Source: Catenulispora sp. MAP5-51 (GTDB lineage: Bacteria > Actinomycetota > Actinomycetes > Streptomycetales > Catenulisporaceae). From it: a stretch of DNA of 64,000 nucleotides. Each line of letters opens with the position of its first letter. Positions within the stretch are counted from its first letter, which is position 1. The notes under the pieces are model-generated. The model was not told the origin of the DNA and did no database searches. It saw nothing but the letters and a program-made list of their open reading frames with translations. The stretch spans positions 186,001-250,000 of the forward strand of contig NZ_JBGCCH010000012.1 in NCBI RefSeq assembly GCF_041261205.1, given 5' to 3'. Positions 1-64,000 of the stretch are shown piece by piece. A program made the position numbers and the translations under genes.

Positions 1-795
1 CGGGACCTCGACGCCGAGCGTCTCCTTCCACACCGCGGCCACCACGGCCTCGCCGACCTTCAGGATGTCCTCCTGGTCGACGAAGGAGGCCTCGATGTCC
101 AGCTGGGTGAACTCCGGCTGCCGGTCGGCGCGGAAGTCCTCGTCCCGGTAGCAGCGCGCGATCTGGTAGTAGCGCTCCAGGCCGGCGACCATCAGCAGCT
201 GCTTGAACAGCTGCGGGGACTGCGGCAGCGCGTACCAGGCGCCCGGCTGCAGGCGCACCGGTACCAGGAAGTCGCGCGCGCCCTCGGGGGTCGAGCGGGT
301 CAGGGTCGGGGTCTCCACGTCGAGGAAGCCGTGCTCCTCCATGACGTCCCGGATGACCTTGGTGGCCTTGGAGCGCATGCGCAGCGCCCGGGCCATCGGC
401 TCGCGCCGGATGTCGAGGTAGCGGTACTTCAGCCGCATCTCCTCGTTGATGTTCGAGCTCTTGTGCTCGTCGATCGGGAACGGCAGCGGCGCGGCCGGCG
501 AGAGCACCTCGACGGTGTCCACCACGACCTCGATCGCGCCGGTCGGCAGGTCCGGGTTCTCGTTGCCCTCGGGGCGCACCCGCACCTCGCCGGTGGCCAC
601 GACGCAGTACTCGTTGCGCAGGTCGTGCACGGACTCGCTCTCGCGGACCACGACCTGGACGAACCCGGAGGCGTCACGGAGGTCCAGGAAGGTCACGCCC
701 CCGTGATCGCGCCGGCGGGCGACCCACCCGGCCAGCGTGACGGTGGTACCGGCGTCGGACGCGCGCAGCGTACCCGCCTCATGGGTGCGGATCAC
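1..795 (-). CDS. aspS: Aspartate-tRNA ligase, N-terminal 265 residues (gene runs off the left edge)
   Basis: Charges tRNA with aspartate in the cytosol (class II aminoacyl-tRNA synthetase). The N-terminal OB-fold anticodon-binding domain occupies about residues 10-110 ([11 protein letters not shown], then FLDLRD). Class II catalytic sequence follows: the RYLDIRR linker, the flipping-loop/motif 1 stretch with [14 protein letters not shown] and [11 protein letters not shown], and motif 2 around [15 protein letters not shown]. The rest lies beyond position 1. The start is GTG at 795; it shares GTGA with the hisS stop codon, so the pair is probably translationally coupled. The family call is secure. 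Whether the enzyme is discriminating cannot be told from this half. Confidence 0.95.
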
Positions 796-2054
796 TTCAA
801 CTTCTCCTGAATCGTCGTGACGATGTCGGCCAGGGAGACGGACTCCTGCTCGCCGGTCGCCAGTTCCTTGATTTGAATGACGTTCTCCGCGATGTCCCGC
901 TCGCCGAGCACCAGCGCGAACTTCGCGCCGGAACGGTCGGCGGCCTTCATCGCGGCCTTGAGCCCCTTGCTGCCGTAGCCGAAGTCGGCGGCGACGCCGG
1001 CCCGGCGCAGCGCGGTGACCAGCTCGAACAGGATCTCCCTGGCCTGGTCGCCCAGCGGCACCGCGAACACCCCGAGCTGCTCGCCGCCGGGCACCTCGCG
1101 GCCCTCGGCCTGCATCGCCAGGATGGTCCGGTCCACGCCCAGCGCCCAGCCGACGCTGGGCAGGTTCGGGCCGCCGAGCTCCTCGGACAGGCCGTCGTAG
1201 CGGCCGCCGGCGCCGATCGCGGTCGGCGAGCCGGTGATGCCGCTGTGCACGAACTCGAAGGTGGTGCGGGTGTAGTAGTCCAGGCCGCGGACCAGCTTCG
1301 GGTCGTCGACGTAGGCCACGCCGGCCGCGGTGAGCAGGCGCCGGACCTCGTCGTGGTAGGCCTTGCACTCCTCGCAGAGATTGTCGCTGATCAGCGGGGC
1401 GTCGGTGAGCTGCTTCTGCACCGTCTCGCGCTTGTCGTCCAGCACCCGCAGCGGGTTGATCTCCGCGCGCTTGCGGGTCTCCTCGTCGAGGTCCAACCCG
1501 CGCAGGAACTCCTGGAGCTTCTCGCGGTAAACCGGACGGCACTTCTGGTCGCCGAGGGAGTTCAGCAGCAGCGAGTACTCGGTCAGGCCCAGGCCCTTGT
1601 AGATGTCGTCGCCGATGATCAGCAGCTCGGCGTCCAGCGCCGGGTCCTCGGCGCCCAGGGCCTCCGCGCCGACCTGGGAGAAGTGGCGGTAGCGGCCGCG
1701 CTGCTGCTTCTCGTAGCGGTAGAAGGAGCCGGAGTACCACAGCTTCACCGGCAGGCTGCCGCGGATCAGGTTGGCCTGGAGCGCGGCGCGCAGCACCGAG
1801 GCCGTGCCCTCCGGGCGCAGGGTGATCTCGTCGCCGCCGCGGGTGGTGAAGGAGTACATCTCCTTGGTGACGATGTCCGTGCTCTCGCCGACGCCGCGCT
1901 TGAACATCGCGGTCGACTCGAAGGCCGGGGTCTCGACGTAGCCGTAGCCGGCCCCGCGCAGCGGCGCCGCCATCGCCTCGCGCACCGCGAGGTAGGCCGC
2001 CGAGTCGGGCGGGAGGATGTCGAAGGTGCCCGGCGCGTTCTTGAAGGTGCTCAT
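792..2054 (-). CDS. hisS: Histidine-tRNA ligase
   Basis: Class II synthetase that attaches histidine to tRNA-His. The 420-residue length is normal for bacterial HisRS. Motif 2 is seen as [16 protein letters not shown]. The histidine-specific signatures are present: [14 protein letters not shown] (HisA) and GAGGRYDGL (HisB). Motif 3 is GWALGVDR, followed by the C-terminal anticodon-binding domain. The ATG at 2054 ([18 protein letters not shown]) matches the usual N-terminus; the frame stays open further upstream, but that sequence overlaps the preceding hydrolase gene. It ends on the aspS start (GTGA overlap) and begins 17 bp after the hydrolase gene, so hydrolase-hisS-aspS looks like one transcript. 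Confidence 0.96.
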
Positions 2055-2071
2055 GATGGTCGTGGGTGTCC

Positions 2072-2791
2072 CTACATGCCGCGGGGTTTGATCTGCGGCG
2101 GCGCGGCTTCCGTGAGACCATGCCCGATTACTTCGGAGAAGTAGGGGTTGGTGGCGCGCTCGCGGCCGATCGTGGTCTGGGGGCCGTGGCCGGACAGGAC
2201 GACGGTCTCGTCCGGCAGCGGCAGGCAGACGCGGGCCAGTGACGCCAGCAACTCTTCGCGGTCGCCGCCGGGGAGGTCCCAGCGGCCGACTGCTCCGGCG
2301 AACAGGAGGTCCCCGGTGAAGAGCACCTGCGGGATGTCCTGGAGCTCGGGAGTCCGGAACGTCACTGAGCCCTTGGTATGGCCCGGGGCGTGGTCGACGG
2401 TGATCTCCAGGCCGGCCAGGCTCAGCACGACGCCGTCGGTGAGCTCCTTGACGTCCGAGGGCTCCACGAACTTGGACCGCCCGAAGATCGGCGTGCCCGG
2501 GGCGATGCCCAGCCACGTCTGCGGGTCGGTGAGCATCTCGCGGTCGCCGGGGTGGATGTAGGCCGCGACGCCGTAGTCGCCGCAGACGGGGACCACGCTC
2601 ATCGTGTGATCGACGTGGCCGTGCGTCAGCAGGACCGCGACCGGCTGCAGCTTGTGCTCGCGGACGACTTCCTCGACCCCGGGGACGGCGTCCTCGCCGG
2701 GATCGATGATCACGCACTGCTCACCGGCGCCGGGCGCCACGAGATAGCAGTTCGCACCCAGGCTTCCGGCTGGGAATCCGGCGACTAGCAC
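2072..2791 (-). CDS. Metallo-beta-lactamase-fold hydrolase (glyoxalase II-like)
   Basis: A 239-residue zinc hydrolase of the MBL superfamily. The metal-binding motif THGHVDH is near residue 58. The later ligands fit [21 protein letters not shown] and the C-terminal SGHGPQT. This subgroup is commonly annotated as hydroxyacylglutathione hydrolase-like, but actinomycetes lack glutathione, so the substrate is unknown. I chose GTG at 2791 (VLVAGFPAG) because a GGGG ribosome-binding site precedes it and homologues start there; GTG at 2803 is the alternative. It is the first gene of the run hydrolase-hisS-aspS and is divergent from the cyclophilin gene. Confidence 0.85.
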
Positions 2792-2877
2792 GCTGCGCCC
2801 CACACTATGTTCGGTGATTGCGGTCAGGAGATTTCCCTACGCAGGCTACCGGGGGCGCCGGTCCCTTTGCGAACTCA

Positions 2878-2905
2878 TTGGAAGCTCACAGGTGTTTTCT
2901 AGGGA
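2878..2905 (+). promoter_or_regulatory. Possible sigma-70-like promoter upstream of the cyclophilin gene
   Basis: TTGGAA and TAGGGA are spaced by 16 bp in the divergent region between the hydrolase and the cyclophilin. The -10 element is a poor match, so this is only a candidate. Confidence 0.25.
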
Positions 2906-3000
2906 AGGCACCGTACACTGTCCCGCTGATAGCTCGATCACAGAGCGGATCTGATATGACCTCGGCCCGCCGGGCCGACCCACTATCCGGAGGCGAAACG

Positions 3001-3828
3001 GTGACCAGCAAGGACCGTCAGCGAGAGCTCGAGCGCGCCCGGTATGAGCGCGTCCAGGCCCGCTTGGCCCAGCAGCAGGCGGCCGCCAAGAAGCGCAACA
3101 TGATCACCGCGGTCGTGGCCGCGGTGGCGGTCGTCGGGATAGGGGTCGGCGTCGCCGTCGCGACCGGCGGCAACGACAAGACGACCAGCGCCGCGAGCTC
3201 GACGCCGACCAGCGCGTCCTCGCCGTCGGACACCTCCTCGCCGTCCTCGCCGGCGCCGACCAGCTCCAGCCCGGAGCAGATCGGCTACCAGAAGACCGGC
3301 AACGCGTCCAAGGACGTCGGCGTGCCGACCTACAACGCGGCCGACGCGGCCAAGCCGTACACCGCCACGCTCCACTTCGGCTCGGGCGACCTGGCCTTCG
3401 AGGCGCTGACCACGAAGGCGCCGTACACCACGTACTCGTTCAAGTACCTGGCCGGCAAGGGCTACTTCGACAACACCAAGTGCCACCGCCTGGTGACCAC
3501 GGGGATCTACGTGCTGCAGTGCGGCGACCCCAGCGGCACCGGCAGCGGCGGTCCCGGCTACCAGTTCCAGGACGAGAACCTGACCGGCGCCACCTACCCG
3601 GCCGGGACCATCGCGATGGCCAACGCCGGACCCGGCACCAACGGCAGCCAGTTCTTCATCTGCTACAAGGACTCCCCGCTGCCGGCGAACTACACCCCGT
3701 GGGGCAAGATCACCTCCGGGATGGACGTGGTCACCAAGATCGCGGCCGGCGGCGAGGACGACGCCAACGGGGCCGGAGACGGCCACCCGAAGCTGGACGC
3801 CACCATCAAGAGCGTGACCATCAAGTAA
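3001..3828 (+). CDS. Membrane-anchored cyclophilin-type peptidyl-prolyl isomerase
   Basis: A 275-residue protein. The short N-terminus is cytosolic, charged and helical (KDRQRELERARYERVQARL), followed by one membrane segment at about residues 34-56, a Ser/Thr/Pro-rich linker to about 95, and an extracellular cyclophilin domain. The domain carries the family signatures CHRLVTTGIYVLQCGDP, AMANAGPGTNGSQFFI and the TPWGKITSGMDVV C-terminal block. It probably catalyses proline isomerisation of secreted proteins at the outer membrane face. The start is GTG at 3001, set by GGAGG seven bases upstream; the frame extends further upstream without a ribosome-binding site. Homologous genes sit between relA and hisS in streptomycetes, which agrees with the context here. 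Confidence 0.9.
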   Translation: MTSKDRQRELERARYERVQARLAQQQAAAKKRNMITAVVAAVAVVGIGVGVAVATGGNDKTTSAASSTPTSASSPSDTSSPSSPAPTSSSPEQIGYQKTGNASKDVGVPTYNAADAAKPYTATLHFGSGDLAFEALTTKAPYTTYSFKYLAGKGYFDNTKCHRLVTTGIYVLQCGDPSGTGSGGPGYQFQDENLTGATYPAGTIAMANAGPGTNGSQFFICYKDSPLPANYTPWGKITSGMDVVTKIAAGGEDDANGAGDGHPKLDATIKSVTIK

Positions 3829-4033
3829 CCCGGCCGATCCGCGCCAGGGCCCGCCACGGTTGACGGCGGGGCAGGAACAGCGGTTCGATTCCGGAACGTG
3901 ACGCGGGCCGTCCCCTCATCGGGACGGTCCGCGCTATTGTTTCCCACTGGACGACCGGGACCCGGATCCGTGCAGGTGTATGTGGCGGACCGGTCCGCAG
4001 ACACCCCGGTCCAGCAGAACTTGGAGGCTCATC

Positions 4034-5278
4034 GTGGGCGAGGCAACCGAGGCTTGGGGCCGGGTCGCCGAGGACGGCACCGTCTACGTCCGGACCGCCG
4101 ACGGCGAGCGGCAGGTCGGCTCGTGGGCGGCGGGGTCCCCGGACGAGGCGCTGGCGTACTATCAGCGCAAGTTCGACGGCCTCAAGGTCGAGGTTGACCT
4201 GATCGCCAACCGCCTGAAGCAGAGCGGCCCCTCCGCGCCGTCCCCGAAGGACGCCCTGGACAAGATCGGCAAGCTGCGCGAGTCCATCTCCGGCGCCAAC
4301 GCCGTGGGCGACCTGGACGGCCTGCTGACCCGCCTGGACGGCCTGGTGGAGCTCGCCGAGCAGCGCAAGGCCGAGCACCGCGCGGTCCGCGAGCAGCAGC
4401 AGGCCCAGGCCCGCGGCGCCAAGCAGGCCCTGGCCGAGGAGGCCGAGCGCCTGGCGGCCTCCACGGAGTGGCGGGTGGCCGGGGACCGCATGAAGGTCCT
4501 CCTGGACGAGTGGAAGGCCGCTCCGCGCCTGGACCGCAAGACCGACGACGAGCTGTGGCACCGCCTGTCCCAGGCCCGCTCGGCCTTCGCCAAGCGCCGC
4601 AAGCAGCACTTCGCCGAGCTGGACGCCCAGCGCGTGGAGATCCGCGCCCACAAGGAGCAGCTGATCGCCGAGGCCGAGGCCCTGCAGGACAGCACGGACT
4701 GGAACCCCACCGCCGGCCGCTTCCGCGACCTGATGAGCGAGTGGAAGACGGCCGGGCGCGCCCAGCGCGACGTCGAGGACGAGCTCTGGAAGCGCTTCAA
4801 GGCCGCCCAGGACACCTTCTTCGCCGCGCGCAACGCGCTCCTGGACGAGCGCAACGGCGCCGAGCGCGAGAACCTGGCCGCCAAGGAGATCCTGGTGGTC
4901 GAGGCCGAGGGGCTGCTGCCCATCACCGACCACCGCGCCGCCCGGGTGGCCCTGCGCTCGCTCAACGAGCGCTGGGAGGCCATCGGCCCGGTCCCCCGCG
5001 ACTCCCGCCAGCGCATCGAGGGCCGGCTGCACATCGTCGACCGCGCCATCGCCGACGCCGAGGCCGCCGAGCTGTCCCGCAAGGACCCCGAGAAGCGCGC
5101 CCGCGCCGAGGCCACGGTGGAGCAGCTGCGCACGGCGCTGGAGAAGCTCCGGGTGCAGGCCGACAAGGCCCGCGCCGCCGGTCAGGAGAAGAAGGCCGCG
5201 GACGCGGAGGCTTCGATCGCCGCTCGCCAGGAGTGGCTGGCCGAGGCGGAGAAGGCGCTGGCGGAGTTCACGCGCTGA
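4034..5278 (+). CDS. DUF349 domain-containing coiled-coil protein
   Basis: A 414-residue, strongly charged helical protein with at least three DUF349-type repeats (stretches such as STEWRVAGDRMKVLLDEWKAA, then STDWNPTAGRFRDLMSEWK, then a third around residue 300 with ARVALRSLNERWEAIG). A Lys/Ala/Glu coiled coil occupies the last 70 residues. The biochemical function is not established; the family is widespread in actinobacteria beside relA. The start is GTG at 4034, chosen because GGAGG lies six bases upstream and an acidic N-terminus follows; the reading frame itself opens earlier. A hairpin terminator follows 16 bp after the stop codon. Confidence 0.85.
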   Translation: MGEATEAWGRVAEDGTVYVRTADGERQVGSWAAGSPDEALAYYQRKFDGLKVEVDLIANRLKQSGPSAPSPKDALDKIGKLRESISGANAVGDLDGLLTRLDGLVELAEQRKAEHRAVREQQQAQARGAKQALAEEAERLAASTEWRVAGDRMKVLLDEWKAAPRLDRKTDDELWHRLSQARSAFAKRRKQHFAELDAQRVEIRAHKEQLIAEAEALQDSTDWNPTAGRFRDLMSEWKTAGRAQRDVEDELWKRFKAAQDTFFAARNALLDERNGAERENLAAKEILVVEAEGLLPITDHRAARVALRSLNERWEAIGPVPRDSRQRIEGRLHIVDRAIADAEAAELSRKDPEKRARAEATVEQLRTALEKLRVQADKARAAGQEKKAADAEASIAARQEWLAEAEKALAEFTR

Positions 5279-5294
5279 GGTTTGAGGGTTCGGG

Positions 5295-5336
5295 GTCCGG
5301 GCGTCTTCCTTCGGGAGGGCGCCCGGACTGGTTTTG
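5295..5336 (+). terminator. Intrinsic terminator after the DUF349 gene
   Basis: A perfect 9-bp stem, GTCCGGGCG/CGCCCGGAC (5295-5303 with 5320-5328). Its loop contains a TTCG tetraloop-type mini-hairpin and it is followed by a T-rich run (GGTTTTGG). Confidence 0.8.
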
Positions 5337-5414
5337 GGGGCTGTGCTGTGGTTGCGGAAGCTCTGCGCGCTTTAGGGGTTGTTCCTTAAGGGGCCCAGGG
5401 CCTGGCTACCCGCG

Positions 5415-5972
5415 CTAGGTCCACGTCGAATGCCCGAAGCCGATCGCCCCGGCCAACGCGAAGGCGGTCGCGGTGAGCATCAGCACGGCGATCACGGCCC
5501 CGGCCGCGGCCGTCCCGGGAGCGACCCGCGCCGGCCAGATCCGACTGGGTCGCCGGGGGTCGTAGCGCAGCCGGATCCGACCGTCTGGTGCCTCGGGGAA
5601 GGTGGCGCGGCTTCCGGCACGGCGCTTCTCGCCGCGCAGGGTCGTGTACTCATAGACGCGGTGCAGGACGTAGCTCTCGTCGGCGGGATGCGGCGGAACC
5701 GTATAGCCCTCACTGGTCGCCAACCCGTCGACCACGACGGTGCGACGCCACGCGGCGGGGTCCCCGACGTAGTCCACACACAGCGCCATCAACATCCACG
5801 GCAAGCCCACGACCAGCACCCCGAACCCACCGGCCACCACCCACATCGCAGCCCGATCCCACTGAGCCGCGACCAACAGACCGAGCAGCGCGACAAGATG
5901 CGCGGCACCCACCGCGATCAACCCCTTGCGCGCCGGGGACAACGTCATCCGCGCCGGCACTCGACTCCGCAC
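5415..5972 (-). CDS. Small membrane protein, DUF3592-like
   Basis: A 185-residue protein with two membrane segments near the N-terminus (about residues 15-36 and 42-63), an extracytoplasmic or cytosolic soluble domain, and a third membrane segment near the C-terminus (about 150-175). The soluble part has the layout of DUF3592 proteins, ending with RIRLRYDPRRPSR before the last helix. Function is unknown. The start is GTG at 5972, with AAGG seven bases upstream; ATG at 5948 is the alternative. It stands alone, convergent with the DUF349 gene and separated from the next minus-strand gene by about 90 bp. Confidence 0.7.
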   Translation of the reverse strand: MRSRVPARMTLSPARKGLIAVGAAHLVALLGLLVAAQWDRAAMWVVAGGFGVLVVGLPWMLMALCVDYVGDPAAWRRTVVVDGLATSEGYTVPPHPADESYVLHRVYEYTTLRGEKRRAGSRATFPEAPDGRIRLRYDPRRPSRIWPARVAPGTAAAGAVIAVLMLTATAFALAGAIGFGHSTWT

Positions 5973-6063
5973 CCGGACACCTTAGCGATCACGGCGTCCC
6001 GGTTGTAGACCGAATCGTGCGCTTGCCCAAAACGTTGCGATCGCCCGAAACGCCTGTGCGAAT

Positions 6064-6963
6064 TCAGTCGGCGTCGAAGACCTCTGATGCGCGGGTCGCG
6101 GTGACGGCACGATCGAGCCAGGCGTCGAGCTGGTCCAGATCGATGCAGCCCGCCACGCGGGCACGCTGCTCCTCGCTCAGGACGACACCACGCTTGTCCA
6201 GGACACGCAACACGGCATCGCTGCGACCCTCAGCACTGCCTTCTGCAAGGCCCTCAGCACGGCCCTCAGCACGGAGCTGTCGCGAGAACGACGAGCGGTA
6301 GAAGGAAGTGTCCATCGCCATCATCTGCCTCCAGATCGCGCCGGCCGGGGTGTCCTCCAAGCCGACAAGGGTGAGTTCGGCCAGGTCGAAGGCCTTTTCT
6401 TCGTCATCCAGCGTCTTCAGTGCCGAGACCAGCGCTCTCAGTATCGCATCGATCTCGGCGTTGTTCGCGTGAGTCAGCACGGAGAACACCGTCAGGAGGA
6501 CATCGCGGCTGGCCACCTCCTCATCGACGACCGCCGGCACGTTGTGCGGACCCACCACGAGGGCCCGGAGTGTCAACGCGGCCCACGCCCCGACCCCGTG
6601 TTTGAAGGGCTGCGATGCCCACTTCGCGACGCGTTTGTCCTGGCAGACCACAAGCAGCAGAACAGGCAGCTTGTATCTGTCGGCCAGGTACGCGAGGTAG
6701 TACATCCACGAAAACGGCTTGTCCGGGTCGCACCCACGCTGCGCCTCGACAAGCACCAGATACGCTTCACCGTCAACCGTTTCGCAGCGCAGTAACGTAT
6801 CGATGCGCCGCTCCAGCGGCCGGATCTCTGTGACGTCGCCGGAGATGACAGACACCGTGTCAGGTGTCGGCAGCTCCAACCCCAGAGTTTGGAAAGTACG
6901 CCCGATGAGCTCCGAATCATGATGAAAGATCCGATGCAGGGCTTCATGCGAAGAACCGACCAT
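6064..6963 (-). CDS. Rpn/YhgA-like PD-(D/E)XK nuclease-fold protein
   Basis: A 299-residue protein of a multi-copy family common in streptomycetes. The first half looks like a PD-(D/E)XK core: Asp in RRIDTLLRCE, then the hydrophobic strand LVLVEAQ, where Glu-x-Gln takes the place of Glu-x-Lys as in Rpn proteins. A helical region follows, then a repetitive stretch RAEGLAEGSAEGRSD (about residues 225-245) and a helical C-terminus. Related transposase-like or Rpn proteins cut DNA or promote RecA-independent recombination; activity here is inference. The gene is a single transcription unit between relA and the DUF3592-like gene. It looks native in base composition apart from a slightly lower GC content around 6600-6960. 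Confidence 0.7.
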   Translation of the reverse strand: MVGSSHEALHRIFHHDSELIGRTFQTLGLELPTPDTVSVISGDVTEIRPLERRIDTLLRCETVDGEAYLVLVEAQRGCDPDKPFSWMYYLAYLADRYKLPVLLLVVCQDKRVAKWASQPFKHGVGAWAALTLRALVVGPHNVPAVVDEEVASRDVLLTVFSVLTHANNAEIDAILRALVSALKTLDDEEKAFDLAELTLVGLEDTPAGAIWRQMMAMDTSFYRSSFSRQLRAEGRAEGLAEGSAEGRSDAVLRVLDKRGVVLSEEQRARVAGCIDLDQLDAWLDRAVTATRASEVFDAD

Positions 6964-7040
6964 GTCAGGGATGATATTCAGGACGGGCGCGGCAAATCAG
7001 GCCACGCCCACCCGTTTCACTCCAAAGAGTGCGAAATTCC

Positions 7041-10000
7041 TCAGGCGTGCTTCGCACTCGTCACCCGATAGACGTCGAACACCCCTTCAACGCCCTTCAC
7101 CGCCTTCAGCACCGCCCCCAAGTGCGCCGGGTCCGCCATCTCGAAGGTGAAGCGTGAGATGGCCACCCGGTCGCGGCTGGTCGTCACCGAGGCCGACAGG
7201 ATGTTGACGTGCTGGTCCGAGAGCACGCGTGTCACGTCCGAGAGGAGACGCGAGCGGTCAAGCGCCTCTACTTGGATCGCGACGAGAAACATGGACGCCC
7301 CTCCGGGCGACCATGACACCTCCACCATCCGTTCGGGCTGGGCGGCCAGGGATTCGATGTTGGTGCAGTCCGCGCGGTGGACGCTGACGCCGGAGGCGCG
7401 GGTGATGAAGCCGATGATGTCGTCGCCGGGGACCGGGGTGCAGCAGCGGGCCAGTTTCACCCAGATGTCGTCCGCGCCCTTCACCAGGACGCCGGGGTCG
7501 CCGGCGGGGCGGGCCTGGCCTCGGCGGGAGAGCTTCTCGATGTTGCCCGGGACGGTGGCCTCGGCCAGGTCCTCGGTGGCGCCCTCCTCGCCGCCGAGCA
7601 GGTGCAGGAGGCGGTGGACCACGTGCTGCGCCGAGACGTGGCCCTCGCCGATGGCGGCGTACAGGGCGCTGATGTCGGCGTGGCGCAGGTCGTGGGCGAC
7701 GGTGGCCAGGGATTCGGAGGTCATCAGGCGCTGGAGCGGCAGGCCCTGCTTGCGCATGGCCTTGGCCAGCTGGTCCTTGCCCTGCTCGACCGCTTCCTCG
7801 CGGCGCTCCTTGGTGTACCACTGGCGGATCTTGTTGCGGGCGCGCGGGGACGCCACGAAGCCCAGCCAGTCGCGGGAGGGCCCGGAGTTGGGCGCCTTGG
7901 AGGTGAAGATCTCGACCACGTCGCCGTTGTCCAGCTTGCTGTCCAGCGGGACCAGGCGGCCGTTGACGCGGGCGCCGATGGTGTGGTGCCCGACCTCGGT
8001 GTGGACCGCGTAGGCGAAGTCGACCGGGGTCGATCCCGAGGGCAGCGCCATCACCATGCCCTTGGGCGTGAAGACGTAGACCTCGGCAGTGGACAGGTCG
8101 AAGCGCAGCGCGTCCAGGAACTCGTTCGGGTCCGCGGTCTCCTTCTGCCAGTCCAGCAGCTGCCGCAGCCACGCCATGTCGCCGCCGGGGTTCGCGGTCC
8201 CGGCGCCGTTGGTGGGCTTGCGGACGCCCTCGACCGCGTCCTCCTTGTACTTCCAGTGCGCCGCGACGCCGTACTCGGCGCGGCGGTGCATCGCGAAGGT
8301 GCGGATCTGCAGCTCGACGGCCTTGCCGCCGGGGCCGATCACCGTGGTGTGCAAGGACTGGTACATGTTGAACTTCGGCATCGCGATGTAGTCCTTGAAC
8401 CGGCCCGGGACCGGGTTCCACCGCGCGTGGATGGCGCCGAGCGCCGCGTAGCAGTCGCGCACCGAGTCCACCAGGACCCGGATGCCGACCAGGTCGTAGA
8501 TGTCGGCGAAGTCGCGGCCGCGCACGATCATCTTCTGGTAGACCGAGTAGTAGTGCTTCGGCCGGCCGGTGACGGTGGCGCGGATCTTCGCCTCGCGCAG
8601 GTCGCCGTGCACGGCGTCGATCACCTGCGAGAGGTACTCCTCGCGCTTGGGCGCGCGCTCGGAGACCAGGCGCACGATCTCGTCGTACATCTTGGGGTAG
8701 AGGATGGCGAACGCCAGGTCCTCCAGCTCCCACTTGATCGTGTTCATGCCCAGCCGGTGCGCCAGCGGGGCGTAGATCTCCAGCGTCTCGCGGGACTTGC
8801 TCTCCTGCTTCTCCCGCTTCATGTAGCGCATGGTGCGCATGTTGTGCAGCCGGTCGGCGAGCTTGATCACCAGCACCCGGATGTCCCGGGCCATGGCCAC
8901 GACCATCTTGCGCACGGTCTCGGCCTGCGTGGCCTCGCCGAGCTTGACCTTGTCCAGCTTGGTGACGCCGTCGACCAGCAGCGCGACGGTGTCGCCGAAG
9001 TCGCCGCGAAGCATGTCGAGCGAGTAGTCGGTGTCCTCGACGGTGTCGTGCAGCAGCCCGGCGCACAGCGTGGGCACGTCCATGCCCAGCTCGGCCAGGA
9101 TCGTGGTGACCGCCAGCGGATGCGTGATGTACGGGTCGCCGCTCTTGCGCCGCTGGCCGCGGTGGTGGCGCTCGGCGACGGCGTAGGCCTGCTCGACGGG
9201 CTTGAGGTCGGCCTTGGGGTGGTTGGCCCGGATGATCTTGAACAGCGGCTCCAGGACCGGCGGCGGTCCGCCGCTGCGAGTGCTGCCCAGGCGCGCCAGG
9301 CGCGCGCGGACCCGGCTGGAGCTGGGGCGCGACGGCCCGGACTTGACGGCCGCGTTGAGCGGGACGGGGGGCGCGGCGGGCAGCGCGGGCATGGGAGCCG
9401 GACGCGGCGGAACCGAGGGCGCGGAAGGTGCCGACGGGGACGGGGACGCCGGGCTCGGGCCGCCGGGAGCCGATGAGCCGGAGGCAGGAGCCGAGGCGGA
9501 AGCCGCTGCCGCCGGGGCTGATGCGGAAGGAGCAGAGCCGGCTGCGGTCGGCCCCGAAGCGGTAGAAGCAGGTTCGGCCGAAGCGGTAGAAGCAGAAGCG
9601 GCTGCGGCCGGCCCCGAAGTGGCGGAAGCAGGAGCAGCGGCGGTCGGCGCCGAAGCGACAGAAGCAGAAGCAGCCTGAGCGGGAGGGGTCGCCGTGGCAG
9701 GCGCGGCCTGCGCGGAGGGAGCCTTGGCCCGCGGAGCGGGTGCGGTCGGCGCGGAGCCAGAGGAAGCGGGCGGCGCAGCAGGCCCACCGGGGGCCGGCAC
9801 AGCCCGAGCCGAATCCGTCGCCCCACCGCCCTCAGCCGGAGCCGTGGCGGCCCGCGGCGCCTGAGGCTGTCCGTGGTCCTGCGACTTGCCCGCGGGCGTC
9901 TCAGCGCCGTTCTCGGCGTTCTGAGCGCCCTCGGTCCCCTGGGCGCCCTTGGCTCCGGAACCAGAACCGGAACCCTTACCCCGCCCGGTCTTTCCCGACT

Positions 10001-10106
10001 TCGCAGCAGCGTCGTTGCCCGTGGCGGCCGTGCCGTTCGCCGCGGCGTCTCCGCCGTCGGTCGCACCGGTCCCGGTCGTCGTCCCGACCTGCTCCTTCGT
10101 CGCCAA
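7041..10106 (-). CDS. relA: Bifunctional (p)ppGpp synthetase/hydrolase (RelA/SpoT homologue)
   Basis: The long RSH protein that makes and degrades (p)ppGpp in the stringent response. An N-terminal Ala/Pro/Ser/Thr-rich tract covers about residues 20-258. The HD hydrolase domain follows with an intact HDTVED motif near 353. Next come the RelA_SpoT synthetase domain ([11 protein letters not shown] near 583), the TGS domain (VYVFTPKG near 675), the helical and CC regions, and a C-terminal ACT domain from about 939. Both catalytic domains look complete, so it is probably bifunctional. I chose TTG at 10106 because GAGAGGGG precedes it; GTG/ATG starts further upstream would run into the apt intergenic region. 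The 1021-residue length is well above the usual 750-850, owing to the low-complexity tract. It is the last gene of the secDF-apt-relA run. Confidence 0.95.
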
Positions 10107-10189
10107 GCGCGGCCCCTCTCGCGTAGTGGGTGCGCCCAGTGTAACGATCGCCCGGCGGAAGTTGTTTCCCACTCCGGGGAACAACCAGG

Positions 10190-10753
10190 TCAGACCACCA
10201 GAAGGGTGTGGATTCCGGCGTCGGGGAGAGCCGCGGTGAGTCGCTTGCGTCCGTGCAGGAAGCCCAGCTCCATCAGCACCGACAGTCCCACCGGCAGCGC
10301 GCCGGCGTCGCGGACCAGGTTGGCGGCCGCGACGGCGGTGCCGCCGGTGGCCAGGATGTCGTCGACGATCATCACGCGCTCGCCGGGTTCGAAGGCGTCG
10401 TGGTGGACCTCTATGGTCGCGGTGGCGTATTCAAGCTCGTAGTCCTCGCGGTACGTCGCTCGCGGGAGCTTGCCGGCCTTGCGGACCGGGACGAAGCCGA
10501 CGCCGGCGGCCAGCGCCACCGGGGCCGCCAGGATGAAGCCCCGCGCCTCCAGGCCCGCCACGCGGGTCGCGCCGGCCGCGCGGACCTGCTCGGCCATCGC
10601 CCCGACCACCAGGGCGAACGCCCGGGGGTCGGCGAGCAGCGGGGTGATGTCCTTGAAGACGACGCCCGGCTTCGGGTAGTCCGGGACGTCGAGAATGCCG
10701 GTGGCGAGGACCTGAACCAGGTCCTCGCCACCGAGGTTTTCGGGGAAGCTCAC
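10190..10753 (-). CDS. apt: Adenine phosphoribosyltransferase
   Basis: Converts adenine plus PRPP to AMP (purine salvage). The 187-residue protein has the Apt N-terminus ([19 protein letters not shown]), the substrate segment [14 protein letters not shown], the flexible loop [10 protein letters not shown] and the PRPP-binding loop [14 protein letters not shown]. It lies 83 bp upstream of relA, the conserved actinobacterial neighbour, which links purine salvage and (p)ppGpp metabolism by position. The start codon encodes [12 protein letters not shown] at 10753; a purine-rich GGGAG lies upstream. Confidence 0.95.
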
Positions 10754-10843
10754 TGGAGGGAGCTTACCCTGCGCCTTCGCGCCCGATCGCCACCTCGGGC
10801 CTGCTCACACCGCGCGGGGCGGTCCGGGCGGGCCCGGTGCGGG

Positions 10844-12010
10844 CTAGCGCCGCTTGCCGCTGGGCCGGTTGCGGCCCCGGTCGCCGCGCACCGGCTGGTT
10901 GCGCGGGCCGCGGGGGGTGTCCCGCACCTCGCCGGCGCCGGCCGCCTCCAGGTCCTCCGCGTCGCCCTCGTACTCGCCGGCCAGCCGGTCCTGCGTCGGC
11001 ACGGGGTTGCGCTCGGCGCGGGCCGCGGCCTTGGCCTGGGCGCCGGTCGCCTTGCGCTTGAGGGTGCGCATCTCCGGCTCGCGCTCCTTCAGGTCGGCCA
11101 GCAGCGGCGTCGCGATGAAGATCGAGGAGTAGGTGCCCACCGCGATACCGACCAGCAGGGCCAGCGCCAGGTCCTGGAGCACGCCCGCGCCGCCGCTGAC
11201 CACGGTGCCGGCGAACAGCAGCGCCGCCACCGGGATCAGCGCGATCAGCGAGGTGTTCAGCGAGCGGATCAGGGTCTGGTTGATCGCCAGGTTCGCCGAC
11301 TGCGTGTAGCTCTGGTCGGTCTTGGTGGAGCCCAGACCCTTCGTGTTCTCCCGGACCTTGTCGAACACCACGACGGTGTCGTACAGCGAGTAGCCCAGGA
11401 TCGTCAGGAAGCCGATGACCGTGGCCGGGGAGACCTCGAAGCCGATCAGGGCGTAGATGCCGGCGGTGATCACCAGGTCGTGGATCAGGGCGATGATGCC
11501 GGACAGCGCCATCTTCCACTCGTAGAAGATCGCCAGGTACACCATCACCAGCGCCACGAAGATGATCAGACCGGTGATCGCCTTCTGGGTGATCTCATGG
11601 CCCCAGGAGCCGGACACCAGGGTGACCGTGACCGCGTTCGGGTTGTCCTTCTGGCCGGCGTCGGTCGCGATCGCCTGGCGCACCTCGGACAGCTGGTTCT
11701 GGCTCAGCGGCGTGGTCTTGACGATCACGTGCCGGCCGGTGGAGTCGCTCGAGGTCACGACCTGGGGGTCCTTGACGATCGCCGAGACGGAGTCGGTGAT
11801 GGTCTTGGTGCTGGCCGTGGGCGACTTGATGTCGAACTGCGACCCGCCCCGGAAGTCCAGGGTGAAGTTCAGGCCGAACACCACCAGGGACACGGCCGAG
11901 ATGAGCAGAAGCGCGCCGGAGATGGTGTACCAGCGCTTCTGCTTGCCGATGAAGTCGTAGGAGACCTCGCCGCGGTACAGGCGGTTGCCCCAGCTGTTGG
12001 AGGCGGACAT
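10844..12010 (-). CDS. secF: Protein translocase subunit SecF
   Basis: An integral membrane partner of SecD that helps SecYEG-driven export using the proton-motive force. The 388-residue protein has a first membrane helix at about residues 25-45, followed by the signature FGLNFTLDFRGGSQFD. The periplasmic P1-like domain follows, then five further helices including the conserved EWKMALSGIIALIHDLV and LTILGYSLYDTVVVFDKVREN blocks. The C-terminal 70 residues are charged and Arg/Ala-rich. The ATG at 12010 shares one base with the secD stop (TGATG), so the two are translationally coupled. Confidence 0.96.
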   Translation of the reverse strand: MSASNSWGNRLYRGEVSYDFIGKQKRWYTISGALLLISAVSLVVFGLNFTLDFRGGSQFDIKSPTASTKTITDSVSAIVKDPQVVTSSDSTGRHVIVKTTPLSQNQLSEVRQAIATDAGQKDNPNAVTVTLVSGSWGHEITQKAITGLIIFVALVMVYLAIFYEWKMALSGIIALIHDLVITAGIYALIGFEVSPATVIGFLTILGYSLYDTVVVFDKVRENTKGLGSTKTDQSYTQSANLAINQTLIRSLNTSLIALIPVAALLFAGTVVSGGAGVLQDLALALLVGIAVGTYSSIFIATPLLADLKEREPEMRTLKRKATGAQAKAAARAERNPVPTQDRLAGEYEGDAEDLEAAGAGEVRDTPRGPRNQPVRGDRGRNRPSGKRR

Positions 12011-14019
12011 CAGGCTTCCATCCCTTCCGCGGAGCCCCGGCGGGCGGCGGCACGGCGGTCGACGATCGTCTGGCGGATGCCCGGCGACTTCTTGACGCCC
12101 AGGCGGTTGGGATCCAGCCCGGACCACGGGTGGCCGTCGTTGAAGAACTTGCGGCGGGCCAGCAGCGTGACGACCGGCTTGGTGAACATGAACACCACGA
12201 CGATGTCCAGCAGCGTGGTCAGACCCAGGGTGAAGGCGAAGCCCTTCACCGTGCCGATCGAGACCTCGTACAGGACGAAGGCGGCCAGGAAGGACACGAA
12301 GTCCGAGGAGATGATGGTGCGCCGGGCCCGGACCCAGCCGTGGTCCACGGCCGTGCGCAGGGTACGGCCCTCACGGACCTCGTCGCGGAGTCGTTCGAAG
12401 AAGATGACGAACGAGTCCGCGGTGATGCCGATGGCGACCACCAGACCCGCGACGCCGGCCAGCGAGAGCCGGAAGCCCATCGCCGGGCCCAGCAGGCTGG
12501 CCAGGGCGTAGGTGAGGATCCCGGAGATCACCAGCGAGGACACGGCGACGATCGACAGGCCGCGGTAGTAGGCGATCAGGTACAGGACGACCAGCGCCAG
12601 GCCGATCGCGCCGGCGATCAGGCCGGCTTCCAGCTGGTTGCCGGCCAGCGAGGCCGAGATCTGCGAGACGTTGCCCTGGTCGAAGGTGATCGGCAGCGCG
12701 CCGTACTTCAGCACGTCGGCCAGGTTCTCGGCGGTCTTCTGGGTGAAGTTGCCGGTGATCTGCGCGTTGCCGTCGGTGATCGGCTGCTGCACGGTGGCCG
12801 CGCTGTAGACGACGCCGTCCAGGTCGACGGCGAACTGGCCGCCATCGGCGTTCAGCGCGGTGGTGACGCGGCCGAAGTCCGCGGTGCCCTTCTTGTCGAA
12901 GGACAGGTTCACCTGCCAGGCGCCGGTCAGGAACTGGTTCGCCCCGCCGGCCGTCACCGGGTTGGCCGAGGCGCTGCTCAGGTTCTTGCCGTCGACGTCG
13001 GCCGGCTCCAACAGGTAGGGGACCTTCGCGGTGAAGTCACAGCCGACCGCGTACTGGTTGGCGGCGAACATGTTGCCCAGGTTCGACGGCGGCTTGGTGC
13101 AGTCGATGGTCTCGTACAGGTTCAGCGTGGCGGCGTCCGGCTGGGTCTGCTTGACCGAGCCGTCCGGAGCGGTGGTCGCCACCGAGGGCGCCGAGGAGCT
13201 CGGCGCGGACGGGGCCGGGGAGCTCGGGGTCGCGGGCGTCGACGGCGTCGAGGCCGCGCTCTTGGAGCTCGCGGTCGCGGTCGCGCTGCCGCTCGGCGTG
13301 GTCGGGGTGTTCCCGCTGCCGCTGGTGGAGTCCTTCAGGCCGGAGTCGGCGACCCGGTGCTGGGTGGACGTCGAGGTGCCCGACGGCGAGGAGGGCGTGC
13401 TCGGCTTGGACTCGCTGCCGCTGCTCTTGGTCGCCGGCGAGGTCGCCGAGGAGGACGGCTTGGAGCTGGAGGACCCGGACGGCGCGCCGGAGGTGCCCGA
13501 CGGGCTCGGGCTCGGCGTGGAGGCCTGCGGCGTGTTCGGCGTGACGCTCTGGCGCTGCGGGATGCCGTACTGCGTGACGTCGGGGACGACCGTCCGGAAG
13601 TACAGCTTCGCGGTCTGGCCGAGTTCGGCGAGCAGCTCCGAGGAGTTCTTGCCCGGCAGGTCGACCTCGATCGCGTTGTTGCCCTGCTTGGTCACCTCGG
13701 CTTCGGACACACCCTGGCCGTTGACGCGGTTGCGCATGATCTGCAGCGCGGTGTCCATGTCGCTGGCCGCCGGGGCCTTGTTGCCGTGGGCGGTCATCAC
13801 CATGGTGGTGCCGCCGGCCAGATCGATACCGAGCTGGGGCGTGCGGTGCCCGGTGCCGATCATGGTGCCGACCAGCGCCATGATGACGGCGGCCAGCGCC
13901 GTCAGGGGGGTCCATGGGCTCGTCTTGCGGTTGCGGGACCGCGGAGCCTTCGATCCGGCCAAGGGATTCGTCCGTCTCTTCGTGTGTCGTGTCGTGTCCG
14001 GCGCCGGCGCGTCGGTCAC
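12010..14019 (-). CDS. secD: Protein translocase subunit SecD
   Basis: The larger SecDF subunit, 669 residues. The first helix (about 37-57) is followed by the signature GIDLAGGTTMVM. The P1 domain contains MRNRVNGQGVSEAEVTKQG, and a C-terminal RND-type membrane domain carries AITADSFVIFFERLRDEVREGRT and FTLGLTTLLDIVVVF. A Ser/Thr/Pro/Gly-rich insertion of roughly 135 residues (about 160-293) interrupts the extracytoplasmic domain and makes the protein longer than usual. The start is GTG at 14019. The order yajC-secD-secF-apt-relA is the actinobacterial standard. Confidence 0.96.
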   Translation of the reverse strand: MTDAPAPDTTRHTKRRTNPLAGSKAPRSRNRKTSPWTPLTALAAVIMALVGTMIGTGHRTPQLGIDLAGGTTMVMTAHGNKAPAASDMDTALQIMRNRVNGQGVSEAEVTKQGNNAIEVDLPGKNSSELLAELGQTAKLYFRTVVPDVTQYGIPQRQSVTPNTPQASTPSPSPSGTSGAPSGSSSSKPSSSATSPATKSSGSESKPSTPSSPSGTSTSTQHRVADSGLKDSTSGSGNTPTTPSGSATATASSKSAASTPSTPATPSSPAPSAPSSSAPSVATTAPDGSVKQTQPDAATLNLYETIDCTKPPSNLGNMFAANQYAVGCDFTAKVPYLLEPADVDGKNLSSASANPVTAGGANQFLTGAWQVNLSFDKKGTADFGRVTTALNADGGQFAVDLDGVVYSAATVQQPITDGNAQITGNFTQKTAENLADVLKYGALPITFDQGNVSQISASLAGNQLEAGLIAGAIGLALVVLYLIAYYRGLSIVAVSSLVISGILTYALASLLGPAMGFRLSLAGVAGLVVAIGITADSFVIFFERLRDEVREGRTLRTAVDHGWVRARRTIISSDFVSFLAAFVLYEVSIGTVKGFAFTLGLTTLLDIVVVFMFTKPVVTLLARRKFFNDGHPWSGLDPNRLGVKKSPGIRQTIVDRRAAARRGSAEGMEA

Positions 14020-14134
14020 ACCCCACGCCGCCCCGCCGCACCGGACCGGGGTTCACGGTCCGTGGCGGCGGTGCGACCTTACAGGTTTTGGCTGTCGAAA
14101 CCTTTTGTGTCGGTGAGCCTGGTCGCGACCTGGG

Positions 14135-14620
14135 TCACGACTTCGCCGGCTCGGCGTCCTTGACCTCCTCGGAGGCCTCGGCCGTCGCGGCCTGCCCGGC
14201 GGAACCGTCCGCGGCCTTGGCCGCGGGCTCGTCGTCGGCCGGCGCGGCGTCCTGAGCGGGCACGGCGTCCTGCACGGAGTGCGGCGCGTCGCCGATGCCG
14301 CCGGGGGTCGGCGCGTCCTGGCCGTCCACGGCGTCGCCCTCGGCCTCGGTCTCGGCCTCGTCGTCCAGGATGATGCCGACGATCGCGGGCTTGCCGAACT
14401 TGATGCGCGTCCCCGGGGTGGTCTCCACGATGGCCCAGTCGTCACCGACCTCGACGATGGTGCCCATGATCTGGGCGGTGGTCCGCACCTGGGCACCGGG
14501 CTGGAGGTGCTGCAGCATGTCGGACTGCTGCGACCGCGCACGCTTTTGCGGACGGATCATCATGAAGTAGAACATGGCCCCGATCAGGACGATCCAGATC
14601 AGGAAGACGGGAGATCCCAT
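14135..14620 (-). CDS. yajC: Preprotein translocase subunit YajC
   Basis: A small SecDF-associated membrane protein of 161 residues. There is one N-terminal membrane helix (FLIWIVLIGAMFYFMMIRPQ, ending in the hallmark MIRPQKR) and a cytosolic YajC core to about residue 85 (GAQVRTTAQIMGTIVEV). An acidic Ala/Asp/Glu-rich tail of about 70 residues follows and has no recognisable fold. It sits 115 bp upstream of secD and downstream of a 294-bp gap that follows ruvB. Confidence 0.94.
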   Translation of the reverse strand: MGSPVFLIWIVLIGAMFYFMMIRPQKRARSQQSDMLQHLQPGAQVRTTAQIMGTIVEVGDDWAIVETTPGTRIKFGKPAIVGIILDDEAETEAEGDAVDGQDAPTPGGIGDAPHSVQDAVPAQDAAPADDEPAAKAADGSAGQAATAEASEEVKDAEPAKS

Positions 14621-14914
14621 AGGTGTCGCTGGTCCTTGGTGAAGACCGCCGGCGCCGGGCCGGGAGGTCGTTGATGGGCGGTGGGGGGCACCGCCCGACT
14701 CGCGGGAGTTTATGCGAGCGGATACGCCCCGAACAACGGTCCGGGGCCTACGGCCGGTTCCCGTGACCCAACGTAGTCGAAATCATCCGGAACTTGTGAA
14801 CCCCCAGAGCCGCATGAGCCGGCCGATGGCTGGTGGGGACGATGTTCCCGATGATGTGCCACCAGTTCGCGTGAGATGTCCGATATCGAATGGGTATTGA
14901 CGGCGTTCACCGGT

Positions 14915-15928
14915 TCACGGTGCGCTGAGCCCGAAATGCGCCCACGCCGCGGCGGTCGCGATCCGGCCCCGCGGCGTGCGCGCCAGCAGGCCCTCGCGGA
15001 CCAGGAACGGCTCGGCGACCTCCTCGACCGTCTCGGACTCCTCCCCCACCGCCACGGCCAGCGTGGACAGCCCCACCGGGCCGCCGCCGAACAGCTTGAG
15101 CAGGGCGTGCAGCACCGCGCGGTCCAGGCGGTCCAGGCCGCGCTCGTCCACCTCGTAGACGTCCAGGGCGGCCCTGGCGATGCCCAGGTCCACCGCGCCG
15201 TCGGCCTTCACCTCGGCGTAGTCCCGGACCCGGCGCAGCAGCCGGTTGGCGATGCGCGGGGTGCCGCGCGAGCGCCCCGCCAGCTCTTTCGCGCCATCGG
15301 TGTCGATCCGCACGTTCAAGAGCCGCGCCGAGCGGTTGACCACGTACTCCAGGTCGGCGGCGGAGTAGAACTCCAGGTGCGCGGTGAACCCGAAGCGGTC
15401 GCGCAGCGGCGCCGGCAGCAGCCCGGAGCGCGTGGTGGCGCCGACGAGCGTGAACGGCGGAAGTTCCAGCGGGATCGCGGTGGCGCCGGGGCCCTTGCCG
15501 ACGATCACGTCGACCCGGAAGTCCTCCATCGCCATGTAGAGCATCTCCTCGGCGGGCCGGGACATGCGGTGGATCTCGTCGACGAACAGCACCTCGCCGT
15601 CGGACAGCGAGGAAAGGATCGCCGCCAGGTCCCCGGCGTGCTGGATGGCCGGCCCGGAGGTGATGCGGATCGGCGTCTGCAGCTCGTTGGCGATGATCAT
15701 CGACAACGTGGTCTTGCCGAGCCCGGGGGGCCCCGACAGCAGGATGTGGTCCGGGGACGCCTGGCGCATCCGGGCCGCGTCCAGCACCAGCGAGAGCTGG
15801 TCGCGCACCTTGGGCTGCCCGACGAACTCGGCCAGCCGCTTGGGCCGCAGCGCCGCCTCGGCCGCCTGCTCCTCGGCGTCGCCGGTGACGGCGGTGCCGG
15901 AGACGAGGCGTTCGGTTTCGTGGTCCAC
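14915..15928 (-). CDS. ruvB: Holliday junction branch-migration helicase RuvB
   Basis: The hexameric AAA+ motor that drives RuvA-bound Holliday junctions. The 337-residue protein has [11 protein letters not shown] at the start of the AAA+ domain, Walker [10 protein letters not shown] and Walker [10 protein letters not shown]. Sensor/arginine-finger region sequences include [20 protein letters not shown]-terminal winged helix includes [27 protein letters not shown] and RTPRGR. The start is GTG at 15928 with TAGGAGA upstream. It is the last gene of ruvC-ruvA-ruvB, with a 75-bp gap after ruvA. Confidence 0.97.
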
Positions 15929-16003
15929 GGCGGCGGTTCTCCTACGATCTGTTCAGGGTGCTCGGGACGGGCTCGGGGTCCATCGTGTCAGGGCGTGGCG
16001 ACC

Positions 16004-16630
16004 CTACTTCTTCATGGTCCGCAGCGCCGCCTTCAACAGCGGCCCGAGCTGCACGGTCTGCCCCGCCGCCTCCTGCTCGGCGGCCAGCGGGCCGACCGCG
16101 CTCACCGCGTCGTCGGCCTCGCGCGCCGACCAGCCCAGACCCGTCAGCGCCTCCAGCAGCTGCACGCGCCAGGAGCCCAGGCCCGCGCGGCTCCAGCCGT
16201 TCTGCGCCTGCCCCGGCACCGCGCCGGTCGGCGGGCCCAGGCGCTCCTTGAGCTCCAGCAGCAGCCGCTGCGCGCCCTTCTTGCCGATCCCCGGGACCTG
16301 CGTCAGGGCGGCCTCGTCGCCGGTCATGAAGATGGTCCGCAGCGTGTCGGGCGCGTGCACCGAGAGCATCGCCTGCGCCACCTTCGGGCCGATGCCGCTG
16401 GCGGTCTGCAAGAGCTCGAAGACGGCGCGCTCGTCGTCGGTGGCGAAGCCGTAGAGGGTCAGCGAGTCCTCGCGGACCACCATCGCGGTGAAGAGCTTGG
16501 CCTTCTCCCCCACGGTCAGCCCGGCCAGCGTGCCGGGGCCGCAGTGCACGAGCATCCCGACGCCGCCCACCTCGACCACGGCGCTGGTCGGGTTCACCAT
16601 GGCCACCGGGCCGGACACGAAGGCGATCAC
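16004..16630 (-). CDS. ruvA: Holliday junction DNA helicase subunit RuvA
   Basis: Tetrameric junction-binding subunit, 208 residues. The N-terminal OB domain carries MIAFVSGPVAMV and the acidic-pin region. The tandem helix-hairpin-helix motifs are ASGIGPKVAQAMLS and VPGIGKKGAQRLLLEL. The C-terminal RuvB-binding domain is joined by a linker rich in Gly/Pro. The start is GTG at 16630. It lies between ruvC and ruvB on the same strand. Confidence 0.96.
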   Translation of the reverse strand: MIAFVSGPVAMVNPTSAVVEVGGVGMLVHCGPGTLAGLTVGEKAKLFTAMVVREDSLTLYGFATDDERAVFELLQTASGIGPKVAQAMLSVHAPDTLRTIFMTGDEAALTQVPGIGKKGAQRLLLELKERLGPPTGAVPGQAQNGWSRAGLGSWRVQLLEALTGLGWSAREADDAVSAVGPLAAEQEAAGQTVQLGPLLKAALRTMKK

Positions 16631-16678
16631 GCGCCACTCCTCACTGTGCTGTTCACCTGCTGTGCACGTTCTTCGAAG

Positions 16679-17191
16679 TCACCGCTGCTTGGCGATCGCC
16701 GCGGCCAGCCGGCTCTGCGCCGTCCCCCGCCAGATGTGGCAGATGGCCAGCGCCGCGGCGTCGGCGGCGTCGGCGGGCTTGGGCGGCTCGGTCAGCCGCA
16801 GCACCCGCGCCACCATCATCCCGACCTGACTCTTGTCCGCCCGCCCCGACCCGCTGATCGCCGCCTTGACCTCGCTGGGAGTGTGCAGCGCGACCGGCAG
16901 CCCGTGCCGCGCGGCCACCAGCATCGCCACCGCGCTGGCCTGCGCGGTGCCCATCACGGTGCTGACGTTGTGCTGGCTGAAGACCCGCTCGACGGCCACC
17001 GCCTCGGGCCGGTGCTCGGCGAGCCACTCCTCCAGCCCCTTCTCGATCTCCAGCAGCCGCCGCGAGAGGTCCATGGTCGCCGGGGTGCGGATGACGCCGA
17101 CCCCGACCAGCGTCAGCGGCCGCCCGGGCCGCCCCTCGACGACCCCCACGCCGCATCGCGTCAGACCCGGATCGACCCCCAGCACCCGCAC
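16679..17191 (-). CDS. ruvC: Holliday junction resolvase RuvC
   Basis: An RNase H-fold endonuclease that resolves Holliday junctions. It has 170 residues. The acidic catalytic residues fit the family: Asp in [12 protein letters not shown], Glu in [12 protein letters not shown], and the C-terminal pair in [14 protein letters not shown]. The start is GTG at 17191 (VRVLGVDPG). It begins a transcript just after the yebC terminator, so ruvCAB is probably transcribed separately from yebC. Confidence 0.96.
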
Positions 17192-17264
17192 GCGCGCCGA
17201 CCTCCGTCGCCTGGAACAGCAGTTCTCTTGTTCAGGGAAGCCTAGCGTCGTCGGCCGACAGAAC

Positions 17265-17300
17265 GACGGAGCCGGGCCGCCTCAGCCGCCCGGCTCCGTC
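17265..17300 (-). terminator. Hairpin terminator downstream of yebC
   Basis: A perfect 12-bp stem GACGGAGCCGGG/CCCGGCTCCGTC with a 12-nt loop, placed 14 bp after the yebC stop codon in the direction of transcription and followed by GTTCTGT. Confidence 0.75.
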
Positions 17301-17314
17301 AAAACCCGCGCCCA

Positions 17315-18070
17315 TCAGGCGTCGATCTTCTCCATGACCTCGTCGGAGACGTCGAAGTTGGCGTAGACGTTCTGCACGTCGTCGCTGTCCTCCAGCGCCT
17401 CGATGAGGCGGAAGACCTTGCGCGCGCCGTCCTCGTCCAGCTCCACCTGCACCGAGGGCAGGAAGGGCGACTCGGCCGACTCGTAGTCGATCCCGGCGCC
17501 CTGCAGCGCGGTGCGGACCGGGATCAGGTCCCCGGCCTCGCTGACCACCTCGAAGGACTCGCCGAGGTCGTTGACCTCCTCGGCGCCGGCCTCGAGCACG
17601 GCCATCAGGATGTCGTCCTCGGTCAGGTTCCCGGCCTTGGGGACGAGCACGACACCCTTGCGGGCGAACATGTACGACACGGAGCCCGGGTCGGCCATCG
17701 AGCCGCCGTTGCGGGTCATGGCCACGCGCACCTCGGAGGCGGCGCGGTTGCGGTTGTCGGTCAGGCACTCGATCAGGACCGCCACGCCGTTCGGGGCGTA
17801 GCCCTCGTACATGATGGTCTGCCAGTCGGCGCCGCCGGCCTCGGCACCGGAGCCGCGCTTGATCGCGCGGTCGATGTTGTCGGCCGGGACCGAGTTCTTC
17901 TTGGCCTTCTGTACCGCGTCGAAGAGCGTGGGGTTACCCGTGACATCTCCGCCGCCGGTCTTGGCCGCGACTTCGATGTTCTTGATCAGCCGGGCGAACA
18001 GCTTGCCGCGCTTGGCGTCGATGACCGCCTTCTTGTGCTTGGTGGTCGCCCATTTGGAGTGGCCGGACAT
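17315..18070 (-). CDS. yebC: YebC/PmpR-family DNA-binding protein
   Basis: A 251-residue cytosolic protein of the TACO1/YebC family. Some members are transcription factors and others help ribosomes pass polyproline stretches; which applies here cannot be told. Family blocks are plain: [22 protein letters not shown] at the start, [38 protein letters not shown] and the acidic C-terminal region. It lies between pdxT and ruvC, as in most actinobacteria, and is followed by its own terminator. Confidence 0.95.
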
Positions 18071-18098
18071 TACCCCTGCTCCCTAACTACGAATTCAT

Positions 18099-18761
18099 TC
18101 AGGCTGCGCCGCGTCCGTGCACCATCGCCACGAAGTACTCGTGCACGCGGTGGTCCGCGGTCAGCTCCGGATGGAAGGACGTCGCCAGCAGGTTTCCCTG
18201 CCGGACCGCGACGATCCTACCGATAGCCGGGCCACTGGTGACGCGAGCCAGCACCTCGACACCCTCGTCGAGCTCCTCCACCCACGGTGCGCGGATGAAG
18301 ACGCCGGTCAATTCGCCACTGTACTTATCAGCGACTTCGCCGCGGGCGTCGAAGGAGATCGGCTCCTCGAAGGACTCCGTCTGCCGTCCGAAAGCGTTGC
18401 GCCGCACGGTGATCGGCAGCCCGCCGAAGGTCTCCTGGCCGACGGCGGCGTCGGTGATCCGGTCGGCCAGCATGATCATTCCGGCGCAGGTGCCGAAGAC
18501 CGGCATCCCCTCGGCGATCCGCTTGCGGACGGGGGCGAACATGTCGGCGTTGGTGGCGAGCTTCCACATCGCGGTGGACTCCCCGCCCGGGACCACGAGC
18601 GCGTCGACCGCGTCCAGATCGGCCGGGCGGCGGACCAGCGCGGTGGTCGCGCCGATCGCCTTCAGGGACGCGACGTGCTCGCGGAAGTCGCCTTGCAGCG
18701 CGAGCACGCCGATCGTCTTGGTGGTCGTCTGTGCTGGCGTCTGTGTTGCCGTCTCCGCCAT
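18099..18761 (-). CDS. pdxT: Pyridoxal 5'-phosphate synthase, glutaminase subunit
   Basis: A class I-like glutaminase that feeds ammonia to PdxS in the deoxyxylulose-independent vitamin B6 pathway. It has 220 residues. The nucleophile Cys is in VFGTCAGM, with the [11 protein letters not shown] loop before it. The catalytic His-x-Glu pair is in [10 protein letters not shown]. The N-terminal 16 residues (Thr/Gln-rich) are extra relative to the family core starting at [13 protein letters not shown]. The start lies 4 bp after the pdxS stop codon, so the two subunits are coupled. Confidence 0.96.
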
Positions 18762-18765
18762 GCGG

Positions 18766-19677
18766 TTACCAGCCGCGGGAGGCGTAGCGCTGCTCGGCCG
18801 GCAGCGTGTCCAGGTTGATCCCGACGATCGCCTCGCCGAGGTTGCGGGAGACCTTGGCGATCAGGTCCGCGTCGTCGTAGTGCGTGGTGGCCTCGACGAT
18901 GGCCTTGGCGCGCTTCTCCGGGTCGCCGGACTTGAAGATGCCCGAGCCCACGAACACGCCCTCGGCGCCGAGCTGCATCATCATCGCGGCGTCGGCCGGG
19001 GTGGCGATGCCGCCGGCGGTGAACAGCACGACCGGCAGCTTGCCGGTGCGCGCGACCTCCTTGACCAGCTCGTAGGGCGCCTGGTGGTTCTTGGCGGCCA
19101 GGAAGAGCTCGGACTCGTCCAGGGTGGTGAGCTTGCGGATGTCGGCGCGCAGCTGGCGCATGTGCCGGGTGGCCTCGACGACGTTGCCGGTGCCGGCCTC
19201 GCCCTTGGAGCGGATCATCGCCGCGCCCTCGGCGATCCGGCGCAGGGCCTCGCCCAGGTTGGTGGCGCCGCAGACGAAGGGGACGGTGAAGGCCCACTTG
19301 TCGATGTGGTGGGTCTCGTCGGCCGGGGTGAGCACCTCGGACTCGTCGATGTAGTCCACGCCGAGCGCCTGCAGCACCTGGGCCTCGACGAAGTGGCCGA
19401 TCCGGGCCTTGGCCATGACCGGGATGGAGACGGCCTCGATGATGCCGTCGACCATGTCCGGGTCGCTCATCCGCGCCACGCCGCCGTCCTTGCGGATGTC
19501 GGCGGGCACCCGCTCCAGGGCCATGACCGCGACCGCGCCGGCGTCCTCGGCGATCTTGGCCTGCTCGGGGGTGACGACGTCCATGATCACGCCGCCCTTG
19601 AGCATCTCGGCCATGCCGCGCTTGACGCGGGCGGTACCGACTTCGGGTGCCTGAGCGCTGTTCTCGTTCACGGACAC
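18766..19677 (-). CDS. pdxS: Pyridoxal 5'-phosphate synthase, lyase/synthase subunit
   Basis: Condenses ribose 5-phosphate, glyceraldehyde 3-phosphate and ammonia into PLP in a dodecameric TIM barrel. It has 303 residues, the standard length. It has [17 protein letters not shown], the schiff-base lysine in [13 protein letters not shown], and the second conserved Lys in [16 protein letters not shown]. It also carries [21 protein letters not shown] chose GTG at 19677 (VSVNENSAQ), with GAGG six bases upstream; the open frame extends 28 codons further without support. The promoter must lie in the 208 bp upstream. Confidence 0.96.
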
Positions 19678-19885
19678 GGAGGACCTCACAGGGGGAAGGA
19701 TTGTCGGATGAGCGGACTGCTCCCGGAGCACCATCCTAGAGGGCGCGCAAGTGTGATCCACCTGACAATGTGGCCAGGTCAGGATGCGGGAGTGGACGGT
19801 GAGGCGGCTTGCGTCCGATGAGGCTTGTCATATTTGCTGGTCGGTGACGGTCCTTACACTCGCGCCAGTCCCCCACCACCCTCGG

Positions 19886-20428
19886 CTACGCCGCGGCCAT
19901 GCCCCGCAAACCGAGGGGTTCCTCGTCATCCATCTCGAAGGTGTCGGGGAACGGCGCGTGCCCGGCCAGCCGGAACCACCGCACCAGCCGCTGCCGCCGC
20001 AGGACCCAGGTGACCCGCACCGCGTCGTTGTAGAAGTGCCGCGCCAGCTGCACCCGCCGGCACGAGGAGTCCAGCTCGACCAGCAGCGCGCCCCCGCCGG
20101 GCCGCTCCTTGAGCCCCAGGCTCTCCTTCGGATCGTCGAACACGTCCCGCAGCACTCGCGTCAGATTCGTCTCGGCGAGGTCGCGGGACTCGGCGGCGGC
20201 TTCGCGCGCGGTGTGCGCGGCGTCGTCGAGCAGGATCGAGGCGGCCGGATCAAGCAGCCGCGAGGCCGCCAGGTCCAGCGAGACCGACGCGCGCCGCACG
20301 AGCTGCGCGTCGAGCGCGGCCCACGCGGCGTCCCGGCGGGTGTGCAGCCGGTCCAGCCGGTTGGCGGTCCAGCTGAGGTAGACGCCGATGAGCAGGACGA
20401 CCGCTGCGGCGTAGACGAGGACGGACAC
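19886..20428 (-). CDS. LemA-like membrane-anchored protein
   Basis: A 180-residue protein with one N-terminal membrane helix (residues 3-20). A helical domain follows that resembles LemA (NRLDRLHTRRDAAWAALDAQLVRRAS near 23-48, RHFYNDAVRV near 130). The RHFYNDAV block and the helix-loop-helix layout support the call. Function is not established. It occupies the conserved slot upstream of pdxS in streptomycetes. The start is GTG at 20428; no strong ribosome-binding site is visible. Confidence 0.65.
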   Translation of the reverse strand: MSVLVYAAAVVLLIGVYLSWTANRLDRLHTRRDAAWAALDAQLVRRASVSLDLAASRLLDPAASILLDDAAHTAREAAAESRDLAETNLTRVLRDVFDDPKESLGLKERPGGGALLVELDSSCRRVQLARHFYNDAVRVTWVLRRQRLVRWFRLAGHAPFPDTFEMDDEEPLGLRGMAAA

Positions 20429-20589
20429 GGAGGGTCAGCCTAGTGGGCCCGGACGGGTCTGGGCTGCGTGGTTGAGGAGTGGACGGGTGCGGACGGGGCG
20501 CGGACAGGTCCGTGGGGGTGCACGCACCCCCGCCGTTTCGGCATGCCTGCACGATCGTGCGGCGGCTGCGGGTTCCCGATGCTGGAAGC

Positions 20590-20979
20590 ATGTGCGACAA
20601 GGCATCCGGCCTGGGCCCGGCGCTCGGCAGTATGCTGGAAACCGTGCGGCGCCGCACCACGCTGAAAGCCGCCGACCTGCCGCGATTCCCCGCGCGCGTC
20701 GAGGACGGCGTCCACTTCTGCCTGGCGACATTGCTGCGCGGCTGGCCGGACGGCCGGACACGGGTCCTGATCTCGGTGTCGGCCAGGGACGGCCGGCTCG
20801 GCGTCGTCCTGTTCGATCCGGAGACCACTGACATCGCGCACATCGCCACCGCGGCCGGCTGGGAGGCCGTCGCCGGACGCATCGCGGCGCTCAAGGGCAC
20901 CGTGGCATCGGGCCCCAACTTCGGCGGGTTGATCATCACGATCGATATTCCCGTTGCGGGGCGGAACGCCGCCCTGTAG
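20590..20979 (+). CDS. Small protein resembling a degenerate histidine-kinase ATPase domain
   Basis: A 129-residue protein not confidently assigned. Its second half follows the order of a HATPase_c domain: VHFCLATLL where the N-box helix would be, VLISVSARDGRLGVVLFD where the strand leading to the G1 box is expected, then GRIAALKGTVASGPNFGG and IITIDIPV, which resemble the C-terminal end of NarX/DegS-type ATPase domains. The Asn and glycine boxes needed for ATP binding are absent. I chose ATG at 20590 (MCDKASGLG), preceded by GGAAG; the frame is open further upstream. It stands alone between the divergent LemA-like gene and the convergent CGNR gene. Confidence 0.5.
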   Translation: MCDKASGLGPALGSMLETVRRRTTLKAADLPRFPARVEDGVHFCLATLLRGWPDGRTRVLISVSARDGRLGVVLFDPETTDIAHIATAAGWEAVAGRIAALKGTVASGPNFGGLIITIDIPVAGRNAAL

Positions 20980-21087
20980 ACGATGAGCATGCAGGGGGTG
21001 ACGAGGTCCAGTCCGCGACCGGGTTGGAACCGCCGCCCGAAGAGTCCTGAGCCGCTTCGCCGCCTCGCTCAGGCGTCGTTCACTCCT

Positions 21088-21603
21088 TCACTCCTTCGCG
21101 GCCCGCGCCCGGTACGCCGCGACCGTCGTCCGGCTCGCGCACGCGTTCCCGCAGAAGCGGCGCGTGCGGTTGCGGGACTGGTCCACGAAGTAGTTCCCGC
21201 AGCCGTCGGCGGCGCAGCGGCCCAGGGTCACGGCCGGGTCGCCAGCCGCGACCAGGGCCAGCTTGGCGGCGACGAGCTGGCCGAGCCAGCGTTCGGCGGG
21301 GGCGCCGTTGCGGCTGAAGTGGATGTGCCAGAAGCCGGTGCCGTCGTGGTCGGACAGGTGCATCTCCGGCGGGTAGTCGCGCAGGAGCCGGTGGACCGCG
21401 TCGGGCGCGGTGCCGTCGACGAGCTGGGCCAGCGCCGTGGCGACCAGGTGCGGCAGGCCTCCGTAGGCGCCGTCCGGCGGGGGTGTGACCTCGTGCTGGT
21501 CGAAGAAGTCCGCGACCAGCTCGCCGCCCAGGTCCAGGGTGCCGGTGTTGGCCAGCTCCACGGCCAGCCGGGTCACGTTGCCAATGTAGTCACCGTATTG
21601 CAC
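21088..21603 (-). CDS. CGNR zinc-finger/ABATE-domain protein
   Basis: A 171-residue protein with the two-part layout of the CGNR family: an N-terminal ABATE-like domain (LAVELANTGTL, then a DFFDQHEV region) and a C-terminal treble-clef zinc finger. The finger cysteines are in GRCAADGCGNYFVD and RRFCGNACASRTTVAAYRAR. Members are probable transcription regulators. I chose GTG at 21603, which leaves 37 bp before the divergent TPR gene; ATG at 21642 is possible but would overlap that gene's start codon by two bases. It is convergent with the small ATPase-like gene. Confidence 0.75.
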   Translation of the reverse strand: MQYGDYIGNVTRLAVELANTGTLDLGGELVADFFDQHEVTPPPDGAYGGLPHLVATALAQLVDGTAPDAVHRLLRDYPPEMHLSDHDGTGFWHIHFSRNGAPAERWLGQLVAAKLALVAAGDPAVTLGRCAADGCGNYFVDQSRNRTRRFCGNACASRTTVAAYRARAAKE

Positions 21604-21640
21604 TTGACCGCCTACATCGTGGATTCCTAAGGTAGGCACC

Positions 21641-22348
21641 ATGATAGCTGACACCACCTACACGGCTCGCCGCCTGTGGCTGCTCGGGGAGTGGGACGCC
21701 GCGCTCTCCGCCCTCGGCCCGGACGCGGACCCCGAGCTGCGTGCCGAGATAGCCGTCGAGCGCTGGTTCTTCCAATGGGCCGGGCACGACGAGGCCGAGC
21801 AGGCCGTCGCCGTCCTGGACCAGGGCACCCCGGCGGCGCAGGTGCTGCGGGCGCGGCTGGCCTACAGCCGCTTGCTCTTCCGCCGCGACCCGCGCCCCGA
21901 CGACCGCGCCGCCTCCGAGGCCGGCTATCGGGAGGCCGTGCAGCTCAGCGACGGCGCCGCACTCGGCTGGGCGGAGTTCCACTGGGGCACCCTGCTCGAC
22001 AACATCGACGAGGACGCGGACGCCGCTCGCCCGCACTTCGAGACAGCGCTCGAACTCGCGGTGAAGCACGGCGACGCGGCGCTGGAGGCGATCGCCGTCC
22101 GTCACCTGGCGCCGTACCAGGACCCCGCGGGGGCGATCCGGATGCTGCGACGCTCGCTGCACCTGCGGACGGCCCTCGGCGCCCGGGCGTACTCGGTCGC
22201 CGCGCAGGCCACCCTGGCCGCCGCCCTGCCCGAGGACGACCCCGAGCGCGCCGACCTGACCGAGGCCTACCTCGCCGGCGCGGAGGCGCTGGGAATCGTG
22301 TGGCTGCTCGGCGGCGGGACCGGGTCCACCGAGGACTTCAAGGACTGA
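21641..22348 (+). CDS. TPR-like repeat protein
   Basis: A 235-residue, all-helical protein. At least four helix pairs have tetratricopeptide spacing, with Ala/Gly at packing positions (examples near residues 10-45, 85-110 with ALGWAEFHWGTLLD, 115-140 with ARPHFETALELA, 150-175). There is no signal peptide or membrane segment. It is probably a protein-interaction module; partner unknown. The start is ATG at 21641 with TAAGG eight bases upstream. It is divergent from the CGNR regulator, which may control it (inference from position only). Confidence 0.75.
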   Translation: MIADTTYTARRLWLLGEWDAALSALGPDADPELRAEIAVERWFFQWAGHDEAEQAVAVLDQGTPAAQVLRARLAYSRLLFRRDPRPDDRAASEAGYREAVQLSDGAALGWAEFHWGTLLDNIDEDADAARPHFETALELAVKHGDAALEAIAVRHLAPYQDPAGAIRMLRRSLHLRTALGARAYSVAAQATLAAALPEDDPERADLTEAYLAGAEALGIVWLLGGGTGSTEDFKD

Positions 22349-22370
22349 GGCGCGGCCGGCAGAAACAATT

Positions 22371-22399
22371 CGGCCCGGGCGATCGCATCACCCGGGCCG
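22371..22399 (+). terminator. Hairpin between the convergent TPR and pimA genes
   Basis: A perfect 9-bp stem CGGCCCGGG/CCCGGGCCG with an 11-nt loop. There is no T tract, so it may act on both strands as a GC-rich stop. Confidence 0.55.
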
Positions 22400-22432
22400 A
22401 CACAGCGTGTTGAGGTAAGACCGCCTCAGAGG

Positions 22433-22510
22433 TCCAGCGCCCAGCACTTCACAGCTCCAGCGCCTCAGGGCTCCAGCGCCCAGCACCTCACGGCTCCAGC
22501 GCCTCGTCGA
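22433..22510. repeat. Two 39-bp tandem copies at the 3' end of pimA
   Basis: Copy 1 at 22433-22471 and copy 2 at 22472-22510 differ at only a few bases. The period is a multiple of three. Copy 2 holds the pimA stop codon and its last residues (EALEP); copy 1 lies downstream and would encode the same ending. Confidence 0.8.
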
Positions 22511-23654
22511 TCCGCAGCACGTCCACCACCGCGGACCGTCCGACCGGCGCCGTCGTCACCATCTCGTACACCGCCAGCAGGTCCTTGGCCACCACCGACC
22601 AGTCGTAGCGCCGCACCGCCAGCGACGCGGCGGCCGAGAGCTGCTCGCGGTCGGCGGCGTCGCCCAGCAGCTCGATCGCGGCCTTGGCCAGGGCCTGGGC
22701 GTCGCCGGTGGGGAACATGCGGCCGACCGTGCCGCCCTCCAGGACCAGGCCGAACGCGTCCAGGTCGCTGGCCAGCACCGGGGCGCCGGCCGACATGGCC
22801 TCGACCAGGATGATGCCGAAGCTCTCGCCGCCGAGGTTGGGGGCGACGTAGACGTCCACGCTGGAGAGCAGGCGTGCCTTGTCCACGTCGGAGAGCCGGC
22901 CCAGGAACTCCACCTGGCCGCGGACGTCCTCCGGCAGCAGGTCCGCCGCCTCCTCGATGTCGCCGCCGCCGAGGACCAGCAGGCGGACGCCGGGCCGCGC
23001 CGCCGCGATCTCCGGGAACGCCGCCAGCAGCGTGGGCAGGCCCTTGCGCTCCTCCAGGCGGCCGATGAAGGCCAGGGTGCCGCCCTGGCCGGGCTGCGTC
23101 TGCCATTCGGCCTTGGGCTCGGCGCGCTCGTAGAAGCCGACGTCCACGCCGTTGGGGATCACCACGGCGTCGCCGCCCAGGTGCTCGACCAGGGTGCGGC
23201 GGGCGTATTCGGACACCGCGATGCGGGCGCTGATCTTCTCCAGCGTGGGCTGCAGGATCGGGTAGGCGACGGTCATCGCGCGCGAGCGCGGGTTGGCGGT
23301 GTGGAAGGTGGCCACGATCGGCCCGGAGCCGGCCCAGCAGGCCAGCATCGACAGGCTCGGGGAGGACGGCTCGTGCACGTGCAGCACGTCGAAGGCGCCG
23401 TCGTGCAGCCAGCGCCGGACCCGGGCGGCGGACAGGAAGCCGAAGTTCACGCGCGCCACCGAGCCGTTGTACGGCACCGGCACCGCACGGCCGGCGTGCG
23501 TGACGTACGCCGGCAGCGCCGCCTCGTCGTCGGCCGGGGCCAGCACCGAGACCTCGTGGCCCAGCCGGATCAGGTGCACGGCCAGGTCCCGGACGTGGTT
23601 CTGCACGCCGCCGGGGATGTCCCACGCGTAGGGGCAGACCACGCCGATCTTCAC
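22488..23654 (-). CDS. pimA: Phosphatidylinositol alpha-mannosyltransferase (PimA-type)
   Basis: A GT4-family GT-B glycosyltransferase that transfers mannose from GDP-mannose to phosphatidylinositol on the inner membrane face. It has 388 residues. The acceptor-side loop GGVQNHVRDLA is near residue 17 and HVHEPSSPS near 95. The Rossmann donor-domain entry is FIGRLEERKGLPTLL, and the EX7E motif is in ESFGIILVEAM. The start is GTG at 23654 and overlaps the acyltransferase stop codon (GTGA). The gene order pgsA-acyltransferase-pimA is that of the mycobacterial PIM operon, which supports this over other GT4 roles. Confidence 0.9.
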   Translation of the reverse strand: MKIGVVCPYAWDIPGGVQNHVRDLAVHLIRLGHEVSVLAPADDEAALPAYVTHAGRAVPVPYNGSVARVNFGFLSAARVRRWLHDGAFDVLHVHEPSSPSLSMLACWAGSGPIVATFHTANPRSRAMTVAYPILQPTLEKISARIAVSEYARRTLVEHLGGDAVVIPNGVDVGFYERAEPKAEWQTQPGQGGTLAFIGRLEERKGLPTLLAAFPEIAAARPGVRLLVLGGGDIEEAADLLPEDVRGQVEFLGRLSDVDKARLLSSVDVYVAPNLGGESFGIILVEAMSAGAPVLASDLDAFGLVLEGGTVGRMFPTGDAQALAKAAIELLGDAADREQLSAAASLAVRRYDWSVVAKDLLAVYEMVTTAPVGRSAVVDVLRIDEALEP

Positions 23655-24748
23655 GGCGCCTCCTGGGCGGAGGGTTCCGCGGGCTCTGCGGGCTCTGCGG
23701 ACTCTGAGGGCTCTGAGGGCTCTGAGGGCTCTGAGGGCTCTGCGGGCTTTGGGGGTTTTGCGGACTCCGAAGGCTCCGCAGCCTCCGCCGCCGACTGCTG
23801 CGGCACCACCACCGCCGTGGCCTTGGGTGCCTTGGCGGGGTCCAGGTCGGCGAGGAAGAACTTCTGCATCATGTGCCAGTCCGCGGGATGCGCGGCGATG
23901 CCCTCGGCATAGTTGTCGGCGAGCTGCTGGCACATCACGGCCACCTTCTCGGGCCGCTTGCCGTCCTCCGGGACCGGGATCTCGGGGCGCACCCTTACGC
24001 TCATCCGACCATACGACGGATACCAGAGCTGCACCGGCAGCAGCACCGCGCCGGTCTGCACCGCCAGCGCCGCGGGCCCCGCCGCGATCCGCGTGGCCTC
24101 CCCGAACATCGTCACCTGCGCGCCGCTGGCGCTCAGGTCCCGGTCGGCGACCAGCGCCACGGACTTGCCGGCCCGCAGCCGCCGGGCCAGTGTGCCGAAG
24201 ACCGAGGGGCCGCCGTCGTGCGGCAGCACCTCCATGCCCAGGCCCCGCCGGTAGTCCAGGAACTTCTCCGCCACCGACTCCGGCTTGAGGTGCTCGGCGA
24301 CGGTGGTGAAGCCCTCGCCCATGTAGTTCACCAGCCACACCCCGGCGTGGTCGTAGTTGCCGGTGTGGCCCAGCGCCATGATCACGCCGCGCCCGGAGTC
24401 CAGCGCGTCCTGGAGCCGCTTGATGTCCTCGGCGGGGAAGTCGACGCTGTCCATGATCCGCTCGCGGCTCCACGTCGGGGCGCGGAACTGCTCGCAGTAC
24501 TGCCGCAACGCCGAGCGCATCGCCCGGTGCGACATCTCCCGCAGTTCCTTCTCCGGCGTGTCCTTGCCCAGGACGCGCAACAGGTTCTTCTCCAGCTGCC
24601 GCACCCCGCCGCCGCGCTTGGCCCAGAGCCGGTCGGCGATGAAATCGAACAGCCGGTACGCCGTGCGCTCCGGCAGCAGCTTCACCGCCGTCCAGGCCGC
24701 CCCGTAGCCCCAGCTGACGAAACGCTCCTTGGTGCTCTCCCCGCTCAC
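23651..24748 (-). CDS. PIM acyltransferase (LpxL/HtrB-like, PatA-type)
   Basis: A membrane-associated acyltransferase expected to acylate phosphatidylinositol mannosides. It has 365 residues. The LPLAT HX4D-like catalytic motif is GHTGNYDHAG (His and Asp near residues 118-123). Later blocks are ADRDLSASGAQV (about 205) and IPVPEDGKRPE. The C-terminal 55 residues are low-complexity, with Glu-Pro-Ser and Glu-Pro-Ala repeats encoded by tandem 9-bp units. The start is GTG at 24748 and overlaps the pgsA stop (GTGA); the stop overlaps the pimA start. The specific substrate is inferred from the operon. Confidence 0.85.
   Translation of the reverse strand: MSGESTKERFVSWGYGAAWTAVKLLPERTAYRLFDFIADRLWAKRGGGVRQLEKNLLRVLGKDTPEKELREMSHRAMRSALRQYCEQFRAPTWSRERIMDSVDFPAEDIKRLQDALDSGRGVIMALGHTGNYDHAGVWLVNYMGEGFTTVAEHLKPESVAEKFLDYRRGLGMEVLPHDGGPSVFGTLARRLRAGKSVALVADRDLSASGAQVTMFGEATRIAAGPAALAVQTGAVLLPVQLWYPSYGRMSVRVRPEIPVPEDGKRPEKVAVMCQQLADNYAEGIAAHPADWHMMQKFFLADLDPAKAPKATAVVVPQQSAAEAAEPSESAKPPKPAEPSEPSEPSEPSESAEPAEPAEPSAQEAP
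23681..23752. repeat. Eight 9-bp tandem repeats in the acyltransferase tail
   Basis: Units close to GGGCTCTGA or GGGCTCTGC run head to tail. Read on the minus strand they encode repeating Glu-Pro-Ser/Ala triplets, and copy-number change would keep the frame. Confidence 0.85.
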
Positions 24749-25434
24749 GCCGACGTCTCCCCCTCCTCGGCCTCGGCCTTCTGCTCGGCCTCGGCCTTCT
24801 GCTCTGCCTGGGCCTTCTGCTCGGGCCGGGCCTTGACCAGCAGTTCTGTGCGAACCAGCCACACCCGCTGCGTGAGTGTGACGAGGGACCCGATGGCGAT
24901 GGCCCACAGCGCGACCGCCTGGATGTAGGGCACGCCGAGCCCGGCGAGCCCGGTCGCCACCAGCGACCCGACGAGCCGCTCGCTGCGCTCGACGTAGCCG
25001 ACGTTCGCGTCCACCCCGAGGCCCTCGGCCCGGGCCCGGGCGTACGACACCACAGCGCCGAGCCCCATGATCGCCAGACAGACCCCGAACAGGACCGGCT
25101 GGTTCCCGCCGCGCCCGAACCACCACGCCAGGCCGCCGAAGATCGCCGCGTCCGCGAGCCGGTCGAGCGTGGAGTCCCAGAAGGCGCCGAACTTGTCCTC
25201 GCGCTGCACCATCCGCGCCATGGTCCCGTCGACCAGGTCGGAGAACACGAACGCGGTGATGACCACGGTCCCGACGAAGAACGACCCCCGCGGGTAGAAG
25301 CACAGCGCGCCGGCGATCACGCCGAGCGTGCCGACCAGCGTCACCGCGTCCGGGCTGATCCCCTTGCTCAGGAAGAATCGGGCGGTCGGGGTGAAGATGG
25401 CAGTGAAGAAGGCACGCGCGTAACGGTTGAGCAT
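24745..25434 (-). CDS. pgsA: CDP-alcohol phosphatidyltransferase (phosphatidylinositol phosphate synthase type)
   Basis: An integral membrane enzyme that joins a CDP-diacylglycerol to an alcohol phosphate. In this operon the likely product is phosphatidylinositol phosphate, the PIM precursor. It has 229 residues with about six membrane helices. The family motif is intact: D-G-x2-A-R-x8-G-x3-D-x3-D in [19 protein letters not shown] and STLDRLAD. A Lys/Ala/Glu-Gln repeat tail follows (about residues 205-229). I chose ATG at 25434, with AGGAC upstream; the frame extends 24 codons further. It is the first gene of the PIM operon. Confidence 0.88.
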   Translation of the reverse strand: [229 protein letters not shown]

Positions 25435-25525
25435 GACCGTCCTGAAATCGGGTACGTGGGGTCGGTGGGGCGTGGATCCACGGCCAGCCGACCGCGAGGC
25501 CATCATAGGGGCCCGCCGCTGCCGC

Positions 25526-27334
25526 CTACTGGTTCAGCGCTGAGACCGCCGCCCGCACCATCGCCGTGAGCACCGAGGTGTCCATTCCGACACCCCACAC
25601 TTCCCGGCCGTCCACCCGCGAGCGGATGTAGCAGACCGCCGCGGCGTCGGCACCCTCGGCCAGGGCGTGCTCGGAGTAGTCCAGGATCTCGAAGCCGATC
25701 CCGGCCTTCGCCAGGGCCACGGTCAGCGCGGACAGCGGCCCGTTCCCGATGCCCGCCACCGGGATCACCTTGCCGTCGGCGCGCACGACGGTGGCCTCGG
25801 CGCGGTGCGCGCCGTCCCCGAGCTCCTGGAACGCGGTCTCGGTCAGCTTCCACCGGCCGTCCTCCCCCGGCGCCACGTAGGCCGACCGGAACAGCTCCCA
25901 CAGATCCTCCGGCGCCATCTCGCGGCCGTGCTCGTCGGTCGCGCGCTGCACCACCTTGGAGAACCCGGGCTGGAAGTCGCGCGGCAGATCGACGCCGTAG
26001 TGCGTGCGCAGCAGGTACGCGATCCCGCCCTTGCCCGACTGGCTGTTGACCCGGATCACGCCCCGGTAGCCGCGGCCGACGTCGGCCGGGTCGATCGGCA
26101 GGTACGGCACGTCCCACGGCGCCCGGCTCTCCGGCACCCCCAGCTCCGCGGCGCGCGCCGCGTGGTGCGCCATGCCCTTGCTGATGGCGTCCTGGTGCGT
26201 GCCGGAGAACGCGGTGTAGACGAGGTCGCCGCCGTAGGGGTGCCGGACGTGGACCGGGATGCGGTTGCAGTCCTCGACCACGTCCTTGATCGCGTCGATG
26301 TCGGAGAAGTCGATCATCGGGTCCACGCCCTGGGCGTGCAGGTTCAGCCCCAGGGTGACCAGGTCGACGTTGCCGGTCCGCTCGCCGTTGCCGAACAGGC
26401 AGCCCTCGACGCGCTGCGCCCCGGCCAGCACCGCGAGCTCGGCGCAGGCCACGCCGGTGCCGCGGTCGTTGTGCGGGTGCACGGACAGGATGACGTGCTC
26501 GCGCCGGGCCAGGTGGCGGCTCATGTACTCGATCTGGTCGGCGTAGACGTTCGGCGTGGCCACCTCGACCGTGGCCGGCAGGTTGTGCACGACCGGGCGG
26601 TCGGCGCAGGCGTCCCAGATCTCGGTGACGCGGTCGCAGACCTCGATCACATAGTCCGGTTCGGTCAGGATGAACACCTCCGGACTGAACTGGAACCTCG
26701 TCCTCTCAGCGCCGCTCCGCTGCTCGGCCAGCTTGGCGACCAGTCCCGCGGCGTCCTCGATCATCGTCCGGACCTCGGCGCGGCTGCCGCGCAGCACCAG
26801 GTCGCGCCAGGCCGGGGCGGTCGCGGTGTACAGGTGGACCAGGACGTTCGGCAGGCCTTCGACGGCCTCGAAGGTGCGCTCGATCAGCTCGGGCTTGGCC
26901 GGGGTGAAGACCGAGATGGTCACGTCCTCGGGGATGGCTCCCTCTTGGTGCCGAGCCGCCAGCGACCGCACGAAGTCGAAGTCGGTCTGGCTGGCCGAGG
27001 GATAGGCGACCTCGATCTCCTTGAAGCCCATCCGCAGGAACAGGTCGAACATCCTCGTCTTGCGCGCGGTGTCCATCGGCTCGGCGAGCGCCTGGTTGCC
27101 GTCGCGCAGGTCCACCGGGACCCACAGCGGCGCGGCGGTGAACCGGTTGTCGGGCCACGTGCGCGCGGGGTGTGCCGCATCGGCGAGCGGGACCTCGACC
27201 CGCTCGAACACGTTCCGGTAGCGGTACGAGGGCATCGGGCTGGGCTGCTGGGGGTTCCACGGCGGGGTCATGGGCGAGGTCATGGGCGAGGTCATGGGCG
27301 AGGTCACGGGCGAGGTCGCGGCTCGGGTCGTCAT
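25526..27334 (-). CDS. leuA: 2-isopropylmalate synthase
   Basis: Condenses acetyl-CoA with 2-oxoisovalerate, the first committed step of leucine synthesis. It has 602 residues, the long actinobacterial/mycobacterial type. The N-terminal extension has a Thr-Ser-Pro-Met repeat, then [15 protein letters not shown] as in the mycobacterial enzyme. The HMGL-like TIM barrel carries [10 protein letters not shown] (metal Asp), the catalytic segments [11 protein letters not shown] and [14 protein letters not shown]-terminal leucine-binding allosteric domain carries [18 protein letters not shown]-like sequence. I chose ATG at 27334; other in-frame ATGs lie within the repeat. It is divergent from the GntR-family gene. 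Confidence 0.95.
27267..27314. repeat. Four 12-bp tandem repeats in the leuA 5' end
   Basis: Units of GTCATGGGCGAG (the last with one change) run head to tail; on the minus strand they encode repeated Thr-Ser-Pro-Met. The repeat supplies several possible ATG starts. Confidence 0.85.
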
Positions 27335-27399
27335 GCCTCCGAAGGCTAGCACTCCTCAGACAAGCTGAGCACCTGAGTTGCTGAGCGGTGCCCGGGCGG

Positions 27400-27408
27400 T
27401 GGTACAAC
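27400..27408. promoter_or_regulatory. Candidate GntR-family operator half (TGGTACAAC)
   Basis: TGGTACAAC lies 8 bp before the GntR-family start codon, in the 81-bp region shared with leuA. It fits the TnGTnnnACnA-type recognition pattern of FadR-subfamily regulators. The same 9-mer recurs at 28298. Confidence 0.4.
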
Positions 27409-27415
27409 TGGGGCC

Positions 27416-28096
27416 GTGAGCCTGCGATCCATCCAGCCCAGCCCGCTCGTGGAGCAGGCCGCCGAGCAGCTGCGCGAGCAGATCACCGGCGGGGCGTGGC
27501 CGGTCGGCACCAAGCTGCCCGGCGAGACCACGCTGGCCGCGTCCCTGGGCGTCGGCCGCTCCACCGTGCGCGAGGCGATCCGCGCGCTGGCCGGCGAGGG
27601 GCTGCTCCAGCCCCGGCAGGGCGCGGGGGTGTTCGTGCTGGCCACCGAGACCCGGGCCGACCTGGCCGACCACCTGCGCAAGGCCTCGGTCGGAGACCTG
27701 TACGAGGTCCGGATGATGATCGAGACCCGCGCCGCGCGGCTGGCCGCCGAGCGCCGCACCCCGGCCGACGCCGCCGCGCTGGAGGCCGCCCTGGAGCGCC
27801 GCACGCGCGCCGCGCGCCGCTCCGACACCGAATTCATCGACGCCGACATCGCCCTGCACACGGCCGTAGTGGCCGCCGCGGGGAACCCGGTGCTCACCGC
27901 CTTGTTCGAGCAGTTCGTCCCGACCCTGCGCGACGGCCTGGCCGACCTGGTCAAGCGCAGCGGCCGGGCCGACGAGAACCTCGGGCACGCCGCGCACGCG
28001 GCCCTGGTCGCGGCGGTCGTCGAGGGCAACCCGGACCGGGCCGAGACCGTGGTCTCCGAGGAGATCGCGGCCACGCCCCTGCGCCGGCTGATTTGA
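27416..28096 (+). CDS. GntR-family (FadR subfamily) transcription regulator
   Basis: A 226-residue DNA-binding regulator. The winged helix is at residues 8-75 (LPGETTLAASLGVGRSTVREAIRALAGEGLLQPRQGAGVFV). An all-helical FCD ligand domain follows, with DLYEVRMMIETRAARLAAER, then the metal-binding histidines in DIALHTAVVAAAGNPVL and GHAAHAALVAAV. The ligand is unknown; FCD proteins often sense carboxylates. The start is GTG at 27416. It is divergent from leuA and 287 bp upstream of the EF-G-like gene, and matching sequence sites occur at both promoters. Confidence 0.88.
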   Translation: MSLRSIQPSPLVEQAAEQLREQITGGAWPVGTKLPGETTLAASLGVGRSTVREAIRALAGEGLLQPRQGAGVFVLATETRADLADHLRKASVGDLYEVRMMIETRAARLAAERRTPADAAALEAALERRTRAARRSDTEFIDADIALHTAVVAAAGNPVLTALFEQFVPTLRDGLADLVKRSGRADENLGHAAHAALVAAVVEGNPDRAETVVSEEIAATPLRRLI

Positions 28097-28130
28097 GCCG
28101 CGGCACCGCGCAGGACGGACCCGTCGGTGC

Positions 28131-28170
28131 CTGTCCGCGCCCGTCAGCGCCCGTCAGCGCCCGTCCGCGC
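28131..28170. repeat. Four 10-bp tandem repeats downstream of the GntR gene
   Basis: Four near-identical decamers (CCGTCAGCGC / CTGTCCGCGC type) lie in the non-coding gap after the GntR-family stop codon. Confidence 0.7.
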
Positions 28171-28289
28171 CCGGCGGGCCCGCTGAGCAGCTGATCGCCT
28201 GAGCGCCGGGGTGGACCACTCGGGCGCCGCCCCCTTGTGGCCTCCCGCATATAGGAGTTGGCTGCTAGGAACAGCCGGGTAACGAAGTA

Positions 28290-28306
28290 TGTACAGCTGG
28301 TACAAC
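28290..28306. promoter_or_regulatory. Palindromic site upstream of the EF-G-like gene, overlapping TGGTACAAC
   Basis: TGTAC-N5-GTACA forms a palindrome at 28290-28304, and the 9-mer TGGTACAAC at 28298-28306 overlaps its right half. It lies about 80 bp before the EF-G-like start codon. Probable binding site of the neighbouring GntR-family regulator (inference). Confidence 0.4.
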
Positions 28307-28383
28307 CGCTACCCCAGTGTCATGACAAGATCGGCTCCGGCTCGGCGACGAGCCGCCCTGACACAGGAAAAGGAGCACGCTCG

Positions 28384-30573
28384 ATGGCAGACAAATCAGG
28401 TGGACAGGGCGGCCACGCCGGGGCCGCCGGCAGGGTGCCGACGCCCTCCCGGCCCGAGCAGATCCGGAACGTGGTCCTGGTCGGGCACACCGGCGCCGGC
28501 AAGACCACGCTGGTGGAGTCGCTGCTGGCGGCCACGGGCGGCGTGAACCGGCCCGGCCGGGTCGAGGAGGGCACCACCGTCACCGACTTCGACGAGGTCG
28601 AGCAGCGGCAGCAGCGCTCGGTGGCGCTGGCGCTGGCACCGGTGGAGTTCGAGGGGATCAAGGTCAACCTGCTGGACGCCCCGGGCTACGCCGACTTCGT
28701 CGGCGACCTGCGCGCCGGACTGCGGGCGGCGGACGCCGCGCTGTTCGTCGTGTCGGCCGCCGACGGAGTCGACGGCTCCACGCGCCTGCTGTGGGAGGAG
28801 TGCGCGGCGGTCGGGATGCCGCGCGCCGTGGTGGTCACCAAGCTGGACTCGGCGCGCGCCGACTTCGACGAGATGGTGCTGATCTGCCAGCGGGTGTTCG
28901 GCGACGGCGTGCAGCCGCTGTACCTGCCGCTGCTGGACGACGAGGAGCACGTCGGCGGCGTGATCGGGCTGCTGACGCAGAAGATCTACGAGTACACCGA
29001 CGGCGAGCGCGAGGAGCGGGACTCCGAGGAGGCGCACCGCGAGGGCGTGGAGAACGCCCGCAACGCCCTGATCGAGGGGATCATCGCCGAGAGCGAGGAC
29101 GAGACCCTCATGGACCGCTACCTGGGCGGCGAGGAGCTGGACGTCGACATCCTGGTCGCCGACCTGGAGAAGGCGGTGGCGCGCGGGTCCTTCTATCCGG
29201 TGCTCCCCTACTCCGCGATCACCTCGGGAGCGGTGGCCACTCCCCCGGCGCTGGGCTCGATCGAGCTGCTGGAGCTGATGACGAAGGCGTTCCCCTCGCC
29301 GCTGGAGCACGAGGTGCCGCCGGTGACCACGCCGGAGGGCAAGCCGAAGGGGCCGCTGGCCTGCGACCCGGAGGGCCCGCTGGTCGCCGAGGTGGTGAAG
29401 ACCTCCACCGACCCCTACGTCGGGCGGATCAGCCTGGTCCGGGTGTTCTCCGGCACGCTGCGCCCCGACCTCCCGGTCCACGTCTCCGGGCACGGTCAGG
29501 AGGCCCGCGGCCACGCCGACCACGACATCGACGAGCGCGTCGGCGCGCTGTCCAGCCCGCTGGGCAAGCAGCAGCGCGGCATCGACGCCGGCATCGCCGG
29601 GGACATCGTCGCGGTGGCCAAGCTGCTGCACGCCGAGAGCGGCGACACGCTGTCCGGCAAGGACGACCCGATGCTGATCGAGCAGTGGCTGATGCCCGAC
29701 CCGCTGCTGCCGATCGCGATCCGCGCGCACGCCAAGAGCGACGAGGACAAGCTCTCGCAGTCGATGTCCCGCCTGGTCGCCGAGGACGCCACGCTGCGCC
29801 TGGAGATGAACCCCGAGACCCACCAGCTGGTGCTGTGGTGCATGGGCGAGGCCCACATGGACCTGGTCCTGGACCGGCTGAAGAACAAGTTCGGCGTGGC
29901 CGTGGACACCGTCTCGCACCGCATCTCGCTGCGCGAGACCTTCGGCGGCGCGGCCAGGGGCCACGGCCGGCACGTCAAGCAGTCCGGCGGCCACGGCCAG
30001 TACGCCATCTGCGACATCGAGGTCGAGCCGCTCCCCTCCGGCAGCGGGTTCGAGTTCGTGGACAAGGTGGTCGGCGGCGCGGTCCCGCGCAACTTCATCC
30101 CCTCGGTGGAGAAGGGCGTGCGGGCGCAGATGGAGCGCGGCGTCGCGGCCGGCTACCCGGTGATCGACCTGCGCGTGACGCTGTACGACGGCAAGGCGCA
30201 CTCGGTGGACTCCAGCGACATGGCCTTCCAGACCGCCGGCGCACTGGCGCTGAAGGACGCGGCGGCCAAGACCAGCGTCCTGCTGCTGGAGCCGGTGGAC
30301 AGCCTGGAGATCCTGGTCGCCGACGAATACGTGGGCGCGATCATGGGCGATCTGTCGTCCCGGCGCGGCCGGGTGTCCGGCTCCGAGCCCGGCGAGAACG
30401 GCCGCACGATCATCCGCGCGGACGCCCCGGAGGTCGAGATCGGGCGCTACGCGATCGAGCTGCGCTCGCTGTCGCACGGGACGGGGACGTTCACCCGCAG
30501 CTACCTGGCCCACGAGCCGATGCCGCCGCAGCTGGCCTCGAAGATGAAGTCGGAGGCCGAGCAGGAGGAGTAA
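28384..30573 (+). CDS. EF-G-like translational GTPase (EF-G2/FusA2 type)
   Basis: A 729-residue homologue of elongation factor G with all five domains. G1 is GHTGAGKTTLVESLL. The switch region is EGTTVTDFDEVEQRQQRS. G3 reads DAPGY where canonical EF-G has DTPGH. G4 reads TKLD where NKxD is usual. Domain II (about residues 300-400), domain IV (SGGHGQYAICDIEVEP) and domain V follow. These deviations match the second EF-G paralogue of actinobacteria, whose role is not settled. The start is ATG at 28384 with AAGGAG eight bases upstream; the frame is open further upstream. A very strong terminator follows. Confidence 0.9.
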   Translation: MADKSGGQGGHAGAAGRVPTPSRPEQIRNVVLVGHTGAGKTTLVESLLAATGGVNRPGRVEEGTTVTDFDEVEQRQQRSVALALAPVEFEGIKVNLLDAPGYADFVGDLRAGLRAADAALFVVSAADGVDGSTRLLWEECAAVGMPRAVVVTKLDSARADFDEMVLICQRVFGDGVQPLYLPLLDDEEHVGGVIGLLTQKIYEYTDGEREERDSEEAHREGVENARNALIEGIIAESEDETLMDRYLGGEELDVDILVADLEKAVARGSFYPVLPYSAITSGAVATPPALGSIELLELMTKAFPSPLEHEVPPVTTPEGKPKGPLACDPEGPLVAEVVKTSTDPYVGRISLVRVFSGTLRPDLPVHVSGHGQEARGHADHDIDERVGALSSPLGKQQRGIDAGIAGDIVAVAKLLHAESGDTLSGKDDPMLIEQWLMPDPLLPIAIRAHAKSDEDKLSQSMSRLVAEDATLRLEMNPETHQLVLWCMGEAHMDLVLDRLKNKFGVAVDTVSHRISLRETFGGAARGHGRHVKQSGGHGQYAICDIEVEPLPSGSGFEFVDKVVGGAVPRNFIPSVEKGVRAQMERGVAAGYPVIDLRVTLYDGKAHSVDSSDMAFQTAGALALKDAAAKTSVLLLEPVDSLEILVADEYVGAIMGDLSSRRGRVSGSEPGENGRTIIRADAPEVEIGRYAIELRSLSHGTGTFTRSYLAHEPMPPQLASKMKSEAEQEE

Positions 30574-30610
30574 GGCTTCTGCGTCTCGGTCCTGACGGTG
30601 GAGTCGAGCG

Positions 30611-30645
30611 ACGGGGCCGGCTGGAGAAAATCCAGCCGGCCCCGT
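30611..30645. terminator. Bidirectional terminator after the EF-G-like gene
   Basis: A perfect 15-bp stem with a GAAAA loop (30611-30625 with 30631-30645) lies between convergent genes. The stem is long and GC-rich; only a short T/A-rich stretch follows. Confidence 0.85.
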
Positions 30646-30663
30646 CCGATACTTGCCCGGCCG

Positions 30664-31095
30664 TCAGCCCGACGCGCCTCCGCGCGCCGGCGGCGGCAGC
30701 GCGCGCGACCGCCCGGCGGGCGGCAGCGCGCAGGCAGCGGTGCCTCCGGGCATCCGCTGCCGGTTGTTCGCGATCACGCGGTACACGCCCGCCGCGATCC
30801 AGCGGATCGGCGGCGTGCGCAGCACGTAGCCGGCCGCCGCGTAAACCCCGCCCGCAGAAACCAAAAGGCGCGCAATGGCCTGCGCGCCTCCGTGGATCCG
30901 CCCTGTCGGGTCCACCCACAACACTTCGTGGGATGCCCGTTCGGGGTTTGTCCCGTACAGCTCGAGGTCTGTGAACTGGTAAGCCGTCACCTCCGCGTCG
31001 ATGGGGAGGCGCTTGAGAACGTTGACCGAGCGCGTGCAGAAGCCACAGTCTCCGTCATAGATCAGAACCGGCTTGGGGAAGCTGCCCTCGTCCAT
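30664..31095 (-). CDS. DCC-family thiol-disulfide oxidoreductase (DUF393)
   Basis: A 143-residue thioredoxin-like protein with the family motif YDGDCGFCTRSV at residues 13-24. ELYGTNPERASHEVLWVDPTGRIHGGAQAIARLL follows the usual DUF393 pattern. The C-terminal half is helical (RTPPIRWIAAGVYRVIANNR) and ends in an Arg/Pro-rich tail. A CxxC-type redox role is expected; the partner is unknown. The start is ATG at 31095, only 4 bp after the HIT-family stop codon, so the pair is probably one transcript. Confidence 0.82.
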   Translation of the reverse strand: MDEGSFPKPVLIYDGDCGFCTRSVNVLKRLPIDAEVTAYQFTDLELYGTNPERASHEVLWVDPTGRIHGGAQAIARLLVSAGGVYAAAGYVLRTPPIRWIAAGVYRVIANNRQRMPGGTAACALPPAGRSRALPPPARGGASG

Positions 31096-31099
31096 ACCA

Positions 31100-31678
31100 T
31101 CAGTCTACGGGCCACTCATCCGCCAACAGCTTGCGGGTTTCCCCTAACAGCTGTGGGAGCACCTTCGTGTGACCCACGGCCGGCATGAAGTTGGTGTCGC
31201 CGCCCCAGCGCGGGACCACGTGCTGGTGCAGGTGCGCCGCGATGCCGGCCCCCGCGACGTCGCCCTGGTTCATGCCGATGTTGAAGCCCTGGGCGCCGGA
31301 GGCGGCGCGGATCGCGGTCATGGCGCGCTTGGTGAAGTCGGCGAGCTCGGCGGTCTCCGGAATGGTCAGGTCCGTATAGTCCGCCACGTGGCGATACGGG
31401 ACCACCATCAGGTGGCCAGGGTTGTACGGGTACAAGTTCAGCACCGCGTACACCAGCTCCCCGCGGGCGATGATGAGCCCGTCCTCGTCGCTGAGCGACG
31501 GGATGCGGCAGAACGGGTCCTGGCCGGCGTCGGGGCCCGTGGGCTTGTTCTCGCCCTTGATGTACGCCATGCGGTGCGGCGTCCACAGCCGCTGGAAGCC
31601 GTCCGGCTCCCCCACACCGTCCTGCACCTGTCGGCCGGCCGCGTCGTTCGGGTCGTCGGGCGAATCGGGCGTGGTCAT
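31100..31678 (-). CDS. HIT-family hydrolase (Ap4A phosphorylase type)
   Basis: A 192-residue histidine-triad protein. The active-site motif is HLHQHVVPRW near residue 150. The blocks RLWTPHRMAYIKGENKP, LVYAVLNLYPYNPGHLMVVPYRHV and NQGDVAGAGIAAHLHQH match the mycobacterial diadenosine tetraphosphate phosphorylase group. It cleaves dinucleoside polyphosphates. In mycobacteria this gene lies directly upstream of pgsA; here the two are about 6 kb apart on the same strand. It is divergent from the helicase gene. Confidence 0.88.
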   Translation of the reverse strand: MTTPDSPDDPNDAAGRQVQDGVGEPDGFQRLWTPHRMAYIKGENKPTGPDAGQDPFCRIPSLSDEDGLIIARGELVYAVLNLYPYNPGHLMVVPYRHVADYTDLTIPETAELADFTKRAMTAIRAASGAQGFNIGMNQGDVAGAGIAAHLHQHVVPRWGGDTNFMPAVGHTKVLPQLLGETRKLLADEWPVD

Positions 31679-31780
31679 GGAACGAAGCTTAGGCGGTGCG
31701 GCTTTCGGGACGGAATAGCGGCCTGAGGATCTTCATGGTGCCCCGGGCTTAGACGCGGAGCGCATATTGTTGAACGCACT

Positions 31781-34318
31781 ATGACCCTCACCGATCGCCT
31801 GCCCGCCACCGACGACCCCGACGCTCTCTTCGACGCCTTCAGCGCATGGGCCGGCGAGCAGGGGATCACCCTCTATCCGGCGCAGGAGGAGGCGCTGCTG
31901 GAGGTGGTGACCGGGGCGAACCTGATCCTGTCCACGCCGACCGGCTCCGGCAAGTCGCTGGTCGCGGCCGGTGCGCACTTCGCCGCTCTGGCGCGCTACC
32001 GGGAGGACCCCACACAGCGCACCTTCTACACCGCGCCGATCAAGGCGCTGGTGAGCGAGAAGTTCTTCGCGCTGTGCGCCATGTTCGGGGCGGACAAGGT
32101 CGGCATGCTCACCGGCGACGCCAGCGTGAACCCGAACGCGCCGATCATCTGCTGCACCGCCGAGGTGCTGGCCAACCACGCGCTGCGCGAGGGCGTCGAG
32201 GCCGGCATCGGGCAGGTCGTGATGGACGAGTTCCACTTCTACGCCGAGCCGGACCGGGGCTGGGCCTGGCAGGTGCCGATCCTGGAGCTGCCCAAGGCGC
32301 AGTTCATCCTGATGTCGGCCACGCTCGGCGACGTCACCCGCTTCGAGAAGGACCTCACCCGGCGCACCGGCCGCCCGACGGCGGTGGTCTCCTCCGGGCA
32401 GCGTCCGGTGCCGCTGTACTACTCCTACTCCGAGACGCCGCTGCACGAGACGCTCGAGGAGCTCCTGCAGACCAACCAGGCGCCGATCTACGTCGTGCAC
32501 TTCACCCAGGCCGCGGCCATCGAGCGCGCGCAGGCGCTGATGAGCGTGAACGTGTGCACCAAGGAGGAGAAGGCCGCGATCGCCGACATGATCGGCAACT
32601 TCCGGTTCACCGCGGGCTTCGGCAAGACGCTCTCGCGGCTGGTCCGGCACGGCATCGGCGTGCACCACGCCGGCATGCTGCCGAAGTACCGCCGCCTGGT
32701 GGAGCTGCTGGCGCAGGCCGGCCTGCTGAAGGTGATCTGCGGCACCGACACCCTCGGCGTCGGGATCAACGTGCCGATCCGCACCGTGCTGTTCACCGGC
32801 CTGACCAAGTACGACGGCGTGCGGACCCGCCAGCTCAAGGCCCGCGAGTTCCACCAGATCGCCGGCCGGGCCGGCCGCGCCGGCTACGACAGCGCCGGAT
32901 ATGTCGTGGCTCAGGCGCCCGAGCACGAGGTGGAGAACGCCAAGCGCGTCGCCAAGGCCGGCGGCGACAAGAAGAAGCTCTCGCGGGTGGTCCGGGTCAA
33001 GGCGCCGGAGGGCTTCGTGTCCTGGGGCAAGCCCAGCTTCGAGCGCATGGTCGCCGCCGAGCCGGAGCCGCTGACCTCCAGCTTCCAGGTCAGCCACGCG
33101 ATGCTGCTGAACGTCATCAGCCGCCCCGGCGACGCCTTCGACGCGATGCGGCACCTGCTGGAGGACAACCACGAGGACCGCAAGTCCCAGCTGAAGCTGA
33201 TCCGCAAGGCCATCGCCATCTACCGCGCGCTGCTGGCCGCCGGGATCGTCGAGCGCCTCGACACAGCCGACGAGCAGGGCCGGACCGTGCGCCTGACCAA
33301 GGACCTGCAGTTCGACTTCGCGCTGAACCAGCCGCTGTCGCCGTTCGCGCTGGCCACGCTGGAGCTGCTGGAGCCGGAGTCGCCGACCTACGCGCTGGAC
33401 GCGCTGTCGGTCATCGAGTCGACGCTGGACAACCCGCGCCAGGTGCTGTCCGCGCAGCAGAACAAGGCACGCGGCGAGGCGGTCGCGGAAATGAAGGCGG
33501 ACGGGATCGAGTACGAGGAGCGCATGGAGCTCCTGGAGAAGGTCACCTATCCCAAGCCGCTGGACGAGATGCTCCAGGCCGCCTACGAGGTCTACAAGCG
33601 CAGCTCCCCATGGGTCGCCGACTACGAGGTCGCCCCGAAGTCCGTCGCGCGGGACATGTTCGAGCGCGCTATGACGTTCGCGGAGTACGTGAGCTTCTAT
33701 ACGCTCCCCCGCTCTGAAGGCCTCCTGCTGCGCTACCTCGCGGACGCCTTCAAGGCGCTGAAGCACACAGTGCCCGAGGAGATGCGCAACGACGAGGTCG
33801 ACGACCTCATCGAGTGGCTCGGCGAGATGGTCCGGCAGGTCGACTCCTCGCTGCTCGACGAGTGGGAGGAACTCGTCAACCCCGGCGAGGAGACCCCCGC
33901 GATCTCCCCGCACAACTTCGACGAGCGCCCGCCGCCGGTCACCGCGAACGCCCGCGCGTTCCGGGTCATGGTCCGCAACGAGCTGTTCCACCGCGTCGAG
34001 CTGTTCGCGCTGCGCAAGTACGACGACCTCGGCGAGCTGGACGCGGGCTCGGGCTGGGACTCCGAGAAGTACTACTACGCGATCGAGGACTACTTCGACA
34101 CCCACGACGAGCTCGGCACCGGCCCGGACGCCCGCGGCCCGAAGCTGCTGGTGATCGACGAGACACCGGACGACCAGCCCGGCAAATGGCTGGTCCGGCA
34201 GATCTTCGACGACCCCGAGGGCTACCACGACTGGGGCATCAGCGCCGAGGTCGACCTGGCCGCCAGCGACGAGGCCGGGACCGCCGTGGTGGTCGTCACG
34301 GATGTGAACCAGCTGTAG
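31781..34318 (+). CDS. Ski2-like DEAD/DEAH helicase with DUF3516 C-terminus
   Basis: An 845-residue superfamily 2 helicase. Walker A is TPTGSGKS near residue 53, the DEAH-like box is DEFHFY, motif III is MSATLG and motif VI is HQIAGRAGRAG. The second RecA domain includes HHAGMLPKYRRLVE and CGTDTLGVGINVPI. From about residue 440 the protein carries the helical DUF3516 region. It probably unwinds or remodels RNA, by analogy with Ski2/Mtr4. The start is ATG at 31781 (MTLTDRLPATD), in a 102-bp divergent region with the HIT gene. Confidence 0.9.
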   Translation: MTLTDRLPATDDPDALFDAFSAWAGEQGITLYPAQEEALLEVVTGANLILSTPTGSGKSLVAAGAHFAALARYREDPTQRTFYTAPIKALVSEKFFALCAMFGADKVGMLTGDASVNPNAPIICCTAEVLANHALREGVEAGIGQVVMDEFHFYAEPDRGWAWQVPILELPKAQFILMSATLGDVTRFEKDLTRRTGRPTAVVSSGQRPVPLYYSYSETPLHETLEELLQTNQAPIYVVHFTQAAAIERAQALMSVNVCTKEEKAAIADMIGNFRFTAGFGKTLSRLVRHGIGVHHAGMLPKYRRLVELLAQAGLLKVICGTDTLGVGINVPIRTVLFTGLTKYDGVRTRQLKAREFHQIAGRAGRAGYDSAGYVVAQAPEHEVENAKRVAKAGGDKKKLSRVVRVKAPEGFVSWGKPSFERMVAAEPEPLTSSFQVSHAMLLNVISRPGDAFDAMRHLLEDNHEDRKSQLKLIRKAIAIYRALLAAGIVERLDTADEQGRTVRLTKDLQFDFALNQPLSPFALATLELLEPESPTYALDALSVIESTLDNPRQVLSAQQNKARGEAVAEMKADGIEYEERMELLEKVTYPKPLDEMLQAAYEVYKRSSPWVADYEVAPKSVARDMFERAMTFAEYVSFYTLPRSEGLLLRYLADAFKALKHTVPEEMRNDEVDDLIEWLGEMVRQVDSSLLDEWEELVNPGEETPAISPHNFDERPPPVTANARAFRVMVRNELFHRVELFALRKYDDLGELDAGSGWDSEKYYYAIEDYFDTHDELGTGPDARGPKLLVIDETPDDQPGKWLVRQIFDDPEGYHDWGISAEVDLAASDEAGTAVVVVTDVNQL

Positions 34319-34444
34319 TGGGCCGGGATCGTTCGGCGACGCCGCACCGTTGGTCGTATGGAAGACCTACGATGACGAGCGCCCAGATGATGACGAACGC
34401 CCCGCGAACAGCCGACCCAGCCGACCCCCGAGGTGAGTGACCCG

Positions 34445-35290
34445 ATGGCCCGCACCAACCTGCGCCTGCTCAAGCCCGGTGAATACCGGCCCGACTGGTC
34501 GCAGTCGGCCCGTGGCGGCGGCATCTCGCCGATCTTCCTGGCCCTCGTCGCCGGCTTCGTGGCCAGCGGCATCGCGCTGTACAAGGGGTTCGGGAGCGAC
34601 CGCGCGGGCGTGTTCATCTTCGTGCTCTGCGGCTGGCTGATATCGCTGTGCCTGCACGAGTTCATGCACGCCGCGGCGGCCTACTGGGGCGGCGACCACA
34701 CCGTGGCCGGCAAGGGCTACCTCCGCCTGGACCCCCGGGTCTACGGACACCCGGTCCTGACGTTCGTACTCCCCCTGTTCTTCCTCCTGATCGGCGGCCT
34801 GCCCCTGCCCGGCGGCGCGGTCTCGATCGAGTCGCACCGGCTGCGCGGCAAGTGGAAGGACTCACTGGTCTCGGCCTCCGGGCCGGCGGTGAACGTGGTC
34901 TTCTCGATCGTCCTGATCGTGGTGCTGAAGGTCTGGGGACCGGGCTACATCTTCTACCCCGACGTCCCCGCCCACGCTGGCGCGTTCTGGTCGGCACTGA
35001 CCTTCCTGGCCTACATCCAGGTCGCCAGCGCGATCCTGAACCTGCTCCCCATCCCGGGCCTGGACGGCTACGGCATCATCGAACCCTTCCTGAGCTTCGA
35101 ATGGCGCCGCATCGGGGCGCAGATCGCCCCGTACGGCATCCTGCTCGTCTTCGCCCTGCTGTACGCACTGGGACCGGACCGGAACTTCATCGCGCGGTGG
35201 GCACAGGACATCCTCGACGGACGCTCGCCGATCAACGGCGAGTACTTCGGGTACCACCTGTTCAGGTTCTGGGGCAGCCTCAACAGCTGA
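34445..35290 (+). CDS. Site-2-protease-like M50 membrane metalloprotease
   Basis: A 281-residue integral membrane protein with about six helices. The zinc motif is HEFMH in SLCLHEFMHAAAAYWGGD (near residue 72), and the second metal-ligand block is NLLPIPGLDGYGI (near 200), both characteristic of M50 peptidases such as SpoIVFB/YwhC-type proteins. No PDZ domain is present. It may process membrane-anchored regulators; the substrate is unknown. The start is ATG at 34445; GTG at 34433 is an alternative with GAGG closer to it. It lies 126 bp after the helicase stop codon. Confidence 0.8.
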   Translation: MARTNLRLLKPGEYRPDWSQSARGGGISPIFLALVAGFVASGIALYKGFGSDRAGVFIFVLCGWLISLCLHEFMHAAAAYWGGDHTVAGKGYLRLDPRVYGHPVLTFVLPLFFLLIGGLPLPGGAVSIESHRLRGKWKDSLVSASGPAVNVVFSIVLIVVLKVWGPGYIFYPDVPAHAGAFWSALTFLAYIQVASAILNLLPIPGLDGYGIIEPFLSFEWRRIGAQIAPYGILLVFALLYALGPDRNFIARWAQDILDGRSPINGEYFGYHLFRFWGSLNS

Positions 35291-35347
35291 GGGGCGCCGC
35301 GGGCAACCCGGCCGAAGACCGCCACGAATTTCTTTAGGCAAGCAGCG

Positions 35348-35386
35348 AAGCGCCCGCCGCGGACCGGAGTCCGCGACGGGCGCTTT
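35348..35386. terminator. Bidirectional terminator between the M50 gene and tex
   Basis: A stem of 9+6 bp broken by one mismatch (35348-35363 with 35370-35385) has a 6-nt loop, A-rich on one side and TTTG on the other. It serves converging genes. Confidence 0.85.
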
Positions 35387-35400
35387 GTGTTCTCGCGCGA

Positions 35401-37881
35401 CTACGCCAGCCCGGCCCGCCGCAGCGCGTCGGCCAGCGCACCCTGCGGCACGCCGCCACCGCCGCCACCGCCGCGCCGGTCGCCGCCACGCCGGTCGCCG
35501 CCACCGCCACCGCCGTTGCCACCGCCGCCCTGGCCGCCGCCACGCCGGTCGCCGCCGTTGCCGCCGCCCTGGCCGCCACCGCGACGCTCACCGCCGCCGC
35601 CCCGGCCGTCGCGCCCGCGACCGCCGCCGCCGTTCTCGCCCGACTGCCGCTGGCGGCCCGGGCCGCCGGAGCCGGCGCCCGCCTCGTCGTCCAGGCGCAG
35701 CGTCAGCGCGATGCGCTTGCGCACCGCGTCCACGTCCAGCACCTTCACCCGCACCACGTCGCCGGGCTTCACCACGTCGCGGGGATCCTTCACGAACGTC
35801 TTGGACAGGGCCGAGATGTGCACCAGGCCGTCCTGGTGGACGCCGACGTCGACGAAGGCGCCGAAGGCCGCGACGTTGGTGACCACGCCCTCCAGGAGCA
35901 TGCCGGGCTGGAGGTCGCCGATCTTCTCCACGCCCTCCTTGAAGGTCGCGGTCTTGAAGGCCGGGCGGGGGTCGCGGCCGGGCTTCTCCAGTTCGGCCAG
36001 GATGTCGGTGACGGTCGGGACGCCGAAGGTGTCGTCGGCGAACTCCGCCGGCTTCAGGGACCGCAGCGTCTTGGTGTCGCCGATCAACTCCTTGATGCCG
36101 GTACCGGTGCCGGCCAGGATCCGGCGCACCACCGGATAGGCCTCGGGGTGCACCGAGGAGGCGTCCAGCGGGTCGGCGCCGCCGGGGATGCGCAGGAAGC
36201 CCGCGCACTGCTCGAAGGCCTTCGCGCCCAGGCGCGGGACGTCCTTGATGGCGGTGCGGGTGGAGAAGGGGCCGTTGGCGTCGCGGTAGGCGACGATGTT
36301 GTCGGCCAGCGAGGAGCCGATGCCCGAGACCCGGGTCAGCAACGGCGCCGAGGCGGTGTTCACGTCCACGCCGACGGCGTTCACGCAGTCCTCGACCACC
36401 GCGTCGAGCGAACGGGAGAGCTTGCCCTCGGCCAGGTCGTGCTGGTACTGGCCGACGCCGATGGACTTGGGATCGATCTTCACCAGTTCGGCCAGCGGGT
36501 CCTGCAGCCGGCGGGCGATCGAGACCGCGCCGCGCAGCGAGACGTCCATGGTGGGCAGTTCCTGCGAGGCGAAGGCCGAGGCCGAGTACACCGAGGCGCC
36601 GGCCTCGGAGACCATGATCTTGGTCAGCTTCAGCTCCGGCATGTTGGCGACCAGTTCCTGGGCCAGCTTGTCGGTCTCCCGGGAGGCGGTGCCGTTGCCG
36701 AACGCGATCAGCTCGACCTTGTGCACCTTGACCAGCGAGGCCAGCTTGGCCAGCGCCTCGTTCCACTTGTTCGCCGGCACGTGCGGGTAGATCACGTCGG
36801 TGGCCACCACCTTGCCGGTGGCGTCCACGACCGCGACCTTCACCCCGGTGCGGTAGCCCGGGTCCAGGCCCATGGTGGCGCGGGTGCCGGCCGGGGCGGC
36901 CAGCAGCAGGTCGCGCAGGTTCGCGGCGAAGACCCGGACCGCCTCGTCCTCGGCCAGCGTCCACAGCTGCATCCGGACGTCCACGGCCAGCCGCACCAGG
37001 ATCCGGGTGCGCCAGGCCCAGCGCACGGTGTCGTTCAGCCACTTCACACCGGCCCCGGCGGTGGTCGGCGACGGAATGGCGAAGGCCTTGGCGATGCGGA
37101 CCTCGTAGCCGCTCTGCGTCACCGGCGCGCCCGGCTCGGCGTCCTGCGGCTCGGGGTCGAAGGTGAGGTCCAGGACCTCCTCCTTCTCGCCGCGCAGCAG
37201 CGCCAGGATGCGGTGCGAGGGCAGCGCCGTGAAGGGCTCGGCGAAGTCGAAGTAGTCGGAGAACTTCGCCCCGGCCTCCTCCTTGCCCTCGCGGACCTTG
37301 GAGGTCAGGCGGCCGCTCTCCCACATGCGCTCGCGCAGCCCGCCGATCAGGTCGGCGTCCTCGCCGAAGCGCTCGACCAGGATCGAGCGCGCGCCGTCCA
37401 GCGCCGCCGGGGCGTCCGCGACGCCCTTGTCGGCGTCCACATAGCCCGCGGCGGTCGCCGCCGGATCCAGGGAGGCGTCCGCGAGCAGCGCGTCGGCCAG
37501 CGGCTCCAGCCCGGCCTCGCGGGCGATCATCGCCTTGGTGCGCCGCTTGGGCTTGAAGGGGAGGTAGATGTCCTCCAGCCGGGACTTGGAGTCCGCGGCG
37601 AGGATCTGCGCCTCCAGGGCCTCGTCGAGCTTGCCCTGACCGCGGATGGACTCCAGGATCGCCTCCCGGCGCTCCTCCATCTCACGCAGGTAGCGCAGCC
37701 GCTCCTCCAGCGTACGCAGCTGCGCGTCGTCCAGGCCCTCGGTCACCTCCTTGCGGTACCGCGCGACGAAAGGCACGGTCGCGCCGCCGTCCAGGAGCTC
37801 GACGGCCGCCCGGACTTGCCGGTCGACGACGCCGAGCTCCTCGGCGATGCGCAGGTGGATGGACGCTGCTGTCGCTGCCAC
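35401..37881 (-). CDS. tex: Tex-family RNA-binding transcription accessory protein
   Basis: An 826-residue homologue of Tex/Spt6-like proteins that bind nucleic acid and RNA polymerase. The N-terminal helical region contains ATVPFVARYRKEVTEGLD, followed by a YqgF-like RNase H domain (MGLDPGYRTGVKVAVVD near 335), helix-hairpin-helix (VSGIGSSLADNIVAYRD near 515) and an S1 RNA-binding domain (GMLLEGVVTNVAAFGAFVDVG near 660-730). The last 75 residues are Gly/Arg-rich RGG-like repeats, an extra nucleic-acid-binding tail. The start is GTG at 37881 with GGGAG eight bases upstream. Confidence 0.94.
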   Translation of the reverse strand: MAATAASIHLRIAEELGVVDRQVRAAVELLDGGATVPFVARYRKEVTEGLDDAQLRTLEERLRYLREMEERREAILESIRGQGKLDEALEAQILAADSKSRLEDIYLPFKPKRRTKAMIAREAGLEPLADALLADASLDPAATAAGYVDADKGVADAPAALDGARSILVERFGEDADLIGGLRERMWESGRLTSKVREGKEEAGAKFSDYFDFAEPFTALPSHRILALLRGEKEEVLDLTFDPEPQDAEPGAPVTQSGYEVRIAKAFAIPSPTTAGAGVKWLNDTVRWAWRTRILVRLAVDVRMQLWTLAEDEAVRVFAANLRDLLLAAPAGTRATMGLDPGYRTGVKVAVVDATGKVVATDVIYPHVPANKWNEALAKLASLVKVHKVELIAFGNGTASRETDKLAQELVANMPELKLTKIMVSEAGASVYSASAFASQELPTMDVSLRGAVSIARRLQDPLAELVKIDPKSIGVGQYQHDLAEGKLSRSLDAVVEDCVNAVGVDVNTASAPLLTRVSGIGSSLADNIVAYRDANGPFSTRTAIKDVPRLGAKAFEQCAGFLRIPGGADPLDASSVHPEAYPVVRRILAGTGTGIKELIGDTKTLRSLKPAEFADDTFGVPTVTDILAELEKPGRDPRPAFKTATFKEGVEKIGDLQPGMLLEGVVTNVAAFGAFVDVGVHQDGLVHISALSKTFVKDPRDVVKPGDVVRVKVLDVDAVRKRIALTLRLDDEAGAGSGGPGRQRQSGENGGGGRGRDGRGGGGERRGGGQGGGNGGDRRGGGQGGGGNGGGGGGDRRGGDRRGGGGGGGVPQGALADALRRAGLA

Positions 37882-37931
37882 GCGTGGTACTCCCGCCAGG
37901 TGAAAAGCCTGCTATCTCGCGAGAGCGATCC

Positions 37932-38123
37932 TAGACGACTGATTCCTGGGGGTTCCGGCAATCAGGACCGCCAGCCAAAAGCAGTCTTGCGAAACGGCTC
38001 AGCAGCAAGCATGGGCGACACGGCCGACCTCCCTCATCCTGGTCTGGCTGTGGGTGGTCGGCCGGGGCGGCCAGGCCGCTGATCAGCCGTTTCGCGCCGG
38101 TACCCCCAGGAATCAGTCGTCTA
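37932..38123. mobile_element. 192-bp nested inverted-repeat element (MITE-like candidate)
   Basis: A perfect 22-bp inverted repeat bounds the element (37932-37953 and 38102-38123). After one mismatch the stem resumes for 5 bp. Two nested stems follow: an 18-bp one with two mismatches (37989-38006 with 38078-38095) and a perfect 9-bp one (38021-38029 with 38056-38064). The outermost bases are TA on each side, as expected for a TA target duplication. It starts 4 bp downstream of ndk and ends 51 bp upstream of the tex start. It has no coding capacity; a highly structured RNA or terminator is the alternative. Confidence 0.6.
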
Positions 38124-38127
38124 ACGA

Positions 38128-38634
38128 CTACAGCACGAACTTCTCGGCGACCGTGGAGTACTCGAAGAGTTCTTCGTCCGGGAACCACAGCGCGACTTCC
38201 TGCTTGGCCTCGTCGATGTTGCCCGAGGCGTGCACCAGGTTGGCCACCGCGATGCCGTTGGCCGTGGCGTAGGCCTTGTTCTGGTGCGCGTAGTCGCCGC
38301 GGATGGTGCCCGGGGCGGCCTCGTTCGGGTAGGTGGAGCCGACGATCTTGCGGACCGTCTTGACCGCGTCGATGCCCTCCAGGACCAGGGCCAGCACCGG
38401 GCCGGACTGCATGAAGGCGGCGGTGGCGTTGTAGACGCCGGCGCCGAAGCGCTCCTCCAGGTCGAAGTAGTGCTTGCGGGTCAGGTCGGCGTCCATCCAG
38501 ACCATCTTGGAGCCGACGACCTTCAGCAGCGCGTCCTCGAACCGGGTCAGGACCCGACCCATCATGCCGCGCGCCACGGCGTCGGGCTTGAGCAGGACTA
38601 GCGTCCGCTCGACGGGGGCGCCGGTGTCGGTCAT
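38128..38634 (-). CDS. ndk: Nucleoside-diphosphate kinase, long form
   Basis: Transfers the gamma phosphate from ATP to NDPs through a phosphohistidine. It has 168 residues, longer than the roughly 137 usual in actinobacteria. The core is clear: TLVLLKPDAVARGMMGRVL, GPVLALVLEG, GSTYPNEAAPGTIRGDY, and the active-site His in NLVHASGNIDEAKQEVALWF. An insertion of about 15 residues (AHQNKAYATANGIAVA) sits between the GDY and VHAS segments, and the C-terminus is extended. Such features are more usual in archaeal and candidate-phylum enzymes. The start is ATG at 38634. It is the only gene between the methyltransferase and the inverted-repeat element. Confidence 0.9.
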   Translation of the reverse strand: MTDTGAPVERTLVLLKPDAVARGMMGRVLTRFEDALLKVVGSKMVWMDADLTRKHYFDLEERFGAGVYNATAAFMQSGPVLALVLEGIDAVKTVRKIVGSTYPNEAAPGTIRGDYAHQNKAYATANGIAVANLVHASGNIDEAKQEVALWFPDEELFEYSTVAEKFVL

Positions 38635-38685
38635 ATGCGTGGTCCTTCGCTTTCGACGGTCGTTTGCAGGACTGCTATGAGCATC

Positions 38686-39435
38686 TTATTGGGCGCGCGC
38701 GACGGTGATGATTTCGCGGCTGTCCGGGGTCAGCGGCCCGGTCTTCTGGTCGCCGTACTGCGACTCGACGCGGAAACCGGCCTCGACCAGGAACGGGTTC
38801 AGCGTCTCGGGGGTGTGGAAGCGCAGGGTGGTGCCGGCCACGCGCACCGGGGTGCCGTCCATCAGTGCCATCGTCTCGGTGAACGTCACCAGCGGGCCGT
38901 CCACCTTCTCCACCTCGAACCAGGAGCGGAATCGCCGGCCGTCGGGCAACGTGACGATGCCGCCGTTGCCCGAGTTCCAGGACTCCCAGGCGCGGGCCTG
39001 CAGGTGCCGGGTGCCGAACAGGAAGACCCGGTCGTCCTTCAGGGCCCGCCGGATCGCCGCGAGCGAGGCCCGCAGCTCCTCGTCGGTGACGAAGCACTGG
39101 AAGGCGTTGCTGTTCATGGTGGCCAGGTCGAACTCGGCCTCGTAGGCCATCTCCGCGGCGGTCGCCAGCGACCACTCGATGTCGGTGCGCTGCCGGGCCC
39201 GCTCCAGCATCGCCTCGTCCGGGTCGACGCCGACCAGCCGGCCGGCGGCCCCGTGCTCGCGCGCGAGATGCAGCATGCTGCCGGTCCCGCAGCCGACGTC
39301 GAGCACCGCGTCCAGGAGCGTGGCGCACTGCAGGATGTAGCCCTCCCAGGTCGAGCCGTCGGTGTCCCAGGGGTTCTCGATGTCGTACAGGAGCGCCGAG
39401 TCGGCGTCGGTGAAGGTGTACGCGTCTGCTGTCAC
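38686..39435 (-). CDS. SAM-dependent methyltransferase (class I)
   Basis: A 249-residue Rossmann-fold methyltransferase. Motif I is LDAVLDVGCGTGSMLHLA near residue 45, the acidic end of strand 2 is VGVDPDEAMLERAR, and motif post-I/II is FDLATMNSNAFQCF. The C-terminal half has beta-strand content typical of a substrate-binding cap. The substrate cannot be inferred. The start is ATG at 39435 (MTADAYTFTDADS). It is divergent from the MMPL gene, separated by 226 bp. Confidence 0.82.
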   Translation of the reverse strand: MTADAYTFTDADSALLYDIENPWDTDGSTWEGYILQCATLLDAVLDVGCGTGSMLHLAREHGAAGRLVGVDPDEAMLERARQRTDIEWSLATAAEMAYEAEFDLATMNSNAFQCFVTDEELRASLAAIRRALKDDRVFLFGTRHLQARAWESWNSGNGGIVTLPDGRRFRSWFEVEKVDGPLVTFTETMALMDGTPVRVAGTTLRFHTPETLNPFLVEAGFRVESQYGDQKTGPLTPDSREIITVARAQ

Positions 39436-39661
39436 CCCGCCAGCCTTCGCCCGGAATCAGGACCCGTCCACCCGTTTTCGCTATACCTACCAGGAACTTC
39501 GCTGCTCGCACCCGAAGGGGGAAAAGTTCGTCCCCCTGTTGCAATTTCGCGTTGTATCGCGTGTCACAATAGGCGGGTAACGAGTCCGCGAGGCGGACCC
39601 GCACATAGGGGTGGGAAGCCGTCCGCGGACGGAGGTCGCGATAGCCTGAGGGGGCTCTTTC

Positions 39662-41854
39662 GTGAGTGGTAACGCGTTGACCAACGCGGATTCGGAGCCG
39701 GGCGGTTTCGCCCGGGTCGTGTCCGGACGAAGGTCCAAATGGGTGGTGTTCGGGGTCTGGGTACTCCTGATATTCGCCCTCGGAGGCTTCGCCTCCAAAC
39801 TGCAAGGCGTCGAGAAGAACGACAGTTCGTCCTGGCTGCCCAAGAGCGCCGAATCGACGCAGGAACTGAAGCTGGAAACGGCGTTCCACCCGAGCTGGGT
39901 GCCCGCGATCCTGCTGTTCGAACGGGACAGCGGGCTCACCGACGCCGACCACGCCCAGATCGACAAGACGGTCGCGGCGCTGCGGGACGACGCCAAGCCC
40001 GCGGCCATCAACATGGTCGTGCACAACGCGATCCTGACCCAGGACGTCAAGGACGGGCCGAACGCCGGCAAGGCGGTCCAGGTCATCGTCCCGATGGACA
40101 TGGGCAACGACGGCTGGAACAAACTGCCGGACACGATCAAGCAGATCAAGGCCGCGATGGGGCCGGCCAGCGCCGGCGAGAAGGCCTATGTGACCGGCCC
40201 GATGGGTGAGGCGGCCGACGAGGCCAACTCCTTCAAGAACATCAACGGCTCGCTCACCGGCTTCACACTCCTCGCGGTGATCCTGATCCTGCTGGTCGCC
40301 TACCGCAGCCCGATCCTGTGGTTCATCCCGATCCTGTCGGCCGGCGCCGCCCTGTTCGTCGGCGAGGGCATCATCTACCTGCTGGCCAAGCACGCCGGCC
40401 TGACGGTCAACGGCCAGTCCGCGTTCATCCTGATCGTGCTGCTCATAGGCGCGGGCACCGACTACGCGCTGCTGCTCATCGCCCGATACCGGGAGGAGCT
40501 CAGACGCTACGAGGACCGGCACGAGGCGATGGCGCACGCCCTGCACCGCGCCGGGCCCGCGCTGGTCGCCAGCTCCAGCACCGTGGCCGTCAGCATGCTG
40601 ATCCTGCTGGTCGCCCAGATGAACTCGACCAAGGGCATGGGCCCGGTCCTGGCCATCGGCGTCCTGGTCGACCTGTTCGCGATGATGACCCTGATGCCGG
40701 CCCTGGTCGTCATCTGCGGCCGCTGGATCTTCTGGCCGTCCAAGCCGACGGTGGGCTCGGAGGAGCCGACCCAGCGCGGCGTGTGGTCCCGGATCGGCAA
40801 GCGCATCGCCGTCCGTCCGCGCGCGGTGTGGATCGTCACAGCGCTGCTGCTGCTCGCCGGCGCGGCCGGGATGACCCAGCTGCACGCGCACCAGATGTCC
40901 TCGGCCGACTCCTTCGTGAACAAGCCGGACTCGGTGATCGGCGCCCAGGTCCAGGCGCAGTACTTCCCGCCGTCCTCGGGCCAGTCGCTGGACATCATCG
41001 GCAACGCCGACAAGGTCGACGCGGTGACCGCGGCGCTGAAGACGGTCCCGGGCATCGACCCGGCGTCGGTCGGCACCCCGAGCGCCGTGCCGCACCAGAT
41101 CGTGGCGGGGCGCTTCTACCTTGAGGCGATGCCGAAGGACCCGGCGGACTCCTCGGCCGCGAAGCACACCGTGAGCCTGGTCCGCGCCGCGGTGCACGCG
41201 GTCCCCGGGGCGGACGCCAAGGTCGGCGCCGGCTCGGCGATGCTCGTGGACATCGACAGCGCCTCGCGCCACGACAGCGAGTGGATCATCCCCATCACGC
41301 TGATCGCGGTGTTCATCATCCTGGGGCTGCTGCTGCGGGCCTTCATCGCCCCGCTGCTGCTGATCCTCACCGTCATCCTGTCCCTGGGCGCCTCGCTGGG
41401 CATCAGCGCACTGGCGTTCAAGGCGTTCGGCTGGAACGGCGTGGACACCAGCATGCCGCTCTACGCGTTCGTGTTCCTGGTCGCACTGGGCATCGACTAC
41501 AACATCTTCCTGATGACCCGCATCAGGGAGGAGTCGGTCCGGCGCGGCACCAGGCGCGGAGCACTGGTCGGCCTGTCCGCGACCGGCGGCGTGATCACCT
41601 GGGCCGGCCTGGTCCTGGCCGCCACCTTCGGGGTGCTGGCCGGGCTGCCGATCGTCACCTTCGCCGAGATCGGCTTCGCGGTCGCGCTCGGCGTGCTGCT
41701 GGACACGATGATCGTGCGCTCGGTGCTGGTCACCGCGCTGACGCTGGACATCGGCAAGCGCATGTGGTGGCCGTCGAAGCTGGCCACCGCCGACGAGCCC
41801 GGCGGCGGGACGCTGGACGCGGCGCGCTCGGCGGACGACAGCGTGCTGGTGTAG
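39662..41854 (+). CDS. MMPL-family RND transporter
   Basis: A 730-residue membrane protein with about 11-12 helices in two halves. Each half has an MMPL-type block: FILIVLLIGAGTDYALLLIARYREELRR near residue 260 and FVFLVALGIDYNIFLMTRIREESVRRG near 605, holding the proton-relay Asp-Tyr. Two extracytoplasmic loops of about 130 residues follow helices 1 and 7. Members export lipids or drugs. The start is GTG at 39662 with GAGGGGG upstream. A 48-bp perfect palindrome ends the unit. Confidence 0.88.
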   Translation: MSGNALTNADSEPGGFARVVSGRRSKWVVFGVWVLLIFALGGFASKLQGVEKNDSSSWLPKSAESTQELKLETAFHPSWVPAILLFERDSGLTDADHAQIDKTVAALRDDAKPAAINMVVHNAILTQDVKDGPNAGKAVQVIVPMDMGNDGWNKLPDTIKQIKAAMGPASAGEKAYVTGPMGEAADEANSFKNINGSLTGFTLLAVILILLVAYRSPILWFIPILSAGAALFVGEGIIYLLAKHAGLTVNGQSAFILIVLLIGAGTDYALLLIARYREELRRYEDRHEAMAHALHRAGPALVASSSTVAVSMLILLVAQMNSTKGMGPVLAIGVLVDLFAMMTLMPALVVICGRWIFWPSKPTVGSEEPTQRGVWSRIGKRIAVRPRAVWIVTALLLLAGAAGMTQLHAHQMSSADSFVNKPDSVIGAQVQAQYFPPSSGQSLDIIGNADKVDAVTAALKTVPGIDPASVGTPSAVPHQIVAGRFYLEAMPKDPADSSAAKHTVSLVRAAVHAVPGADAKVGAGSAMLVDIDSASRHDSEWIIPITLIAVFIILGLLLRAFIAPLLLILTVILSLGASLGISALAFKAFGWNGVDTSMPLYAFVFLVALGIDYNIFLMTRIREESVRRGTRRGALVGLSATGGVITWAGLVLAATFGVLAGLPIVTFAEIGFAVALGVLLDTMIVRSVLVTALTLDIGKRMWWPSKLATADEPGGGTLDAARSADDSVLV

Positions 41855-41877
41855 CGCTGATGTAGTTCCGCAGTGAA

Positions 41878-41925
41878 GCAAAGCGATGGGGAGGCTCCCG
41901 GCCGGGAGCCTCCCCATCGCTTTGC
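41878..41925. terminator. Perfect 48-bp palindromic terminator
   Basis: Two 24-base arms are exact reverse complements with no spacer. The tip is GGCC, and the base is GCAAAGC/GCTTTGC, giving A- and T-rich flanks for termination on both strands, after the MMPL gene and the convergent F420-type gene. Confidence 0.88.
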
Positions 41926-41944
41926 GCACACTGGCCTTGACCGC

Positions 41945-42946
41945 CTACTGCCCGGCCAGCGCCTCCACGACCGGGGCCAGCGCGTCCAGATCGTCGATCA
42001 GGAACGAGCTGATCCCGAAGCGTTCGCGCAGTTCCAGGAACTTGGCCGTGAGTTTCTTGGTGCTGCCGATGTAGGTGTGCGGCGACTCCAGGACCTCCTC
42101 CACCGTCAGCTCCGCGCCGGTCTTCTCCCGGATCCGGTCGGCGCGCCGTTGCGCCTCGGCGCGCGGGTCGGAGGTGATGACCGTGGGTCCGCCGGTGGGA
42201 TACGTGTTCAGCTCGATCTCGGCGAACCTCTCCCCCGCGGCCTCGCGGATCCAGCCGATCTTCTCCTCGGTCGCCGCCGCGGTGATGCTGGGCGCGTCCA
42301 GCCGCGGCACATCGCCGGCGAGGATGCGCGGCGCCAAGCCGATGATGTGGGCCTCACGCGCCGCCAACGTCAGGAAGCGCTTGCCGCCGCCGCCGAGGAA
42401 GAACGGCGGATGCGGCTGCTGCACCGGCGTGGGAATGTCGTCGAGCTCGGTGATCGTGTAGTACTCGCCGGCGAAGGAGAAGGGCCCCTCGGTGAAGGCG
42501 CCCTTGATGACCGTGATCGCCTCGGCCAGCTTCTTGATGCGCACCCCGACCGGCTCGAAGGGGATGCCGATCGCGTCGTACTCGGGCTTGTTCCAGCCGG
42601 CGCCGATCCCGATGTCCAGCCGGCCGTCCGAGAGCCGGTCGAGCGTGGCCAGCTCCTGGGCCAGCACCGCCGGGTGCCGCAGGCTGTTGTTGAGCACGAA
42701 GGTGCCGACGCGCAGCCGCTCGGTCACCGCCGCGACCTGCGCCAGCGGCAACAGGGGCGCCAGGCCCATGAGGTGGTCGGGGATCACGAAGCCCGCGCAG
42801 CCCATCGCCTCGGCCTTGCGGGCGAAGGGGATGAGGTCGGAGTACCCGTCGTTGTCGGCGATGGTCGCCAGGAAGCGGAAGGGACGCATCCCGCCATCTT
42901 TCTCGATTTTCTCGATGGCGGCGCTCGGTGCCTGGTTCCCGATCAT
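41945..42946 (-). CDS. LLM-class F420-dependent oxidoreductase
   Basis: A luciferase-like monooxygenase-fold enzyme expected to use coenzyme F420. It has 333 residues with the TIM barrel signatures RFLATIADNDGYSDLIPFARKAEAMG, HPAVLAQELATLDRLSDGRLDIGIGAGWNKPEYDAIG and PTPVQQPHPPFFLGGGGKR. The ATG at 42946 overlaps the stop of the FAD monooxygenase (ATGA); ATG at 42889 (MRPFRFLATIAD) matches homologous N-termini and is the alternative. The pair probably acts on one substrate, for example in a degradative or biosynthetic oxidation (inference). Confidence 0.85.
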   Translation of the reverse strand: MIGNQAPSAAIEKIEKDGGMRPFRFLATIADNDGYSDLIPFARKAEAMGCAGFVIPDHLMGLAPLLPLAQVAAVTERLRVGTFVLNNSLRHPAVLAQELATLDRLSDGRLDIGIGAGWNKPEYDAIGIPFEPVGVRIKKLAEAITVIKGAFTEGPFSFAGEYYTITELDDIPTPVQQPHPPFFLGGGGKRFLTLAAREAHIIGLAPRILAGDVPRLDAPSITAAATEEKIGWIREAAGERFAEIELNTYPTGGPTVITSDPRAEAQRRADRIREKTGAELTVEEVLESPHTYIGSTKKLTAKFLELRERFGISSFLIDDLDALAPVVEALAGQ

Positions 42947-44397
42947 GCGCCGGCCGCGCCGATCGCCTGCGCGACGTCCTCGGCGCTCGGGCCGTCGGCG
43001 GCCCAGGCGATGTAGCCGTCGGGACGGATCAGGCGCACCGGCCCGCCGTCCGCCGGCACCGCCGCCCGCACCCCGGCCTTCGCCGCGGCTTCGTGCAGGT
43101 CCGCGGGCGCCAGGAGCACGAACCCGCCGCCGCGCAGGGCTTCCAGCAGCCGGGACGGCGTGCCGGTCAGCGGCACGTCGCCGGCCCGGTGCCCGGTCAG
43201 CGGATGCGCGCCGTGCGGTGCGGCATAGGAGATCCACAGTCCCGACAAGGCGAAGCCGAGCCTCCGGTTCACCGCCGGCCGCGCCAGCGCGAAGTGCATC
43301 GCCAGGTTCCGGGCCTTGCGCGCCGGGGTCGCCTTGATCTGGGCGGCGCGCAGCAGGCGGCCCGATCCCTTGACCACCGCGCTGCCGACCGGATAGCGCT
43401 CGGCCTCGTAGCTGTCCAGCAGCGCTTCGTCCGCGCGGCCGCGCAGCACCGCGATCAGCTTCCAGGACAGGTTCGCGGCGTCGAGCAGTCCGGTGTTCAT
43501 CCCCTGCCCGCCGGCCGGGCTGTGGGTGTGCGCGGCGTCGCCGGCCAGGAAGACCCGGCCGACGCGGTAGCGCTCGGCCTGCCGCTCGTCGCTGTGGAAG
43601 CGGCTGGACCAGCGCGGCTCCCCCATGCCGAAGTCGGTCCCGAGCGTCTCGCGCAGGATCTCCCGGACCTCGCCGAGCTCGACCGGCTCGGTCTCGGCCT
43701 TGGCGTGCTTCTGGTCCCAGCAGATGATCCGGTGGTAGCCGTCCTTGAACGGGGCCACGAAGGCGAACTTGTCGCCGTCGGTGTTCGTCGCGATACGCGT
43801 CTCCGGCGGCTGCGACAGGCGGGCGTCGACGAGCATCACCGAGGCGACCACGGTGTGGCCGGGGAACTCCACGCCGAGCAGCGACCGCACCGAGCTGCGG
43901 CTGCCGTCGGTGCCGACGACATACGCGGCGCGCTCCTCCCGCGAGCCGGACCCGTCGCGGATCGTCACGGTCACCCCGTCGGCGTCCGGCCGCAGTCCGA
44001 CGACCTCGGTCTCGTAGCGGATCTCGACGCCGAGCCGCTCCAGCCGCCCGTGCAGCACCGCCTCGGTCTCGTACTGCGGCACCACCAGCAGGTACGGATA
44101 CGGCGTCGGCAGCTCCGAGACGTCCACGACCGCGGTGTCGAACAAGCGCAGCGACTGCACCGGCGCGCCCCGCTCGATCAGCGGCGCGGCGATGTCCCGG
44201 GCGTCGAACGCCTCCAGGGTCGTGGCGTGGACGACCAGCGCGCGGCTCAGGTTGGACAGTCCGGGATGCCGGCGCTCCAGCAGCGTCACCGGGATCCCGG
44301 CCTCCGCCAGGTCCCCGGCGAGCATCATCCCCGTGGGACCGGCACCGACCACGACCACGCCGCGGCTATCAATGTCCTTAGTAACGTTCTCTGGCAC
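42943..44397 (-). CDS. FAD-dependent aromatic monooxygenase (PHBH/RdmE-like)
   Basis: A 484-residue flavin hydroxylase. The N-terminal FAD dinucleotide motif is VVVVGAGPTGMMLAGDLAEAG, the DG region is VGTDGSRSSVRSLLG, and the GD motif is FLAGDAAHTHSPAGGQGMNTGLLDAANLSWKL. A C-terminal thioredoxin-like domain (about 385-484) is typical of polyketide-tailoring oxygenases such as RdmE. I chose GTG at 44397 (VPENVTKDIDSRG), as sequence before it is unlike the family. It is coupled to the downstream F420 enzyme by ATGA. The HTH/TPR gene ends 172 bp upstream. Confidence 0.85.
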   Translation of the reverse strand: MPENVTKDIDSRGVVVVGAGPTGMMLAGDLAEAGIPVTLLERRHPGLSNLSRALVVHATTLEAFDARDIAAPLIERGAPVQSLRLFDTAVVDVSELPTPYPYLLVVPQYETEAVLHGRLERLGVEIRYETEVVGLRPDADGVTVTIRDGSGSREERAAYVVGTDGSRSSVRSLLGVEFPGHTVVASVMLVDARLSQPPETRIATNTDGDKFAFVAPFKDGYHRIICWDQKHAKAETEPVELGEVREILRETLGTDFGMGEPRWSSRFHSDERQAERYRVGRVFLAGDAAHTHSPAGGQGMNTGLLDAANLSWKLIAVLRGRADEALLDSYEAERYPVGSAVVKGSGRLLRAAQIKATPARKARNLAMHFALARPAVNRRLGFALSGLWISYAAPHGAHPLTGHRAGDVPLTGTPSRLLEALRGGGFVLLAPADLHEAAAKAGVRAAVPADGGPVRLIRPDGYIAWAADGPSAEDVAQAIGAAGA

Positions 44398-44569
44398 GCC
44401 ACGGAACGTAGCGTCCGCAAGCGCTTGGCGTCCAGAGTGCGGACACCGCGGACACCGGCGAACACGGTGCGATCGTGCAGGCAGCGGCAGGGGCCCGCCG
44501 GGACAGCCGTGCGGCCGTCGTCGCGGCGGACCCCCGTACACGGATCCGAACCTTCTGGCGTCAGCGGCC

Positions 44570-46069
44570 TCAGGTCGCCAGGCGCATCGTCGCGCCCCAG
44601 GAGGAGTTCATCCGCATGTCCAGCTCACGGACCGACCGCGTGTCGTCGAAGGTGTCCATCTTGCGGCGCACGTTGTAGATCCGGTCCCAGCCGATGCCGT
44701 ACCAGTGCTTGTCCAGGTTGACCAGGGCCCGCTCCAGCGTGGTGCAGGCCTGCTCGATCTCCTTGGTGCGCACGTGGATGTCGGCCATGTCGGCCAGCAC
44801 GATGGTGCGCTGCTTGGCCTCGTTGGGCTTGAGCGCCATCAGCGAGCACAGCAGCGCCTCCTGCGCGAGCTCCGGGCTGCCGCCGTTGATGTGGCAGAAG
44901 CCCTTGAAGCCGTTCAGGCGGGTGGCGTCGAAGTAGTCCAGCCATTCGGGGTCCGGGACGGTGGAGCGGTCGGCGTCCGACAGGGCCTCCTCGGCCCGGC
45001 CGATCAGGTCGACCGCGCGCTTGTGGTCGCCCAGGCGGGCCTCGATCTCGGCGTCCACGGCGTGCAGCCAGGATCGCTGGACGGCGCTGACCCCGCGGGC
45101 GGCGTGCGCGTAGGCGGCGCGCATCAGGTCGCGGGACTCCCCGGCCTTGCCGTCCCAGGCCGGGATGAAGGCCAGGTGGGCCAGGATCGCCGAGCCCAGC
45201 TGGTGATCGTCGGCCTCGCGCGCGGCGACCAGGGCGTTGCGGTAGTGCATGCGGGCCGGCTCGGCCTTCTTCAGGTCGAAGAACGCCAGCCGGGCGGCCA
45301 GCAGCGAGGCCTCGGCCAGCGAGCCGGCCAGCCGGGAGCGCTGGGCCTGCGGCCCGGTGCCGCTCAGCAGCGCCGCCCCGAGCTGGGCGTGCGCGACGGC
45401 CGGGGAGTACATGCGGGCCGGGGGGACTGTGTAATACAGCGATCGCTGTTGACTGGTGATGAATTCATAACCGTCCACCATCTGCCGGTCGAACGGGACC
45501 GCGCGGCCGGCCGGGTCGGCGGCGGCCGGGAGCCGGTCGGAGGCTTCTGCCCCGTACGCGGTGCTCTCACCCGCCCCGGCCACGGTCAGCGCCGCGGCGG
45601 CGCTGGCGACGAATTCTCGGCGCTTCACTGGGTCGTGCCCTCCAGATCGGTCGGCGGGCCGCGTGCGGCACAGCCCTGCCATCCGTCCGTGTTGCGTGGC
45701 TCCCCCAGCTGCACCGTCGTCGTCGAGCTCACTTGCACGCCCAGGAGCGGCGGTCGGTGGCTGTGACGATTCCGGCCGCGGCGCCCACGGCACCGACCAT
45801 CCGACCTGGAACCCCATCTGCGCGACGGAGACGCCGAAGACCTCTTCGAGAACCCGCTGGTACGCCGGGAGCGGACACGGCGGATCCTCACTCTCCCACC
45901 GGCGGACCTGCCGGACGGAAAGTGACAGCACCTTACCAAGCGCGCGGGAGGCTTTCTCGAACTCCGCGGCGAATTCCGCCTGCGTCCAGTGCCGAGACAG
46001 CCGCAAGGCCTTCAGTGCCGTGTTGCCTGCCGGCTTCCTACCCGGGGAAGAGCTTGGATCCACCTGCAT
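44570..46069 (-). CDS. HTH (XRE-like) regulator with TPR domain
   Basis: A 499-residue regulator. An XRE-type helix-turn-helix is at about residues 14-85 (RLSRHWTQAEFAAEFEKASRALG then LSVRQVRRWES). A disordered linker follows, then a KRREFVASAAAALTVAG segment (about 148-165), and an all-helical TPR-type region to the end. This architecture is common in streptomycete signalling regulators. The KRREF segment resembles a twin-arginine motif but sits in the middle of the protein. The start is ATG at 46069 with AAGGG seven bases upstream. The ligand is unknown; the neighbouring monooxygenase operon may be its target (position only). Confidence 0.8.
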   Translation of the reverse strand: MQVDPSSSPGRKPAGNTALKALRLSRHWTQAEFAAEFEKASRALGKVLSLSVRQVRRWESEDPPCPLPAYQRVLEEVFGVSVAQMGFQVGWSVPWAPRPESSQPPTAAPGRASELDDDGAAGGATQHGRMAGLCRTRPADRSGGHDPVKRREFVASAAAALTVAGAGESTAYGAEASDRLPAAADPAGRAVPFDRQMVDGYEFITSQQRSLYYTVPPARMYSPAVAHAQLGAALLSGTGPQAQRSRLAGSLAEASLLAARLAFFDLKKAEPARMHYRNALVAAREADDHQLGSAILAHLAFIPAWDGKAGESRDLMRAAYAHAARGVSAVQRSWLHAVDAEIEARLGDHKRAVDLIGRAEEALSDADRSTVPDPEWLDYFDATRLNGFKGFCHINGGSPELAQEALLCSLMALKPNEAKQRTIVLADMADIHVRTKEIEQACTTLERALVNLDKHWYGIGWDRIYNVRRKMDTFDDTRSVRELDMRMNSSWGATMRLAT

Positions 46070-46745
46070 GGCAGAACCCTTCGGTCCATGCGCCTGGAGC
46101 GCCCGGCCCCGCGCCGACCGCAGCCCGATTCGGCGGCGGCCTGGTGGCCGGCCGTCGCAGAAGGCTGGTTCAGACGTTAGACCCGAACAAGCCTCCAATG
46201 GTAGTACAACCACCCGAAAGGACTATGGCGAATACCTGCGAAAACCAGGATCAGCCTGATCAGCGCCCTGTGTCGGAGCGCCGGTTTTGCTAAAAAATCT
46301 CCTTCTCCCACCCTCGTCGCGCCCCCTTGAGGCACTCCGGCCTGCGACATTCCGTTCCGGCGCCGAAGCGGAACGGACGGCCGACCCCGCTGCGGCCAAC
46401 TGGCCTATCTCCCCGCTCATAACATCCCGTGAAGAATTCTCACCCCCTCAAGGTTTATCCCGACCCGCCGCCGCAAACCCCTCCAGGCCGCCAGACCGCC
46501 TTCCCGAGTGAATCCGCCGATGCTCGTGCAACCGCCCGTGCAGGTGCCGTGACCACCCGTCCCGCACCGTTCATCGAAACGAGCTGAGAAGATTTCCCCT
46601 CGTTCGGCGGGAACACCAGGCCCCCGTGATCCGTTACACCCGTAACCCGGCATTGCCGCTGACGGCGTCCAGCTGAGGGGCGGTGCGAACCGCCGGGTGG
46701 GTCACGGCAGGTGCGCGGAGTTCAATTGGAGGGGGTGAGCCGACC
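46070..46745. other. 676-bp non-coding region upstream of whiB-like gene
   Basis: I see no gene with supported start and codon use. It holds the promoters of the divergent HTH/TPR and WhiB genes, the TGGTAGTACAACC segment near 46198, and an inverted repeat at 46633-46646. The middle (46280-46560) is relatively T/A-rich for this genome. Confidence 0.6.
46633..46646. promoter_or_regulatory. Inverted repeat GTTAC-N4-GTAAC upstream of the WhiB gene
   Basis: A symmetric 14-bp site about 100 bp before the WhiB start codon; possible operator for an unidentified regulator. Confidence 0.35.
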
Positions 46746-47198
46746 ATGGCTCAGCAGACCACGGTGCGAGGAGCCGTCGGACCGATACCGGTCCGGTCGT
46801 CGTCGGCACGGACAGCGGCCCGGATCCCGCCGATCGCCGAGCTCAAGCTCGGCTGGCAGGAGCGCGGACTGTGCCAGTCCGGGGACGCGACGGTGTTCTT
46901 CGCGCCGGATTCGGAGCGGATCCGCGAACGGGAGAAGCGTGAGACGGCCGCCAAGCGGGTGTGCGACGACTGCCCGGTCCGCCAGCAGTGCCTGGAGCAC
47001 GCGCTGGCGCTGCCGGAACAGTTCGGCATCTGGGGCGGACTGACCGAGGTGGAGCGGGCGGAGGAGTCCCGCCGCCGCCGCGGCGCCGCGACCGGCGCCC
47101 GGCCGGTGGTGGTACCGATTCGCATCGGCACGCCGCGGGACCGGGGATTCGCCGACGCACAGGCGGCCACCAGGGAGGGGACCGAAGTGGCGGCGTGA
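46746..47198 (+). CDS. WhiB-family iron-sulfur regulator
   Basis: A 150-residue Wbl protein. Four cysteines bind the [4Fe-4S] cluster: one in RGLCQSGD, two in VCDDCPV and one in RQQCLEHAL. The turn GIWGG and a following basic helix (RAEESRRRRG) bind sigma factor and DNA. The N-terminal 40 and C-terminal 40 residues are outside the usual core. The subgroup is not resolved by eye. The start is ATG at 46746 with GGAGGGGG upstream. A two-hairpin terminator follows. Confidence 0.9.
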   Translation: MAQQTTVRGAVGPIPVRSSSARTAARIPPIAELKLGWQERGLCQSGDATVFFAPDSERIREREKRETAAKRVCDDCPVRQQCLEHALALPEQFGIWGGLTEVERAEESRRRRGAATGARPVVVPIRIGTPRDRGFADAQAATREGTEVAA

Positions 47199-47244
47199 GA
47201 GCCGCCGAAAAGCCTTACCGCACAACAGCAGCCACTGTACGGAA

Positions 47245-47288
47245 CAAGCGCCGGGCGGGCCGGGGAGGCCCACCCGGCGCTTGGTTTT
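47245..47288 (+). terminator. Terminator of the WhiB gene
   Basis: An 11-bp perfect stem CAAGCGCCGGG/CCCGGCGCTTG encloses a second GGGCC/GGCCC stem and is followed by TTTT. Confidence 0.85.
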
Positions 47289-47323
47289 CCCGGGTCCGGG
47301 ACCCGCTGGCGGAAAACCGTCGT

Positions 47324-47371
47324 GGCGCACATCGGGGCGCACATCGGGGCGCACATCGCGGCGCACATTCG
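47324..47371. repeat. Four 12-bp tandem repeats (GGCGCACATCGG type)
   Basis: Four head-to-tail units; the first two are identical, the next has one change and the fourth two. They lie between the WhiB terminator and the TrmH stop codon in apparently non-coding DNA. Confidence 0.85.
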
Positions 47372-47576
47372 GCGCAATCGCGGCGGCGGTGAAGAACACC
47401 GCCCAAGACCCGGACACGCGCCCGTCCCCGCGACGGCTCCGGATCTCCTGCACCTGCTCCGGTGGGCCCATGCGCGACGGATTAACGAATATCGGCACCG
47501 GAGAACGCATATCGCGGGGCGCCGGACCGCATTCCGATCGCCCTTCGCGGGAAACGCCGACGGCCTTCGCCGAAAG

Positions 47577-48386
47577 TCATTCGGCGGCGCCGATCGCATA
47601 ACACGCGACGGCCGCGGCGGCGGCGACATTCAGCGAATCCACCCCGGCCGCCATGGGAATTCTCACCCGCAGATCCGCGGCCGCCAAAGCCGGATCCGAC
47701 AGGCCGTCCCCCTCGGTCCCCAGCAGCAACGCCACCTTGTCCCGCGGACCGAACCGCAGATCCCGCACGTCGATCGCGGTGGGGCCGGGCGTCAGCGCGA
47801 TCGTCCGGAAACCGTGCTCAGCCAGCGTCTCCAACCCGCCGGGCCAGGAGTCCAGCCGCGCGTAGGGCAGCGCGAACACCGTCCCCATCGAAACCCGGAC
47901 CGAGCGGCGGTACAGCGGGTCCGCGCAGCTCGGCGTGAGCACCGCGGCGTCCATCCCGAGCGCCGCCGCGCTGCGGAAGATCGCGCCGAGATTGGTGTGG
48001 TTGACGATGTCCTCCATCACCACGACCCGCTTGGCCCGCTCCAGCAGGCTCCCGGCATCCAGGACAGGGGTGCGCTGCATCGAGGCCAGGGCGCCGCGGT
48101 GGACGTGGAAGCCGGTCACCGCCTCCAGCAGCGGCTCGCTGCCGACGTACACCGGGGCGTCCACGGCGTCGATCAGCGGCCGCATCGCCTGGACCCACTT
48201 CGGCGACAGCAGCGTCGAGCGCATCGGGTAGCCGGCGGCCAGCGCGCGGCGGATCACCTTCTCGCCCTCGGCCAGGAACAAGCCCTCGGCGGGTTCGCGG
48301 ACCTTGCGCAGCTCGACGTCGGTGAGGCCGGAGTAGTCGTGCAGGCGCGGGTCGGACGGGTCGGTGACTTCGATCAGTTCTCCCAC
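47577..48386 (-). CDS. TrmH/SpoU-family RNA 2'-O-methyltransferase
   Basis: A 269-residue SPOUT methyltransferase. An N-terminal substrate-binding subdomain includes GLFLAEGEKVIRRALAAGYP. The three knot motifs follow: NHTNLGAIFRSAAALGMD (motif 1), VALLLGTEGDGLSD (motif 2) and RIPMAAGVDSLNVAAAAAV (motif 3). It methylates the ribose of a tRNA or rRNA nucleotide; the target is unknown. The start is GTG at 48386 with AAGGA nine bases upstream. It lies 29 bp after the TetR gene, in one run with it and the aldo/keto reductase. Confidence 0.88.
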   Translation of the reverse strand: MGELIEVTDPSDPRLHDYSGLTDVELRKVREPAEGLFLAEGEKVIRRALAAGYPMRSTLLSPKWVQAMRPLIDAVDAPVYVGSEPLLEAVTGFHVHRGALASMQRTPVLDAGSLLERAKRVVVMEDIVNHTNLGAIFRSAAALGMDAAVLTPSCADPLYRRSVRVSMGTVFALPYARLDSWPGGLETLAEHGFRTIALTPGPTAIDVRDLRFGPRDKVALLLGTEGDGLSDPALAAADLRVRIPMAAGVDSLNVAAAAAVACYAIGAAE

Positions 48387-48415
48387 GATGCTGCATCCTT
48401 CCGCATCCGGGGCCC

Positions 48416-49021
48416 TCAGCCGGAATCGCGCGGGAGCAGGCCGTCGCGCAGCAGCGCCCAGACGTTCGCGAAGGACTCGTCGACCTCCGGCCGGATCCAG
48501 GCCGCGCGCGCCGCCGGGTTGTGGAACTTGGCCAGGGCGTCGAAGACCGCCAGCGCGGTCTGCCTCGGGTCTGGCGAGGCGATCTCGCCGCGTTCCACGC
48601 CCTCGGCTATGACCCTGGTCAGCTGGTCCACCACGAACTCGATGTGCGCGACGACCGGGGTGCGCGCGTCCTCGGCCAGTTCGGCGAACGCCGCGAAGAA
48701 CTCCGGGTCGTCCTGCGCCCGGGACCACTTCGTCTCCGCGAGCGTCCACAGCAGCAGCCGGATCCGCTCGGCGGCCTCCCCCGCGCCGTCGGCGACGGCC
48801 GCGAGCGCCGGGTGCATCCGCTGGAGCCAGCGGTCCACCACGGCGTCCCGCAAGTCCGCCTTGGTCGGGAAGTGCCGGTACACCGAGCCGTGGCTGACCC
48901 CGAGCGCCCGCGCGACGTCGACCACGCTGGTCTTGGCCGGGCCGAAGCGGCGCAGGGTCTCCTCCGCCGCTTCCAGGATGCGCTCGGAGGTCAGGGGCCC
49001 GCCAGGTGTGCTGGTACTCAC
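48416..49021 (-). CDS. TetR-family transcription regulator
   Basis: A 201-residue repressor-type protein. The N-terminal HTH is SERILEAAEETLRRFG, then TSVVDVARALGVSHGSVYRHFPTKADL (residues 13-57), followed by a helical ligand-binding domain. The start is GTG at 49021, 9 bp after the aldo/keto reductase stop codon, so the regulator is co-transcribed with the enzyme and probably autoregulates that unit. A candidate operator (tandem CTGACAG) lies upstream of the enzyme gene. Confidence 0.85.
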   Translation of the reverse strand: MSTSTPGGPLTSERILEAAEETLRRFGPAKTSVVDVARALGVSHGSVYRHFPTKADLRDAVVDRWLQRMHPALAAVADGAGEAAERIRLLLWTLAETKWSRAQDDPEFFAAFAELAEDARTPVVAHIEFVVDQLTRVIAEGVERGEIASPDPRQTALAVFDALAKFHNPAARAAWIRPEVDESFANVWALLRDGLLPRDSG

Positions 49022-49030
49022 CGCTGAACT

Positions 49031-50047
49031 CTATTTCTCCGAGTCGAGGTGGGCCATCTGCTCGGCGGCGTACCGGGTGCCGGCGGCCGAGCCGGCGGGC
49101 ACCGCCTTCTCGATCTGGGCGAGGTCGTCGGCGGTCAGCGTGACGCCGAGCGAGCCCAGCGACTCCGCCAGCCGCTCCCGGCGGCGGGCGCCGATCAGCG
49201 GCACGATGTCCGTGCCCTGCGCCGCGACCCAGGCGATCGCCAGCTGCGCGACGGTGACGTTCTTCTCCTCGGCGATCGAGCGCAGGGTGTCGACCAGCGC
49301 GAGGTTGTGGTCCAGGTTGTCGCCCTGGAAGCGCGGCGAGTGCGCGCGGAAGTCACCGGCGCCGCCGGTGCTGTCCTTGGTCCAGTGGCCGCTGATCAGG
49401 CCGCGGGAGAGCACGCCGTAGGCGGTGATCCCGATCCCCAACTCCCGGGCGGTCGGCAGGATCGCGGCCTCGATACCGCGCGAGATCAGCGAGTACTCGA
49501 TCTGCAGGTCCGAGATCGAGTGCACGGCCGCGGCCTTGCGCAGGATCTCGGCGCCGACCTCCGACAGGCCGATGTGGCGGATGTAGCCGGCCTGCACCAT
49601 CTCGGCCAGGCCGCCGATGGTCTCCTCGATCGGGACCTTCGGGTCCAGCCGGGCCGGACGGTAGACGTCGAGGTGGTCCACGCCGAGCCGCCGCAGCGAG
49701 TACGCCAGGGAGGTCTTCAGGGCGTTGGGGCTGGTGTCGTAGCCGATGAAGGCGCCGGCCGGGTCGCGCTGGGCGCCGAACTTGACGCTGAGCAGGTAGC
49801 GGTCGCGCGGGATGCCGCGCAGCGCGTCGGCCAGCAGGAGCTCGTTGTCGCCCATGCCGTAGAAGTCGCCGGTGTCGATCAGGGTCATCCCGGCGTCCAG
49901 GGCGGCGTGCACGGTGGCGATGGACTCGTCGCGGTCGGTCGGCCCGTACAGGGCGGACATGCCCATGGCCCCGAGGCCGAGGGGGAAGACTTCGGGGCCG
50001 TCGGCGCCGAGGCGGCGGGGGGCGAAGGGGCTGTCAGTCGTCGTCAT
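49031..50047 (-). CDS. Aldo/keto reductase
   Basis: A 338-residue NADPH-type TIM-barrel reductase. The Asp/Tyr pair is in LIDTGDFYG near residue 57, the Lys is in LLSVKFG near 87, and the cofactor-binding segment is PLIGARRRERL near 283. The usual catalytic His is replaced: DHLDVYRPARLDP instead of DxYxxHxxD. Its substrate is unknown. The start is ATG at 50047. It leads the operon aldo/keto reductase-tetR-trmH. Confidence 0.85.
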   Translation of the reverse strand: MTTTDSPFAPRRLGADGPEVFPLGLGAMGMSALYGPTDRDESIATVHAALDAGMTLIDTGDFYGMGDNELLLADALRGIPRDRYLLSVKFGAQRDPAGAFIGYDTSPNALKTSLAYSLRRLGVDHLDVYRPARLDPKVPIEETIGGLAEMVQAGYIRHIGLSEVGAEILRKAAAVHSISDLQIEYSLISRGIEAAILPTARELGIGITAYGVLSRGLISGHWTKDSTGGAGDFRAHSPRFQGDNLDHNLALVDTLRSIAEEKNVTVAQLAIAWVAAQGTDIVPLIGARRRERLAESLGSLGVTLTADDLAQIEKAVPAGSAAGTRYAAEQMAHLDSEK

Positions 50048-50063
50048 GCCTTCGACGATACGA

Positions 50064-50077
50064 CTGACAGCTGACAG
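50064..50077. promoter_or_regulatory. Tandem CTGACAG repeat, candidate TetR operator
   Basis: Two adjacent CTGACAG copies lie 17 bp upstream of the aldo/keto reductase start codon, between it and the probable promoter. Confidence 0.35.
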
Positions 50078-50104
50078 ATTTCAAGTTTTGTCATTCGCCA
50101 ATCG

Positions 50105-50749
50105 TCAGGCGGCACCGCCCTGCGGGCTCGCCGGGTCGGTCGGCGCGCCCGGGTTCTTGGCGGTCTTGGCGGGCACGGCGATGGCGGTGGCGGTGATGGT
50201 GTCGCCCTGGAGCGGCCCGAGCACCGTGACGGTCATCCCGACCTTGAGGTCGGCGGCGGTGAGGGCGTGCGCCTTGGAGCCGAACTTGGTCTTGCCGTCG
50301 TAGTCGACGGTCACCGTCGTGCCCTTGACCTCGGTCCCGGTGAAGCTCCCGGACCCGACCTGGGTGATCGTGACCCGGGCGAGCTTGCCGGTCTTGCCGG
50401 TCTTGCCGTGCTTGCCGGTCCCGCCGGTCGTCGCCCCGGCGCCGGGCTGGCTCTGGTCCGTGGCGGGAGCCGCGGCCGCGGTGTTCGAGGACGAGCCGGA
50501 GGACTGGAAGGCCGCCGTCGTGCCCCAGGCGGCCCCGCCGAGCACGATCACCCCGGCCGTGCCGAGCAGGGCCAGCTTCAACGGCCCCAGGCGGGTCAGA
50601 CGCTGCTTGAAGCCCGGCCGCTGAGGCTGCGGCTCCTCGAAGGGCTGCTGCTCGAAGCCCTGCTGGTAGCCGCCCTCCGCGGGGATGTTGTACGGGTCGA
50701 CCGGCTCGAAGCGCCGGGTCGCGTCGAACGGGTCCTGGTCCTGGCTCAT
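50105..50749 (-). CDS. Single-pass membrane protein with DUF5666-like domain
   Basis: A 214-residue protein. The cytosolic N-terminus is Gln/Pro/Phe-rich (about 1-60), followed by one membrane helix (about residues 63-82), a Ser/Thr/Gly/Lys linker with KTGKTGK, and an extracellular beta domain (RVTITQVGSGSFTGTEVKG, then VKVGMTVTVLGPLQGDTITATAIAV). That domain has the pattern of DUF5666. Function is unknown. The start is ATG at 50749; no strong ribosome-binding site. It stands alone between the aldo/keto reductase promoter and cobA. Confidence 0.7.
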   Translation of the reverse strand: MSQDQDPFDATRRFEPVDPYNIPAEGGYQQGFEQQPFEEPQPQRPGFKQRLTRLGPLKLALLGTAGVIVLGGAAWGTTAAFQSSGSSSNTAAAAPATDQSQPGAGATTGGTGKHGKTGKTGKLARVTITQVGSGSFTGTEVKGTTVTVDYDGKTKFGSKAHALTAADLKVGMTVTVLGPLQGDTITATAIAVPAKTAKNPGAPTDPASPQGGAA

Positions 50750-50897
50750 GGTGGCATTACAACGGCTCGCGGATAAGCCGGTGGTCAATAAGCCCGATGT
50801 AAAGAAGCGCGGGACCAGCCGGAGCCGGCAGGCGGAACCCTGTCGCAGCTCGGCTCAGCCCGGTCCGGCCGGCAGCGGCCAGCGCGTTGGTGTCGCC

Positions 50898-52115
50898 TCA
50901 GGTCAGCCCGACGACCGGCCCGACCACCACGATCGCCGGCGGCCGGATGCCGGCCTCGGCCACCGCCGCCTCGATCAGCCCGAGCGTGGTCTGCACCCGG
51001 CGCTCGCCGGGCATCGTGCCCTCCTGGATCACGGCGACCGGGGTCTGCGGGTCGCGGCCGCCGGCGACCAGGGTGGCCGCGATCGCGCCTATACGCTCGA
51101 TGCCCATCAGGATCACCAGTGTGCCGGTCATTCGGCCCAGCGCGGTCCAGTCCACCAGGGACTTCGGGTTGTCCGGGGCGACGTGGCCGGAGACCACGGT
51201 GAACTCGTGCGCCACGCCCCGGTGCGTGACCGGGATGCCGGCCAGTGCCGGCACCGAGATCGAGCTGGTGATGCCCGGGACCACCGAGCAAGGCACGCCG
51301 GCCTCGGCGCAGGCCAGCACCTCCTCGAAGCCCCGGCCGAAGACGAACGGGTCGCCGCCCTTGAGCCGGACCACGAACTTGCCGGCCTTCGCGCGCTCGA
51401 TGAGGACCTCGTTGATCGCGTCCTGGGCCAGGGCGCGGCCGTAGGGGATCTTCGAGGCGTCGATGATCTCCACGTCGGGCGCCAGCTCGTCCAGCAGCCC
51501 GCGCGGCCCGAGCCGGTCGGCCACCACCACGTCGGCCTCGGCCAGCAGCCGCCGGCCGCGCACGGTGATCAGGTCCGGGTCGCCGGGGCCGCCGCCGATC
51601 AGCGCCACGCCCGCGGTGCGGCCGCGGTGGTGCGGGGCGGCCAGGGTGCCGTCGCGCAGTCCCTCCAGGACGCCGTCGCGGACGTCCACGGCGCGCCGCG
51701 GGTCGCCGCCGCCGATCACCGAGACCGTCACGCCGTCGTGCCGGCCCACCGCGGGGGTCCACGCGCTGGAGTCCTCGGCGGAGTCGGCCCGGGAGCAGAA
51801 CACCCGTCCGGCCTCCGCCTCGCGCGCCACCGCGGCGTTCACCGCCGGGTCGTCGGCGGCGGCCACGGCGTACCAGGCCTGGGCCAGATCGCCCTCCCGG
51901 TACGGCCGCCGCTCCCAGACGATCTCGCCGCCGTCGGCCAGCGCCTCGATCGCCGGCGTCGCCTCGGGGGCCACGACCAGCACGTCGGCGCGGGCGTCGA
52001 GCAGCCCGAGGACCCGGCGCTGGGCCACCGGGCCGGCTCCGACCACCACCACCCGTCTGCCGGCCAGCCGCAGCGCGGCGGGGTAGACGGAGGCGGGGTC
52101 GGTCATGGCGCTCAT
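50898..52115 (-). CDS. cobA: Uroporphyrinogen-III C-methyltransferase fused to precorrin-2 dehydrogenase
   Basis: A CysG-like two-domain enzyme of tetrapyrrole synthesis. The N-terminal NAD-binding module (about 1-150; LRLAGRRVVVVGAGPVAQRRVLGLL) oxidises precorrin-2 to sirohydrochlorin. The C-terminal SAM methyltransferase (about 165-405) has GGGPGDPDLITVRG, KIPYGRALAQ, RLKGGDPFVFGRG and VPGITSSISVPALAGIPVTHRG, the SUMT signatures. It can feed both siroheme and cobalamin. It has 405 residues. The start is ATG at 52115 (MSAMTD); ATG at 52106 is the alternative. It follows the BluB-CobT gene by 38 bp. Confidence 0.93.
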   Translation of the reverse strand: MSAMTDPASVYPAALRLAGRRVVVVGAGPVAQRRVLGLLDARADVLVVAPEATPAIEALADGGEIVWERRPYREGDLAQAWYAVAAADDPAVNAAVAREAEAGRVFCSRADSAEDSSAWTPAVGRHDGVTVSVIGGGDPRRAVDVRDGVLEGLRDGTLAAPHHRGRTAGVALIGGGPGDPDLITVRGRRLLAEADVVVADRLGPRGLLDELAPDVEIIDASKIPYGRALAQDAINEVLIERAKAGKFVVRLKGGDPFVFGRGFEEVLACAEAGVPCSVVPGITSSISVPALAGIPVTHRGVAHEFTVVSGHVAPDNPKSLVDWTALGRMTGTLVILMGIERIGAIAATLVAGGRDPQTPVAVIQEGTMPGERRVQTTLGLIEAAVAEAGIRPPAIVVVGPVVGLT

Positions 52116-52153
52116 GTGTCGGTCAGTTCCCGTGTCGTTCGCAGGGGCGTCGG

Positions 52154-55100
52154 CTAGGCGGCGTTCTCGTCGTCGTCGTCCGCGCGCTCGGCGACGCCGG
52201 CCGACTCGAAGGTCGCCACGTCCCGCAGCGCCCGCACGGCCGCCTGCACCAACGGTAGGGCCAGCACCGCGCCGCTGCCCTCCCCCAACCGCAATTCGAG
52301 ATCGATCAGCGGGACCACGCCCAGGGCCTCCAGCGCGAGCTGGTGCCCGGACTCGGCCGAACGGTGCCCGGCGACCATGGCGTCGGTGGCCTCCGGGGCC
52401 AGCGCCTGGGCCACCAGCGCCGCGGCGCCGGCGATCACGCCGTCCAGGATCACCGGGATCCGCAGGCTCGCCGCGCCCAGGATGAAGCCGGCCAGCGCCG
52501 CGTGCTCCAGGCCGCCGACCGCGGCCAGCACCCCGAGCGGGTCGCCGGGGTCCGGCCGGTGCAGGTCCAGGGCCCGGCGCACCACGTCGACCTTGTGCGC
52601 GTAGGTCTGCTCGTCTATCCCGGTGCCGTACCCGGTGACCTGGGTCGGCGAGGCGCCGGTGAACGCGGCGATCAGCGCGGCGCTCGCGGTGGTGTTCGCG
52701 ATGCCCATGTCGCCGGTCAGCAGCACCTTGTTCCCGGCGGCGACCAGGTCCCGCGCGGTCTCCACGCCGACCTCGAGCGCGGCCAGCGCCTCCTCGCGGG
52801 TCATCGCCGGCCCCTCGGCCAGGTCCGCGGTGCCGTACCGGATCTTGCGCGGCACCAGCCCGGTCTGCTGCGGCAGCTCGGCGTTCACGCCGACGTCCAC
52901 CACGCACACCTCGGCGCCGATCTGGTGCGCGAAGGCGTTGACCACGGCGCCGCCGGACAGGAAGTTCATCACCATCTGCGCGGTGACCTCCTGCGGCCAG
53001 GGCGTGACGCCCTGCGCGTGCACCCCGTGGTCGGCGGCGAAGATCGCGACCGCGGCGGGCTCGGGGATCGGCGGCGGGAAGACCCCGGCCAGCCCGGCCA
53101 GCTGCACGGAGACGTCCTCCAGGACGCCCAGCGCCCCGGCCGGCTTGGTCATGACCTCCTGCCGGGCGATCGCCGCGTCGCGCGCGGCCTTGTCCAGCGG
53201 CTCGATCGCGGCCAGGGTCTCCTCCAGCAGCGACACCGGGTTGCTGCCCGGCAGCGCCCGGCGGCCGTACTGCTCGTCGTGCACGGCCCAGGCCAGCGGC
53301 CGGCGCTTGGCCCAGCCGGCCCCGGACAGCTCCGGCTCGCCCGGGAACTCGTGGACGTAGCCGACGCACAGGTAGGCGACCACCGACAGGTGGTCGGGCA
53401 GGTCCAGGGTGCGGGTGAGCTCGCGCTCGTCGAAGAAGGACACCCAGCCCACGCCCAGACCCTCGGCCCGCGCCGCCAGCCACAGGTTCTCCACCGCCAG
53501 CGCGGCGCTGTACGGCGCCATCTGCGGCTGCGAGTGCCGGCCCAGCGTGTGCCGGCCGCCCCGGGTCGGGTCGCAGGTCACGACGATGTTGACCGGGGTG
53601 TCCAGGATCGCCTCGATCTTCAGGTCCTTGAACGCCCGCTGGCGCGCCTTGGGCAGCGAGGCGGAGTACGCGTCGCGCTGCCGGGCGGCCAGGTCGTGCA
53701 CGGCCTGCCGGGTCTCCCGGTTGCGCAGCACCAGGAAGTCCCAGGGCTGCGAGAAGCCGACGCTCGGCGCGGTGTGCGCGGCCTCCAGGACGCGGGTGAG
53801 CACCTCGTCCGGGATCACGTCGGGCAGGAAGGTGGAGCGCACGTCGCGGCGCTCGCGGATGACCCGGTGCACGGCGGCCAGCTCGGCGTCGTCGTACGGC
53901 GGGACGCGCGGGACGTCGTCGTAGGGCTCGCCGTCGGTGTCGTAGAGGTCGTCGGCGCCGGCCTGGTTCTCCAGCTCGCCGGCGTCGGCGTTCTCGGACC
54001 CGGCGTTGGCCCACGGGACGAGCATCTCGGGCTCGGCGTCGCCGTCGGCGTCCTCGTCGAGCTCGTCCTCACCGTCGTAGTCGTCGTACTCGCCGACCGC
54101 CTCGGCCGGCGTGATCGCCACGGTCGGTGTCGCGAACACCGGCCCCGGCTCCTCCCCGGCCCCGCCGAACTCGACGCCCTCGGCCGGGTCGTCGAACACC
54201 GGCGGCGCCGGCTCGAAGCGCGGCGGGTCCAGGTGCGCGGCCAGCGGCGGCTCGGCCTGCGGCTCGGCGGCACCGGGGTTGTTGCCGGCGTTGTTGCCGG
54301 CGCCCAGACCGTAGTCAGGGCTGGTGTTCGGGGTCAGCGGCCGGTCGCCGAACGACGGCATCCCGCCCTCCGGCGCGCCGAAGATCGGCGCGGCCGGCGC
54401 GGCCGGCCCGGCGGGCGCGCTCGGCGCGGACTCGGCGGCACCGAAAGGCGTCTCCTCGACCGGCCGGGCCCCGAACGACGGGTCGTTCCCGGCCTGCGGC
54501 GCGAAGGCCTGCGGGCCGCCGAAGGTCGCCTGCGGGTCGATGCCCGCCGAGTGCGCGTCCTGCGCGGTGGGGAAGACGGGCTCGGCGTTCTCGGCGCCGA
54601 ACGGCTGCGGAGCGGGGGCCGCGGGCGGGAAGCCCTGGGCCTCGCCCTGGAAGCCCTGCGCCTCGCCCTGGAAGTGCTGCCGGGAATTGAAGGAGGGCTC
54701 GCCGGCCGGCGGGAAGCCCTGCTGGTTGTCGAAGACCGCCTCGTCGGCACCGAAGCCGCCGGCCGGCGGGAAGTTCTGCGGCGCGCCGAAACCGGGCTCG
54801 CCGAACCGCTGCTGGCCGTCGAACCCGACAGCATCCTCGCGCTCGGTACCGAAGCCCTGCGGGCCCCCCACAGGCGGGAAGCCTTGCGGCGCACCGAATC
54901 CGGGCTCGGCGCCTTCCTGGCCGAAGCCCTGCGCGCCGAAACCGGCGTCCGCGTTGTCCGCGCCGAAACCGGGTGCATTGGCGTGCGGGAAGCCTTGCTG
55001 CGCGCCGAAACCAGCCTCGGCACCTTCGTGACCGAAGCCGTGCGCACCGAACCCGGCATCGGGGTTGTCCGCGCCGAAACCGGGCGCACCGGCGGGCGGG

Positions 55101-56509
55101 AAGCCTTGCGGAGCACCGAATCCAGCCTCAGCGCTTTCGTGGCCGAAGCCCTGCGCACCGAACCCGGTGTCGGCATTGTCCGTGCCGAACCCGGGGCCGC
55201 CGGCGGGCGGGAAGCCTTGCGGCGCACCGAAACCGGCGTTGTTCGCGCCCGGGAAACCCTGCTCCCCGAACGCCTGCTCCTCGGGCTGCGGCGCCGCGAA
55301 GCCCTGCGGTGCGCCGAAGCCCTGCGCCTCCTCGGCACCGAAGCCGTGGCCGTCGGTGTTCTGACCGCCGGGGTGCCGGCCGAAGGAGTCCTGGCCGAAG
55401 GAGTTCTGGCCGAAAGAGTCCTGGCCGGGCTCGTCGATGATCGCCGGGATGATGTCCGTCGGCTGGTCGTAGGACGCCGGGCCGCGCAGCGGTGCGCGCA
55501 GGTCGAAGCCGGGGCGCTCGGGCGGTTCCGGGGCGGCGTCGAAGACGCTGATGTCGACCTGGCCGCGCTGCTCGCGGGGGTCCCGCTGGTCGCGCTGGTC
55601 GCGCTGCTCGCGGGGGTCGCGCTCGTCACGCGGGAGCGGGGTCCGGTCGGCGGCCTCGTCGAAGTCGTTGCCGTCGGCCGGGGACGCCTGCTGCGGGACC
55701 ACCGGGTCGCGGCGGAAGACGTCGAACTGCTGCGCCTGGCGCAGGGCCTCGGCACCGCGCGCGCCCGGGGAGCGGCGGGGGGTGGGGCCGGAGTCGGCGT
55801 TGGCGTCGCGCTGCTGCGGCACGCCGAAGGCGCCGCGGCCGTCAGGACCCTGATTGCGGGGCCCGGGCTGCGGGCCGCGGGCGGGCGGCGGCTGCATCTG
55901 CGGCATCATCGGGCGCTGAGCACGGCCGGGCTCGCCGGGAGCGCGGCCGCCCTCGGCCGGGCCGCGGCCGCCGGCCGGCGGCTGGTCGCGGAACGCCGAG
56001 CCGGGCGGCACCACGGGGCCGCCGGGCGCGCCGGCCGGACGCGGACGGATCGGGCGCGTGGGGCGGTTCGCCGACTCCGGGCCCTGAGGTCCGCCGGGGC
56101 CGCCTTGGCCGCCAGGACCGCCGGGCATGCCGCCGGGGCCGCCGGGGCCTCCAGGGCCACCCAGACCGCCCGGACCGCCGGAGCCGGGCCGGCCCGACTG
56201 CTCCGGCCCGCCGAACGCACCGCGCGGGTCCCGGCCGTCGCGCATCCGCGCGCCGACCGGTCCACCCGGTCCGTTCGGTCCGCCGGGTCCACCCGGCCCA
56301 CCCGGTCCCGCGGAGCCGTTGCGCGGCCCCGGGAACTCGGCTTCGTCGTCGAACACCAGCCTGCTGAACTCGGTGGTCGGCGCGCTGTCGTCGTAGGGTC
56401 CCGCGCCGGGCGGGAAGCCGTCCTCGAACGGCGGCCTCCCGGAGCCGTCACGCCCGAAATCGTCGGCACCGGTCACCGTGGGTTCCTCGATCCTGTCGTT
56501 CCATACCAT
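52154..56509 (-). CDS. cobT: BluB-CobT fusion with long disordered N-terminal region
   Basis: A 1451-residue protein that combines two steps of B12 lower-ligand handling. Residues ~868-1088 are a BluB-type flavin destructase ([63 protein letters not shown]) that makes 5,6-dimethylbenzimidazole. Residues ~1088-1440 are CobT ([43 protein letters not shown] and the catalytic Glu in [11 protein letters not shown]), which activates it to the ribotide. Residues 1-865 are disordered: collagen-like Gly-Pro tracts, then Phe-Gly-rich repeats (about 420-605), then acidic sequence. I chose ATG at 56509; the frame opens 31 codons earlier. It precedes cobA. Confidence 0.9.
   Translation of the reverse strand: [1451 protein letters not shown]
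54879..55211. repeat. Three exact 111-bp tandem repeats in the BluB-CobT tail
   Basis: The shared segment AAGCCTTGC recurs at 54879, 54990, 55101 and 55212, exactly 111 bp apart. Each 37-codon unit encodes four Phe-Gly dipeptides. Degenerate copies continue on both sides. Confidence 0.9.
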
Positions 56510-56661
56510 GGTTCGTATCCCGCTCCCGTTCCCCGTGTCCCCCATTGTCAGCGGGGGTTCGCGTTCGCGTGGGCGCTGCCAAGTATCGCTTGTCGACGGC
56601 ACGCGCGAGCCCGGAAGAGCATACGCAGCCCCTGATCGGGTTGACTAAAAAGCCGGGTCTG

Positions 56662-57948
56662 TCACCCAAGCTCACCCCAAAGAACGAATACCGGCGCCGC
56701 CGGCGCCAGCCGGAGCGCGTCCCCCGGGCGGGGGGCCAGGCGCGAGGCCTGCAACTGCACGCCGTCCACCCGGCGGTCGCCGATCCGCAGCGCCTGCCGG
56801 ATGGCCGGCAGCCGGTCCAGCGCGGTGACCGCGGTGACCACGGTGCGCGCGCCGGTGGTGGCGCACGCCCGGACGATCTCGGCCCGCTCGGTCCCCACGA
56901 ACACCGAGTCCGGGCGCGGCAGCGTGGCCAGGGCCGCCGGCGCCAGGCCGCTGACCACCTCGACGTCCACGCCGTGCATCACCGCGTTCAGCGATATCCG
57001 CTCGCAGGCGTCCGGATCGCGCTCCACGGCGATCACCGCCGCGCCCAGCCGCGCGCACTCCACGGCCAGCGCCCCGGCCCCGGCCGCGATCTCCCACACC
57101 ATCGCGCCCAGCCGCGGCGCCAGCCGCGCCAATATCAAGGCCCTGACTTCGGCGGGGAGCACCTGCGGCCCGCGGGCCACGAACGCGTTGTCCGGCACCG
57201 CCCAGCCGGCCGAGGGCCCGGCCCAGGCCGACACCCAGCCCGAGCCCCAGCGCGGGTCGTGCGGCGAGTCCGGGCTCAGCCGCTCCTCGTCCAGCACCAG
57301 GATCGCGTCCGCGGCGCCCCAGACGACCCGGGCGGCCGCCTCGGTCGGCGAGACCTTCTCGATCCGCTCGTCGGGCTCCCCGAGGTGCTGGGCCACGATG
57401 AAGGCACGCTGGGCCCCGCGCAGGGCCGCGGCGACGCGGTGCGGCGGGAACTCCGGGGCGGCCACGATGGCGACCTTCGGGTGCGCGCGGGCGGTGTTGG
57501 CGGCGCGCTGCAGCGAGCGGTCGTCGGTGACGCAGACCACGACCGCGTCGTCCCAGGGCAGCCCGAGGCGGCCCAGGGTGGCCGCGACCGGGCCCGGCGC
57601 GGGGTAGCCGACGACTTCGAAGCCTGATTCGCGCAGATCGCGCAGCACGCCGAAGAACCCCGGGTCCCCGGCGGTCACCACCACGGCCGGGCCGGCCTTG
57701 GGATCGGTCAGGTGCGCGGTGAGCCGGGCGTAGGCCAGGCGGTTGTCATCGCCCAGCAGGATCCGCCGCACGTGCTCGGGCACGCCGATCCCGTCGAGGT
57801 GGCGCGCCACCCCCACGACAAGTTCGGAGGACTCCAGGACCCGGCGGACCACCGGCCCCGGCAGCGATCCGTCGTAGCCGACGACCGCGACCGCCGCGGC
57901 GGCCTGGGCTATCGCCGGCCCCGCGGCCCCGTGCCGGCCGGCGGTCAC
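56662..57948 (-). CDS. cobL: Precorrin-6Y C5,15-methyltransferase (CbiE+CbiT)
   Basis: A bifunctional cobalamin-ring methyltransferase/decarboxylase of 428 residues. The CbiE half (about 15-230) has VAVVGYDGSLP, VVVTAGDPGFFG and the C-terminal strand set. The CbiT half (about 245-428) has a SAM motif EIAAGAGALAVECARLGAAVIAVERD and VFVGTERAEIVRACATTGARTVVTAVT. I chose GTG at 57948 (VTAGRHGAAG), preceded by GGGGGG; GTG at 57963 is the alternative. It lies upstream of the BluB-CobT gene, which starts 152 bp later. Confidence 0.92.
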   Translation of the reverse strand: MTAGRHGAAGPAIAQAAAAVAVVGYDGSLPGPVVRRVLESSELVVGVARHLDGIGVPEHVRRILLGDDNRLAYARLTAHLTDPKAGPAVVVTAGDPGFFGVLRDLRESGFEVVGYPAPGPVAATLGRLGLPWDDAVVVCVTDDRSLQRAANTARAHPKVAIVAAPEFPPHRVAAALRGAQRAFIVAQHLGEPDERIEKVSPTEAAARVVWGAADAILVLDEERLSPDSPHDPRWGSGWVSAWAGPSAGWAVPDNAFVARGPQVLPAEVRALILARLAPRLGAMVWEIAAGAGALAVECARLGAAVIAVERDPDACERISLNAVMHGVDVEVVSGLAPAALATLPRPDSVFVGTERAEIVRACATTGARTVVTAVTALDRLPAIRQALRIGDRRVDGVQLQASRLAPRPGDALRLAPAAPVFVLWGELG

Positions 57949-58176
57949 GCCGGCCCCCCGCACAAAGCCACGGCGAAGCCGGGGGCGCGCCGTGGATCGG
58001 GCATGGAGAGGTCCTCCGCGTTACGTCTGTAGGAACTTCAACGCACACTAACACCGCCTGTTCCACAAGTGAGGCGGCGAATCAGTCAAAAGCGGGTAAA
58101 TCAGGCAGCGAACAATCCCGTCGGGCCGTGGCGCGGATCTCATCTCGCGCGCCGGTGGCGCGGGCGGACCGGGGAC

Positions 58177-58196
58177 GCACGTGCAAAGGCACGTGC
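58177..58196 (-). terminator. Hairpin just after the acetyltransferase stop codon
   Basis: A perfect 8-bp stem GCACGTGC/GCACGTGC with a 4-nt loop begins two bases after the stop codon; there is no T tract. Confidence 0.5.
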
Positions 58197-58197
58197 A

Positions 58198-58632
58198 TCA
58201 GTGGGACATGGTCACCTGCTGGACACCCTCCGCGATGAAGGGGTCGCCGGCCCGGGCGAACCCGAAGCGCTCGGCCCAGGGCTCCAGCGCGGTCGGGACG
58301 TCGATCAGCAGCCGCCGCTCGCCGGCCATCTTCACCGCGTAGTCCAGCAGCCGGCCGGCTATGCCGCGCCCGCGCGCGCCGAAGCGGGTGGCGAGCCGTT
58401 CTATCCGCAGGGTGTCGTCCGATTCCTGGACCACGCGCACGGCGGCCAGCACGTCCCCGTCGCGCTCGGCCCACAGGTGCACGCTGGACGGCTCGGTGTC
58501 CCGGCCGTCGATGTCCAGATGCGAGCTGCCCCACTCGACGATGAAGACCTCCTGCCGCAGCCGCAGCAGGGCGTAGATGGTCGGCGCGTCGAGGTCCTCG
58601 ATGTGCGCGTAGCGATAGGAGACCTTGCCCAA
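58198..58632 (-). CDS. GNAT acetyltransferase, ElaA-like
   Basis: An acetyl-CoA-dependent transferase. The ElaA-type N-terminus is LDAPTIYALLRLRQEVFIVEWGSSHLDIDGRD. The acetyl-CoA loop is RIERLATRFGARGRGIAGRLLDYAV, and the C-terminal block is PWAERFGFARAGDPFIAEGV. TTG at 58632 has GGAG seven bases upstream and gives 144 residues, the usual ElaA length. An ATG at 58815 in the same frame would add 61 low-complexity residues and is the alternative. The acceptor is unknown. Confidence 0.78.
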   Translation of the reverse strand: MGKVSYRYAHIEDLDAPTIYALLRLRQEVFIVEWGSSHLDIDGRDTEPSSVHLWAERDGDVLAAVRVVQESDDTLRIERLATRFGARGRGIAGRLLDYAVKMAGERRLLIDVPTALEPWAERFGFARAGDPFIAEGVQQVTMSH

Positions 58633-58966
58633 GACGAATCTCCGAAACGGGCCTGCCGGCGCCGGTGCGCCGGATGTCGTGGTGACGCGGCGAGCCGCCG
58701 CGCCGGTGGTGTCGAACCTGCCGATCAAGGTGCCGATCCCGGTGCCCCGCCCCTGACCGCCAGACCCGTGACCCCCTTCACCGGCAGAATACTGACCCGG
58801 GTGCACGGACGCCATGCACGTGCGGCACGGTGCCGGGACTGCCTCCAGGATAGGTAGTATCAGCTGGATACACTGCCGATTCGGCGAAAATCACGTATGC
58901 GCCGGATTGCAGACTGTTGTCCGGTTATGCCTCGGTGTCGTGCGGCCTCAAAGCAGTCGCGCGGCC
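58633..58966. other. 334-bp region upstream of the acetyltransferase
   Basis: If the TTG start is right, this holds the acetyltransferase promoter and the end of the permease gene's downstream flank. Codons 58635-58815 read as Gly/Ser/Thr-rich sequence without homology I recognise. Confidence 0.4.
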
Positions 58967-59791
58967 TCAAAGCACCAGCGATGCGATGGCGACCAGGCCC
59001 ACCACGATGATCAGCCCCCTGAGCACCCGCGGCGGCAGCCGGCGTCCCACGCTCGCGCCGATCTTCCCGCCGACCAGCGCGCCGGCGGCGATCGCCAGGG
59101 CCGCGCCCCACTGCACCGAGGGGTGCTGCGGCCCGCCGAGCCCCAGCGCGCCGACGATGATGAACACCACCGCGGCGATCGCGTTCACCACGCAGGCGAG
59201 CACGTTCTTCACGCCGTTGAGCACCTGCAGGTGGTCGCTGTAGGTCAGCCCGAGGATCGCCATCAGCAGCACGCCCTGCGCGGCGCCGAAGTAGCCGCCG
59301 TACATCCCGCTGCCGAACACGGCCAGCAGGACGCCCCAGCCGCCGCTGTGCGCGCCCTCGGCCTCGGCGCCGTCCGCCTCCTCGCGGGCGGCCCGCCGCG
59401 CGGCGACCCGCTTCGACAGCCGCGGCTGCAGCACGATCAGCACCAGCGCCAGGGCGATCAGCACCGGCACGATCGCTTTGAAGGCCTTGGCCGGCAGCAG
59501 GAACAACAGCAGCGCGCCGATCGTGGCCCCGCACAGCGAGGCCAGCACCAGCCTCAGCAGCCGGCGGCCGCCGACGGCGCGGAACTTCGCGATCTCCGCG
59601 CGGTAGCCGTGGATCCCGGACAGGGAGCCGGGCACCAGGCCGACGGTGTTGGTGACGTTCGCGACCACCGGGCTGTAGCCGAAGGCGAGCAGCGTGGGGA
59701 AGGTCACCAGCGTGCCGGAGCCGACCACCGTGTTGATCGTGCCGGCCGCCATGCCCGCGCCCAGCAGCGCCGCCACCTCGCCGATGCCCAC
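58967..59791 (-). CDS. TSUP-family permease (TauE/SafE type)
   Basis: A 274-residue membrane protein with about eight helices. The duplicated family motifs are in NTVVGSGTLVTFPTLLAFGYSPVVANVTNTVGLVPGSLSG and GSGMYGGYFGAAQGVLLMAILGLTYSDHLQVLNGVKN. It probably exports small sulfur- or carboxylate-bearing anions, on family grounds; no neighbour narrows this. The start is GTG at 59791 with GGGAGG six bases upstream. It is divergent from the EamA gene. Confidence 0.86.
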   Translation of the reverse strand: MGIGEVAALLGAGMAAGTINTVVGSGTLVTFPTLLAFGYSPVVANVTNTVGLVPGSLSGIHGYRAEIAKFRAVGGRRLLRLVLASLCGATIGALLLFLLPAKAFKAIVPVLIALALVLIVLQPRLSKRVAARRAAREEADGAEAEGAHSGGWGVLLAVFGSGMYGGYFGAAQGVLLMAILGLTYSDHLQVLNGVKNVLACVVNAIAAVVFIIVGALGLGGPQHPSVQWGAALAIAAGALVGGKIGASVGRRLPPRVLRGLIIVVGLVAIASLVL

Positions 59792-60076
59792 CGCTTGCCT
59801 CCCGCCGGCTCGCGCCTCCCGCTGTCCTGCGCTCCGGTCGAGCGTAGCGGGCGGAAGATCGGTTGGCCGCGCCGCGTCCGGCGGTTAGGATCGCGAACGT
59901 GCACCGGTTGTTCCCGGTCACCCCGCCGCCGGGATCCTAGAAGCGGGGTCGACCTGATCATCAGGGACCGCCTGTCGGCGTGTTGAGCCGACGGGTTCAT
60001 GTGTCACACCCCGCTTCCCGCGACTGATTCCCCGCTCGTCACCGAGCACAGTCTTCTCTGTCGCAGGAGCGATCCC

Positions 60077-60952
60077 TTGATCTACCTTGTCTTTTCCGGC
60101 GTGCTCTGGGGCACCGGCGGCCTCACCGGCCGACTGCTGTCGCTGCACACCCACCTGTCCCCCACCGCCGTGGCCGGCTATCGGCTGCTGCTCGGCGGCA
60201 CCCTGCTCATCCTGTTCGCGACGACCACGGGCCGCCGCCGCCCGCGAGGACGCGCGGCGTGGCTGCGGATCATGGTCGTCGGCGCCTTGTCGGCGGGCTT
60301 CCAGGCCGGCTACTTCGCCGCGGTCGCGCTGACCGACGTCAGCCTGGCCACGCTGCTCACCATCGGGGCGGCTCCCGTCCTGGTCGTCGCCTTCGAGCAG
60401 GCCACCGGGCGGCGGCGCCTGGACGCCCGGGTGGCGGCGACCGTGTCCCTGGCGGTCATGGGCCTGGGGCTGCTGGTCGGCGAGCCGCCGCACGGCATCA
60501 CCGCCGCGCATCTGGCCGCCGGCGCCGGCTGCGCGATCGCCAGCGCCGCCGGGTTCTCGGCGATCAGCCTGCTCGGCAAGACCCCGGTCCCGGGCCTGGA
60601 CGAGGTCGCGATGACCGGGTACAGCTTCACCCTCGGCGGCCTGGCGTTGATGGTCGTCGCCGGTGCCACCACCGGCGTCGGATTCACGCCGCGCCCCGGC
60701 GCCGTCGGGCTGCTGCTGGTTCTGGGGCTCGTCCCGACCGCTGTCGCCTACGGCTGCTACTTCATCGGCCTGCGTCACGCGGCGGCCAGCACCGGCACGG
60801 TCACGGCGCTGCTGGAGCCGCTGACCGGCACGGTCCTGGCCGTCATCCTGCTCGGCGACCGCCTCACCGCGATCGGGGCCGCGGGCGCGGCGCTGCTCGC
60901 GGTGTCGGTGACCGCCGAGACCTGGCAGGCCCGGACCCGGGCCGCAGCCTAG
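60077..60952 (+). CDS. EamA/DMT-family transporter
   Basis: A 291-residue membrane protein with ten predicted helices in two EamA repeats (first from LIYLVFSGVLWGTGGLTGRLL; second from AIASAAGFSAISLLGKTPVPG with VPTAVAYGCYFIGLRHAAASTGTVTALLEPLTGTVLAVILLGDRLT). It is a small-metabolite exporter of unknown substrate. I chose TTG at 60077 because AGGAG lies eight bases upstream and the first helix begins at once; ATG at 59999 would add 26 residues. A terminator follows. Confidence 0.85.
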   Translation: MIYLVFSGVLWGTGGLTGRLLSLHTHLSPTAVAGYRLLLGGTLLILFATTTGRRRPRGRAAWLRIMVVGALSAGFQAGYFAAVALTDVSLATLLTIGAAPVLVVAFEQATGRRRLDARVAATVSLAVMGLGLLVGEPPHGITAAHLAAGAGCAIASAAGFSAISLLGKTPVPGLDEVAMTGYSFTLGGLALMVVAGATTGVGFTPRPGAVGLLLVLGLVPTAVAYGCYFIGLRHAAASTGTVTALLEPLTGTVLAVILLGDRLTAIGAAGAALLAVSVTAETWQARTRAAA

Positions 60953-60962
60953 AAGGGCAGAA

Positions 60963-60994
60963 GAAAGGGGCCGGTCTGGCGACCGGCCCCTTTC
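60963..60994. terminator. Bidirectional terminator between the EamA and SPFH genes
   Basis: A perfect 14-bp stem with a TGGC loop (60963-60976 with 60981-60994) has GAAAGG/CCTTTC at its base, lying between convergent genes. Confidence 0.88.
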
Positions 60995-61004
60995 CCGTTG
61001 AAAC

Positions 61005-62051
61005 TCAGTCCTCGTCCTGGTTGAAGAACACGTCGTCGGCCGGGCTGGACGTCCCGCGCTGGCGCGGCGGCCGGTCGGCGCGCGGCGCCGGCCCCTTCGG
61101 CGGCGCGTCCCCGCTCGGCCCGAGCGCGTTGCCGTTGGCGGCCACCGGCTCCGGGGCCGCCGCGACGGGCATCCCCGGCATGCCGACCCGGCCCAGCGCC
61201 CCGCCGACGTTCTCCAGCGCCTTGCCGAACTCGCTGGGGATGATCCAGAGCTTGTTGCTGCCGCCCTCGGCGATCTTCGGCAGCTGCTGCAGGTACTGGT
61301 AGGCCATCACCTGGTCGTCGGCGCGGCCCTCGTGGATGGCGTCGAAGACCTTGCGGATCGCCGCCGCCTCGCCCTCGGCCTGCAGCGCGCGGGCCTTGGC
61401 CTCACCCTCGGCGCGCAGCACGGCGGCCTGCTTCTCGCCCTCGGCGGTGAGGATCTGCGACTGCTTGAAACCCTCGGCCGACAGGATCGCCGCGCGGCGG
61501 TCCCGGTCGGCGCGCATCTGCTTCTCCATCGAGTCCTGGATCGAGGCCGGCGGCTCCACCGCCTTCAGCTCGACCCGGGAGACCCGGATGCCCCAGTTGC
61601 CGGTCACCTGGTCCAGGACCCCGCGCAGCTCGTTGTTGATGTAGTCGCGGCTGGTCAGCGTGCGCTCCAGGTCCATGCCGCCGACGATGTTGCGCAGCGT
61701 GGTGACCGTGAGCTGTTCGATCGCCTGGATGTAGTTGGTGATCTGGTAGACCGCCGCGCGGGCGTCGGTGACCTGGAAGTAGATGACGGTGTCGATGGAG
61801 ACCGTCAGGTTGTCCTGGGTGATCACCGGCTGCGGCGGGAAGGGCACGACCTGCTCGCGCACGTCGATGATCGCGCGCACGCGGTCCACCACCGGCATCA
61901 GGATCCGCAGTCCCGGCGTCAGCGTGCGGGTGTAGCGGCCGAAGCGCTCGATGACGGCGACGGTCCCCTGCCCGACGATGCGCACGGACTGAAACAGGCT
62001 CACCGCGATCGCGGCGGCGATCAAGATGAGGACGACGATCGTGGCGACCAT
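61005..62051 (-). CDS. SPFH/stomatin-family membrane protein (QmcA-like)
   Basis: A 348-residue protein. One N-terminal membrane helix (residues 3-22) is followed by the SPFH domain (VAVIERFGRYTRTLTPGLRILMPVVDRVR to about 190) and a coiled coil rich in Ala/Glu with AEGEKQAAVLRAEGEAKARALQAEGEAAA. A Pro/Ala/Gly tail with acidic end follows. Such proteins oligomerise in membrane microdomains, usually with an NfeD partner; the NfeD gene lies 173 bp upstream on the same strand. Confidence 0.9.
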   Translation of the reverse strand: MVATIVVLILIAAAIAVSLFQSVRIVGQGTVAVIERFGRYTRTLTPGLRILMPVVDRVRAIIDVREQVVPFPPQPVITQDNLTVSIDTVIYFQVTDARAAVYQITNYIQAIEQLTVTTLRNIVGGMDLERTLTSRDYINNELRGVLDQVTGNWGIRVSRVELKAVEPPASIQDSMEKQMRADRDRRAAILSAEGFKQSQILTAEGEKQAAVLRAEGEAKARALQAEGEAAAIRKVFDAIHEGRADDQVMAYQYLQQLPKIAEGGSNKLWIIPSEFGKALENVGGALGRVGMPGMPVAAAPEPVAANGNALGPSGDAPPKGPAPRADRPPRQRGTSSPADDVFFNQDED

Positions 62052-62224
62052 GTCGACTCCTCCTCCAACACTTCGATGTCCGGCGGTCAGGAGGCGGCAG
62101 GCACCCCCCGGTGACAGTGCTCGATCTTAAGGCCGGGAACGCATAGCGCACACACCGTTCCGTCGAGGATTGTCCTGCCCGCGTTACGGGTTGCGGAATC
62201 CCTGGCGGCGCTTAGAGAACAGGC

Positions 62225-62653
62225 CTACAGGACCAGCGCGGTCGCACCCTCGATCTGGGCGACGTCCACGCGGTCTCCGACCTCATATTCAGTCTGCCCG
62301 TCATACGCGCGGGCACTCCAGATCTCACCGGATATCCGGACTCTGCCGTCGTGCCCGTCGACCTTCTCGACGACCAGCGCCTCGCGGCCGATCAGCGTGT
62401 CGATGCCCTGGCGGTGCTCGGGCCCGCCGTGCAGCCGCTTCATCGCGGTCGGGCGGGCGAAGACCAAAGTCGCTATGGAGACCGCGCCGAACGCCGCGAA
62501 CTGCACCACGACGCCGCCGCCCGCTCCGGCGGCGACCGCTGCGGCCGCCGCTCCGATGCCGAGCATCACGAACACCAACGCGGTCGTGGTCAGTTCCAGC
62601 AGGACCAGCACGGCCGCGACGACCGCCCACACCATGGCGTGCATGGAACCCAT
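62225..62653 (-). CDS. NfeD-family membrane protein
   Basis: A 142-residue protein with two to three N-terminal helices (about residues 8-68), then an OB-fold domain (DTLIGREALVVEKVDGHDGRVRISGEIWSARA, about 80-140). It is the usual partner of SPFH proteins such as the one downstream, probably scaffolding it in the membrane. The start is ATG at 62653; MHAM at 62644 is an alternative. It lies 33 bp after the ABC ATPase stop in the same direction. Confidence 0.86.
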   Translation of the reverse strand: MGSMHAMVWAVVAAVLVLLELTTTALVFVMLGIGAAAAAVAAGAGGGVVVQFAAFGAVSIATLVFARPTAMKRLHGGPEHRQGIDTLIGREALVVEKVDGHDGRVRISGEIWSARAYDGQTEYEVGDRVDVAQIEGATALVL

Positions 62654-62686
62654 GCTACGGAAGGCGGAGCGGCTATCAAACCTCTG

Positions 62687-63508
62687 TCAGACCGCGCGCG
62701 CGTACCAGCGGTCGCCCGACGCGGTCTGATACCGCTCCACGCTCAGCGGCAGGCCGAACGTCGTGGTCAGGTTCTCCGAGGTCAGCGCGGCCTCGATCGG
62801 CCCGGCCGCGACCACGGCGCCGGCCCGCACCAGCAGGATGTGCGAGAAGCCCGGCGGGATCTCCTCGACGTGGTGCGTGACCAGGATGGTGACCGGCGCG
62901 TAGGGGTCGGAGGCCAGCCGGGCCAGCCGGTGCACCAGATCCTCGCGGCCGCCCAGGTCCAGGCCCGCGGCCGGCTCGTCGAGCAGCAGCAGCTCCGGGT
63001 CGGCCATCAGCGCCCGGGCGATCAGCGCGCGCTTGCGCTCGCCCTCGGACAGCGTGCCGAAGGTGCGCTTGCCGAACGCGTGCATGCCCCACCAGGCCAG
63101 CAGCTCGTCGGCGCGCTGCGCGTCGGCCTCGTCGTACTTCTCGCGCCAGCGGCCGACCATGCCGTAGGAGGCGGTCATCACCACGTCGCGGACCGTCTCG
63201 CCGCGCGGCAGCTTCTCGGAGACCGCGGCCGAGGAGTAGCCGATGCGCGGCCGCAGCTCGAAGACGTCGACCGCACCGAGCCGCTCGCCGAGCACGCCGA
63301 CCGCGCCGGCGGTCGGGAACAGCGAGGTGGCCGCGATGTTCAGGACCGTGGTCTTGCCGGCCCCGTTCGGCCCGAGCACCACCCAGCGCTCGCCCTCGCC
63401 CACCGTCCAGTTCACGGCGTCGAGCAGCTTGCGGCCCTCGCGGACCACGGAGACGTCGACGAGGTCGAGGACGCTGTCGGGGTCGACGGACAGGGCTTCG
63501 GTGGTCAT
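62687..63508 (-). CDS. ABC transporter ATP-binding protein (stand-alone)
   Basis: A 273-residue ATPase. Walker A is GPNGAGKTT near residue 41, the Q-loop is near IGYSSAAVSE, the signature is TLSEGERKRALIAR, Walker B is LLLLDEPAAGLD and the H-loop is VTHHVEEIP. No permease gene adjoins it, so it may work with a distant partner or as a non-transport ABC protein. The start is ATG at 63508 (MTTEALSVDPDSV); sequence further upstream is out of family. It is divergent from the last gene. Confidence 0.85.
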   Translation of the reverse strand: MTTEALSVDPDSVLDLVDVSVVREGRKLLDAVNWTVGEGERWVVLGPNGAGKTTVLNIAATSLFPTAGAVGVLGERLGAVDVFELRPRIGYSSAAVSEKLPRGETVRDVVMTASYGMVGRWREKYDEADAQRADELLAWWGMHAFGKRTFGTLSEGERKRALIARALMADPELLLLDEPAAGLDLGGREDLVHRLARLASDPYAPVTILVTHHVEEIPPGFSHILLVRAGAVVAAGPIEAALTSENLTTTFGLPLSVERYQTASGDRWYARAV

Positions 63509-63650
63509 GTTCGGCACCAGTTTCCTCACGCGGGCAGGCCTCGATCTTCGCGCGCCTAGCTTAGAGGACGCATGTGGACACCTCGTCGCAGCATCGCGCC
63601 CCGGCTGTTCACCCGGCCCCGCGTCGGTACCGCCACGTACCCTGGTCCTC

Positions 63651-64000
63651 ATGCTGAGCGAACACCGGTCGGGGCGCCTGGTCGCCTGGGGCAACGCGTG
63701 GCTCGCCGGGCACACCAGTCTGGACTCGGCCGCCGAGCAGGTCCGGGCGGACGGCGACGAGCCGCACCGGGTGGCCGGCGTGCCTGGCGAGGACGGCGAT
63801 GTGGGCTGGACCGTGGCGCTGGGCCGGCTGCGCGCCGCCGGGGTCACGGGCCTGCGCCTGGCGCTGCCCCGGCCCGGCGACCCGCTCGGCCTGAAGGGCC
63901 CGGCGGCCTTCAACCAGGCGGCGATCGCCGCCGGCGAGGCGGTCCTGACCGACGGACCGGCCCTGGGCATCGTGCCCTCGGTGGACGGCTACGGCCCGGC
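63651..64000 (+). CDS. Conserved actinobacterial hypothetical protein (N-terminal 116 residues; runs off the right edge)
   Basis: The start is ATG at 63651, MLSEHRSGRLVAWGNAWLAG. The sequence resembles a protein of unknown function found beside this ABC ATPase in streptomycetes (GEDGDVGWTVALGRLRAAGVTGLRLALPRPGDPLGL). There is no signal peptide. The rest is outside the window. The 142-bp gap before it holds both divergent promoters. Confidence 0.7.
   Translation, partial: MLSEHRSGRLVAWGNAWLAGHTSLDSAAEQVRADGDEPHRVAGVPGEDGDVGWTVALGRLRAAGVTGLRLALPRPGDPLGLKGPAAFNQAAIAAGEAVLTDGPALGIVPSVDGYGP

Follow-up and report, generated by a model that had tools for sequence, protein, structure and literature searches.

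Proteins joining BluB to CobT are already known, and the fusion of Propionibacterium was studied biochemically in 2015 (PMC4657239). According to the accessible text of that paper, P. freudenreichii BluB/CobT2 (CBL56167.1) is a 626-aa protein in which BluB begins at residue 1 and is followed, after a short linker, by CobT, while the Streptomyces griseus BluB/CobT carries an extra N-terminal part "of unknown function". A search of the open-access literature, with subscription papers largely outside it, returned nothing on this extension beyond the S. griseus sentence in the accessible part of PMC4657239. In S. coelicolor, SCO1554, called CobT alone in the available portion of PMC4991794, neighbors the cysG gene SCO1553. 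Both transcripts respond to HbpS-SenS-SenR, and that of SCO1554 is modestly up under oxidative stress in an HbpS-SenS-SenR-dependent manner (M 1.14, under the paper's mark of 1.5). Further, a membrane-anchored complex CbiB-CobU-CobT-CobC-CobS has been proposed for B12 assembly (PMC8092220, in the part accessible), and DMB (5,6-dimethylbenzimidazole) has been described as a flavin antagonist (accessible part of PMC10468695).

The gene analyzed here lies in the window, i.e., the whole stretch of 64,000 nucleotides under study. Its product shares the order BluB, short linker, CobT with the P. freudenreichii enzyme but places ~860 residues before BluB, a three-part architecture like that reported for S. 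griseus. The fusion itself has precedents; the long tail proves to be the norm in the Streptomyces group and to retain short conserved peptides.

The fused enzyme and its gene

The open frame (52154-56602, minus strand, 1482 residues) holds the BluB and CobT domains behind a low-complexity N-terminal tail (Table 1). Judged by curated NCBIfam cut-offs, residues 903-1108 match BluB over the entire profile (TIGR02476, positions 1-205 of 205; 281.8 bits for an equivalog cut-off of 150) and residues 1137-1470 match CobT (TIGR03160; 425.6 bits for a cut-off of 319.3); the latter domain also scores 429.2 bits against PF02277 (cut-off 22.6). The BluB motifs RRDVR and GWVS align to the same residues in 2isj, a chain-numbering offset of 3 being assumed for both, and contain the presumed catalytic pair, an Asp and a Ser that correspond to D32 and S167 in the S. 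meliloti enzyme. Near the C-terminus, the GEG-x-G motif of CobT is present (LRLGEGSGAVLALP, aligned with LALGEGTGAVLAMP of 1wx1) and is presumably catalytic, its glutamate being Glu317 in Salmonella CobT; G536, E537 and G538 are invariant across 19 sequences. BluB is thus directly followed by CobT in a single frame, as in BluB/CobT2-type fusions. These data confirm the sequence-only reading of two complete domains in one polypeptide. With the P. freudenreichii precedent as known from the accessible text of PMC4657239, the full domain matches and structural alignments also support its proposal of a bifunctional enzyme, and homology suggests that both DMB formation and phosphoribosyl transfer would be catalyzed.

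Table 1. Features of the bluB-cobT locus, in window coordinates
Feature	Position	Strand	Basis or remark
cobL-like gene (CbiE + CbiT domains)	56662..57963	-	directly upstream; profile matches
Shine-Dalgarno-like GAGGA	56484..56488	-	7 bases ahead of GTG 56476; AGGA = four-base match
bluB-cobT fusion gene with long N-terminal tail	52154..56476	-	likeliest CDS, GTG start, 1440 aa; alternative start ATG 56509
Low-complexity N-terminal tail	53897..56476	-	residues 43-902 of 1482-residue frame; Pfam finds nothing at E<=1
Conserved N-terminal peptide block (VTGADDFGR ... APTTEFSRLVFDD)	56345..56476	-	comparison of family tails
Gly-Gly-Pro low-complexity tract	56087..56305	-	length differs among congeners
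Phe-Gly-rich block	54443..55405	-	among sets examined, window's genus only
Conserved tail blocks MPSFGDRPLTPN.. and DPPRFEPAPPVFDDPAEGVEFGG..	54098..54370	-	congener comparison
Acidic stretch with conserved EMLVPW peptide	53897..54097	-	just before BluB
BluB domain (DMB synthase, flavin destructase)	53279..53896	-	TIGR02476; aligned along its length with BluB 2isj
BluB-CobT linker, 28 residues	53195..53278	-	from domain borders
CobT domain (nicotinate-nucleotide:DMB phosphoribosyltransferase)	52193..53194	-	TIGR03160; aligned with CobT 1wx1
cysG-like gene (uroporphyrinogen-III C-methyltransferase with siroheme synthase N-terminal domain)	50898..52115	-	directly downstream; profile matches

The start at ATG 56509 adopted in the sequence-only reading has no Shine-Dalgarno match and gives way to GTG 56476, 33 bases further inside, which is preceded by AGGA. 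The 30 bases ahead of this GTG are identical across six congeners, and a sister-genus genome has an ATG at the equivalent place, its protein beginning MTGTDEFGRE. The product is therefore likely a 1440-aa protein with a tail of ~860 residues. The in-frame ATG 748 (GGAGG) and GTG 822 (AGGAG) also carry Shine-Dalgarno-like matches, so a second, shorter product, its tail reduced to 155 or 81 residues, is possible. As for an enzyme starting near residue 860, which had been envisaged as the sign of a misannotated tail, ATG 860 itself has no Shine-Dalgarno match, in contrast to these two upstream codons.

The position of the gene between the cobL-like and cysG-like genes also speaks for a B12 enzyme. 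The cysG-like gene exceeds the cut-offs of TIGR01469 (269.7 bits; 185) and TIGR01470 (74.6 bits; 62.3) and falls under that of the full-length CysG model NF007922 (320.1; 400), and the cobL-like gene stays below both of its cut-offs (TIGR02467, 74.9 bits for 92.9; TIGR02469, 57.0 bits for 78.3). A cysG-like gene directly follows the fusion in L164 (Streptomyces), L041 (sister genus), and L087 and L073 (other family) as well, and it is by this neighborhood that SCO1554 is likened here to the fusion. Rfam models at gathering scores found no match between positions 40000 and 64000.

Make-up and translation of the tail

Codon usage argues that the tail is translated rather than a run-through frame. 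In the eleven 80-codon segments covering residues 1-880, third-position GC ranges from 0.72 to 0.97; from residue 881 on it is 0.96-1.00. Within the tail, species differ chiefly at the third base of codons (40:38:138 in the comparison with L033, for example). Six comparisons with congeners all gave dN/dS values below 1 (0.23-0.57). Judged from these codon patterns, the tail is a real protein under purifying selection; together with the intact tails of relatives, they rule out a run-through or misannotated frame.

Residues 43-899 comprise 63 Phe, 33 FG dipeptides, 125 Asp + Glu and zero Lys. The Phe-Gly repeat block and the acidic stretch are both found ahead of BluB, as the sequence-only reading had described, and the former contains a 111-bp (37-residue) tandem repeat at 54873-55234. 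Repeats expand and contract among congeners. The Gly-Pro tracts earlier called collagen-like deserve this name by composition, but no collagen family matched the window protein in Pfam at E<=1 and the tract varies in length among congeners. Two short peptides are retained in 9 of the 10 tails of the window's family: an APTTEF-type motif, the tenth tail (L011) being cut by a contig end, and EM[LV]VPW. A 155-residue stretch spanning the conserved blocks and the acidic part had no second copy in its own genome at E<0.02. Across 464 kb of this genome (a 400-kb sample plus the window, ~324 putative genes), bluB-cobT ranks first for its low-order stretch (366 residues), a ranking which is no firm measure of rarity since several of the 13 rows resemble wrong-frame artefacts.

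Pfam recognized no domain in the tails of five tailed proteins. AlphaFold models were made for the last 163 residues of the window tail and for the complete tail (462 residues) of the Streptomyces protein L184, both of low confidence with shallow alignments (mean pLDDT 55.8 and 46.3). Neither of these weak models has helix or strand ahead of BluB or any sign of the tail folding or docking, and the 163 residues appear as coil (pLDDT 25-38); as expected, Foldseek recovered CobT and BluB structures with the first model. A folded domain was rejected on the basis of the five Pfam searches and these two low-confidence partial models. The tail is thus probably disordered, as predicted for the modeled parts, which agrees with the long disordered region proposed from sequence.

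Distribution and conserved peptides

Of the 60 genomes compared, the window's own among them, 57 carry a near-full fusion. In 55 of these the open frame is 885-1886 aa long; one of the remaining two is cut by a contig end and the other is tail-less. In family f19, 22 of 24 fusions carry the tail, while none of nine does in five further families. Among the closest 80 matches listed, upstream DNA is available for 62 named loci, and the tail is intact at 58 of them. The long-tailed fusion, which had been singled out as standing apart, is therefore not exceptional but the usual form throughout the order, and relatives keep the tail instead of mostly lacking it, the situation that had been considered as evidence for a dispensable frame. 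A genome-specific oddity is likewise ruled out by the fusions and long frames across genomes and families; so long an extension of a housekeeping enzyme is a trait common to the group and no annotation error. Tail-less fusions that look complete occur in f3, f14, f15, f25, f35, f42 and two members of f19, so the tail is unnecessary for catalysis. In an enzyme tree built by a quick method (52 rows), f1, f2 and the tailed f19 rows form separate starred groups, and tail-less f3 and f15 stand beside f1 and f2 at a fork without resolved order; as few as two tail changes would do, and the tail may have been gained once or more than once.

Tail length and sequence vary greatly, and each lineage retains its own short peptides. 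Streptomycetaceae tails (462 to 1595 aa) bear at their heads VRSLADRGP (71/84), RRPLHxGPP (67/84) and a GRDSG motif (55/84), with median positions 44-159 residues from the start; each of these motifs, picked after viewing the sequences, was found in 0 of 1680 shuffled tails. Weaker motifs are PQxxxPW, present in 50 of 84 tails yet also in 57 of 1680 shuffles, and an FVxVEGxVP-type motif (just 23 of 84). Tails of f19 have peptides of their own (GLLDxLPExG, 17/19; NPF, 16/19; NV[IV]P[FL]R, 14/19), counted without a shuffled control. No peptide was clearly common to the lineages compared. Streptomyces tails are of low complexity and bear motifs; those of the window's genus have other peptides, as well as Phe-Gly repeats absent from Streptomycetaceae tails. 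Kept peptides were tested at the codon level in two lineages. Synonymous codons vary beneath VRSLADRGP and RRPLHxGPP, which indicates that selection acts on the peptide.

The tail does not appear to be borrowed from another protein. A 200-residue Streptomyces head used as query against 11 genomes found, in the six Streptomyces-family ones, each genome's bluB-cobT gene alone under E 0.003, and in the other five its best match was one place in G303 (E 6e-4). Similarly, two stretches of the window tail searched against six genomes matched, under E 0.01, only bluB-cobT itself and the corresponding gene in G004, a congener; the tail in G012, from the sister genus, went unmatched.

Possible roles of the tail

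Since short peptides have been kept by evolution and the tail is the usual form in the Streptomyces group, it probably has an as yet unnamed job. The explanation we favor, although at slightly less than an even chance, is a bifunctional B12 enzyme with a flexible, disordered arm whose lineage-specific peptides dock partner proteins. BluB would break down reduced FMN aerobically to DMB, which the attached CobT would convert at once into alpha-ribazole phosphate. The long, probably disordered arm, made by the cell and kept by selection, would act as a flexible tether (binder formed by the head peptides, stalk, enzyme), the short conserved peptides within a fast-changing linker docking the enzyme to one or more partners. 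That the peptides bind a partner, and which one, we infer indirectly. The most plausible partners would be other enzymes of B12 assembly; DMB, which is a flavin antagonist, and its ribotide would then be handed over locally, near the membrane-bound last steps. The use of the tail may however not be DMB channeling, as two species keep long tails despite altered BluB motifs (RRDVR to RHEAH in L103; GWVS to GWIP in L101).

The huge changes in length and composition, the repeats that come and go among congeners, the tail-less fusions of several families and the tail stretches unrecognizable between sister genera would all suit a near-neutral bristle, i.e., a disordered extension that is tolerated, or of slight benefit to solubility or stability, and drifts in length and make-up in GC-rich genomes. 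This is unlikely, if still to be reckoned with, given VRSLADRGP-type peptides kept while their codons vary freely, the predominance of intact tails among the assessable loci and dN/dS below 1 in every comparison; were the arm idle, it would be a lesson in the tolerance of GC-rich genomes for disordered sequence. The sequence-only reading had suggested a condensate or scaffold, in which the tail would drive phase separation and gather B12 enzymes in droplets. The window's genus does have a sticker-and-spacer make-up, with Phe-Gly-rich sequence, Gly-Pro tracts and tandem repeats, but the Phe-Gly repeats are not conserved with the gene: the median number of FG/GF per tail is 47 in this genus (n=7), 3 among the family's remaining tails (n=3, two of them truncated at contig ends), and 0 in both Streptomycetaceae (n=86) and f19 (n=19). 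Streptomycetaceae tails further have 1.5% aromatic residues and a net charge of -0.136 per residue, and f19 tails 1.6% aromatics. A conserved function cannot rest on repeats seen in one genus only; the condensate is not supported as a general function and is improbable overall, though one confined to this genus is conceivable.

Phosphorylation of Ser/Thr-containing peptides (APTTEF in the window's family, VRSLADRG in Streptomyces), or their binding by a signaling protein, might tune the FMN consumption of BluB. Such a regulatory arm would fit the retention of the APTTEF-type peptide and the SCO1554 response to oxidative stress; it appears quite improbable, as the peptides are unlike between lineages and the control described in the accessible part of PMC4991794 is transcriptional. 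Known cargoes of family-2B encapsulins have long disordered N-terminal regions, and a family-2B shell match above cut-off was present in 11 of 13 tailed versus 5 of 11 tail-less genomes tested. Loading of the enzyme into such a shell is nevertheless very hard to credit, and is ruled out as a general role by the mismatch between tail and shell: G218 and G226 are tailed without a shell, G280 and G380, of the same family, are tail-less with full shell matches, and no shell gene lies beside bluB-cobT wherever neighbors were named.

A more specific form of the docking arm, which we consider rather unlikely, is that streptomycetes and their relatives possess a dedicated recruitment arm, with a conserved peptide head on a disordered stalk of ~250-1400 residues catching a B12-assembly partner. 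This would amount to a tethered bacterial metabolon relying on different peptides in separate lineages. Apart from the membrane proteins, the available text of PMC8092220 names nothing that would physically hold the proposed complex together. The conserved, motif-bearing arm of BluB-CobT supplies short, concrete peptide baits in laboratory strains of Streptomyces that are non-pathogenic, which makes the idea of a tethered complex directly testable. The own genome also encodes a second CobT at a different locus (L106, G000 contig 9). It belongs to the CobT family (306.5 bits to PF02277) and has an acidic low-complexity N-terminus of ~80 residues, but it is ~39% identical, lacks BluB and adjoins cobU-like and cobS-like genes; this second CobT could serve the membrane complex instead of the BluB-CobT fusion.

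Translation start and coding character of the tail

BluB-CobT fusions are known and have been called widespread in Actinobacteria, and for the S. griseus fusion, which like that of the window carries an N-terminal extension, this extension was noted in 2015 as being of unknown function (PMC4657239, in the part available). As far as our searches of the open-access literature go, what is new is that this extension is translated, under selection and probably disordered, that it is the usual form across the order and that it carries lineage-specific conserved peptides.

The sequence-only reading placed BluB and then CobT in one frame, and this holds: both domains are complete (residues 903-1108 and 1137-1470), score well over the NCBIfam curated cut-offs and can be aligned with structures 2isj, over the full length of BluB, and 1wx1, respectively. 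Upstream lies a cobL-like gene, whose CbiE and CbiT matches are under cut-off, while a cysG-like gene adjoins on the downstream side, as cysG (SCO1553) adjoins cobT (SCO1554) in S. coelicolor (PMC4991794, in the part available). A cobC-type aminotransferase gene occupies the upstream position in L083, L094, L043 and L073, tail-less loci and the tailed L073 alike, and the cobL-like gene is found there in the window and in locus L164.

The long N-terminal region likewise stands, with a different start. ATG 56509, previously proposed, has no Shine-Dalgarno match before it. GTG 56476 is preferred since AGGA lies seven bases ahead, the sister-genus genome has an ATG start at the equivalent place and the preceding 30 bases are identical in six congeners. 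Taken as the start, it would give a protein of 1440 residues, with about 860 preceding BluB. Shine-Dalgarno-like matches at two internal codons (table) make a second, shorter product from ATG 748 or GTG 822 possible.

Features of the fusion gene, its tail and the second CobT
Feature	Location	Strand	Details
bluB-cobT open frame	stop end at 52154	minus	1482 codons
Possible internal start, ATG, tail residue 748	54359-54361	minus	GGAGG in front; form with 155-residue tail
Possible internal start, GTG, tail residue 822	54137-54139	minus	AGGAG in front; form with 81-residue tail
Second CobT (L106)	own genome, contig 9, 2978-5898		cobU-like and cobS-like genes adjoining
Invariant place 1 (alignment of 48)	tail start		MTDTG, G11, P13, G18
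Invariant place 2 (alignment of 48)	behind acidic run		LxxPxxQxxW
Invariant place 3 (alignment of 48)	within RRPLHxGPP		RPxxxxP
Invariant place 4 (alignment of 48)	within VRSLADRG		VxxLxDRG

Across residues 1-880, 80-codon windows have a third-position GC of 0.72-0.97, and differences between the tail and that of locus L033 fall 40:38:138 by codon position, the third being the most changed. Nei-Gojobori dN/dS values against six congeners, which are rough because the alignment has many gaps, are 0.23, 0.27, 0.34, 0.32, 0.32 and 0.57 for the tail and 0.10-0.17 for the enzyme part. The blocks VTGADDFGR, RGAEALRQAQQFDVFRR, PTDIIPA and EMLVPW are nearly constant across congeners; the Gly-Pro and Phe-Gly parts grow and shrink. 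Further repeat stretches occur within the window at 9516-9674 and 35446-35633.

No Pfam domain was found in the tails of five tailed proteins. Two AlphaFold models, both weak overall, predict coil at low pLDDT, as expected of disorder, for the C-terminal 163 residues of the tail in the window (block-mean pLDDT 25-38) and for the whole tail of the Streptomyces locus L184 (34-48).

Distribution of the tail

A near-full match to the fusion was found in 57 of the 60 genomes of a relatives scan that included the window's own, G003, G005 and G046 having a partial fusion or none. Open frames, which run from stop to stop, sometimes past the gene's own stop or up to a contig end, and are thus only a rough guide to gene length, measured 885-1886 aa in 55 of these 57; the fusion frame of G013 ends at a contig end, and G015, from another family, has a tail-less fusion (open frame 584). 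The named loci, chiefly from Streptomyces, plus Kitasatospora, Actinospica and others, are the best 80 of a longer list and hence biased to close kin. Contig ends cut 18 of these, and the tail was intact in 58 of the 62 assessable, contrary to the refuting case given with the sequence-only reading, in which close homologues in most relatives would lack it. The other four are broken or unclear (L129, start not found; L175, frame break; L176, N run; L181, in-frame break), and a clean tail-less gene was seen in none of the 62. L175 (Streptomyces mexicanus) and L181 (S. viridochromogenes) are otherwise long loci in which the break in the tail frame upstream of BluB may be genuine or an error of sequencing.

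A scan of the class gave 102 matches at E<=1e-100 over 394 genomes, and every one of the 33 fusions from beyond the window's own order was retrieved. Of 24 in family f19, 22 are tailed; a start was recognised in 19, a contig end truncates two more, and L072 has an unsure start and a weaker coding pattern. The remaining two (G280 and G380) were judged tail-less from a good Shine-Dalgarno ahead of a start beside BluB, upstream third-position GC being nonetheless 0.80-0.83. None of nine fusions in families f14, f15, f25, f35 and f42 has a tail over about 70 residues, the upstream frame lacking a coding pattern or, in f25 (L088), reaching 70 residues at most. The pooled sets hold some genomes twice, by handle and by name (e.g. 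L039 = L112). The tail is the usual form in the order.

Conserved peptides and possible roles of the tail

In Streptomycetaceae tails (462-1595 aa), a conserved head of ~200 residues is joined to a variable linker rich in Ala, Pro and Glu. When 48 of them, chosen by criteria that included the start motif, were aligned, the invariant residues were confined to four places (table). Among 84 Streptomycetaceae tails and 1680 shuffled ones, motifs picked post hoc from sequences already inspected were present as follows: VRSLADRGP in 71 (shuffled, 0), RRPLHxGPP in 67 (0), GPEYxD in 65 (4), GRDSG in 55 (0) and acidic-LLLxP-W in 49 (0). Codons are free to vary under VRSLADRGP and RRPLHxGPP, which argues that the peptide is conserved, not the DNA; those of MTDTGQVPGEG are less variable. 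Both f19 and the window's own family have other recurring peptides, counted with no shuffled control: GLLDxLPExG in 17, NPF in 16 and NV[IV]P[FL]R in 14 of 19 tails for f19, and, for the family of the window, APTTEF-type and EM[LV]VPW peptides in 9 of 10 tails, a contig end truncating the other. No peptide clearly common to the three groups was found, and stretches of the window's tail used as query did not retrieve the sister-genus tail. Streptomycetaceae and the window's family resemble each other weakly in having a hydrophobic-Pro-Trp core behind an acidic run.

The enzyme half would make DMB from reduced FMN and then activate it, the same two steps as are reported for the P. freudenreichii fusion (PMC4657239, PMC10038948, both in part). 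In Salmonella DMB acts as a flavin antagonist (PMC10468695, in part), and joining both steps would stop it from leaking. With its conserved, binder-like peptides carried on a stalk whose length varies freely, the tail resembles a docking arm, whose partner would most plausibly be another B12-assembly enzyme. The sequence-only reading proposed instead that the tail condenses and concentrates B12 enzymes. The composition within the window's genus fits this, the window's tail having 63 Phe and 33 FG, but the wider record does not: median FG/GF pairs fall from 47 in the genus to 0 in Streptomycetaceae and f19, and median aromatics from 8.1% to about 1.5%, leaving condensation an improbable explanation and, if it matters, a local addition.

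Several observations weigh against this docking role. Tail-less fusions are presumably functional elsewhere. In f19, the BluB motif RRDVR is changed to RHEAH in L103 (G366) and GWVS to GWIP in L101 (G234), with the CobT half and tails of over 500 residues each kept; the tail may therefore serve CobT, or another purpose, rather than DMB channelling. A family-2B encapsulin shell was found in 11 of 13 tailed versus 5 of 11 tail-less genomes, and mismatches within f19 oppose a fixed link with the tail.

Second CobT-like matches occur in most genomes of the 60-genome scan. The one in the window's own genome is about 39% identical, its N-terminus is acidic and of low complexity over about 80 residues, and it lies beside cobU-like and cobS-like genes; it may instead be the CobT that serves the proposed membrane-anchored complex of CbiB, CobU, CobT, CobC and CobS (PMC8092220).
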